From assembly GCA_947454025.1 (NCBI GenBank), contig CANGIZ010000013.1:1-39822 (forward strand): 39,822 bases of DNA, read 5' to 3'. Shown piece after piece: positions 1 to 39,822 of this stretch. The stretch comes from Bacteroidota bacterium. Lineage in GTDB: Bacteria; Bacteroidota; Bacteroidia; Chitinophagales; Chitinophagaceae. Both the position numbers and the translations under genes were made by a program. Each line of letters starts with the position of its first letter. Within the stretch, counting starts at the first letter, position 1. The notes under the pieces are model-generated. The model made no database searches and was not told the DNA's origin. It was given only the letters and a program-made list of their open reading frames with translations.

Positions 1-68
1 CACGCTTGTATTCTTTTCAATTGCACTCCACTATTCTACTTAGCAACTTTACTTTACCTTTTCCTTCC

Positions 69-93
69 TTTGTAAAGTGGTAGTGTTTACAAA
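69..93. repeat. 8-bp inverted repeat upstream of rng
   Basis: TTTGTAAA at 69-76 and TTTACAAA at 86-93 form a perfect inverted repeat with a 9-nt spacer. It lies about 65 bases before the rng start. It is not followed by a T-tract on either strand, so it looks more like an operator or an mRNA hairpin than a terminator. The rest of bases 1-159 holds no gene that I can recognise. Confidence 0.4.
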
Positions 94-159
94 AAATTAT
101 AATGCACAGCTGCGCTATCACCAATGGCATGCTATCTGCATTTAAAAAAGTTGCTATAA

Positions 160-1707
160 GTGAACAAAGATTTAATTATAAATAGTTCCGCTGATGGGGT
201 TGAAATAGCCTTATTAGAGGACAAGAAATTAGTGGAAATCCATAACGAAAAAATGGATGCGCGTTGGGCTGTGGGTGATTTATACCTAGGCAAAGTGAGA
301 AAGATTATCCCAGGATTAAATGCTGCATTTGTGGATGTTGGATTTGAGAAAGACGCATTTTTACACTACACAGATTTAAGCCCATATATTAAGTCAATTA
401 TTAAATACACCCACGAGGCGATTAATAACAATGACAACAGTTTTGATTTTTCAAAATTTCAAACTGCTCCTGAAATTGTAAAGACAGGAAAAATTAGTGA
501 AGTATTAAATGGCAAGCCCAATATATTAGTACAAATTTTAAAGGAGCCCATTGCTGCAAAAGGTCCAAGATTAAGTTGTGAACTTTCTTTAGCAGGTCGC
601 TTTATAGTACTTACTCCATTCAATGAAATTGTAGCAGTATCTAAAAAAATTCATAGCGGCGAGGAACGTAAACGCCTTCAAAAAATGATGGAGTCCATCA
701 GACCCAAAAATTTTGGAGTAATTGTGCGAACTGCAGCAGAAGGTAAATCAACTGCCGAATTACATGAGGATTTATTAACCTTAGTAGAAAACTGGAATAA
801 TATTCAATCTAATTTAAAAGGGGCAGTTCCTCCTACGCGCATTATGAGCGAAGAGAGTAAAACAACTAGCATCCTTAGAGACTTATTAAATGAAGACTTC
901 AATAAGATTGTAGTTAACGACAAAAAAATATTTGACATAACGCTAAGCTACTTGCAAAGAATTGCACCAGCTAAAGCAAATATCTTAAGCCTACATACAG
1001 GTGATCAGGAAATTTTTGATCAATACGGGATCACTAAACAAGTTAAATCTTCCTTCGGAAAAACGGTTAACTTAAATAGCGGTGCTTATTTGATTATTGA
1101 ACACACCGAAGCATTACACGTTATTGATGTAAATAGCGGATTTAAAAGCGTAAGCAATAACCAGGAAGAAAACGCGTTACAAACAAATTTAGAAGCTGCC
1201 GAAGAAATTGCACGTCAATTAAGATTAAGAGATATTGGTGGCATTATTGTGATTGACTTTATTGATATGAAGTTGCCAGACAATAAGCGCAAAGTACAAG
1301 AAGCTTTGGATGAGTTTATGAAAACCGACCGTGCAAGACATTCTGTATTGCCTATTTCTAAATTCGGATTATTACAAGCAACGCGTCAAAGAATTAGACC
1401 CGAAGTAAATATTAATACTTCTGAGGATTGCCCTGCATGTAATGGTACCGGCAAAATTACTTCTACTTTATTGTTAGAGGATGAGATGGAAAAGAAATTG
1501 GCATACTTGGCAACCCATGGACATAAGGCTTTACAAATTTTAGTGCACCCTATCATTCACTCTCATTTAACCAAAGGTATTTTTAGTAGTATCTTAAAAA
1601 AATGGAAGCGCAAGTATAAGATTAAGCTAAAATCAATTCCTGAAAACAATAGTCATTTGGTGGAATATAAATTCCTAGATGACCAACAGGAAGAAATTAA
1701 GCTATAA
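160..1707 (+). CDS. rng: Ribonuclease G (RNase E/G family)
   Basis: Single-strand-specific endoribonuclease for rRNA maturation and mRNA decay in the cytoplasm. The start is GTG at 160, because the characteristic N-terminus (residues 1-20, NKDLIINSSADGVEIALLED) begins there. An S1-like RNA-binding segment covers about residues 37-125. The catalytic metal-binding aspartates appear as D323 in IDVNSG and D366 in IDFIDM, and the zinc-link cysteines are C424 and C427 in CPACNGTG. At 515 aa it has the RNase G length, without the long RNase E scaffold tail. radA follows after 54 bases on the same strand. In Bacteroidota rng often follows an HU-type gene, but the window starts too close to see this. 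The upstream inverted repeat at 69-93 could be a site of control; RNase E/G enzymes are known to autoregulate, but here that is inference. Confidence 0.95.
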   Translation: MNKDLIINSSADGVEIALLEDKKLVEIHNEKMDARWAVGDLYLGKVRKIIPGLNAAFVDVGFEKDAFLHYTDLSPYIKSIIKYTHEAINNNDNSFDFSKFQTAPEIVKTGKISEVLNGKPNILVQILKEPIAAKGPRLSCELSLAGRFIVLTPFNEIVAVSKKIHSGEERKRLQKMMESIRPKNFGVIVRTAAEGKSTAELHEDLLTLVENWNNIQSNLKGAVPPTRIMSEESKTTSILRDLLNEDFNKIVVNDKKIFDITLSYLQRIAPAKANILSLHTGDQEIFDQYGITKQVKSSFGKTVNLNSGAYLIIEHTEALHVIDVNSGFKSVSNNQEENALQTNLEAAEEIARQLRLRDIGGIIVIDFIDMKLPDNKRKVQEALDEFMKTDRARHSVLPISKFGLLQATRQRIRPEVNINTSEDCPACNGTGKITSTLLLEDEMEKKLAYLATHGHKALQILVHPIIHSHLTKGIFSSILKKWKRKYKIKLKSIPENNSHLVEYKFLDDQQEEIKL

Positions 1708-1761
1708 AACAATTTCGGTTTTTACTTCTCAAATGATGCAAATAGCATTTATCTTTAAGAT

Positions 1762-3132
1762 ATGAGCAAATCCAAATCGGCCTTTTTTTGTAATAACTGT
1801 GGATATGAATCTGCTAAATGGGCAGGTAAATGTCCTGCTTGTAATGAATGGAATACATTCACCGAAGAACTAGTAGAAAAAGGAGAAAAGAAAGATTCCG
1901 GATGGGAAGATTATGCAACACAACAAAAAGGCACACAGGTAATTGCAATTAATGAAGTAAACAGTCAATCGGAAAAAAGAATAAGCAGTGCCGATGCCGA
2001 ATTAAACAGAGTATTAGGTGGTGGTATTGTTTTAGGATCCATTGTATTAGTGGCAGGAGAACCTGGAATAGGCAAGAGTACTTTATTCTTACAACAGGGT
2101 TTGATGATGCTAGATCAAACTGTATTATACATTAGTGGCGAAGAGAGTATTCAGCAAATAAAAATGCGCGCAGATCGTTTGAATTTACAAAACGAAAACT
2201 TTTACTTACTTACCGAAACGCGCACTACAGATATTTTTAAGGCCATTAAGAAATTAAAACCAACTGTGGTAATTGTGGATTCTATTCAAACTTTGGAATC
2301 CAATTTAATTGAAGCAGCTGCAGGCAGTGTTTCTCAAATCAAACAAACAGCTGCAGAATTTCAACGATTTGCCAAAGAAACCGGCACGCCTGTTTTTTTA
2401 ATCGGACATATTACAAAAGAAGGAACTATTGCAGGTCCAAAAATTTTAGAGCATATGGTGGATACGGTGCTTCAATTTGAAGGCGACCGTCACTATGCTT
2501 ATAGAATGTTACGCACTTTAAAAAATCGTTTTGGAAGTACAAGTGAATTAGGAATTTATGAAATGACTGGCGAAGGAATGAAAGTAGTGAATAATCCTTC
2601 GGCCTTTTTAATTGCACAACGTAACGAATCCTTAAGCGGCAGCACCATCGCTGCATCGATGGAAGGAATGCGCCCCTTACTAATAGAAGTGCAAGCCTTG
2701 GTTACTCAAAGTGTTTATGGAACACCTCAGCGAACAGTAACAGGCTTTGACTTAAGAAGGCTACAATTACTATTAGCCGTATTAGAAAAACGTGGCGGAT
2801 TTGCATTTGGGATGAAAGACGTTTTTGTAAATATTGCTGGAGGTTTAAAAATTGAAGATCCTTCCTTAGACTTAGCTATTATATTATCTCTCTTATCTTC
2901 CTATGAGGACATCCCATTACCACAAGGCATTTGTTTTGCAGGTGAAGTGGGATTGAATGGAGAAATTCGTGCTGTGAATAGAATTCAACAACGCATTGCT
3001 GAAGCAGAAAAATTAGGATTTGAAAAAATTTATATCTCTGCATTCAATAGCAAGGGCATTGAACCTAAAAAACACAGCATTCAAATTATTCCTGTCGAAA
3101 GAGTAGACGAAGCTTACCGCCTATTCTTTTAA
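1762..3132 (+). CDS. radA: DNA repair protein RadA
   Basis: RecA-like ATPase that drives branch migration of recombination intermediates (Sms/RadA family). Visible in order: an N-terminal C4 zinc finger (C10, C13, C24, C27), a Walker A motif GEPGIGKS at residues 99-106, the RadA-specific KNRFG motif at 254-258, and a C-terminal Lon-protease-like domain from about residue 280 (PQRTVTGFDLRRLQLLLAVL, then the FAGEVGLNGEIR region). At 456 aa it is full length. A -7-like element TATCTTTA at 1750-1757 lies only 4 bases before the ATG, suggesting a very short or absent 5' UTR. comF begins 2 bases after the stop, so the two are probably cotranscribed; both belong to DNA recombination or uptake functions. 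Confidence 0.96.
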   Translation: MSKSKSAFFCNNCGYESAKWAGKCPACNEWNTFTEELVEKGEKKDSGWEDYATQQKGTQVIAINEVNSQSEKRISSADAELNRVLGGGIVLGSIVLVAGEPGIGKSTLFLQQGLMMLDQTVLYISGEESIQQIKMRADRLNLQNENFYLLTETRTTDIFKAIKKLKPTVVIVDSIQTLESNLIEAAAGSVSQIKQTAAEFQRFAKETGTPVFLIGHITKEGTIAGPKILEHMVDTVLQFEGDRHYAYRMLRTLKNRFGSTSELGIYEMTGEGMKVVNNPSAFLIAQRNESLSGSTIAASMEGMRPLLIEVQALVTQSVYGTPQRTVTGFDLRRLQLLLAVLEKRGGFAFGMKDVFVNIAGGLKIEDPSLDLAIILSLLSSYEDIPLPQGICFAGEVGLNGEIRAVNRIQQRIAEAEKLGFEKIYISAFNSKGIEPKKHSIQIIPVERVDEAYRLFF

Positions 3133-3134
3133 TC

Positions 3135-3848
3135 ATGCCTAATTGGATCCAATCTGTCCAATCTTATTTTCATGCATTTTTGCATCTTTTTTATCCGCAT
3201 ATTTGTTTGCAATGTGGAACTGATGTGCTTGCACAACATCAAGTACTATGTTCCAGTTGTGTAGCACAACTCCCCTATACGAATTTTGGAAACATGCAAA
3301 ACAATCCGATTGAGAAAATATTTTGGGGAAGGGCCCCTGTAGAATATGCTTGTTCAAATTTATTTTTTACAAAAGAGAGTATTGTTCAAAAATTAATTAT
3401 TGAATTAAAATACCATCAAAATAAAAAAGCTGGATACTTATTGGGGAGTTTAATTGCATTGGAATTAAAAACCAATCCTAAATTTCAAACCATCGATTAT
3501 TTAATCCCCATCCCTATTCGAAAGAGCAAACTAAGAAAAAGAGGTTTTAACCAAAGTTTAATCATTTGCGAAGGCATCCTCTCTAATGGCATTCAAGCAA
3601 ACCTATTTACAGGATTATTGAAAACAAAAAACACCCTTACTCAAACCCGCAAGGACCGTTTACAGAGAAGTGCTCAAGCCAACACATTATTTTATTTAAC
3701 GAATTTCAAACAACTCAATAACAAGCATTTACTCGTCGTTGACGATGTAATTACCACTGGGGCCACTTTGGAAGCTGCCTGCCTAAGTTTACGCGTTGCA
3801 CAACCCGCTTCTGTTAAGGTAGTAACTGCCGCTTATACATTACGCTAA
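3135..3848 (+). CDS. comF: ComF family phosphoribosyltransferase-like protein
   Basis: Member of the ComF/GntX family, linked to natural DNA uptake in naturally transformable bacteria; its biochemical role in Bacteroidota is not settled. The N-terminus has a four-cysteine zinc-finger pattern (C24, C27, C39, C42), and the C-terminus carries the type I phosphoribosyltransferase PRPP loop VVDDVITTGAT at residues 201-211. The internal KLRKRGFNQ segment (residues 132-140) is typical of the family. Length (237 aa) is normal. Only 2 bases separate it from radA, implying translation from one transcript. Confidence 0.92.
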   Translation: MPNWIQSVQSYFHAFLHLFYPHICLQCGTDVLAQHQVLCSSCVAQLPYTNFGNMQNNPIEKIFWGRAPVEYACSNLFFTKESIVQKLIIELKYHQNKKAGYLLGSLIALELKTNPKFQTIDYLIPIPIRKSKLRKRGFNQSLIICEGILSNGIQANLFTGLLKTKNTLTQTRKDRLQRSAQANTLFYLTNFKQLNNKHLLVVDDVITTGATLEAACLSLRVAQPASVKVVTAAYTLR

Positions 3849-3894
3849 ACCTTTTTAAATAATTCTTGTTATATTCAATTATAAATTCAACATT

Positions 3895-4419
3895 ATGAAA
3901 ATCTTAGCTACCCTTTTAATAGTTGCAGCATCCCTAATTGGTAACGCTCAAAGTATACATTCTTTTAAAGTAAAAAGTATTGATGGCAAGCAAATAGATT
4001 TTGCTTCATTTAAAGGAAAGAAAATATTAGTAGTGAATACTGCTAGCAAATGCGGATACACTCCTCAATACGAGGCATTAGAAAAAGTATATGAACAATA
4101 CAAGGATAAGTTAGTTATCATCGGATTCCCATGTAACCAATTTGGAGGACAAGAGCCAGGCACCAATGAAGAAATTGTAAGCTTTTGTAAAAAGAATTAT
4201 GGCGTGACCTTTCCTTTAGCGGATAAAATTGATGTGAAAGGAGATAAAATTGCACCTATTTATCAGTGGTTAACACAAAAAACAAAAAATGGTGTGGTAG
4301 ACGCTACGATTACATGGAATTTCAATAAGTTTTTATTGGATGAAAACGGTAAAATGATTGCCTATTTCCCAAGCAATGTCACACCAGACAGTCCAGAAAT
4401 TTTGTCTCGCCTGAAATAA
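3895..4419 (+). CDS. Exported glutathione peroxidase family protein
   Basis: Thiol peroxidase of the GPx family that reduces hydrogen or lipid peroxides, probably with thioredoxin-like donors as for other bacterial Cys-GPx proteins (family knowledge). A signal peptide is evident in residues 1-19 (MKILATLLIVAASLIGNAQ), so the enzyme probably acts in the periplasm. The catalytic residue is cysteine rather than selenocysteine (C53 in NTASKCGYTPQ). The other catalytic-tetrad residues are present: Q86 in the FGGQEPG segment and W141-N142 in TWNFNKF. At 174 aa it is complete. It stands 46 bases after comF and is followed by a weak hairpin at 4461-4479, so it may be a separate unit. Confidence 0.93.
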   Translation: MKILATLLIVAASLIGNAQSIHSFKVKSIDGKQIDFASFKGKKILVVNTASKCGYTPQYEALEKVYEQYKDKLVIIGFPCNQFGGQEPGTNEEIVSFCKKNYGVTFPLADKIDVKGDKIAPIYQWLTQKTKNGVVDATITWNFNKFLLDENGKMIAYFPSNVTPDSPEILSRLK

Positions 4420-4460
4420 GCGACTTTCATCAAAAGATGCATATACTTTTCTACACATCA

Positions 4461-4481
4461 AAAACCACACCGCGGTTTTTT
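4461..4481 (+). terminator. Weak intrinsic terminator after the glutathione peroxidase gene
   Basis: AAAACC (4461-4466) can pair with GGTTTT (4474-4479) around a 7-nt loop, followed by more T residues. The stem has only two G-C pairs, so this is a weak call. It overlaps the upstream part of the holB promoter region. Confidence 0.35.
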
Positions 4482-4483
4482 CT

Positions 4484-4491
4484 TATCTTCG
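4484..4491 (+). promoter_or_regulatory. Putative -7 element of holB
   Basis: TATCTTCG resembles the Bacteroidota -7 consensus TAnnTTTG with one mismatch. It ends only 4 bases before the holB ATG, which would place the transcription start at or near the start codon. No clear -33 TTG is present. Confidence 0.3.
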
Positions 4492-4495
4492 CTGC

Positions 4496-5695
4496 ATGTT
4501 ATTGAGCGAAGTAATTGGCCAAGAAAAATTAAAGCAGCAGCTTGTCGATATGGTGCAACACCAACGACTTAGTCATGCTATACTTTTTGTTGGTCCAGAA
4601 GGCGCAGGCGCTTTGCCGCTTGCAGTTGCCTTTGCCCAGTACATAGTAAGCATTCCCAATAGCAATGTGGACGCTGCAGGTGGCGATATGTTTGGCGCAC
4701 CCGAACCAACAGTTCCAAAACTGTATAGCCCCGATGAAATTGCAGCTTTACCAGCATACCATCGTGCGAGTCAATTAATGCACCCCGATTTACACTTCTC
4801 TTTTCCGAGCATCACCGAAAAACCAGGCAGTAAAAATTTGAGTGCCAATTTTATCGAAGAATGGAGAGCGTTTATCAATGGCTATCCTTATGGAAACGTG
4901 TTTGACTGGTTACAATCCATAAAGGCTGAAAATAAGCAAGGAAATATTAGTGCCGATGAATGTGCGGAGATTATCAAAAAATTATCTTTCAAAAGCTTTG
5001 AGAGCGCTTATAAGGTATTAGTTATGTGGATGCCTGAATATTTAGGCAAGGAAGGAAACAAATTATTAAAATTGATTGAAGAACCTCCTGATAATACTAT
5101 TTTCTTATTAGTCGCAGGGTCGGAGGAACAGATTTTACCGACTATCCTAAGTCGATGCCAATTTATTAAAGTGCCTAGGTTAACCACTCAGGAGATTGAA
5201 ACTGCCTTGGTACTGAAAGGGCATATCGATCCTGAAAAAGCAGCTCAAATAGCCGCAATTTCGGATGGTAACTACCGCGAAGCACTACATTTACTTCAGC
5301 ATAGCGACGCTGACTTTTTAACCCAAATCAGGGAATGGTTAAACGCTATTCTTAAAGGAGGGCCTTTAGCCCAAATGAAATGGGTGGAAGAGACTAGCAA
5401 AATGGGAAGAGAGCCTCAAAAACAATTTTTAAAGTATTTTAACCACTTATTAGAGCAAAGCATTCGTTTAAAGGTATTAGGCAATGAACTGCCTTTAGAC
5501 CCTGCTTTAAAGGATTTTGCCTTAAGAATCAATAAGATAGCAGGTGTGGGTCAGTTGGAGGCGATTGTGCAGGAATTGGATAAAGCAGTATACCATATTG
5601 AGCGCAATGCCAACCCAAAAATGCTATTTATGGCATTGGGAGTCAAGTTCTACCATATCATTCAGAACAAAACCTTAATTTTGGCAGAAGCCTAG
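4496..5695 (+). CDS. holB: DNA polymerase III, delta prime subunit (clamp loader)
   Basis: AAA+ subunit of the replicative clamp loader. Evidence: the N-terminal segment VIGQEKLKQQLVDMVQHQRL, the conserved HAILFVGPEGAG region, the GNKLLKLIEEPP motif and the SRC motif (ILSRCQF) that supplies the arginine finger, followed by a helical collar domain. The P-loop position reads GPEGAGALPLA, so the Walker A Lys-Thr is absent, as is usual in delta prime, which does not hydrolyse ATP. Unusually, the four-cysteine zinc module expected between the P-loop and the HPDLHF motif is missing: residues about 50-100 contain no cysteine. The gene overlaps a possible terminator hairpin and is followed by ricT after 71 bases, a pairing common in Bacteroidota. 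Confidence 0.9.
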   Translation: MLLSEVIGQEKLKQQLVDMVQHQRLSHAILFVGPEGAGALPLAVAFAQYIVSIPNSNVDAAGGDMFGAPEPTVPKLYSPDEIAALPAYHRASQLMHPDLHFSFPSITEKPGSKNLSANFIEEWRAFINGYPYGNVFDWLQSIKAENKQGNISADECAEIIKKLSFKSFESAYKVLVMWMPEYLGKEGNKLLKLIEEPPDNTIFLLVAGSEEQILPTILSRCQFIKVPRLTTQEIETALVLKGHIDPEKAAQIAAISDGNYREALHLLQHSDADFLTQIREWLNAILKGGPLAQMKWVEETSKMGREPQKQFLKYFNHLLEQSIRLKVLGNELPLDPALKDFALRINKIAGVGQLEAIVQELDKAVYHIERNANPKMLFMALGVKFYHIIQNKTLILAEA

Positions 5696-5738
5696 GCCTG
5701 GAGAAAAGTGAAACGGGGTGCTTAGGCAGGTATTTTTT
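5690..5738 (+). terminator. Possible terminator between holB and ricT
   Basis: GCCTAGGC (5690-5697, overlapping the holB stop codon) can pair with GCTTAGGC (5720-5727) as 8 pairs including one G-T wobble. A T-rich tract starts at 5731. The 22-nt loop is large, so attenuation of read-through into ricT is possible but uncertain. Confidence 0.35.
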
Positions 5739-5766
5739 ATTCATTAACAGTTAGAACTAGCTATAT

Positions 5767-7140
5767 ATGGGATGTGGATCATGTGGAACTGGCAAACCGG
5801 GCGGTTGCAAAAGTAACGGCGGTTGCAGTTCGGGTGCTTGCAACAGATTAAATGTACACGATTGGTTACGCGACTTGCCTATCGATGATATTGACAGCCA
5901 ATGTAAGGTTGTAGAAGTAAGCTTTAAACAAGGTAGCCGTAAAGATTTTTTCCTAAACACCACTTTGCAACAATTTGAAAAAGGTGATTATGTCACCGTG
6001 GAGGGTGTGAATGGTTTTGATGTAGGCGAAGTTTCCTTGACTGGTGAACTCGTACGTTTACAATTAAAGAAAAGGGGGATGGACGAATTTAATCCCGACA
6101 TGAAAAAAATTCTTAGACCAAGTGCTGACCGAGATATTGAAACTTTTAAAATTAGTAAAAGTAGAGAAGCTGATATTTTAGCAAGAAGCCGTACACATGC
6201 ATCAAATCTTAAATTAGCAATGAAGTTAAGTGAGATTGAAATGCAAGCAGATGGCAAAAAAGCGACTTTCTTTTATACTGCTGATGACCGTATTGACTTT
6301 AGAGAGTTGATCCGCATTTTTGCAGGAGAGTTTAAGGTGAAAGTAGAAATGCGCCAAATTGGAATTCGCCAAGAAGCAGCTAAATTAGGTGGCATTGGAA
6401 GTTGTGGCCGCGAATTATGTTGTAGCACCTGGTTGCACGACTTTAAAAGTGTAAACACCACTGCTGCACGTTATCAAAATTTATCTATCAATCAAACAAA
6501 ATTAAGCGGACAATGTGGACGTTTAAAATGTTGTTTGAATTTTGAACTAGACACTTATTTGGATGCTTTACAAGGATTTCCTGATTATGCCGATACCTTA
6601 CAAACTGCAATGGGCCAGGCTTTCTTAATTAAAAAAGATATTTTCAAAAACTTAATGTGGTATACTTTGCCAAATAACACAAAGCATTACCCATTAACGA
6701 TTGATAGAGTTGTTGAGATCAAAAAATTAAATCAACAAGGTGTAATTGTTGATGAACTACAAGCGGTAGAAGTTACAAGTGGAAAACCAAAAGAAGTGGA
6801 ACCTTCCTTTGTTGATGTAGTAGGTCAAATTAGTTTAAAGAGTTTAGAGAAAAACGATCGCCGCCGCAGAGACCAACAAAGAGGTCCTGGAAATGGCAAC
6901 TATAATAATGGTCCAAGAAACAACAATGGACCAAGACCCAACAATGGCCCAAACAATGGTCCAAGCAATCGTCCTCCTCAAAATCAGAGAAACAATAATG
7001 GTCCAAGACCTAATAATGGACCCAATAACGGACCACGCAATAACAATGGCCCTAGGAATAACAACGGACCTAGACCTAATAACGGACCTAGCAATAATCG
7101 CCCTCCACAGGGTGATAATAATGGTCCATCTCAATCTTAA
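5767..7140 (+). CDS. ricT: RicT/PSP1 family protein with Cys-rich N-terminus and Asn-Gly-Pro-rich tail
   Basis: PSP1-domain protein. In Bacillus subtilis RicT (YaaT) is part of a complex with RicA and RicF that carries 4Fe-4S clusters and affects RNase Y-dependent mRNA processing; the role in Bacteroidota is inferred. Three parts are visible. Residues 1-26 hold five cysteines (C3, C6, C14, C20, C25) in a Gly-rich context. The PSP1 core spans about 45-335, with two clusters, C213-G-R-E-L-C218-C219 and C250-G-R-L-K-C255-C256, that fit Fe-S ligands. Residues about 376-457 are a low-complexity tail of repeated NNGPRPNNGP-like units. Its neighbour holB and the gldH gene found farther on are often adjacent to it in related genomes. 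Transcription ends at the strong terminator 7159-7189. Confidence 0.9.
   Translation: MGCGSCGTGKPGGCKSNGGCSSGACNRLNVHDWLRDLPIDDIDSQCKVVEVSFKQGSRKDFFLNTTLQQFEKGDYVTVEGVNGFDVGEVSLTGELVRLQLKKRGMDEFNPDMKKILRPSADRDIETFKISKSREADILARSRTHASNLKLAMKLSEIEMQADGKKATFFYTADDRIDFRELIRIFAGEFKVKVEMRQIGIRQEAAKLGGIGSCGRELCCSTWLHDFKSVNTTAARYQNLSINQTKLSGQCGRLKCCLNFELDTYLDALQGFPDYADTLQTAMGQAFLIKKDIFKNLMWYTLPNNTKHYPLTIDRVVEIKKLNQQGVIVDELQAVEVTSGKPKEVEPSFVDVVGQISLKSLEKNDRRRRDQQRGPGNGNYNNGPRNNNGPRPNNGPNNGPSNRPPQNQRNNNGPRPNNGPNNGPRNNNGPRNNNGPRPNNGPSNNRPPQGDNNGPSQS
6886..7128 (+). repeat. Degenerate tandem repeat encoding the NGPR/NNGP tail of RicT
   Basis: About 15-bp imperfect units of the type AATAATGGTCCAAGA recur across this stretch and encode Asn-Asn-Gly-Pro-Arg and Pro-Asn-Asn-Gly-Pro variants. 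Third-position differences between units keep the protein pattern while the DNA varies. This argues for selection on the peptide rather than a recent slippage expansion. Confidence 0.8.
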
Positions 7141-7158
7141 AATGAATCGTAGTTATAT

Positions 7159-7189
7159 AAAAAAGGCCTTCAATGCGAAGGCCTTTTTT
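7159..7189. terminator. Bidirectional intrinsic terminator between ricT and the M3 peptidase gene
   Basis: A perfect 13-bp stem (7159-7171 with 7177-7189) with a 5-nt loop contains the GGCCTTC core, with an A-run on the left and a T-run on the right. It lies between the convergent stops of ricT (+) and the peptidase gene (-), so it should terminate both. Confidence 0.93.
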
Positions 7190-7193
7190 ATGT

Positions 7194-8918
7194 TTAGTGA
7201 AATAACTTTTCTAATTCCTGGTTCGTGAAATCCATTAAGGTTTTTACATAATGGGGTGAGAAATTAAATGCTAGTCCAGCTGTCTTATACAATTCAGGTA
7301 ATGTTTTTGTACCTCCTAACGCCAATGCATTCATGTAGTTTTCCAAGGCCTGCGTAGGATTTTGTTGGTACTGCATCCACATGCCAATGGCACCTAATTG
7401 TGCAATGCCATATTCGATATAATAAAAGGGCACTTCAAATAAATGCAATTGTCTTTGCCAACCTATCGCACGATACATGTCTAAACCAGTATAGTCAATG
7501 CTATTGGTAGAAAACTCTTTTAGTATTGCAGTCCAGTTATTGGTTCTTTCTTCAATGGTGTGATTTGGATTTTCATATACCCAATGTTGAAATTTATCAA
7601 TGATCGCGATCCATGGAAAAATGGTTATGGTGCGCTCCAATTGATGTTCTTTTGCTCTATTTAAATCGGCTTCATTGTCAAAGAAAGACTGCCAATGATT
7701 CATCGTAAATAATTCCATAGACATACTTGCTACTTCGGCAATTTCCATTGGATATTCTTTAAATGCACTTAATGCAAGCGGGTGTGATAAAAAGGAGTGA
7801 ATAGCATGTCCTCCTTCGTGTACCATCGTTGTCACATCACTCATTTGTCCTGCAGCATTCATAAAAATAAAGGGAGCACCTGATTCCGCCAATGGACAAT
7901 TGTATCCTCCTGGTGCTTTTCCTTTTCTACTTTCTAAATCAAAATGTTTAAGCTCTTTCATTTTACGCAAGCAGTCTGCAAAAAACGGATTTAATTTTTC
8001 AAAACACGCCACCGTTTTTTCATATAAATCTTTACCATCGGTGAATGGTCGCAAAGGCTTGGTACCAGCAGGTTCCGCTTCGGTATCCCATGGTTTTAAA
8101 ATATCCAATCCTAATTTTTGTTTCTTACGTGCATAAATTTTATCAATTAAAGGCAGCACATGTAATTTCACTGCTTCGTGAAATTGAAAACAATCTTCTT
8201 TGGTATAATCAAAACGTCCGAGCTCAGCAAATTTGTAATCACGATAATTTTCAAATCCTGCATTAACTGCAACCTGATGTCTTTTTTGAATTAAGGTTGT
8301 GTATAATTCGTGCATCGCATCCTTGTCTTGTAAACGACGTTCCTGAATTTTGCGATAGGCTTCTTCTCTCACTGCCCTATCTTCATTTTCTAAAAACTGA
8401 GATGCTTGTTGTAATGTATATTCTTGCCCATTCATTTCAATGGTCATCTTCCCAGCAATCGTTCCATATTGTTGCTGTAAAACACTCAACTCCGCTTGTA
8501 ATGGAATATTCTCGGTTCTAAATAATTCAATGCTCTTTTTTACAGAACGTAAATAAGTAAAATATTCCGCCTTGTCTAATTCAGCAGTAAAAGGAGAAGC
8601 GATTAATTTTTTATTCAATGCATCGGCATAGGGTTGCATTTTTGGTTGGATTTCCATGCAGAAATAAGTAAATGCATCCTCTAGTGTTTTATCGGTGGTA
8701 TCACAAGTCATTTTGATCTGTCTCCAACAAGCATCCTCACTTATAAATGCCTCTAATTCACTCAAGTCCTTTAACCACTTTTCTAATTCGGTATTATTGT
8801 TTAAAGGGCGATCGGAAAGCTCTTTAAAAAAGGGCTCTAAACCAGCCCAATCTGTTAATATAAAGTCAGTTGGTAGGTATTGATGAGGTGTTTTTTTAAT
8901 GTCTGCTGTTCTTAGCAT
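7194..8918 (-). CDS. M3 family oligoendopeptidase (PepF-like)
   Basis: Cytoplasmic zinc metallopeptidase that degrades short peptides (thimet oligopeptidase/PepF clan). The zinc-binding HExxH motif is H367-E-G-G-H371 in MVHEGGHAIHSF, and the third ligand is expected in the following EIAEVASMSMELF segment. The N-terminal helical region and the C-terminal YIEYGIAQLGAIGMW motif (about residues 517-531) are typical of the family. No signal peptide is visible and the length (574 aa) is normal. It is a single-gene unit, ending at the shared terminator and divergent from mutL with only 58 bases between the starts. Confidence 0.93.
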   Translation of the reverse strand: MLRTADIKKTPHQYLPTDFILTDWAGLEPFFKELSDRPLNNNTELEKWLKDLSELEAFISEDACWRQIKMTCDTTDKTLEDAFTYFCMEIQPKMQPYADALNKKLIASPFTAELDKAEYFTYLRSVKKSIELFRTENIPLQAELSVLQQQYGTIAGKMTIEMNGQEYTLQQASQFLENEDRAVREEAYRKIQERRLQDKDAMHELYTTLIQKRHQVAVNAGFENYRDYKFAELGRFDYTKEDCFQFHEAVKLHVLPLIDKIYARKKQKLGLDILKPWDTEAEPAGTKPLRPFTDGKDLYEKTVACFEKLNPFFADCLRKMKELKHFDLESRKGKAPGGYNCPLAESGAPFIFMNAAGQMSDVTTMVHEGGHAIHSFLSHPLALSAFKEYPMEIAEVASMSMELFTMNHWQSFFDNEADLNRAKEHQLERTITIFPWIAIIDKFQHWVYENPNHTIEERTNNWTAILKEFSTNSIDYTGLDMYRAIGWQRQLHLFEVPFYYIEYGIAQLGAIGMWMQYQQNPTQALENYMNALALGGTKTLPELYKTAGLAFNFSPHYVKTLMDFTNQELEKLFH

Positions 8919-8937
8919 AAGTTGAGATTTTAAGTGG

Positions 8938-8945
8938 CAAATTTA
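8938..8945 (-). promoter_or_regulatory. -7 element of the M3 peptidase promoter
   Basis: On the minus strand this reads TAAATTTG, an exact match to TAnnTTTG, about 20 bases before the peptidase ATG. This predicts a 5' UTR of about a dozen bases. No clear -33 TTG is seen at the usual distance. Confidence 0.45.
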
Positions 8946-8976
8946 CTACTTTTACACACTTTTAAAAGATTTAATA

Positions 8977-10833
8977 GTGGCCAACAGCATTCATTTATTA
9001 CCCGATCATATTGCCAATCAAATTGCAGCCGGTGAGGTTATTCAAAGACCCGCTAGTGCCGTGAAGGAATTATTGGAAAATGCGGTTGATGCAGGTGCCA
9101 CTGAAATTAAATTAATCATAAACGATGCTGGCAAGGCCCTAATTCAAGTTATTGATAACGGAAAGGGCATGAACCCCATTGATGCCCAAAACGCATTTGC
9201 GCGCCATGCTACAAGTAAAATAAGTTCTATTGAAGATTTGTTTCAAATAAGAACTATGGGTTTTAGAGGTGAAGCACTTGCTTCCATTGCCGCTGTTGCA
9301 CAAGTAAGTTTAAAGACCCGACAAGCAGATGATGAATTAGGGACAAGTGTGGTCATTGAAAATAGTCAGGTTTCAGAAACCAGTCCGGTGGCTTGTCCGG
9401 TTGGCACCAATATTAGCATGAAAAATTTATTTTTCAATGTGCCAGCAAGACGTAATTTTTTAAAGAGTAATTCGGCAGAACTTAAACATATCATTGAAGA
9501 ATTCACTAGAGTTGCATTGGCATTCCCTGAAATTTATTTTAGCCTCACAAATAATGGACAGGATGTTTTTCATTGGGAAGCAGGAAGCTTTAAACAAAGA
9601 GCCATTCATGTTCTTGGCAATGGCTATCAATCAAAATTAGTGGCAGTTGGTGAAAAGACCGACTATTTAACTATTTCAGGATTCGTAGGAAAGCCAGAAA
9701 CTGCTAAAAAAACAAGAAGCGATCAGTATTTTTTTGTCAATCGAAGATTTATTAAAAGTGCTTATTTACATCATGCCATTGCAAATGCATTTGATGGACT
9801 CATTCCAAAAGAAAGTTTTCCTAGTTATATTTTATACATCGATGTAGATCCTTCGCAAGTGGATATTAATGTGCATCCTACTAAACAGGAAATTAAATTC
9901 GAGGACGACAAAATCATTTATGCCTTTGTGCAAGCCGCGGTTAAGCATGCATTGGCTCAGTTTAGCATTGCACCATCTTTAGATTTTTCATTAGATGCCG
10001 ACATTCAACAATTGGATGCGATACAAAACCAGGTAACCGACGAACAAAGAAATAGTACTACAAGTAGTTCTCTATATGCAGGATTCACGCAAAAAAATCA
10101 GGCTCATTTCATTCCAAGAGTAAGTGAATCAGAAAGACAAGAATGGAAAAGTTTTTTTAGCGACCTACCGACTGCCGACACTACACAAGAACAAACAGAG
10201 AATGACTCTTTTATTGTAAAGTCTTCCTCCATGGGCTTATACAAAGCAAGTGAAGGAATTTCAGTGAACGAAGAAGCAACGCTTTTACAAATCAATAACA
10301 CCTATATTCTTGCGCCGGCACATACTGGATTTATTTTAATTCATCAACAACTAGCGCACGAAAGAGTATTGTACGAAAAATACCATAAGGCAAGTGTACA
10401 GCCTCATGCAACACAAAAAAGTCTATTCCCAGTAGTATTAGAATTGAGTGTTGCGGATGCAATTTTATTAGAAGAGATTATTGAAGACCTAGCTATTATT
10501 GGTTATGAAATTGAACCCTTTGGTCAAAATAGTTTTATCATTCAAGGTATTCCTGCCGACGTTATTTCGGGAAATGAAAAAAATGCAATTGAACTGTTAT
10601 TAGAACAATTCAAACATTTTAGTGGAGATATTAAGTTTAGCAAACGCGAAAAGTTAATACGATGCATGGCACGTCAGTCTGCGATTAAAGCAGGGCAATC
10701 ATTAGGGCAAAAGGAAATGCATACATTGATTGAATCCTTATTGGCTTGTGATACGCCAAATACAACCGCTACAGGTGCTCCTACCTATATAGATTTTAAA
10801 GAAGCTTACCTAGACGGATTATTTACAAAATAA
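8977..10833 (+). CDS. mutL: DNA mismatch repair protein MutL
   Basis: GHKL-ATPase mismatch-repair mediator. The start is GTG at 8977, giving the conserved N-terminus. The N-terminal domain shows IAAGEVIQRPASAVKELLEN, DNGKGM, RHATSKI and GFRGEALASI (ATP-binding motifs I-III). The transducer domain follows to about residue 330, then a low-conservation linker to about 440 and the dimerisation domain to 618. In the C-terminal domain the endonuclease motif usually written DQHAxxE reads HQQLAHE (H456-E462). The later CPHGRP-type zinc motif is replaced by TATGAPTY, so strand-nicking activity is doubtful. Divergent from the M3 peptidase gene. Confidence 0.97.
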   Translation: MANSIHLLPDHIANQIAAGEVIQRPASAVKELLENAVDAGATEIKLIINDAGKALIQVIDNGKGMNPIDAQNAFARHATSKISSIEDLFQIRTMGFRGEALASIAAVAQVSLKTRQADDELGTSVVIENSQVSETSPVACPVGTNISMKNLFFNVPARRNFLKSNSAELKHIIEEFTRVALAFPEIYFSLTNNGQDVFHWEAGSFKQRAIHVLGNGYQSKLVAVGEKTDYLTISGFVGKPETAKKTRSDQYFFVNRRFIKSAYLHHAIANAFDGLIPKESFPSYILYIDVDPSQVDINVHPTKQEIKFEDDKIIYAFVQAAVKHALAQFSIAPSLDFSLDADIQQLDAIQNQVTDEQRNSTTSSSLYAGFTQKNQAHFIPRVSESERQEWKSFFSDLPTADTTQEQTENDSFIVKSSSMGLYKASEGISVNEEATLLQINNTYILAPAHTGFILIHQQLAHERVLYEKYHKASVQPHATQKSLFPVVLELSVADAILLEEIIEDLAIIGYEIEPFGQNSFIIQGIPADVISGNEKNAIELLLEQFKHFSGDIKFSKREKLIRCMARQSAIKAGQSLGQKEMHTLIESLLACDTPNTTATGAPTYIDFKEAYLDGLFTK

Positions 10834-10860
10834 TTTAGGTCGATACAATTACCGACTAAA
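10834..10860. terminator. Possible hairpin terminator between mutL and dacB
   Basis: TTTAGGTCG (10834-10842) pairs with CGACTAAA (10853-10860) with one bulged G, directly after the mutL stop and 17 bases beyond the dacB stop. The downstream T-tract is poor on both strands, so the call is tentative. Confidence 0.35.
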
Positions 10861-10877
10861 AAATTGCCGCCTTATAG

Positions 10878-12194
10878 TTAATACTTACTCATTATGGAAG
10901 TTAAGTACTGTTCAACTGCATGTCGCACAGGATAAGTAGTTAGACTCACATGATTGGCAACCAATACCGAAAACAACAATCTAGTTCCTTTATTGGTAAT
11001 GATGTAGCCACTTAATGCAATCTGATTACCTAGGGTTCCCGTTTTTGCATACAAAACTCCAGGAATGTTTTTATAGTAAGAAGACAATGATCCCTTGCCT
11101 CCTTGCGCAAATACCCTCTTGATTCTTTCCATGGAAAATTCAGCTTCCATTTTTTTTAGAAGCTCAATATAATTTTCAGGGGTTGTTAAATTAAATCTAC
11201 TCAAGCCACTTCCATCCGCCCATTCAGGTGTTTGTGGGAAACTGGAAAAATCGGTTTTTAAAATCGTGTCAATGATGGCTGCATCATCCATTGTGCCTAA
11301 TAATTGCTGACTCGTCATCAATAAAACTTGCTCTGCAAAAAAGTTATCACTTCGGTTCATCATGATCTTCAACAAGCTATCGGTAGGCACAGTTTTAATA
11401 ATGCTTGTGTTTGTTTGATTCCATCCTTTTTGAATTGTGATTGGAAAATGCGGATGCAAACTATCTTCAATTAGTGATTTTGCCAAACCATAATCATTGT
11501 CGGTAATGAACGGCACTTGTTGAACTGGATCCTTGATAGCATCTGGTTTTGCAAAAAAATGATTACTTAACTTTTCACGAAACCATACAGTGTATTTTGT
11601 TGGAAGACTTTGGTTTTTTGTAAAATAAGTAGGTGCAAGCTGTACCCCATTATTTGTTTTACTTACAGTGAGTACATTACCGTAAATATTGAATCGGTTA
11701 CGCTCTGGTTGGTAATCCTCCGAATAATCGTCCCAAGCCCAGCCTCTTCCATACATTGCAAAATGGTCGGCCTTACTCGGTAAACATAAAACAACTTGCT
11801 TTTGTGTATTTTTAATTAAATCAGCAATGGGTTGATATTTAAAGTCAGGATGTAAAAAACTAGGGTCACCCAGTGGCATTAAAAATATTGAATCTTTATT
11901 CTCTGCAAATTGCCAACCAGGAATAGAATCTTTCAGATACTTCATTCCTAAATAACAAGACTGAATTTTGGTATTACTTGCAGGTGTATAATACTTATCA
12001 CTTTCGTGACGATCTATCCATTGTTGGGTAGTTTCGTTGTAAACGGCAATGCCTACATGAGCCCCTTTTAAGGGAGCTGCAGTTAACAAAGTTTTTTGTG
12101 CTTTTTGCACACTACATGCCGATAAAACTAATAATAAGGAGATGCCAATGAATTGCAAAGGCGAGCTTACTCTCTTTCTAATGCTCTTAACCAT
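10878..12194 (-). CDS. dacB: D-alanyl-D-alanine carboxypeptidase/endopeptidase, PBP4 family lipoprotein
   Basis: Low-molecular-mass penicillin-binding protein (class C, peptidase family S13) that trims or cleaves peptidoglycan cross-links. A lipoprotein signal is visible: a basic n-region MVKSIRKR, a hydrophobic stretch and lipobox LSAC with C27, so the enzyme is probably anchored in the envelope facing the periplasm. The active-site motifs are SxxK as S73-N-T-K76, SxN as S282-D-N284, and KTG as K384-T-G386. At 438 aa it has the family length. The start lies inside the end of the upstream arginase-fold gene (28-base overlap); no later ATG keeps the signal peptide, which supports this start and suggests translational coupling. 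Confidence 0.93.
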   Translation of the reverse strand: MVKSIRKRVSSPLQFIGISLLLVLSACSVQKAQKTLLTAAPLKGAHVGIAVYNETTQQWIDRHESDKYYTPASNTKIQSCYLGMKYLKDSIPGWQFAENKDSIFLMPLGDPSFLHPDFKYQPIADLIKNTQKQVVLCLPSKADHFAMYGRGWAWDDYSEDYQPERNRFNIYGNVLTVSKTNNGVQLAPTYFTKNQSLPTKYTVWFREKLSNHFFAKPDAIKDPVQQVPFITDNDYGLAKSLIEDSLHPHFPITIQKGWNQTNTSIIKTVPTDSLLKIMMNRSDNFFAEQVLLMTSQQLLGTMDDAAIIDTILKTDFSSFPQTPEWADGSGLSRFNLTTPENYIELLKKMEAEFSMERIKRVFAQGGKGSLSSYYKNIPGVLYAKTGTLGNQIALSGYIITNKGTRLLFSVLVANHVSLTTYPVRHAVEQYLTSIMSKY

Positions 12195-13300
12195 CTTTCG
12201 GGAATTTCGTTATTGGAAGCTACTAAATAATCTTTATAACTACAAGGACACCATTCTTCATTATGTAATTGCATCCACCAACGACCTGTACTCTTGCTCT
12301 GTAAAAACTTAGTGTCAATATCTGAAAAAGCAATGTGAAATTCTTTAAATCTGTCGGTATCTGATAAAGGCGCTTCCTTTTTCCCTTTCTGAACCCCGTC
12401 TATTATATACCAAATCATTTGTGCCATTTGAATAGCGGTAAGTCCCTTGTGGTCATTTTCGGCCTGATAACCAAAAAGCCCGATGGTACTGGTTTTCCAA
12501 CTCATTCCTGCATATTGCATAAGCACACAAGCTTCCTCGCCGTTAAAGCCATTGGGTGTAACTAAATTTGCTGGTGCATGTGCATTTTGAATAGCACTAA
12601 TATCAAAACTCATCATGTGACTGTCTCTTATTACAGGTTCCATTTCCTCAATATTCTCTCTCACTTTTCCCAGTCTAAAACAATCAAATCTTAATTTATC
12701 GATGGTCTCTAACATATGCGGATGCATAAAATAACTTTGAAATCCTATATGCGCATAATGATTCAAATGATTAGGTAAGCCTGTAAATAATTCTTCTAAA
12801 AAATGATCCGAAGGCAACCTCGCTTCTAAATCCAGGTCAATTTTAGCATCTGCCACTACCGCATTTACCAAAGTTGGAATGGAGGTATAAGCATGATACT
12901 GAGGCAGGGTTAAATCGTGAGACCCTCCAATTACGACCACTTTTTTATTTTGTAAAATTAATTCTGAAATAACAGTCCTTAATGCAGCATAACTATCTGC
13001 AATGGTTTGTCCCAATTTAACATTACCAATATCGGCAATGTTTACTTGCACATGCCAATAATATAGGGAATACAATGCTGCTCTAACGGCATCAGCAGCC
13101 TCATGGCCATTTAAAGCCACTCCGGCACCTCTACATTCACCCGCCCCAATGATTACAATGTCGGCATCTGTAATATCTGGCATTTGGCCCTCATTCACCT
13201 TAATATGCTTACCTAGCTGTGTATCTCTATAACCTTCATCCTTTGAAAGTATGTCCAAATTAATAGGTTCTACAAAATCTTGAATCGACAACAATGACAT
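12167..13300 (-). CDS. Arginase/formimidoylglutamase-fold protein with degenerate metal site
   Basis: Member of the ureohydrolase superfamily as found in Bacteroidota, where relatives are usually labelled formimidoylglutamase. The arginase motifs can be located but are altered. GGDHS reads GGSHDLT (G125-T131, keeping H128). DAHxD reads D151-A-K153-I-D155, replacing the metal-binding His by Lys. SxDxDxxDP reads S231-F-D233-I-S235-A-I, replacing one Asp by Ser. Since the superfamily needs a di-manganese centre, catalysis as an ordinary amidinohydrolase is doubtful. At 377 aa it is longer than typical arginases (about 300). It overlaps dacB by 28 bases. I would not assign histidine degradation, since no other hut gene is nearby. 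Confidence 0.75.
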   Translation of the reverse strand: MSLLSIQDFVEPINLDILSKDEGYRDTQLGKHIKVNEGQMPDITDADIVIIGAGECRGAGVALNGHEAADAVRAALYSLYYWHVQVNIADIGNVKLGQTIADSYAALRTVISELILQNKKVVVIGGSHDLTLPQYHAYTSIPTLVNAVVADAKIDLDLEARLPSDHFLEELFTGLPNHLNHYAHIGFQSYFMHPHMLETIDKLRFDCFRLGKVRENIEEMEPVIRDSHMMSFDISAIQNAHAPANLVTPNGFNGEEACVLMQYAGMSWKTSTIGLFGYQAENDHKGLTAIQMAQMIWYIIDGVQKGKKEAPLSDTDRFKEFHIAFSDIDTKFLQSKSTGRWWMQLHNEEWCPCSYKDYLVASNNEIPERWLRALERE

Positions 13301-13359
13301 GAGCGTAAATTAACTATCCCTTTAACGCTAATTCTAGTAAAAGATTGCCTAAATAAACC

Positions 13360-14055
13360 CTAATTTTGGAATTTATAGCCTACGCCTCGAATGGAAATAA
13401 AGTGAACTGGATTGCGAGGGTCTAATTCAAAGTACTTTCGGAAATTCAATATAAAATTATCAATAGTACGCGTATTGGGAAATACATTATACCCCCAAAC
13501 CGTTTGTAAAATGCGCTCCCTGGTAACCACGGTGTTTTTATTATCAATTAATAGTTTTAACAACATGGCCTCTTTTTTGGTAAGCGCTATTTTTTCGCCT
13601 GTATAAGTAAGGGCTTCCAAGGATTTAAAATCAAATTGATTATTGGAAAATGTATATAATTCATTTGCAACAGGCAGGTTAACAGGGGCAGATTTTTGGA
13701 TTAATTTAGCTACCCTTAATAAAAGCTCCTCTAAATTAAAAGGCTTTGTCATATAATCATCTGCACCCAATCTTAAACCTTGCACTCTATTCGCACTCGT
13801 ATTTTTTGCACTCAAAATGAGAATAGGAGTTTGATTGTTTTTGAGCCTGAGTATCTCGGTAATAGAAAATCCATCCAAACTTGGAAGCATTACGTCTAAA
13901 ATAATTAAATCAAAATGAGCATGTTCAATTTGATTTAATGCTTCGGGACCATCATATGCCGAACTTACTTCATAGCCTTCTAAGCTTAAATTCAATTTTA
14001 AAGCATCATGCAAATGCACTTCATCTTCAACCAGTAAAATAGAATGTTTGGACAT
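13360..14055 (-). CDS. OmpR/PhoB-family response regulator (RprY-like)
   Basis: DNA-binding response regulator. The start is ATG at 14055 (MSKHSILLVEDE), one base after the kinase stop. A longer reading with a start at 14109 would add 18 residues before the receiver domain and is not needed. The receiver domain (residues 1-120) has the acidic pair in VEDE, the phospho-acceptor D54 in LDVMLP and the conserved Lys in MTKPF. The winged-helix effector domain (about 140-231) shows LTKKEAMLLKLLI and the TRTIDNFILNFRKYF recognition region. Partner of the preceding kinase; the pair resembles Bacteroides RprX/RprY, but its targets are unknown. Confidence 0.93.
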   Translation of the reverse strand: MSKHSILLVEDEVHLHDALKLNLSLEGYEVSSAYDGPEALNQIEHAHFDLIILDVMLPSLDGFSITEILRLKNNQTPILILSAKNTSANRVQGLRLGADDYMTKPFNLEELLLRVAKLIQKSAPVNLPVANELYTFSNNQFDFKSLEALTYTGEKIALTKKEAMLLKLLIDNKNTVVTRERILQTVWGYNVFPNTRTIDNFILNFRKYFELDPRNPVHFISIRGVGYKFQN

Positions 14056-14056
14056 A

Positions 14057-15040
14057 TTAGTCAGCGAAATAAGTAAATGTAAAAATACTGCCTTTTGGCG
14101 AATTAGCACTCACTTCTAATTTCGCGTGGTGAAACATGGCAATTCGTTTACATAAATACAGACCAAGGCCAGTTCCTTTAGTTGATCTTGTATACTCTGC
14201 ACCTACTCGATAAAATTTTTCAAATATTTTTTCTTTGTCATTTAATGGCACACCAACACCTTCGTCTTTCACTTTTAAAATTACCTGCCCATTTTGTGTT
14301 TCCAAGTCAATTTGGATAGGCGATGCCAATCCGGAATATTTAATAGCATTGTCAATTAAATTATTTAGTAATAATTGAATCAACACCGATTCTCCTTTTA
14401 TAAAAACAGCTTCTTGTAAATTGGCAACAAATGAACGATCAGGAAAACGATGCTGAAAATTTTTAACAACACTATTTACAATAAAAGAAAAATCAAACGC
14501 TTGTGCATTAGTTTGGTATTGCCCCATATCCAACTGAGAGGCAAGTAAAATGTTATTGCATAAATTGTCTAATCTCTGCGTTTCAAGCAAAGACACTTCC
14601 AGCATTTTGCGCTGCTGTTCGGGATCTAAATTTCTTTTAAGTAAGGTTTCAATATTTAGCTGCGTAATTGCGATGGGTGTTTTTAATTCGTGCGTAACCG
14701 CCATCATAAAATTTTGCTGTTGATTGGAGTAGCGGATTTGTTTTACAAGGGATCGATACACATAAATAGCTCCAAGTAAAAACAAAAATAAAATCGTAAG
14801 TCCCTCTCCTATATATTGTTTGTTTTTTCGTAACTGATAGTCTTGAATTGCATGTACCTTATTGGCTAATGAAGGATCACCGGACTGAATACTCCCATAT
14901 TGTACATTCGCAATTTGATCGTTCTGCTTTACTAAAGTTACATACCACCATAAAAACGCAGCAACCATATAGGTTAAGAATAACCAATATATCACTCGGA
15001 CAAATTGAAGTTTACTGATTTTTAGGAACGGGTTGGTCAT
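14057..15040 (-). CDS. Membrane sensor histidine kinase (RprX-like)
   Basis: Two-component sensor. The N-terminus has a transmembrane segment (about residues 15-36), a short extracytoplasmic stretch of about 40 residues and a second transmembrane segment (about 80-97), so the sensor domain is small. The H-box is VTHELKTP with phospho-acceptor H117. The ATP-binding domain shows the N-box LLNNLIDNAIKYSG, the G1 box VKDEGVGV, the F-box EKFYRVG and the G2 box GTGLGLYLCK. The ATG overlaps the gldH stop as ATGA (15037-15040), and the regulator gene starts one base after its stop. The three genes are therefore translationally linked, and the kinase may sense envelope state; that last step is inference. 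Confidence 0.93.
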   Translation of the reverse strand: MTNPFLKISKLQFVRVIYWLFLTYMVAAFLWWYVTLVKQNDQIANVQYGSIQSGDPSLANKVHAIQDYQLRKNKQYIGEGLTILFLFLLGAIYVYRSLVKQIRYSNQQQNFMMAVTHELKTPIAITQLNIETLLKRNLDPEQQRKMLEVSLLETQRLDNLCNNILLASQLDMGQYQTNAQAFDFSFIVNSVVKNFQHRFPDRSFVANLQEAVFIKGESVLIQLLLNNLIDNAIKYSGLASPIQIDLETQNGQVILKVKDEGVGVPLNDKEKIFEKFYRVGAEYTRSTKGTGLGLYLCKRIAMFHHAKLEVSANSPKGSIFTFTYFAD

Positions 15041-15516
15041 GGCTTTACTTTTTCAACTCTTATTCCAGTTGACAAAATATTATCGAGTGGGTCCTCTCTC
15101 ATGGTATGTTGCAAAGCAAATTTATAAAGTCCCTTTTTGAAATGCAAAGGTTCGGTATTAATAGGAATGCGTTGATCATAAATATCATCCATGCCTGTAC
15201 CTAACCATCCTTTTTCATCATCGGCTAAATTTAAATTGAGCGCTTGTTTACTAACCGAATCGTTTGGCGCTGTTGTATTTAACTGCAACCAAATATTTTT
15301 ATAATGGTATGCGTTATGATGTCTTATTACAAAAAATACTTTGTAGGTAGAAACAGTATCCTCGATTGAAAATTGATACTCGTTTACTTGTTTCGACGCC
15401 CAATGATGATCGGGATAAATGGTGTTTTGCTCGTACAACTGTTTGGTTTGACAAGCTGCCAACAAAATCATTACAATTAGCCCCGACAATAACAAATGTA
15501 AACGGCTACCCCTCAT
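15037..15516 (-). CDS. gldH: Gliding motility lipoprotein GldH
   Basis: Small lipoprotein of the GldH family, required for gliding in Flavobacterium johnsoniae and found in many non-gliding Bacteroidota. With the ATG at 15516 the signal peptide is short, with lipobox LLAAC and C22; an in-frame ATG at 15528 would add four residues and overlap the end of yicC. The stop of yicC is one base before 15516, which favours that start. The mature part has the family pattern including NEYQFSIEDTVSTYKVFF and an RHHNAYHYKNIWLQL segment. Molecular function is unknown. The gene sits between yicC and the histidine kinase rather than beside ricT, its frequent neighbour in related genomes. Confidence 0.85.
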   Translation of the reverse strand: MRGSRLHLLLSGLIVMILLAACQTKQLYEQNTIYPDHHWASKQVNEYQFSIEDTVSTYKVFFVIRHHNAYHYKNIWLQLNTTAPNDSVSKQALNLNLADDEKGWLGTGMDDIYDQRIPINTEPLHFKKGLYKFALQHTMREDPLDNILSTGIRVEKVKP

Positions 15517-15517
15517 T

Positions 15518-16393
15518 TTATAAAACATTTAAGATTTGTTCCTTCGCTTTTTCTAATTCATCTTTCATTAAAATAACAGACTTCTGAATTTCTATATCAT
15601 TTGCCTTTGAACCTGTTGTATTAATTTCTCTACCCATTTCCTGTAAAATAAAAGAAAGCTTTTTCCCTTTAGAAGGCTCTGCTTCTTTTAAAACATCTTT
15701 AAAATATACACAGTGATTGGTAAGTCTTACTTTTTCCTCCGAAATATCAATCTTCTCGATATAATAAATCAACTCTTGTTCCAATCGATTGGTATCATAT
15801 TTATCCGCTCCTACATTTTGTTCTAACAATTTAACCAAACCTTCTTTGATTTTTATTCTACGATTCGGCTCATACACTGCAATATGAGCTTGTTGTGCTT
15901 CAATAGCAGCAACCCTTTCCAATAAATCTTTCTCAATAGATTTACCTTCCTCTTTACGATGCGTAATTAAATTATTGATAGCAACCTGTAACAAATCGGA
16001 GATAGCTTTCCACTCTTCATCGGTAATGATTTCATTGGTTGAAGAAACTACATCTGGTAATTTTAAAAGGGTACTTAACAAGTTCTCTTTTTCAATTCCC
16101 AATTCGTTTGCCAACTCAACTATTGGCTGAAAATATGATTTCGCCAATGCAGTATTAATACTTACAGGTTTTGAAACCCCATTTGACTTTACTGAGATAT
16201 TACATTCAACACTTCCACGAAATAAAGACTCATTGAGCTTATTTCGAATCTCGATTTCATATGGTTTTAATAAAGAAGGGATATTTAAACGTAAGTCAAA
16301 TTGCTTGCCATTTAAAGACTTTACTTCGATTAAAAATGTCTTGTCATTAAAAGCAGTTTCAGCACGACCATACCCCGTCATTGAATGCAACAT
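15518..16393 (-). CDS. YicC/YloC family endoribonuclease
   Basis: Member of the YicC family, now regarded as endoribonucleases acting on mRNA or small RNAs. The N-terminal signature MLHSMTGYGRAE and the conserved C-terminus (GREINTTGSKANDIEIQ, then a helical end to residue 291) are both present, and the length of 291 aa is typical. The ATG is immediately preceded by a 9-bp inverted repeat (16397-16425), an unusual place for a hairpin because it could hide the translation start. The stop codon is followed after one base by the gldH ATG. It heads a four-gene minus-strand series, yicC-gldH-kinase-regulator. Confidence 0.92.
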   Translation of the reverse strand: MLHSMTGYGRAETAFNDKTFLIEVKSLNGKQFDLRLNIPSLLKPYEIEIRNKLNESLFRGSVECNISVKSNGVSKPVSINTALAKSYFQPIVELANELGIEKENLLSTLLKLPDVVSSTNEIITDEEWKAISDLLQVAINNLITHRKEEGKSIEKDLLERVAAIEAQQAHIAVYEPNRRIKIKEGLVKLLEQNVGADKYDTNRLEQELIYYIEKIDISEEKVRLTNHCVYFKDVLKEAEPSKGKKLSFILQEMGREINTTGSKANDIEIQKSVILMKDELEKAKEQILNVL

Positions 16394-16396
16394 AAG

Positions 16397-16425
16397 AATA
16401 CCTTTTAGTAATGAATAAAGGTATT
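16397..16425. repeat. 9-bp perfect inverted repeat at the yicC start
   Basis: AATACCTTT (16397-16405) and AAAGGTATT (16417-16425) with an 11-nt spacer. The repeat ends three bases before the yicC ATG (minus strand). In the transcript it would form a hairpin just before the start codon. There is no downstream T-run, so it is not a standard terminator for the upstream Nudix regulator gene. Confidence 0.6.
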
Positions 16426-16451
16426 AAATTATAGGTAAGCAACGGCATTTT

Positions 16452-17192
16452 TTAAAAATCAATGCCTATGAAGTTCTTCTTTTTCTGCTGGTATTGTACA
16501 AAATCAAAAGTATACAACTTACCTGGCCTGTGTGTTACATGGGTTTCCATCTCATCCGTGTCATTCAAAAAGCCCATTGCCGCGAATTTCTTTCTAAAAT
16601 TTCGTCGATCCAATTTTACATCTAATATGGCTTCATATACATTTTGCAATTGTCTCAAAGAGAACTTAACAGGTAATAAATTAAAGGCTAAAGGGTGTTC
16701 TTGAATACGCTTTTGCAACCATTGTGTGCACACATCTAAGATATGTTTATGGTCAAATGCCATTTCTTGAATTTGATTTACCGCATGCCATTTTAACTCA
16801 TTGTCATGCAACAACAATTCGTGGTGTTTAATATTTAGCAAGGAGGCATACACTGTGGTAACGACTCTTCCCCCTGGGTGACGATCGGGCTTACTAAAAG
16901 TGCGCACTTGCTCTAAAAATACATTACTCATTCCCGTCCTTTGTTTAAGTACTCTATTGGCAGCATTGTCGAGATCCTCATTGGACTGAACATTATCTCC
17001 TAAAAGTGATAATTGGCCATGAAATTGCGCCAAGTCACTTTTAATAACCAAGACTTTTAAGGCATTTTCATCAAATCCAAAAATTACACAGTCTACCGTT
17101 AATGGAACTGTAGGATAGGAGTATACCAACTCCATAGCATCTTTGTCGACTATAGCCAATTCAGTGGCCACAGACTTATTAGTGTCTATCAT
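16452..17192 (-). CDS. Nudix-domain transcriptional regulator (NrtR/AraR-like)
   Basis: A Nudix hydrolase-like sensor domain (about residues 25-150) is followed by a C-terminal winged-helix domain (about 160-246; FSLRQLQNVYEAILDVKLDR and NFRKKFAAMGFL match the DNA-binding part of this class). The Nudix box position reads GDNVQSNEDL then RVLKQRTG, lacking the catalytic glutamates of REXXEE. This fits a regulator that binds a nucleotide-sugar or sugar ligand without hydrolysing it. Relatives are NrtR (NAD metabolism) and Bacteroides AraR-type sugar regulators; the effector here is unknown. ATG at 17192 is preferred to the upstream TTG at 17198. Two AGCAATCG repeats and a 9-bp inverted repeat lie in its promoter. 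Confidence 0.8.
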   Translation of the reverse strand: MIDTNKSVATELAIVDKDAMELVYSYPTVPLTVDCVIFGFDENALKVLVIKSDLAQFHGQLSLLGDNVQSNEDLDNAANRVLKQRTGMSNVFLEQVRTFSKPDRHPGGRVVTTVYASLLNIKHHELLLHDNELKWHAVNQIQEMAFDHKHILDVCTQWLQKRIQEHPLAFNLLPVKFSLRQLQNVYEAILDVKLDRRNFRKKFAAMGFLNDTDEMETHVTHRPGKLYTFDFVQYQQKKKNFIGIDF

Positions 17193-17193
17193 A

Positions 17194-17218
17194 AGCAATC
17201 GTAAAATAAAAGCAATCG
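17194..17218. repeat. Direct repeat AGCAATCG upstream of the Nudix regulator
   Basis: Two identical AGCAATCG copies (17194-17201 and 17211-17218) start 17 bases apart, directly before the regulator's ATG. The spacing is near two helical turns, so this may be an autoregulatory binding site; short repeats in AT-rich DNA can also arise by chance. Confidence 0.4.
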
Positions 17219-17222
17219 AATA

Positions 17223-17263
17223 CTAAAATACGAAATAAAAGAATAAAACAATTTGTATTTTAG
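17223..17263. promoter_or_regulatory. Inverted repeat over the ligA promoter (candidate operator)
   Basis: CTAAAATAC (17223-17231) and GTATTTTAG (17255-17263) are perfect 9-bp inverted copies 23 bases apart. The right half contains TATTTTAG (17256-17263), a -7-like element 15 bases before the ligA ATG. The arrangement lies between a divergent DNA-binding regulator and ligA, so an operator is a reasonable guess. Confidence 0.4.
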
Positions 17264-19360
<2,097 letters not shown>

Positions 19361-19417
19361 GGCAGTTACTTTTCTACACATCAGATGCTTTCGCATCTTC
19401 TTCTAAGGTTTTATTTA

Positions 19418-20416
19418 TTAAATAATCCCTTTTGATGCAAGATACTCTGCAATTTGTACTGCATTGGTAGCAGCACCTTTGCGTAAGTTGTCACTTACTA
19501 TCCACATGTTCAAAGTTTTTGCTTGGGTTTCGTCTCTACGTAAACGACCTACAAATACTTCGTCTTTTTCATGCGCCCATAAAGGCATTGGATAAATTTG
19601 TGCAGCATCATCTTGTTGAACAATGATACCAGGCGCAGCAGCTAATTCAGCAATCACTTCTTTCAAATCAAATTCATTTTCAAACTCCACATTCACACTT
19701 TCACTATGTCCTCCCATTACTGGGATACGCACCGTAGTTGCTGTTACTTTAATAGTATCGTCTTGCATAATTTTGCAAGTTTCTTTTACCATTTTCATTT
19801 CCTCTTTTGTATATCCGTTGTCTAAGAAAACATCAATCTGAGGAATGGCATTTAAATCAATTTGATATTTATAAGCCATATCATCAGCTGCTAATTGTTT
19901 GCCAGCGCGTTCATCCATTAATTGATCAACTGCTTTTTTTCCAGTACCCGTTACACTTTGGTAAGTGCTTACTATGACTCTTTTAATTTTATATTTTGCA
20001 TGCAATGGTTGTAAAGCCACTACCATTTGAATGGTAGAACAGTTTGGATTCGCGATGATCATGTCTTCAGCAGTTAACACATTTGCATTGACTTCTGGCA
20101 CAACTAATTTTTTAGTGGGGTCCATTCTCCAAGCCGATGAGTTATCAATTACGCGTATACCTGCAGCAGCAAATTTAGGAGCCCACTCTGTAGAAGTGCC
20201 ACCACCTGCCGAAAAAATAGCTACTGCTGGCTTGGCAGCAATACCTTCTTCCATTCCAACTACCTTATACGCTTTACCTTTGAACATTACTTCCTTACCT
20301 GCAGAACGCGCAGAGGCTACTGGAATTAATTCAGTTACTGGAAAATTTCTTTCAGCTAGTACTTGTAACATTTTTGTGCCTACTAGCCCTGTGGCACCTA
20401 CTACTGCAACACGCAT
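19418..20416 (-). CDS. asd: Aspartate-semialdehyde dehydrogenase
   Basis: NADP-dependent reduction of aspartyl phosphate to aspartate semialdehyde, the branch point to lysine/diaminopimelate, threonine, methionine and isoleucine. The N-terminus has the dinucleotide-binding VGATGLVG (residues 5-12). The catalytic cysteine is C126 in NPNCST, and the active-site region GGHSESVNVEFENEF and the late AHEKDEVFVGRLRRD segment are family-typical. At 332 aa it is full length. Its upstream region contains a promoter, a small Lys-rich ORF, a stem-loop and an intrinsic terminator, so expression is probably controlled by premature termination. It is convergent with ligA. Confidence 0.96.
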   Translation of the reverse strand: MRVAVVGATGLVGTKMLQVLAERNFPVTELIPVASARSAGKEVMFKGKAYKVVGMEEGIAAKPAVAIFSAGGGTSTEWAPKFAAAGIRVIDNSSAWRMDPTKKLVVPEVNANVLTAEDMIIANPNCSTIQMVVALQPLHAKYKIKRVIVSTYQSVTGTGKKAVDQLMDERAGKQLAADDMAYKYQIDLNAIPQIDVFLDNGYTKEEMKMVKETCKIMQDDTIKVTATTVRIPVMGGHSESVNVEFENEFDLKEVIAELAAAPGIIVQQDDAAQIYPMPLWAHEKDEVFVGRLRRDETQAKTLNMWIVSDNLRKGAATNAVQIAEYLASKGII

Positions 20417-20468
20417 GGTTATTGGTTTTTACTTTTAAAATTCACTTATTTGTTTTCAGTGATGTAAC

Positions 20469-20496
20469 AAAAAAGCCCTCCATTTTGTGGAAGGCT
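20469..20496 (-). terminator. Intrinsic terminator in the asd leader
   Basis: On the minus strand AGCC-T-TCCA (20496-20488) pairs with TGGA-G-GGCT (20482-20474) around a 5-nt loop, with one mismatch, and is followed by six T residues (20474-20469). It lies between pfkB and asd, 52 bases before the asd ATG. It can end pfkB transcripts, and it also sits in the path of transcripts started at the promoter at 20591-20622. Confidence 0.85.
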
Positions 20497-20585
20497 TCTG
20501 AGTATATTTATTCGCATACAAACAATCAGACCTTCCTCTTAGAGTGGTTTCTTAATTTGTTTTGTATGTTTATTTTTCATCATTG
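20474..20585 (-). ncRNA. Candidate attenuator/pseudoknot leader RNA of asd
   Basis: The minus-strand RNA can fold CATACAAAACAA (20568-20557) with TTGTTTGTATG (20525-20515), giving 11 pairs with one bulge. The loop of this stem contains GGAAGG (20536-20531), complementary to CCTTCC (20494-20489) in the 5' arm of the terminator. Pairing of these two would form a pseudoknot with the first stem and exclude the terminator. A small ORF (20583-20539) overlaps the 5' strand of the stem. The result resembles either a leader-peptide attenuator or a ligand-controlled switch. It matches no riboswitch class that I can recognise; lysine and SAM classes do not fit. Confidence 0.5.
20539..20583 (-). CDS. Putative 14-aa leader peptide before asd
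   Basis: ATG ATG at 20583 opens a short frame MMKNKHTKQIKKPL followed by TAA. Five of 14 residues are lysine, an end product of the asd pathway; Met, Thr and Ile, also pathway products, occur as well. The predicted transcription start is within a few bases of the ATG, so translation might be leaderless. The stop codon lies inside the small CTC-TAA-GAG element and next to the GGAAGG segment that can oppose the terminator, as expected in ribosome-mediated attenuation. Lysine codons are frequent in AT-rich DNA, so chance is a real alternative. Confidence 0.35.
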   Translation of the reverse strand: MMKNKHTKQIKKPL

Positions 20586-20590
20586 TGAAA

Positions 20591-20622
20591 CAAAATTAAT
20601 TGGATGCAATCATTTCACCAAA
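20591..20622 (-). promoter_or_regulatory. Promoter of the asd leader (TTTG-N20-TAATTTTG)
   Basis: On the minus strand TTTG (20622-20619) and TAATTTTG (20598-20591) are separated by 20 bases, an exact match to the Bacteroidota -33/-7 consensus. It begins directly after the pfkB stop codon. The predicted start of transcription is near 20585, just before the small leader ORF. Confidence 0.7.
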
Positions 20623-21543
20623 TTAAACTAATTCAATATCAAAATTGACTAAAGAAACAAACGATTGTACGCGTTCTTTAATCTCATTCATATTGATCTC
20701 TGTTAATCTTTGTGTACCAAACTTCTCAACGCAGAAACTTGCCATTGCACTACCTAGGATAATAGCAGACTTCATGTTTTCAAAAGAAAAATCTTTAGTC
20801 TTAGCCAAATGTGCAACAAAGCCGCCAGCAAAGGTATCACCAGCACCAGTTGGATCAAATACTTCTTCTAATGGTAAAGCAGGTGCAAAGAACACTTCAT
20901 TCTCATGGAACAATAAAGCACCATGTTCACCTTTCTTGATGATCAAATATTTAGGACCCATCGCCATGATTTTTTTAGCCGCTTTCACTAAACTATACTC
21001 ACCACTTAATTGACGTGCTTCACTATCGTTTACCATTAATACATCCACCAAACTAATTGTATGTTTTAAATCGTCCAACATAATTTCCATCCAAAAATTC
21101 ATCGTATCCATAACGATTAATTTAGGACGATTTTTCATTTGCTTAATTACGCTACTTTGTACACCTGGCACCAAGTTGCCTAACATTAAAATATCACAAT
21201 CTTGATAACTATCAGGAACTACAGGCTGGAAGTTTTCCAGTACATTTAATTGTGTATCTAAGGTATCACGCGTGTTCATATCTAAATGATATTTACCGCT
21301 CCAAAAAAAAGTCTTTTCGTCTTTCTTAATTTGCACGCCTTCTAATATCACACCTCTGTTGGCTAATGCGCCTAATTCTGATTGTGGAAAGTCTCCACCA
21401 ACTACAGAAATTTGTTTTACGGGCGTAAAATTGGATGCGCACCATGCAATATAAGTTGCTGCACCTCCTATAATTTTATCACTTTTTCCAAAGGGTGTTT
21501 CGATGGCATCAAAGGCCATTGATCCTACGACTACTAAAGACAT
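20623..21543 (-). CDS. PfkB-family carbohydrate/nucleoside kinase
   Basis: Ribokinase-fold kinase that phosphorylates a sugar or nucleoside with ATP; the substrate cannot be told from sequence alone. The N-terminal GG motif region is FGKSDKIIGGAATYIAWCAS, and the C-terminal signature DPTGAGDTFAGGF contains the catalytic base D236. At 306 aa the length is normal and it is cytosolic. Relatives in Bacteroidota are often annotated simply as sugar kinase, some as adenosine-kinase-like. It is followed by the asd leader promoter and terminator and is divergent from the TetR gene across 163 bases. Confidence 0.88.
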   Translation of the reverse strand: MSLVVVGSMAFDAIETPFGKSDKIIGGAATYIAWCASNFTPVKQISVVGGDFPQSELGALANRGVILEGVQIKKDEKTFFWSGKYHLDMNTRDTLDTQLNVLENFQPVVPDSYQDCDILMLGNLVPGVQSSVIKQMKNRPKLIVMDTMNFWMEIMLDDLKHTISLVDVLMVNDSEARQLSGEYSLVKAAKKIMAMGPKYLIIKKGEHGALLFHENEVFFAPALPLEEVFDPTGAGDTFAGGFVAHLAKTKDFSFENMKSAIILGSAMASFCVEKFGTQRLTEINMNEIKERVQSFVSLVNFDIELV

Positions 21544-21706
21544 TTTGTTGATTTTTGATTTTCAGCTGCGAAACTACGCAATTTTAGGTTTCCCTAAGTG
21601 ATTGATAATCAAAAAACTAACGATTTTGCCATTTTATTTAAAAAATATCTCTTTTTTAAGGGTTAAAATGTATAAATTTACACTAACAAATTAACCATTA
21701 GCAATC
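21544..21706. other. Divergent intergenic region between pfkB and tetR
   Basis: The 163-base AT-rich gap holds a small hairpin TTAGG/CCTAA (21594-21607) and the palindromic GATT-GAT-AATC close to it. A near -7 element TAAATTTA lies shortly before tetR. No clear -33/-7 pair is seen for either gene. It may contain the TetR operator, but no long palindrome stands out. Confidence 0.3.
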
Positions 21707-22303
21707 ATGGCCAGAATTAAAACCGAAAAAAATCTATCACGTAAAGATGTGATCGTAAGTAAGGCAGCAACCCTTTTTAGAGAAAAAGGTTACAAAGCAG
21801 CAAGTATGCGCGATTTGGCTGAAGCGGTTGGTGTGGAAGCGGCTAGCTTGTACAATCACATTAAATCTAAGAGTGAACTATTGCATGAATTGGTTTTTAG
21901 TGTTGCTAATAAATTTGTGATGAAGTTGGATGAAATTGAATCAGAGCCCATTACTTCCCTACAAAAAATGGAAAAAATTCTTCGTTTTCATATCAGTGAA
22001 ATGATCAATCATTACGAGGAAGTATATGTAAGTGATAGAGAATGGAAACATTTATCCGATCCTTATTTATCCAATTACCAAAATCAAAGAAGAGTTTACC
22101 GTAAAAGGTTAGCGGCTATTATTGAAGAAGGTATTAGAAATAAAGAAATTAAAGCAATTGATGCCCCAACAGTGGTATTGATTTTCTTACATGCGGTAAG
22201 CGGTATTGAAAGCTGGCACCGCTCTACAAAAAAAATCACTGCTGAAGAATTGGAGCAAAACATGGTTGCTATCTTAATTGACGGCTTAAAAGCAAATAAA
22301 TAA
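21707..22303 (+). CDS. TetR/AcrR family transcriptional regulator
   Basis: One-component regulator. The N-terminal helix-turn-helix (residues about 13-60) shows the family pattern FREKGYKAASMRDLAEAVGV, then SLYNHIKSKSELLHEL. The C-terminal ligand-binding and dimerisation domain (about 70-198) has a helical pattern with WKHLSDPYLSNYQNQRRVYR, similar to TetR members linked in other bacteria to acyl-CoA or phenylacetate metabolism; that link is only a resemblance. The neighbours do not reveal a target: obgE downstream has its own -7 element right after the stop, and pfkB is divergent. Confidence 0.88.
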   Translation: MARIKTEKNLSRKDVIVSKAATLFREKGYKAASMRDLAEAVGVEAASLYNHIKSKSELLHELVFSVANKFVMKLDEIESEPITSLQKMEKILRFHISEMINHYEEVYVSDREWKHLSDPYLSNYQNQRRVYRKRLAAIIEEGIRNKEIKAIDAPTVVLIFLHAVSGIESWHRSTKKITAEELEQNMVAILIDGLKANK

Positions 22304-22306
22304 GGT

Positions 22307-22314
22307 TAACTTTG
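22307..22314 (+). promoter_or_regulatory. -7 element of obgE
   Basis: TAACTTTG matches TAnnTTTG exactly and is followed by CAG, as at other starts in this phylum. It sits 3 bases after the tetR stop and 16 bases before the obgE GTG; the -33 region is not convincing. Confidence 0.5.
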
Positions 22315-22330
22315 CAGCTAATCTTATATC

Positions 22331-23332
22331 GTGTCAGAAAGAAACAATTTTATTGATTACATCCGCATTTTTGCCCACAGTGGTCATGGCGGAGCTGGAT
22401 GTAAACATTTTTTAAGAAACAAATTAACCGCTAAGGGTGGACCCGATGGTGGTGACGGAGGCCGAGGTGGCCACGTTATATTAAGAGGCAATAGCCAACT
22501 TTGGACTTTATTGCATTTACGCTATCACAAAAATGTAATCGCCGAAAACGGAGAGAACGGAAGCAAAAACAATTGCACTGGTAAAGACGGCAAGGATATT
22601 ATTATTGAAGTACCATTGGGTACCATTGCAAGGGACGAAGAAACTGGGAAGATTGAAGGAGAAATATTGCATGATGGTCAAGAAATTATTTGGCTAAAAG
22701 GTGGAAGAGGTGGATTGGGCAATAGCAATTTTGCAACTGCCACACAACAAGTACCCGAATATGCACAACCTGGTGAAGCAGGTGTTGAAGGATGGAAACA
22801 AATAGAATTAAAAGTATTGGCCGATGTTGGTTTAGTTGGATTTCCCAATGCAGGAAAATCGACTTTACTTTCCTCTATCACTGCAGCAAAACCAAAAATT
22901 GCTAACTACGCATTTACTACATTAACGCCTCAATTAGGCATGGTGGAATACCGCGACAATCGATCTTTTTGTATTGCCGATTTGCCTGGTATTATTGAAG
23001 GTGCTGCCGAAGGAAAAGGCCTAGGGCATAGATTCTTAAGGCATATTGAACGCAATGCCGTTTTATTATTTTTAATTCCTGCCGATTCTAATGATCATAA
23101 AAAAGAATTCGAAATTTTAAAGAACGAACTAAACGAATTCAATCCCGAATTATTACAAAAGGAATTCATCATCGCCATCAGTAAATCTGATTTATTAGAT
23201 CAAGAATTACAAGATGCAATCGAAAAAGAATTACCAGAAAACATTCCACATATTTTCATCTCCTCTGCTATCAATAAAAATTTAGTTGAGTTAAAAGACA
23301 TGCTTTGGAGCGCGTTGAATAAACCTATTTAA
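22331..23332 (+). CDS. obgE: GTPase ObgE/CgtA
   Basis: Ribosome-associated GTPase needed for late 50S assembly and stress control. The start is GTG at 22331, giving the conserved N-terminal Obg fold ([18 protein letters not shown] and the glycine-rich [14 protein letters not shown]). The GTPase domain has G1 GFPNAGKS (G170-S177), G3 [20 protein letters not shown], and a G4-like SKSDLLD. The C-terminal OCT domain is absent, so the 333 aa correspond to Obg fold plus G domain, as is usual in Bacteroidota. It has its own promoter element and ends at a bidirectional terminator. Confidence 0.96.
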
Positions 23333-23354
23333 CAAGAAAATTAATTTAGAAAAC

Positions 23355-23387
23355 AAAAAAAAAGGTCCTGAAATTCAGGACCTTTTT
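23355..23387. terminator. Bidirectional intrinsic terminator between obgE and typA
   Basis: GGTCCTGA (23364-23371) and TCAGGACC (23375-23382) form a perfect 8-bp stem with a 3-nt loop, flanked by nine A on the left and five T on the right. It serves both convergent genes. Confidence 0.93.
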
Positions 23388-23409
23388 AATATCAAACAAT
23401 TTGTAAATA

Positions 23410-25212
23410 CTAGTTGTTATTTGACTTTGCAGCTTTGCTACGCTCGTTCTCATCCAACATTGACTTACGCATACGTACTGACTTTGGAGTTACTTCAATA
23501 CACTCATCAAACTGAATATATTCCATACATTCTTCCAAAGTAAACAATATTTTTGGAGTGATACGAACACTATCATCACTACCGCTCGCACGGTGGTTGG
23601 TTAATTTTTTCATCTCCACCGCGTTGATATTTAAATCACCTGGCTTAATATGCTCTGCCAAAATTTGACCTGCATATACTTCTTCACCTGGTTCAATAAA
23701 GAAACGACCTCTGTCTTGTAATTTGTCAATTGAATATGCTGTAGTAGTACCGCCAGATTTTGCAACCAATACACCATTGTTACGTCCAGGTATGGTACCT
23801 TTCCAAGGCTTGTATTCGTTAAAACGGTGCGCCATTACAGCTTCACCAGCAGTTTGTGTTAACATTTGAGAACGTAAACCAATCAATCCTCTTGAAGGAA
23901 TATCAAACTCTAAATGTTGCATAGAACCTTTTGATTCCATAATTAACATTTCACCCTTCTTTTGAGTTACTAAGTCAATTACTTTACCACTAAATTCTTC
24001 AGGAACATCCACTACTAAAATTTCATAAGGTTCGTTTTTCTTGCCGTCGATATCTTTAACCAACACTTGAGGATTACCCACTGTTAATTCATACCCTTCA
24101 CGACGCATAGTTTCCACCAATACACCCAAGTGCAAAATACCACGACCGTAAACCAAGAAACTATCCGCACTGTCTGTTTCTTCCACACGCAATGCTAAGT
24201 TCTTTTCAGTTTCTTTAATTAAACGATCACGAATATGACGAGAAGTTACAAACTTACCTTCCTTACCAAAGAAAGGAGAGTTATTAATACTGAAAGTCAT
24301 ACTCATTGTAGGTTCGTCTACACTGATAATTGGTAATGCTTCTGGATTTTCAGGATCCGCAATGGTATCACCAATGTTGAATTCTTCTAAACCAACCACA
24401 GCACACAAGTCACCCGAAACAACTTCGGTTACTTTACGCTTACCCATTCCTTCAAATACGTATAATTCTTTTACTTTATTCTTCTTAATGCTACCATCGG
24501 CTTGCACCAAAACAATATTTTGGCCTTCTTTGATCGTACCTCTTTCTACTTTTCCAATGGCAATACGACCTAAGAAAGTAGAATAGTCTAATGAAGTGAT
24601 TTGCATTTGTGTATGACCTTCCTTTACATTAGGACCAGGTACATACTTTAAGATACCATCCATTAACGGAGTAATATCATCACAAGGCGTTAAGCTATCG
24701 TTGAACCAACCATTCTTACCACTACCATAAAAAGTAGGGAAGTTCAATTGCTCTTCAGTTGCATCCAAGTTGAAGAATAATTCAAAAACTGCATCATGCA
24801 CTTCGTCAGGACGACAGTTTTCTTTATCCACTTTATTGATGATTACAATTGGTTTTAAATTCAATTGCAATGCTTTTTGTAATACGAAACGTGTTTGTGG
24901 CATAGGTCCTTCAAAGGCATCCACTAACAAACAAACACCGTCTGCCATTTTCAATACACGCTCAACTTCACCACCAAAGTCAGAGTGACCAGGAGTGTCA
25001 ATTACGTTAATTTTAACGTCTTTATAAGTTACTGAAGCGTTCTTACTTAAGATAGTAATACCTCTTTCACGCTCTAATTCGTTGCTATCCATAATAAGAT
25101 CACCTGTTTCTTGGTTTTCTCTGAATACCTTAGTTGCGTGTAAAATTTTGTCAACCAATGTAGTTTTACCGTGGTCAACGTGCGCGATAATCGCGATGTT
25201 TCTTATTTCCAT
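23410..25212 (-). CDS. typA: GTP-binding protein TypA/BipA
   Basis: Translational GTPase related to EF-G, involved in 50S biogenesis and stress responses. Visible: G1 HVDHGKTT (residues 11-18), the switch segment RERGITILSKNASV, G3 DTPGHSDFGGEVERV and G4 NKVDKE. Domain II and the EF-G-like domains III and V follow, and the BipA-specific C-terminal domain contains RGLIGLRSQMLTQTAGEAVM and the late ECIEVTPKSVRMRK. At 600 aa it is complete. It is transcribed alone from a promoter at 25232-25265 and closed by the shared terminator. Confidence 0.97.
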   Translation of the reverse strand: MEIRNIAIIAHVDHGKTTLVDKILHATKVFRENQETGDLIMDSNELERERGITILSKNASVTYKDVKINVIDTPGHSDFGGEVERVLKMADGVCLLVDAFEGPMPQTRFVLQKALQLNLKPIVIINKVDKENCRPDEVHDAVFELFFNLDATEEQLNFPTFYGSGKNGWFNDSLTPCDDITPLMDGILKYVPGPNVKEGHTQMQITSLDYSTFLGRIAIGKVERGTIKEGQNIVLVQADGSIKKNKVKELYVFEGMGKRKVTEVVSGDLCAVVGLEEFNIGDTIADPENPEALPIISVDEPTMSMTFSINNSPFFGKEGKFVTSRHIRDRLIKETEKNLALRVEETDSADSFLVYGRGILHLGVLVETMRREGYELTVGNPQVLVKDIDGKKNEPYEILVVDVPEEFSGKVIDLVTQKKGEMLIMESKGSMQHLEFDIPSRGLIGLRSQMLTQTAGEAVMAHRFNEYKPWKGTIPGRNNGVLVAKSGGTTTAYSIDKLQDRGRFFIEPGEEVYAGQILAEHIKPGDLNINAVEMKKLTNHRASGSDDSVRITPKILFTLEECMEYIQFDECIEVTPKSVRMRKSMLDENERSKAAKSNNN

Positions 25213-25231
25213 GTACTGTTTTGAGGCTGCA

Positions 25232-25265
25232 AAGGTACGCCGTTTACAGTCCTAAAAAAAACAAA
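25232..25265 (-). promoter_or_regulatory. Promoter of typA (TTTG-N22-TACCTTTG)
   Basis: On the minus strand TTTG (25265-25262) and TACCTTTG (25239-25232) are 22 bases apart; the -7 element is an exact consensus match followed by CAGCC. The transcription start should lie about 14 bases before the ATG. Confidence 0.6.
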
Positions 25266-25288
25266 TGGGAAAAAAGGAGTGAATAGAT

Positions 25289-26377
25289 TTACACTCTAAT
25301 ATATATTTTATTTTTATCTAATATATAACCTAGTAACCAGCAAACCAACATATACGATATTGCGAATGCTAAGGAAGCCCAATAAGGCGCAAAATGAGCA
25401 AATCCATGCTGGAAAATCCACTCAAAAAGGGACTGATCCCTCATTTTAACCGTATATAAGACCGTAGCAAGGATTTCGGAAAACAAATAAATGACCAAGG
25501 GATTCTTACCAAAAGTCTCGAAAAAGCTGGAAAACTGTAATTGTCTTTGTAATTCTATGCGATAAATAATGGTGCCTATGATAACCATATCTAGGCCAAC
25601 CGTTAACATCACAAAACTACTAGACCATAATTTCTTATTGATCGGGAATTGATAATTCCACATGAATCCTAAAAATATGAAACCAGCACCCCACATTAAT
25701 AAATGGGTTAAGCCTTCATAGGTTTTTCCTTTTTCCTGAATAAATTTTCCAACTCTAAATCCAATTAATACATTCACAATTGCAGGCAAGGTACTTAACC
25801 AACCCTCAGGGTCAAATGCAATCCCTTCACCATGGTACATATGCGCTTCACCCATTAACCATTTATCGAATAGGATTCCTGCATTGCCTGTCATGGTTAA
25901 CTCTTGGCCAGGTACACCAAAATGAATACTAATATACCAATAGGTTAATAAAAGCAGCCCAGCAAGTACCATCACCACCCTTTCGTGCATATAATAAGCA
26001 ATGATTGACCCAATTCCATAACACAATGCAATACGTTGCAATACACCTAAAATGCGGGTATTGGCAATAGGACCTGTAAATGGAAACCAATACATAAGGT
26101 ATCCTAATAAAAATATAAGTGCTGTTCTTTTTACAATTTTAAAAAGCACCGTTGCATTGGATAATTTTTCCCATTTTGGCAATACAAAACTCATTGCATT
26201 ACCTACCGCAAACAAGAAGGAAGGGAATACCAAGTCGGTTGGCGTAAACCCGTTCCAATGGGCATGTAAAAATGGAGCAAAAGTAGCAGCTCCGTCACCT
26301 GGTGTATTTACAATAATCATTAAACAAATAGTCATACCCCTAAATACATCTAGAGATAAAAATCTTTGATTAGACAT
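25289..26377 (-). CDS. Heparan-alpha-glucosaminide N-acetyltransferase-like membrane protein (DUF5009/COG4299)
   Basis: Polytopic inner-membrane protein related to the human lysosomal HGSNAT, which passes an acetyl group across the membrane. The family start RFLSLDVFRGMTICLMIIVN and the conserved HAHWNGFTPTDLVFPSFLF segment (H38-F56, with the candidate acetyl-accepting His) are seen. About ten hydrophobic segments are spread over 362 aa. The bacterial substrate is unknown; cell-wall or exopolysaccharide amino sugars are plausible. It stands alone, divergent from the alpha/beta hydrolase gene, with no clear promoter consensus in the gap. Confidence 0.85.
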   Translation of the reverse strand: MSNQRFLSLDVFRGMTICLMIIVNTPGDGAATFAPFLHAHWNGFTPTDLVFPSFLFAVGNAMSFVLPKWEKLSNATVLFKIVKRTALIFLLGYLMYWFPFTGPIANTRILGVLQRIALCYGIGSIIAYYMHERVVMVLAGLLLLTYWYISIHFGVPGQELTMTGNAGILFDKWLMGEAHMYHGEGIAFDPEGWLSTLPAIVNVLIGFRVGKFIQEKGKTYEGLTHLLMWGAGFIFLGFMWNYQFPINKKLWSSSFVMLTVGLDMVIIGTIIYRIELQRQLQFSSFFETFGKNPLVIYLFSEILATVLYTVKMRDQSLFEWIFQHGFAHFAPYWASLAFAISYMLVCWLLGYILDKNKIYIRV

Positions 26378-26460
26378 GGCATCGTTTTTTTAGATGATCA
26401 AGGTACGCAAAATATTTTTTATTGAACATCGAATTAATTAGCTTTAAAAAAAATATCACT

Positions 26461-27444
26461 ATGCGCGCTTCAAGAATTGTATTGCTCCTCTTATCTATAT
26501 TCGTAATCACCTATTTAATAGGCCCTCATCCAGCTGCGCCAAAATTCGACTATGCCCTGCCTGTAATTGCCGAACATACTAACCTAGACAGTTTAGTACA
26601 ATCCGAAGAAAATAGATATAAAATTAAACCCAATAACGAAGCCAAAATTATTTGGGCCGACAGCACCCATCAACAAACCGAATTTGCGATTGTATACTTA
26701 CATGGTTTTAGCGCCAGCCAAATGGAAGGCTCACCCGTACATAGAAATATTGCCCAAGCATTTCATTGTAATTTATATTTAGCACGACTTGCTGAGCATG
26801 GAATTGATACCACCGAAGATTTACAAAATTTAACAGCCGAAAATTATTGGGAGTCGGCTAAACTTGCTTATGCTATAGGAAAACAATTAGGTAAGAAGGT
26901 AATTATTATGAGTACATCTACTGGAGGAACATTGTCCTTACAATTAGCTGCTGCCTATCCTGAAATTGCTGGATTGATAATGTACTCACCCAATATTGCG
27001 ATTAATAATCCTGCAGCACCCTTATTAAATAATCCATGGGGATTACAAATTGCGCGTTTAGTTAAAGGAGGCAAGTATGCAAATATTGCTTATAAAAATC
27101 CAGACTATCCAAAATATTGGAATACCCATTATCGTTTAGAGTCAACAGTTGCTTTACAAAACTTAGTGGAAGCAACCATGACAAAGGAGCAATTCGCAAA
27201 AGTGCATCAACCTAGTTTGGTATTGTATTATTATAAAGACGAAGCACACCAAGACAATGTAGTAAAAGTTAGTGCGATAAAAGAAATGCTTGCTGAAATT
27301 GCAACTCCAGATAGTTTAAAGAAAGGAGTTGCCATTCCGAATGCAGAAAGTCATGTTTTGGGTTCACCCATTGTTTCAAAAGATATTCTTACAGTTGAAA
27401 AAGAAACTGCCGCATTTATTGCTTCAAAAATAATTAAGCAATAA
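26461..27444 (+). CDS. Membrane-anchored alpha/beta hydrolase
   Basis: Serine hydrolase-fold protein of unknown substrate. ATG at 26461 is preferred to a TTG at 26422, because it directly precedes a signal-anchor sequence (MRASRIVLLLLSIFVITYLI). The oxyanion-loop motif is H81-G-F in YLHGFSASQ. The nucleophile elbow reads M-S-T-S153-T-G-G instead of the usual GxSxG, with the first Gly replaced by Ser. The catalytic histidine is probably H298 in NAESHVLG. The 327 aa fit the fold with a small lid. It is convergent with the GH130 gene, with only 7 bases between the stops and no terminator visible. Confidence 0.78.
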   Translation: MRASRIVLLLLSIFVITYLIGPHPAAPKFDYALPVIAEHTNLDSLVQSEENRYKIKPNNEAKIIWADSTHQQTEFAIVYLHGFSASQMEGSPVHRNIAQAFHCNLYLARLAEHGIDTTEDLQNLTAENYWESAKLAYAIGKQLGKKVIIMSTSTGGTLSLQLAAAYPEIAGLIMYSPNIAINNPAAPLLNNPWGLQIARLVKGGKYANIAYKNPDYPKYWNTHYRLESTVALQNLVEATMTKEQFAKVHQPSLVLYYYKDEAHQDNVVKVSAIKEMLAEIATPDSLKKGVAIPNAESHVLGSPIVSKDILTVEKETAAFIASKIIKQ

Positions 27445-27451
27445 GCCCGCG

Positions 27452-28561
27452 CTAGTTAGGTGCAGAATAGAAATAGGTATTTGGTTTTGCAATGGCTACC
27501 GCAATTTTTGAATCTGCTGTTCCATAATACAATATCCATTGATTTTTGAAAAATACCAATCCTTCTGCAAAACAAACATTGTTTACTTCGCCTTTTAATT
27601 CATACGGCTTATCAGGATGGATAAAATAATTTGCAGATCGATCCAATAATTTATAGGGAGCATTTTTATCAAATAACACTTGGCCTGCAGCATAAGTAAA
27701 CTTAGGTTGTGTAGTGTCGTTATTGTTAGCGGCATTGCTACTATTATAAATTAAAACAATACCATTATTCGTATACAATGCATAAGGACCGGGCTCTACC
27801 AATCTACTATCAAAATAACCTGGTCTTGGTTGTAATACACTTATTATTTTTTGACTTTCGCTATTCTCTAATGCATCCCAATGTAATAAATCAGTCGAAG
27901 TAGCCATGAATAAATCAGTGTCTCCAAAGTACATCCAATATTTTCCATTCACTTTTTTAGCAACCATTTTTTCACCAACCTGTTCCACTAGAATTGCACC
28001 CGATTTGGACCAACTGTTTATGTATTTAGGTGATTGTAAAACGGGGCCTCTCTTTTCCCAATGTATTAAATCGGTGGTAGTCGCAAAACAAAGTCTTGCA
28101 GTTTTACCGTCATAAGAAGTATAGGTTAAAAGATACCCGCCGTCTGGCATTGCTACTATCCTTGGATCCTCAACGCCTCCCTTCCCTTCATATTTTAAAA
28201 GGGAATCCTGGGCTGGATAAAAAATGGGGGCTGCTTGTTTTTTAAAATGAATCCCATCCTCACTAATCGCTAAACCAACGCGCGAAGTCATAGCACTATC
28301 TTGCGCACGAAATAATAAATACACTTTCCCCTCTTTTACTAAAGCAGTTGGATTTAATACGTTCTTAGCCTGCCATTGCACTATCTTATTTTGTACTGGA
28401 CAAGCAAAAGTATAACTGGTATCAGGTAATAAAATCGGATTGGCACTGTCTACTTTTACAAACTCCTTAAACGCCCAAGCGGCTTGTGACTTTTCCTGTG
28501 TATTGGAAAAATTACAAGCCGCTAGTGAAAATATAGTTGATAGTAATAAAAGATTTTTCAT
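27452..28561 (-). CDS. GH130 family glycoside hydrolase/phosphorylase lipoprotein
   Basis: Five-bladed beta-propeller protein of the GH130 type, which includes mannoside phosphorylases and beta-1,2-mannosidases. A lipoprotein signal with lipobox LAAC and C16 places it on the envelope. The signature NPTALVKEGKVYLLFRAQD (residues 70-88) is followed by SRVGLAISEDGIHF, then GGVEDPR (128-134) with the probable catalytic acid D132, and later TYTSYDGKTARLCFATT and WEKRGPV. Without the active-site basic residues checked by alignment, hydrolase versus phosphorylase cannot be decided; envelope location favours hydrolysis. It lies 23 bases after the RND pump gene on the same strand. Confidence 0.8.
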   Translation of the reverse strand: MKNLLLLSTIFSLAACNFSNTQEKSQAAWAFKEFVKVDSANPILLPDTSYTFACPVQNKIVQWQAKNVLNPTALVKEGKVYLLFRAQDSAMTSRVGLAISEDGIHFKKQAAPIFYPAQDSLLKYEGKGGVEDPRIVAMPDGGYLLTYTSYDGKTARLCFATTTDLIHWEKRGPVLQSPKYINSWSKSGAILVEQVGEKMVAKKVNGKYWMYFGDTDLFMATSTDLLHWDALENSESQKIISVLQPRPGYFDSRLVEPGPYALYTNNGIVLIYNSSNAANNNDTTQPKFTYAAGQVLFDKNAPYKLLDRSANYFIHPDKPYELKGEVNNVCFAEGLVFFKNQWILYYGTADSKIAVAIAKPNTYFYSAPN

Positions 28562-28584
28562 ACTACCAAGTTACTTAAATGTTT

Positions 28585-31500
28585 TTAATCTACCTGTCTT
28601 CTATGTTTACTTGACATATAAGTGTAAACAGAAGGAATTACAAATAATGTTAAGATCAACGAGAACATCAAACCTCCTACAATTACCGTTCCTAATGATT
28701 TACGACTTGTTGCAGCAGCTCCTAAGCTAATCGCAATGGGAAGGGCCCCTAAAGCAGTTGCTAAGCTGGTCATTAGGATAGGTCGGAATCTTTGTGAAGC
28801 TGCTTCCAATACTGCTTCGCGAATAGGCAAGCCTGCTTCGCGTTTTTTATTGGCGAATTCAACAATCAAAATACCATTTTTGGTTACTAAACCAATAAGC
28901 ATAATGATACCAATTTGAGAGAAGATATTTAAGGTTTGATCAAACAACCATAAACATAATAAAGCTCCAGCCAATGCCAATGGCACCGTTATCATAATAA
29001 TAAATGGATCCGTGAAGCTTTCAAATTGAGCTGCTAATACTAAGTAAATTAAAATTAATGCTAATAATAAAGCTTGTGTAGTATTAGAAGAACTTTCTTT
29101 AAAGTCTCTCGATGCACCGCTTAATGCTGTTTGATAAGTTTCATCCAATTGGGTTTTTGCAATGCGTTCCATTGCTGCAACACCATCTCCAATTGTTTTT
29201 CCCTCAGCAAGTGATGCTGAAATAGTAGCAGAATTAAAACTATTGTAGTGGTAAAGGTTAGGAGGGTTACTGTTCTCTTCCATTACAAGTACACTCGAGA
29301 TAGGGATATTTTCTCCACTACTATTACGAACATAAATTTTATTGATATCTGTGGGTTCGTTTCGTTCTCCCCTAGCTACCTGCGTTATTACTTGATATTG
29401 ACGGTCGTTCATAATGAAATAAGCAGAACGTGCTCCACTAAACGCCGCTTGTAAGGCTTGTGAAACGTCGGCCGTAGTTAATCCTAAATCACGCACACGC
29501 ATTCTATCAATTGACAAATCGAGCTCGGGTTTATTGAATTTTAAATTCACATCCACATTCTGAAAAGTTTTGTCTTTTCTAGCGGCTTCTAAAAATTTAG
29601 GGATGGCTTTTTTAATTTTTTGGAAGTCCAAATTTTGAATAATAAACTGTACTGGCAATGAACCTCTGGACTGCATACCCACTGAAATGGTTTGTTCTTC
29701 AATTGCAAATACGCGGACGTTTTTAAAACGTTTCATTTTCTTATTCAAATCAAGCGCGATCTCTGATTGGGTTCTTTTTCTTTCGGTTTTATCTACCAAG
29801 CCTAAACGACCCGAAGCAGAACTGTTTCCACTATTTCCACCAAAGCCAGGAACGCTTCCCCAAGTAAACGCTTGTTCTGGGAAAGAATCCTGCATAATTC
29901 TTACCGCTTTCAATAAGTCACCTTTCATATCCTCGTAACTTGTTCCCTCGGCACCAGTCATAGAAATTCTAATGGACCCTTTGTCCTCTAATGGCGCCAA
30001 TTCACTTTGAATCGTTTTACCTAAAACAAATATTAAACCAACACAAGCAATTACAATTACCCATGCAAACCAACGTACTTTTAAAAAGTTATTTAATAAA
30101 TTTTTATAGCCTGATTCTATGCCCCTGAAGAAAGGTTCAGTTCGCTCATAAAATTTACCATGGCCGCCATCCTTTTTATTTAAATACACATTTAAAACAG
30201 GTGTAATTGTAAGCGATACAAAGGCGGAAACCAAAACCGCACCTGCAACCACAACTCCAAATTCTTTAAATAATGAGCCTACAAAACCTTGCAAGAAGAT
30301 AACTGGCATAAACACAACGGCAAGGGTAATTGAGGTTGAAATAACTGCAAAGAATATTTCCTTACTCCCTTCTCTCGCTGCGTCTTTTAAAGAAAGGCCT
30401 TCCTCAAGTTTTCTAAATATATTTTCGGTAACCACAATTCCATCATCCACCACCAATCCAGTTGCTAGTACAATCGCTAATAAAGTCAATACATTAATTG
30501 AAAAACCTGCCAAATACATGATAAAGAAAGTGGCAATTAATGAAATAGGAATATCAATTAATGGACGAATTGCAATAAGCCAATTTCTAAAGAAGAAAAA
30601 GATAACCAATACCACCAACACAAAAGAAATTAAAATAGTTTCTTTTACTTCGTTTAATGCTCTTCTGATATTTAAAGTGTTATCAATTGGTAAAGCAAAT
30701 TCAATATCAGACTTATTTGCCTTTTTAACTTCTTCTAATCTTTTATAGAATTCGTCAGCAATTTTAATTTGATTGGCTCCAGGCTGTGGCGAAACTGTTA
30801 ACATTACAACAGGCACGCCATTAAAATAAGTGCCTTGATCTTCTTGCTCAGGACCTAATTCTACTTTTGCTACATCTCCCAATCGAACAATGCCATTTGC
30901 ATCTTCTTTTAAAATAATATTTCTAAAATCGGATTCCGTAGTGAGTCTACCTAAAGTTCTAATAATAAACTCTGACTTATTTCCGTAGATAGCTCCAGCA
31001 GGCAATTCCACATTTTCTTTATTCAATCCTGCTTGTATGTCATTAAAAGCAATACCATACGCATTTAACAAATCTACATTTGGATAGATACGCATGGACT
31101 GACGCTTTCCTCTAACACCTACATTACTAACCTCATCAATAGTTTGAAATTTTTGTTGTAAAACATTTTCAGCATATTCCGTTAATTCCAACAAGCCCTT
31201 TGTTTTACTCCTTAATGTAAGTAACAAAATAAAATCACTAGCGTCTGCTTTAGATACTACTGGAGGACTGGTTAAATCCTGAGGTAAGGCTCTTGTAGCT
31301 TGCGAAACTTTATCACGAACATCGTTTGCTGCAGTTTCTAAATTTGCCCCTAAATTAAATTCAACTGTAATATTAGAGTTTCCAACAGAGCTAGAAGAAT
31401 TAATGGTTCGAATACCAGGAATACCATTGATTGCTTTTTCTAACGGCTCTGTGATTTGGCTTTGGATTACCTCTGCATTGGCGCCTGTATAAGTGGTTTG

Positions 31501-31641
31501 CACATTAATAATAGGAGGGTCAATTGCAGGATATTCTCTTAGGGCTAAAAAGGAAAAGCCAACTAAGCCAAAAATAATAATGGCAATATTCATTACGGTA
31601 GCGAGTACCGGACGTTTTAACGACAGTTCAGATATATTCAT
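28585..31641 (-). CDS. RND efflux transporter, inner-membrane permease (HAE1/AcrB type)
   Basis: Proton-driven multidrug-type exporter. At 1018 aa it has the usual architecture: N-terminal transmembrane segment (LKRPVLATVMNIAIIIFGLV), a first periplasmic porter loop, TM2-6 with GLVVDDGIVVTENIF carrying the proton-relay Asp pair, a second periplasmic loop, and TM8-12 with NIFSQIGIIMLIGLVTKNGI. The neighbouring gene 23 bases upstream encodes its periplasmic adaptor. No TolC-like outer-membrane channel is in the window, so it must come from elsewhere in the genome. The substrate is not predictable. Confidence 0.95.
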   Translation of the reverse strand: MNISELSLKRPVLATVMNIAIIIFGLVGFSFLALREYPAIDPPIINVQTTYTGANAEVIQSQITEPLEKAINGIPGIRTINSSSSVGNSNITVEFNLGANLETAANDVRDKVSQATRALPQDLTSPPVVSKADASDFILLLTLRSKTKGLLELTEYAENVLQQKFQTIDEVSNVGVRGKRQSMRIYPNVDLLNAYGIAFNDIQAGLNKENVELPAGAIYGNKSEFIIRTLGRLTTESDFRNIILKEDANGIVRLGDVAKVELGPEQEDQGTYFNGVPVVMLTVSPQPGANQIKIADEFYKRLEEVKKANKSDIEFALPIDNTLNIRRALNEVKETILISFVLVVLVIFFFFRNWLIAIRPLIDIPISLIATFFIMYLAGFSINVLTLLAIVLATGLVVDDGIVVTENIFRKLEEGLSLKDAAREGSKEIFFAVISTSITLAVVFMPVIFLQGFVGSLFKEFGVVVAGAVLVSAFVSLTITPVLNVYLNKKDGGHGKFYERTEPFFRGIESGYKNLLNNFLKVRWFAWVIVIACVGLIFVLGKTIQSELAPLEDKGSIRISMTGAEGTSYEDMKGDLLKAVRIMQDSFPEQAFTWGSVPGFGGNSGNSSASGRLGLVDKTERKRTQSEIALDLNKKMKRFKNVRVFAIEEQTISVGMQSRGSLPVQFIIQNLDFQKIKKAIPKFLEAARKDKTFQNVDVNLKFNKPELDLSIDRMRVRDLGLTTADVSQALQAAFSGARSAYFIMNDRQYQVITQVARGERNEPTDINKIYVRNSSGENIPISSVLVMEENSNPPNLYHYNSFNSATISASLAEGKTIGDGVAAMERIAKTQLDETYQTALSGASRDFKESSSNTTQALLLALILIYLVLAAQFESFTDPFIIMITVPLALAGALLCLWLFDQTLNIFSQIGIIMLIGLVTKNGILIVEFANKKREAGLPIREAVLEAASQRFRPILMTSLATALGALPIAISLGAAATSRKSLGTVIVGGLMFSLILTLFVIPSVYTYMSSKHRRQVD

Positions 31642-31664
31642 CTAAATAACTTGATTTTAAAATT

Positions 31665-32714
31665 CTATTTGGTAATCTCTACATTAGATAAGTTCTTTCC
31701 AATTTTTAATTTGGAGCCATCTTTCACAAACAACATGCCTGCTACAATTACCGTGTCGCCTACTTGTAACCCTTTTGTAATCTCTACAGCAGTTTGCGTA
31801 CGATAACCAGTTTCAACTGGCACAAATTTTGCAATACCGTTTTTAACAATTACTAATTGTTTTGTTTTAGAGTCTGGTATAATTACATTCGAAGGTACCA
31901 TGATAGTTGGCTTTGAATTCGTCTCCACTAAATATACTTTTGCAAATGCTCCAGGCAATACCTTCCCTTGAAAGTTGGTTCTAATTTTCAGGTTTCTCGA
32001 AGTGGCACTGATCTGAGGCTCAATGGCAACAATGGTTGCTTCAACTTTGTTTGCAATATTTCCCGAGGTAACGATATTTACTTTTTTACCAACTGCAACA
32101 TAGAAAGCATACACTTCAGGAATTGTAAAATCCATTTTTAAATGGTTTGTATTTTGAAGTGTAGCAATGGTAGTAGTGGTATTAATAAATGCGCCAACAC
32201 TCACTTGTCTTAATCCAATTTGACCCGTAAATGGAGCTTTCACCACTGTTTTGTCAATTAAGGATTGCGTATACGCAACGTCGGCTTGTAAACTTTTTAC
32301 TTGTTGCAAGGATACATCATAATCACTTTGATTCAATCCTTTAATCCCAAGCAATTGCTTATTTCTTTGTTCATTAATAATCGCTAAATCTAATTGTGCT
32401 TTTGCTTTAGTTAATTGAGCCTGTAAATCGGCATCATTTAATTTTGCAATAATGGTTCCCGCATTGATTTGTTTGCCTTCCGGAACATTTAAAAAAGTAA
32501 TACGGCCATTTGTTTCAGGACGTAATTCAACATAATCATTAGCCAAAATGGTTCCATTCACTTCCACCCCTTTTTCTACTTTCTGGTTTACTGCAATCGT
32601 AATATCAACAGAAACAGGTGCATTTGGGTTAAACTTATCTGGCCCCTTTTGCTTTTCACTACATGCTGCCGAAAATAACAGGCCCACAAGGACCATTAAT
32701 TGTATCTTTCTCAA
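31665..32714 (-). CDS. RND efflux periplasmic adaptor (membrane fusion protein) lipoprotein
   Basis: Adaptor subunit that links the RND permease to an outer-membrane channel. TTG at 32714 is the likely start, because it supplies the basic n-region (MRKIQLMV) before lipobox SAAC and C18; the next ATG would leave no charged residue. The barrel-sandwich/lipoyl part (GRITFLNVPEGKQINAGTII, and later VVKAPFTGQIGLRQVSVGAF), the alpha hairpin between them and the beta-barrel domain are all recognisable. At 349 aa it is of normal length. The promoter carries a TTTAGC/GCTAAA inverted repeat over the -7 element. Confidence 0.93.
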   Translation of the reverse strand: MRKIQLMVLVGLLFSAACSEKQKGPDKFNPNAPVSVDITIAVNQKVEKGVEVNGTILANDYVELRPETNGRITFLNVPEGKQINAGTIIAKLNDADLQAQLTKAKAQLDLAIINEQRNKQLLGIKGLNQSDYDVSLQQVKSLQADVAYTQSLIDKTVVKAPFTGQIGLRQVSVGAFINTTTTIATLQNTNHLKMDFTIPEVYAFYVAVGKKVNIVTSGNIANKVEATIVAIEPQISATSRNLKIRTNFQGKVLPGAFAKVYLVETNSKPTIMVPSNVIIPDSKTKQLVIVKNGIAKFVPVETGYRTQTAVEITKGLQVGDTVIVAGMLFVKDGSKLKIGKNLSNVEITK

Positions 32715-32725
32715 AATGACTGATT

Positions 32726-32748
32726 TTTAGCTTATAAAGATAGCTAAA
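32726..32748 (-). promoter_or_regulatory. Promoter -7 element inside an inverted repeat, upstream of the efflux operon
   Basis: TTTAGC (32726-32731) and GCTAAA (32743-32748) flank TATCTTTA (minus strand, 32742-32735), a -7-like element 20 bases before the TTG start. TAT/ATA extend the pairing with one bulge. An operator placed over the -7 element would allow repression of the pump. Confidence 0.4.
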
Positions 32749-32799
32749 CCCGCTGTTTTATGGAAATAAAATAGATGAATGGCGGGCCTTAATAAATGC
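32749..32799. other. Intergenic stretch with imperfect hairpins before the efflux promoter
   Basis: CCCGC (32749-32753) can pair with GCGGG (32782-32786), enclosing a perfect inner hairpin TTTTAT-GGAA-ATAAAA (32756-32771). It lies just after the stop of the upstream minus-strand gene, but has no clear T-tract, so it is at best a weak terminator for that gene. Confidence 0.3.
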
Positions 32800-33531
32800 T
32801 TAACGGCTTCTTTTGTATTCAACGAACTTTTTTTCAATATACAAGCCCAGTTCGAGGTCGTTCAGTAATCCTAGTACTTCATAAGAGGGCCTGCAATAGC
32901 TCATAAACTTCAATAGTGCATCCCCTTCTAAATGAGTCAATTTTTGGACAAATCTCTTGGTAAATCGGTAGTCAACATATTTATCATGTTCCTGTGACAC
33001 AAGCCTATTTTGTAAGAATTGTAAATTTCGGTTGCGATGAAAGCGAAACATGTTAATGATCTCATCCAAATCAAATCCAACGGTCAGGCCACCATTACCA
33101 AATAACTGTTGATTATTACTCAGTTTTAAGCCAGGGGGCTGATAATTAAAGTACTTCGCATAATCAATTCGATTTTGGATAGAATCTGACTTGTAATAAT
33201 TGTTCCGAACACGCACTTCGGGCAAATCATAGCCTGCCACATGAATCATAATATTAAAATTATGTGGATCAGTAACCGTGTCGGTAGGATACTTTTGCGT
33301 ATTTTTTCCAAAGAGTGAAAACCAGATAGAATCCTTTGATCGAACCGTAATGATATACCTGCCAAGAGAATCGGTAGTGGCTTTATTGGAATTGCTATTT
33401 ACAATTACTGCTTCAATGGGGCGTCGACCCGAAATATCATATACAACACCACTAATCGTAATTGTTTGTGCTTGTAATTGAGCCGCATGTAATAGACAAT
33501 AAAAAAAGAAAACCGATTTCCAATACTTCAT
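32800..33531 (-). CDS. Exported CarboxypepD_reg-like domain protein of unknown function
   Basis: A signal peptide occupies about residues 1-21 (cleavage near LQAQ). The next 80 residues (TITISGVVYDISGRRPIEAV and on) are a carboxypeptidase-regulatory-like beta-sandwich, the domain also found at the N-terminus of TonB-dependent receptors in this phylum. The remaining 140 residues are charged and Asn/Tyr/Arg-rich, with no transmembrane segment or barrel. At 243 aa it is therefore not a truncated receptor but a stand-alone periplasmic or surface protein. I do not recognise the C-terminal part. It sits between chrA and the efflux genes, with separate spacing on both sides. Confidence 0.7.
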   Translation of the reverse strand: MKYWKSVFFFYCLLHAAQLQAQTITISGVVYDISGRRPIEAVIVNSNSNKATTDSLGRYIITVRSKDSIWFSLFGKNTQKYPTDTVTDPHNFNIMIHVAGYDLPEVRVRNNYYKSDSIQNRIDYAKYFNYQPPGLKLSNNQQLFGNGGLTVGFDLDEIINMFRFHRNRNLQFLQNRLVSQEHDKYVDYRFTKRFVQKLTHLEGDALLKFMSYCRPSYEVLGLLNDLELGLYIEKKFVEYKRSR

Positions 33532-33610
33532 GAGATTGCAATATTAGGAAAGGAATAAATACAAATAGAATTATGCAACTAAATTAACAGGTTTTTACCT
33601 TTTTGACTAT

Positions 33611-34876
33611 TTATACAAAATAGGTACTCGCAAAGCCAATTAAGATCACCAACAGCACAATCCATTGGGTAGCCATTTTTTGCTTATAAATTAAGTAAGT
33701 GCTCGCTAAAAAAGTAAATGCAGACAATGCCCAAATGCTTGTGTTTGTATGTTGTAATTTCATTCCAATATCTTTTGACAAATACAAGGTTGCACCGAGC
33801 ATGATGCCCACTACTGCTGCATTAATGCCTTCCAATGAACGATAGAAAATTGCATACCGTTGTAACATTTGCCAAATAGGAAAAAAGAAAAGTACTATTA
33901 GAAAGCTGGGTAAAAATACCCCCACAGAAGCCACAATAGCACCCATGATTTGCCAGGAAAGGCCCTTGTCCTTCAACGCCATTGCGCCAGTATAACTAGC
34001 AATAGAAAATATGGGACCAGGAACGGCCCTTACCAATCCGGATCCTGTTAAAAAAGCGTCACTTGATATTTTAATAACGTCTCTTTTATTTTCAATTACC
34101 CTAGGAGAATTGGGGCGAGTTACATATTGTTCATACATCATTGGTATTAAAACATCTCCTCCGCCAAATACAAAACTTCCAAAACGATAATTGGTTTCAA
34201 AAAGGTTGAATACTTTTTGATAATGCCAGTTATTCCTTGTTGATTGTTCCGATAAAAAACCTGCAGTTAAAAAAAGTATTAGAAAAATTAAAAAACTACT
34301 CCACTTAATTCGCTTAGGTGCCGCACCGTCATTTGGGATTCTTTTTTTACTAAAATTCGTAGCCAATCCTGCCAAGATTATAATTACAGGTATGGTCCAT
34401 GGTGTTTTAAACCCAATAATAACAAGTATACCTGCTGCAATAAATATGATTTTAGTAATGGTGCTATTGATTGCTTTTTTATACAACATTAAAGTGGCAC
34501 TTGCTATAAACCCTATAGACATGGGTTGTAAAAATTGCAACGACTTTAGACCTTGTTGCATATCAAAATGCGCATAGGCAATGGCCGCCAATGCCATGAT
34601 ACAAGTAGCCGGTGTCATCCAAACCAATAATGTTAAGGCAGCTAGTAATAAGCCGCCTCTTTTATAGGCAACCAATACGATAGTTTGGGTCGAAGATGCG
34701 CCTGGTAATAATTGACAAAAAGCATTGTATTCCAGTAATTCCTCACTGGTAATGTCCTTTCGCTGATCTACAAAACGATATTGCATTAAGCTAGTATGCA
34801 CTTGAGGTCCCCCAAAAGCGGTTAGGCTGTGTTTAAACACCGCCTGCAAAAAATGTATATGTCGTTTTAGATTCAT
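33611..34876 (-). CDS. chrA: Chromate transporter family protein ChrA (two-domain)
   Basis: Inner-membrane CHR-superfamily transporter; characterised members export chromate. Two homologous halves are visible: the N-terminal half with FGGPQVHTSLMQYRFVDQRK and CQLLPGASSTQTIVLVAYKR, and the C-terminal half with FGSFVFGGGDVLIPMMYEQY and VRAVPGPIFSIASYTGAMAL. About ten hydrophobic segments are spread over 421 aa, the usual long-chain form. An 8-bp inverted repeat directly before the ATG may be a regulatory site. No separate ChrB-type regulator is near. Confidence 0.9.
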   Translation of the reverse strand: MNLKRHIHFLQAVFKHSLTAFGGPQVHTSLMQYRFVDQRKDITSEELLEYNAFCQLLPGASSTQTIVLVAYKRGGLLLAALTLLVWMTPATCIMALAAIAYAHFDMQQGLKSLQFLQPMSIGFIASATLMLYKKAINSTITKIIFIAAGILVIIGFKTPWTIPVIIILAGLATNFSKKRIPNDGAAPKRIKWSSFLIFLILFLTAGFLSEQSTRNNWHYQKVFNLFETNYRFGSFVFGGGDVLIPMMYEQYVTRPNSPRVIENKRDVIKISSDAFLTGSGLVRAVPGPIFSIASYTGAMALKDKGLSWQIMGAIVASVGVFLPSFLIVLFFFPIWQMLQRYAIFYRSLEGINAAVVGIMLGATLYLSKDIGMKLQHTNTSIWALSAFTFLASTYLIYKQKMATQWIVLLVILIGFASTYFV

Positions 34877-34882
34877 CGGCTG

Positions 34883-34917
34883 ATATCTCTATAAAATTAA
34901 AATATTTTCAGAGATAT
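34883..34917. repeat. 8-bp inverted repeat before chrA
   Basis: ATATCTCT (34883-34890) and AGAGATAT (34910-34917) with a 19-base spacer; the repeat begins 6 bases before the chrA ATG (minus strand). It may be an operator or a 5' UTR hairpin. Confidence 0.45.
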
Positions 34918-34993
34918 TCTTCCAAAAATGCCCTTATAAGTGAATTATATAAGCCTACCATCTAATTCAACAACAGAAAATAGTATTAATACC

Positions 34994-35001
34994 TAACTTT
35001 G
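34994..35001 (+). promoter_or_regulatory. -7 element of the DUF3089 gene
   Basis: TAACTTTG, an exact TAnnTTTG match followed by CA, 22 bases before the ATG. The -33 region lacks a clear TTG. Confidence 0.5.
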
Positions 35002-35023
35002 CACTCTAAACTCAATTCTGTTA

Positions 35024-36079
35024 ATGCGCAATATTATTTTACTTATCATGGTGCTAGTAATGGCCAGTTGTTCAAAAAGTAATTATGTTCGATTTGCACC
35101 CATTTACGAAAAAGAAGCTATTGGTGAAACGCCCGACTATAGCAGCCTTACTTATTGGGCAGCACACCCAAATAAATGGAACCCATCGGATAGCGTTCCT
35201 AGATCTTTACTGAACAATTATACACCTGCAAAAAATGTAGACGTATTTTTTGTATACCCAACTAGCTATTTAGACCCAGCCATGCCTTATGGATGGAGTG
35301 CTTCCCTGAAAGACATTAAGACCAATATTTATACCGACTATAGTTCGATATTATACCAAGCAAGTGTATTTAATGAAGTAGGTAAAATTTATGCGCCAAG
35401 ATACCGACAAGCACATATTAAATCTTATAATCCAGTTGGACATGAGGATACCGTTAAAGCAATTGCTGCTTTTGAACTAGCTTATTTAGATGTAAAAAAT
35501 GCCTTTGAATATTATTTGGAACATTATAATAATGGTCGTCCCATTATTATTGCTTCACATAGTCAGGGCTCGACACATACCATTCGTTTGTTGAAAGAAT
35601 ATTTTGACAATAAACCATTAGCAAAACAATTGGTGGCTGCGTACGTGGTAGGCATGGCATTAGACCCTGCTACCTATACTTCTTTAAAAGCTTGCGAACA
35701 ACCCAATCAAACAGGTTGTATTTGTGCATGGAGAACTTTTATGGAAGGCTATCAAGCGCCATTTGTGGGTAAGGAGCAATTTAAGTCAATCGTTACCAAT
35801 CCGATTACTTGGAATAATCAACAAGCCGAAGTAGACCGAAAAGCAAACCCAGGTTCGATTTTATATAATTTCAATAAAGTAAGTCCAAGTGTTGCTGGCG
35901 CTATTAATCACGAGGGCGTGCTATGGACACCTAAGCCTCAATTCTTAGGAAATTTTTTACTCAGGACTAAGAACTATCATATAGCAGACTACAACTTTTA
36001 TTATGTAAGTATTCGCCAAAATGCTGCACTAAGAGTACGTACATTTATCGACAACCAAAAAAATGAAGCCTCACACTAA
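35024..36079 (+). CDS. DUF3089 family lipoprotein, alpha/beta hydrolase-like
   Basis: Envelope lipoprotein with lipobox MASC and C16. The DUF3089 region covers most of the mature protein. It contains the early NVDVFFVYPTSYLD, the APRYRQAHIKSY segment, and a serine nucleophile-like element ASHS180QGS followed by a helix, as in lipase/esterase folds. The family is common in Bacteroidota and sphingomonads but has no established function that I can cite. Its stop overlaps that of recQ by four bases on the opposite strand. Confidence 0.85.
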   Translation: MRNIILLIMVLVMASCSKSNYVRFAPIYEKEAIGETPDYSSLTYWAAHPNKWNPSDSVPRSLLNNYTPAKNVDVFFVYPTSYLDPAMPYGWSASLKDIKTNIYTDYSSILYQASVFNEVGKIYAPRYRQAHIKSYNPVGHEDTVKAIAAFELAYLDVKNAFEYYLEHYNNGRPIIIASHSQGSTHTIRLLKEYFDNKPLAKQLVAAYVVGMALDPATYTSLKACEQPNQTGCICAWRTFMEGYQAPFVGKEQFKSIVTNPITWNNQQAEVDRKANPGSILYNFNKVSPSVAGAINHEGVLWTPKPQFLGNFLLRTKNYHIADYNFYYVSIRQNAALRVRTFIDNQKNEASH

Positions 36080-38334
36080 TTGCCTACAACGCTTAAAAAT
36101 TTGATGCGCATAATTTTTAACTGCTCCCAGGTATAATCGTTTTCGCTTAATTCCTCCTGTGCAATTTGTAAAGAAGAAGTCTCACAATTTTTGAAATATT
36201 CTAAAATATCTTCCTGGTCATACTCGTCCAGCCATTCATCAATTGCATAATCCAAATTTAATTTTGTTCCACTAGCAGCAATGGTTTCCATTTCTTCCAA
36301 CAAAGCATCCAACCGCAAATCTTTATTTTTTGCAATCGTCTCTAATGGAATTTTTTTATCTACATTTTGAATGATGTAAATTTTATTACTCGATTTATTA
36401 GCAACGGATTTCATCACAAAATCATCCGGCTTTTCAATATTATTTTCAGTAACGTATTTGTCAATTAAATCAACAAATACTTTGCCGTATTTGATGGCCT
36501 TACCCTTACTCACACCCTGGCATCTTTCTAATTCTTCCAAAGTAGTAGGATACAATGTAGCCATATCTTGTAGCGATGTTTCTAAGAATATTACAAAAGG
36601 AGGAAGCTTTCTTTTCTTAGCTTCTACTTGACGCATTTCCATCAACATTTCAAACAAGGGTTCGTCGGTCGTGGCCGCTCCTGCTGCACTAGCTTCAGTT
36701 TCGTCGTCATCGGCATTAGTGTCATCAAACACTTGATTCAAAACGATCTTAAACGAGGTTGGTTTTTTAATAAACTTCTGACCCTTAGTAGTCAACTTTA
36801 ATAACCCGTACTCTTCAATATCTTTTTCAATCAATTTTTCCAACATGGCTTGGCGCACTAAGCTATTCCAAAATAATTGATCTTGTTCTTTACCAATTCC
36901 AAATACCGGCAATTTTTCGTGACGGTACAATCCAATTTGCGGTGTGTACTCCCCCATTAAAATCTGTACAACATAATCACCTACGAATCTTTCATCTAAG
37001 GCTTGTATTACTTGTAGTAATTTAACTAGCTGAGGTTTAGCTTCGATACTTTCTTTTGGATGTAAACAGTTGTCACAATTGCCGCAATTTTTGTCTGCCC
37101 AGTCTTCACCAAAATAATGCAATAAACTACGTCGTCTACATACACCACTTTCTGCAAAAGCAACTGTTTCGTCAATCAATTGTGCACCCACTTCTCTTTC
37201 ACTTAATGGCTTATCTCTTAAAAAATGTTCTAGTTTGCTAACGTCAGTATGAGAATAATATAAAATACAATTACCTTCTAATCCATCTCTACCAGCACGA
37301 CCCGTTTCTTGATAGTAATTTTCAATGGACTTCGGAATATTATAATGTATTACAAAACGAATATCGGGCTTGTCGATACCCATGCCAAAAGCAATGGTAG
37401 CAACAATTACCTGCACATCTTCGTTTAAAAATTGGTCTTGTCGGTCGGCCCTTAATTTTTGATCCAAGCCAGCGTGATAAGCAACTGCTTTAATATTATT
37501 GGCAATTAACAAATCGGCTAATTCTTCGGTAGTCTTTCTATTTAAAGTATAAATGATTCCACTCTTGCCCTTGTGTCCAGAAATATATTTTACAATACTT
37601 TTTACAGTCAACTCTTTTTTAATTTTAGGCTGTACTTCGTAATATAAATTGGCTCTATTAAAGGAAGAAATCAAAACCTCAGGATCGCGTAAGGAAAGAT
37701 TTTTCACAATGTCGCTTTGCACTTTAGGTGTAGCTGTTGCAGTTAAAGCAATAATGGGCACTTCATTGTTAATTTCTTCCATCATTTCTTTCAGTCTGCG
37801 GTATTCTGGTCTAAAATCATGACCCCATTCCGAAATACAGTGCGCTTCGTCTACTGCAAAAAATGAAACATTCAAATCACTAAAAAAATCTAAATTTTCT
37901 TGCTTTGTTAAGGTTTCAGGCGCAACGTATAATAACTTGGTTTTGCCAGATAATAGGTCCGATTTAACTTCCTTGATTTGGCCCTTATTTAACGAAGAAT
38001 TCAAAAAATGAGCAACCTCGTCTTTTTCACTATAGCCTCTCACTAAGTCTACTTGATTTTTCATTAAGGCAATTAAGGGCGAAACCACAATCGCACAGCC
38101 AGGTAACATTAATGCTGGCAATTGATAGCACAAACTTTTACCGCCCCCTGTAGGCATAATCACAAAAGTGTCTCTTCCACTTAATAAGGACAAAATGGCT
38201 TTTTCCTGCGTTCCTTTAAATTCTTTAAACCCAAAATGCTGCTCTAAGGCAGCTACAATAGCCGCTTTATCCAATCCATTTGACTGGACTGCTTCAGTTG
38301 CTGCTGATTTTGTGGTTTTTTTGGCTTTTGGCAT
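36076..38334 (-). CDS. recQ: ATP-dependent DNA helicase RecQ
   Basis: 3'-5' superfamily 2 helicase in recombination and repair. Motifs: Walker A MPTGGGKS (residues 60-67), DEAHCISEWGHDFRPEY (motif II and aromatic loop), TATATPK (motif III), and TGRAGRDG (motif VI). The RQC zinc region has CRRRSLLHYFGE and CGNCDNC, and an HRDC domain follows around LPPFVIFLETSLQDMATLYP. An additional C-terminal helical extension of about 130 residues (helix-turn-helix-like) brings it to 752 aa, longer than E. coli RecQ (about 610). The 5' leader may contain a hairpin at 38433-38454. Confidence 0.96.
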   Translation of the reverse strand: MPKAKKTTKSAATEAVQSNGLDKAAIVAALEQHFGFKEFKGTQEKAILSLLSGRDTFVIMPTGGGKSLCYQLPALMLPGCAIVVSPLIALMKNQVDLVRGYSEKDEVAHFLNSSLNKGQIKEVKSDLLSGKTKLLYVAPETLTKQENLDFFSDLNVSFFAVDEAHCISEWGHDFRPEYRRLKEMMEEINNEVPIIALTATATPKVQSDIVKNLSLRDPEVLISSFNRANLYYEVQPKIKKELTVKSIVKYISGHKGKSGIIYTLNRKTTEELADLLIANNIKAVAYHAGLDQKLRADRQDQFLNEDVQVIVATIAFGMGIDKPDIRFVIHYNIPKSIENYYQETGRAGRDGLEGNCILYYSHTDVSKLEHFLRDKPLSEREVGAQLIDETVAFAESGVCRRRSLLHYFGEDWADKNCGNCDNCLHPKESIEAKPQLVKLLQVIQALDERFVGDYVVQILMGEYTPQIGLYRHEKLPVFGIGKEQDQLFWNSLVRQAMLEKLIEKDIEEYGLLKLTTKGQKFIKKPTSFKIVLNQVFDDTNADDDETEASAAGAATTDEPLFEMLMEMRQVEAKKRKLPPFVIFLETSLQDMATLYPTTLEELERCQGVSKGKAIKYGKVFVDLIDKYVTENNIEKPDDFVMKSVANKSSNKIYIIQNVDKKIPLETIAKNKDLRLDALLEEMETIAASGTKLNLDYAIDEWLDEYDQEDILEYFKNCETSSLQIAQEELSENDYTWEQLKIMRIKFLSVVGN

Positions 38335-38432
38335 CTATAAATATCTTAAAATCAATCTTTTCGGTAAATCAAGCTCTAATAAGTTAGCGAATTTATTGAA
38401 AGAATTGCTCAATTCAATCCAGTATTTTTCTC

Positions 38433-38454
38433 AAAACCTTTTTTTTAAGGTTTT
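38433..38454. repeat. 8-bp inverted repeat in the recQ leader
   Basis: AAAACCTT (38433-38440) and AAGGTTTT (38447-38454) with a 6-base spacer, about 100 bases before the recQ start. If recQ is transcribed from the TATCTTCG element (38478-38471, minus strand), the hairpin lies within its 5' UTR. Confidence 0.45.
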
Positions 38455-38470
38455 CTTATAATTGGGGTAT

Positions 38471-38478
38471 CGAAGATA
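38471..38478 (-). promoter_or_regulatory. Putative -7 element of recQ
   Basis: On the minus strand TATCTTCG has one mismatch to TAnnTTTG. It would give a recQ 5' UTR of about 130 bases; the -33 element is unclear. Confidence 0.3.
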
Positions 38479-38487
38479 ATGAAACAT

Positions 38488-38495
38488 TAACTTTG
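38488..38495 (+). promoter_or_regulatory. -7 element of the KpsF/KdsD gene
   Basis: TAACTTTG matches the consensus exactly, 17 bases before the ATG; TTG at 38462-38464 is 23 bases upstream and could act as the -33 element. Confidence 0.5.
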
Positions 38496-38512
38496 TCACT
38501 CGTTTAACACTT

Positions 38513-39475
38513 ATGACAAATAGCATAAAATCCATCGCCGAAAGAACACTAGAAATTGAATTAGAAGCCATTAAAGGCCTATCGAATTTTATTGATCAAT
38601 CATTTGAAGAAGCAGTAAAGGCTATTCATGGTACCAAGGGTCGATTTATAGTAAGTGGTATTGGTAAAAGTGCCATCATCGCTCAAAAAATTGTAGCTAC
38701 TTGTAATTCAACTGGTACGCCTTCTATTTTTTTACATGCTGCCGAAGCCATACACGGTGATTCAGGAATGATTACACCCAATGACATTGTTTTAATTATT
38801 AGTAAAAGTGGCGAGAGCCCTGAAATAAAGAACCTGGTACAATTGGTAAAGCATTTCGGTAATACTTTAATTGGCATGATAGGCAACACCGAAAGTTATT
38901 TAGCCAAAGAATCCAATTGGGTATTAAACACAACAGTAAGCAAAGAAGCTTGTATAAATAATTTAGCGCCTACTTCATCCACTACTGCACAAATTGTTAT
39001 GGGTGACTTAGTTGCCATGTGTTTAATGGAGTTGAATGAGTTTAAAGCCATTGATTTTGCAAAATTTCATCCAGGCGGTAATTTAGGAAAACGACTCACC
39101 CTTACTGTTGGACAAATCGCCAATGCAAACCCAAAACCTAGTGTTCAAAGTACCACTAGTTTAAAAGAAGTGATTTTGGCGATTTCAAAAAACCGATTAG
39201 GTGCAACCGCTGTGGTGGACAACAATAATTTAGTAGAGGGAATAATAACCGACGGAGACATTCGCAGAATGTTAGAACAACATAATAGTATACAAGATTT
39301 AACAGCATTGCAAATTTTTCATAAATCCCCCATTACCATTTCCCCTAACGCATTAGCTGTTGATGCACTTACTTTAATGGAGCAAAAAGATATTAGCCAA
39401 ATTATTGTTGCAGATGCCGGTAAGTATATTGGCATGATTCATATGCATGATTTAATGAGAGAGGGTATTTTATAA
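38513..39475 (+). CDS. kdsD: KpsF/GutQ family D-arabinose-5-phosphate isomerase
   Basis: Interconverts ribulose 5-phosphate and arabinose 5-phosphate, the first step to KDO of lipopolysaccharide. The SIS domain (about residues 35-170) includes SGIGKSAIIAQKIVATCNST, HAAEAIHGDSGM and ISKSGESPE. Two CBS domains follow (about 205-320: LGATAVVDNNNLVEGIITDG and QKDISQIIVADAGKYIGMIH). At 320 aa it is complete. It starts its own unit with a good -7 element and is followed after 18 bases by a mannose-1-phosphate guanylyltransferase gene, so the two probably supply surface-glycan precursors together. Confidence 0.95.
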   Translation: MTNSIKSIAERTLEIELEAIKGLSNFIDQSFEEAVKAIHGTKGRFIVSGIGKSAIIAQKIVATCNSTGTPSIFLHAAEAIHGDSGMITPNDIVLIISKSGESPEIKNLVQLVKHFGNTLIGMIGNTESYLAKESNWVLNTTVSKEACINNLAPTSSTTAQIVMGDLVAMCLMELNEFKAIDFAKFHPGGNLGKRLTLTVGQIANANPKPSVQSTTSLKEVILAISKNRLGATAVVDNNNLVEGIITDGDIRRMLEQHNSIQDLTALQIFHKSPITISPNALAVDALTLMEQKDISQIIVADAGKYIGMIHMHDLMREGIL

Positions 39476-39493
39476 TTAAAAATAAAAGAAGGG

Positions 39494-39822
39494 ATGAATA
39501 ATAAACATCATTATGTAGCTATAATGGCGGGAGGTATAGGAAGTAGGTTTTGGCCAATGAGCAGAACTTCTTATCCAAAGCAATTTTTAGACGTATTGAA
39601 TACTGGGAAAACCTTAGTGCAATGGACTTTTGAACGATATGCAAAATTTATTCCTGTAGAAAATATTTACATTGTTACTTCCGAAGAGTATGTAGATATC
39701 GTAAAAGAGCAATTGCCATTATTGCCAATCGAAAATATTTTAGCCGAACCAAGTCGTAAAAATACGGCGCCTTGTATTGCCTATATTTCATTTAAGTTAG
39801 CACAAAAGGATCCGGATGCAAC
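39494..39822 (+). CDS. Mannose-1-phosphate guanylyltransferase (partial, cut by window end)
   Basis: Only the first 109 codons are inside the window. They show the nucleotidyltransferase signature AIMAGGIGSRFWPMSR, then YPKQFLDVL, and the later PIENILAEPSRKNTAPCIAY, which is typical of GDP-mannose pyrophosphorylases of the ManC/RfbM type. The product would be GDP-mannose for glycans. A GAAGGG stretch just before the ATG at 39494 could be a weak ribosome binding site. It follows kdsD closely, suggesting cotranscription. Confidence 0.88.
   Translation, partial: MNNKHHYVAIMAGGIGSRFWPMSRTSYPKQFLDVLNTGKTLVQWTFERYAKFIPVENIYIVTSEEYVDIVKEQLPLLPIENILAEPSRKNTAPCIAYISFKLAQKDPDA

Follow-up and report, generated by a model that had tools for sequence, protein, structure and literature searches.

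The DNA analysed here (the window, 39,822 nucleotides of a Chitinophagaceae bacterium of the phylum Bacteroidota) carries a structured leader with a Lys-rich reading frame between a PfkB-family sugar kinase gene and asd, the gene of aspartate-semialdehyde dehydrogenase. This raises the question of whether the leader controls asd, and by what means; the initial annotation left two models, ribosome stalling at lysine codons and ligand binding by the RNA itself. From comparison with related genomes we conclude, with a probability of about 0.88, that the asd leader is a ribosome-mediated (leader-peptide) transcription attenuator which senses lysyl-tRNA supply and sets asd expression.

Organization of the pfkB-asd leader

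All leader elements, from pfkB to asd, were read on the minus strand of the window. The upstream neighbour, which lies outside the switch, is a PfkB-family sugar kinase gene (20623..21543) whose product reaches the cut-off of none of the 21 NCBIfam models listed and is therefore assigned at the family level only. The putative controlled gene is asd (19418..20416; NCBIfam TIGR01296, 420.8 bits, cut-off 324.2), and the convergent gene 3' of it is presumably ligA. The promoter (20591..20622) consists of TTTG at 20622-20619, a spacer of 20 nt and TAATTTTG at 20598-20591, which we take to be the -33/-7 promoter type of Bacteroidota, and its TTTG begins at the first base past the pfkB stop (pfkB end, 20623). 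The leader ORF, MMKNKHTKQIKKPL (20539..20583), runs from ATG at 20583 to TAA at 20539 and has 14 codons, five of them Lys. Its ATG lies 7 nt 3' of the -7 box, and given this distance the ORF is probably nearly leaderless.

Three pairings can be drawn in the leader. Region 1 (CATACAAAACAA, 20557..20568), located within the ORF, is the 5' arm of stem P1 and forms 11 pairs with the 3' arm TTGTTTGTATG (20515..20525), as indicated by folding and covariation. GGAAGG (region 2a, 20531..20536), which starts 2 nt past the ORF stop codon, pairs with CCTTCC (20489-20494), and the inner strand CTGA (region 2b, 20526..20529) pairs with TCAG (20498-20501); both assignments come from a test of own against permuted partners. 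The antiterminator 3' strand TCAG...CCTTCC (region 3, 20489..20501), identified in the pairing tests, overlaps the 5' arm of the intrinsic terminator (regions 3:4 with U-run, 20469..20498), which is indicated by folding and covariation and has its stem at about 20498-20472 and the U-run to 20469. The 126-nt leader folds with z = -4.75, a value equalled by 0/200 shuffles. The promoter directly after pfkB, the 14-codon ORF and the 11-bp stem were thus found as the initial annotation had described them, and so was the terminator, which it had placed at 20474-20496; the GGAAGG:CCTTCC complementarity stood as well, but the antiterminator proved larger than proposed there, since CTGA:TCAG is to be added.

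Conservation and distribution of the leader

In a BLASTN search of the intergenic region against 120 relatives, 66 had a match at E<=0.01. The pfkB-asd site was the location of 50 of the 55 BLAST loci read, the other five being short weak matches elsewhere; among the 50, the contigs of L025 and L119 end before asd, and L120, L122 and L134 are without pfkB. The conserved core in these relatives extends from just 5' of the ORF through the terminator end, and the spacer from terminator to asd is 17 to 277 nt long. All 80 named asd loci were also searched for terminators that have a matching strand upstream: the layout was common to 23 of the 80, and 27 entered the ORF analysis. Of the 77 loci that entered this analysis in all, L134, L037, L045, L046 and L051 were not anchored. 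The 72 anchored loci represent 69 distinct cores (L001, L002 and L004 have one core, L032 and L118 another, and L119 and L120 belong to one genome), with relatedness only partly controlled. L120, at a contig end, was anchored and has no ORF; it was dropped from the pairing and ribosome-position tests, which therefore comprised 48 leaders.

A covariance model, R1, was built from 49 dereplicated asd leaders (72 reduced to 49). At E<=1e-4 it matched 89 of 396 genomes of the order, all of them in the window's family, Chitinophagaceae; sequence-level reading covered part of these 89 strong matches. In 395 genomes of the phylum, the sole match outside the family at E<=1e-4 was in G712 (L207, E=1.8e-5), and it was rejected as a leader because it reads as a gene end (...DKFMNKYKKFAK and stop) plus terminator. 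The reading of outside-family matches with E above 1e-4 covered L208-L210 and L228; L208, L209 and L210 were rejected, as no leader lies ahead of a pathway gene. Three in-family matches (L217, L218 and L221; E 0.004-0.008) are likewise not leaders. The own genome holds a single asd-leader copy at E<=0.001 (DNA) and E<=0.01 (model).

The element is not universal in the family. In a set of 30 family asd loci picked mostly for an absent or weak covariance-model match, it was absent from 25, that is, all except L295-L299; L296, L297 and L299 have the leader, and L295 and L298 the terminator only. Four of the 25 leaderless loci (L302, L306, L309 and L316) have a terminator-like hairpin and no Lys-rich ORF. 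The element is also absent from L031 despite a 96% identical Asd. In both L031 and L037 the leader and promoter are missing together, with pfkB and asd nearly adjacent. L295 and L298, from genomes of the same genus (G064 and G294), carry the terminator GGCCTTCC before asd, and no Lys-rich ATG-started ORF was found there; these are possibly decaying leaders or leaders started by GTG or TTG. A further observation concerns the spacer between terminator and asd, which in L007, L010, L011, L013 and L022 appears by eye to be expanded by similar small palindromic units: the unit GTCCTTGAAAGGAC occurs in the L007 and L022 spacers and look-alikes in L010, L011 and L013, perhaps representing a mobile hairpin repeat.

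Promoter and coupling to asd

The box TAnnTTYG was found 2-14 nt ahead of the leader start in 59 of 71 loci, compared with 1.9% of shuffled upstream sequence. No promoter box was found between terminator and asd in any of 71 leader loci (L025 and L119 having no asd on the contig), nor in the last 70 nt before asd in any of 72. A leader with its own promoter and terminator, whose conserved core stops at the terminator while the spacer to asd ranges so widely, could also be an independent small RNA of about 115 nt, with asd expressed from a promoter of its own. However, the spacer box missing from all 71 leader loci was present, as a TAnnTTYG-type box within 70 nt of asd, in 18 of the 25 family asd loci judged leaderless, and all 62 R1-found leader loci read, which had been fetched and picked as leaders, precede asd (41), dapA (6), hisG (12) or an aminotransferase gene (3). 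We therefore regard an independent small RNA as very unlikely and presume that the leader promoter probably drives asd. The terminated leader may in addition act in trans, as described for rnTrpL of S. meliloti (PMC10117765).

The leader reading frame

ORF stops were sought from -12 to +29 nt of the antiterminator, and the frame richest in K, T and M was chosen. By this procedure 71 of the 72 anchored loci, with the window among them, had a short ORF ending beside the antiterminator, and in all 71 ORFs the first base of the stop codon falls in one of two ranges relative to the first base of the antiterminator motif, 3-6 nt ahead of it or 7-12 nt past it. The stop position is kept despite differing C-terminal residues, and in both stop classes a terminating ribosome would lie over GGAAGG.

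For site counts we used the HT anchor, carried by 65 of the 71 ORFs. Lys occupies sites -1, 2, 5 and 6 in 64, 63, 63 and 61 of the 65 HT-anchored leaders, respectively, and sites 5 and 6 fall outside P1, so that conservation of Lys codons in relatives, on which the initial annotation had made its reading depend, was found outside the stem. The codons at site 5 are AAG in 48 and AAA in 15 (n=63), and at site 6 AAA in 59 and AAG in 2 (n=61), a slight synonymous exchange. Moreover, the 58 distinct leaders compared contain 6.31 K+T each, against a value of 4.13 (sd 0.19) for nucleotide shuffles.

The core KHTK[QR]xKK is conserved within the window's genus, where the peptide is highly conserved with its H, T and P, which could point to a nascent-peptide arrest sensor, in which KHTKRIKKP[LR] itself stalls the ribosome, perhaps together with a metabolite. 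However, the C-terminus varies outside the genus (KKQFSNREGA, KHTTNTKKHISEREGV, INFTNTTIKTIKGFPRGKA), the peptide tail of L122 and of L036, which comes from the cultivable Sediminibacterium roseum, is in another frame with the Lys/Thr content retained, and H and T sit in the P1 5' arm, where pairing can explain their conservation; an arrest peptide is accordingly rated even lower than the small RNA.

One asd leader differs in composition: L034 (1003-1120; MINFTNTTIKTIKGFPRGKA and stop) has four Thr, three Ile and three Lys codons and is dominated by Thr, which looks like a shift of the control amino acid towards threonine.

Pairing and folding of the predicted RNA switch

In a duplex test, each 5' segment of the 48 leaders was paired with the 3' segment of its own genome and with those of the others (2000 permutations). 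The own partner was better for P1, the whole antiterminator and the terminator (0/2000 each; also in the genus and wide sets). Within the antiterminator, the outer helix GGAAGG:CCTTCC gave 0/2000 in all 48 leaders and 4/2000 in the genus set, and the inner helix CTGA:TCAG gave 0/2000 in the genus set and is unsupported in the wide set (297/2000). A third candidate helix (GTAT:ATAC region) was rejected, with 1249/2000 in all leaders and 1883/2000 in the wide set.

The initial annotation had proposed a covariance analysis of relatives, and its two halves came out differently: P1 and the terminator covary on the alignment (0/500 shuffles, five measures), but covariation of the antiterminator in the MAFFT alignment was not above shuffles (104/500), because its sequence is nearly invariant. 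The antiterminator cells are nevertheless paired in that alignment more than in shuffles (3/500). In both the covariation and the duplex tests relatedness was only partly controlled.

Terminator and antiterminator both use CCTTCC and are mutually exclusive. When a modelled ribosome was placed at the final usable Lys codon, all 48 leaders formed the antiterminator before the terminator 3' arm existed; when it was placed on the stop codon, 0 of 48 did, a result that arises partly by construction, as the masked stretch cannot pair. With no ribosome the antiterminator formed early in 36 of 48, so the untranslated state is left unpredicted by the model. Full-length folding gave the terminator in nearly all leaders and the antiterminator in 2-3 of 48, so that a kinetic switch has to be assumed.

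Proposed mechanism

We propose the following sequence of events. RNA polymerase would initiate just past pfkB, and a ribosome would translate the nearly leaderless 14-codon ORF. When lysine is ample, the ribosome would reach the stop codon and cover GGAAGG, no antiterminator would form, and the terminator would act and leave asd off. When Lys-tRNA is scarce, the ribosome would stall at Lys codons, most likely at the KK pair, masking the P1 5' arm and leaving GGAAGG free; GGAAGG and CTGA could then pair with CCTTCC and TCAG, the terminator would be pre-empted and asd would be made. Translation, stalling, the sign of the response and lysine as the main signal are what we infer from this arrangement, with Thr, and perhaps Met or Ile, as conceivable further inputs. 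Those features of the leader-peptide attenuator class that a sequence can reveal, namely a candidate regulatory-codon ORF and a predicted exclusive antiterminator and terminator, were both found. The attenuator reading of the initial annotation is thus supported by the parts themselves, by stop placement, by Lys codon conservation and by leader codons that match the pathway.

Comparison with known systems

The comparison with Rfam that had been suggested for the leader returned no family at the gathering cut-off in the whole window, lysine riboswitch and T-box included. The leader itself had 13 sub-threshold matches, none of them a riboswitch or T-box; Phe_leader (RF01859) reached 23.7 bits and Thr_leader (RF00506) 19.8 bits, the cut-off being 55 for both. 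A riboswitch that binds lysine or some other product of the aspartate family, the short ORF being incidental, would fit a compact structured leader with a terminator and conserved unpaired stretches, but it is the least probable explanation considered here, given that no Rfam family reached cut-off, that Phe_leader was the best sub-threshold match, that the conserved stretch corresponds to a reading frame in which the Lys codons (AAG or AAA at site 5) and the stop position are retained, and that the hisG leaders found by R1 carry His codons. The strongest argument against it is the match of codons to pathway, and of the two models offered at the outset ribosome stalling thus appears strongly favoured and ligand-binding RNA disfavoured. 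The lysine riboswitch (Rfam RF00168) resembles the asd leader in governing lysine-pathway genes, but acts by direct ligand binding.

In thrL (RF00506), a short ORF with aspartate-family control codons is combined with mutually exclusive hairpins and an intrinsic terminator. The asd leader has a comparable control-codon ORF, exclusive hairpins and terminator; however, the thrL codons are Thr/Ile and those here are Lys/Thr, and the gene and phylum are others. In Phe_leader, the His leader and trp-type attenuators, 1:2, 2:3 and 3:4 pairings are steered by ribosome position. The asd leader would work alike, with no homology to them shown, but differs in that its start codon lies 7 nt from the -7 box. 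As far as its sequence can tell, it is a lysine-coded case of classic ribosome-mediated transcription attenuation from Bacteroidota, and it matches no Rfam family.

Lysine sensing usually relies on riboswitches, T-boxes or proteins. Here the ribosome apparently reads the lysine supply, and it does so in a phylum where our literature searches showed no described amino-acid attenuator. The nearest idea met in these searches is SEP5 of S. meliloti, which has six Thr and three Lys codons, lies upstream of an 'aspartate dehydrogenase' gene and was suggested as a leader peptide (PMC10117765). It resembles the asd leader as a Thr/Lys-coded uORF ahead of an aspartate-pathway gene, but belongs to Alphaproteobacteria and was reported as conserved only in Sinorhizobium, and the part of that text compared describes no attenuator structure (PMC10117765). 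According to a 2010 survey, Proteobacteria and Actinobacteria were until then the only known sources of leader-peptide systems, to which the survey adds Firmicutes (PMC2965389). Open-literature searches returned no described amino-acid attenuator in Bacteroidota, lysine leader included; older surveys (PubMed 20198868, 15135544) may list Bacteroidetes cases. The asd leader would serve as a simple reporter for transcription-translation coupling in Bacteroidota.

Related leaders before other pathway genes

The six dapA leaders (L192, L193, L195, L198, L200 and L201; four genera) are Lys-rich with an asd-like layout, their peptides being MQLIKKHTKQVKKHSMYGEG and five others, and all six genomes also carry an asd leader. 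dapA was found in 80 of 80 genomes; reading of the best 30 loci plus that of the own genome yielded five leaders, and G258 supplied the sixth. In the own genome no terminator or leader was found within 330 nt upstream of dapA. The asd leaders did not significantly exceed the dapA leaders in Thr (p=0.14) or in Met (p=0.20).

The presence of homoserine dehydrogenase was considered as a cause of the Thr/Met content and offered no contrast, as 76 of 80 genomes have the gene. The own genome is one of the four of 80 without it: no homoserine dehydrogenase domain (PF00742) was found in its 86.8% complete assembly, which may reflect an assembly gap.

The three leaders before an aminotransferase gene (L222, L225 and L226; MTRKLHKSKKHLPNR, MMNNKPYKKDKKRIPQR and MKYNKAYKYIKYTSLLG) are also Lys-rich. 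An aspartokinase gene follows the aminotransferase gene in L225 and L226, and in all three genomes asd is without a leader. The gene was found in 63 of 80 genomes, and 30 loci plus L222 were read, with the same three leaders only; a further Lys-rich candidate, L291, was rejected as a gene end. None of the 25 NCBIfam models shown (of 66) reached cut-off, and 'aminotransferase' is a class name only. The Lys codons of the leader, together with the adjoining aspartokinase gene in two genomes, suggest that this aminotransferase is tied to lysine synthesis; leader codons may in this way hint at the function of a downstream gene.

The 12 hisG leaders contain 4 to 6 His each and were matched by R1 with E of about 2e-4 to 1e-2. 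Lys makes up 27% of residues in asd leaders and 6% in hisG leaders, and His 7% and 32%, respectively (the 111 asd leaders compared include repeats; 93 distinct peptides). That a model built from asd leaders alone weakly matches hisG leaders hints at common descent. It is possible, though we hold it only tentatively, that a single attenuator scaffold, made up of a nearly leaderless uORF, P1, a two-part antiterminator and a terminator, was re-used and re-coded in Chitinophagaceae, with Lys(/Thr) for asd, dapA and the aminotransferase-aspartokinase operon and His for hisG, codon cassettes being swapped on a common RNA frame into a regulon. If this is true, ribosome and polymerase would have to be tightly coordinated in the leaders of Bacteroidota.

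The own genome has a His leader (MNLNNHIHHHHLLSIG and stop) with a terminator directly before hisG (G000:C9, L230:1217-1333, plus strand; R1 36.9 bits). In another family of the order, L228 (1436-1557, plus strand) contains a Cys-Cys ORF (MKKNVNRQMCCSSIKDV and stop) followed by a terminator before the gene of O-acetylhomoserine sulfhydrylase (metY, TIGR01326), a possible Cys-coded attenuator.
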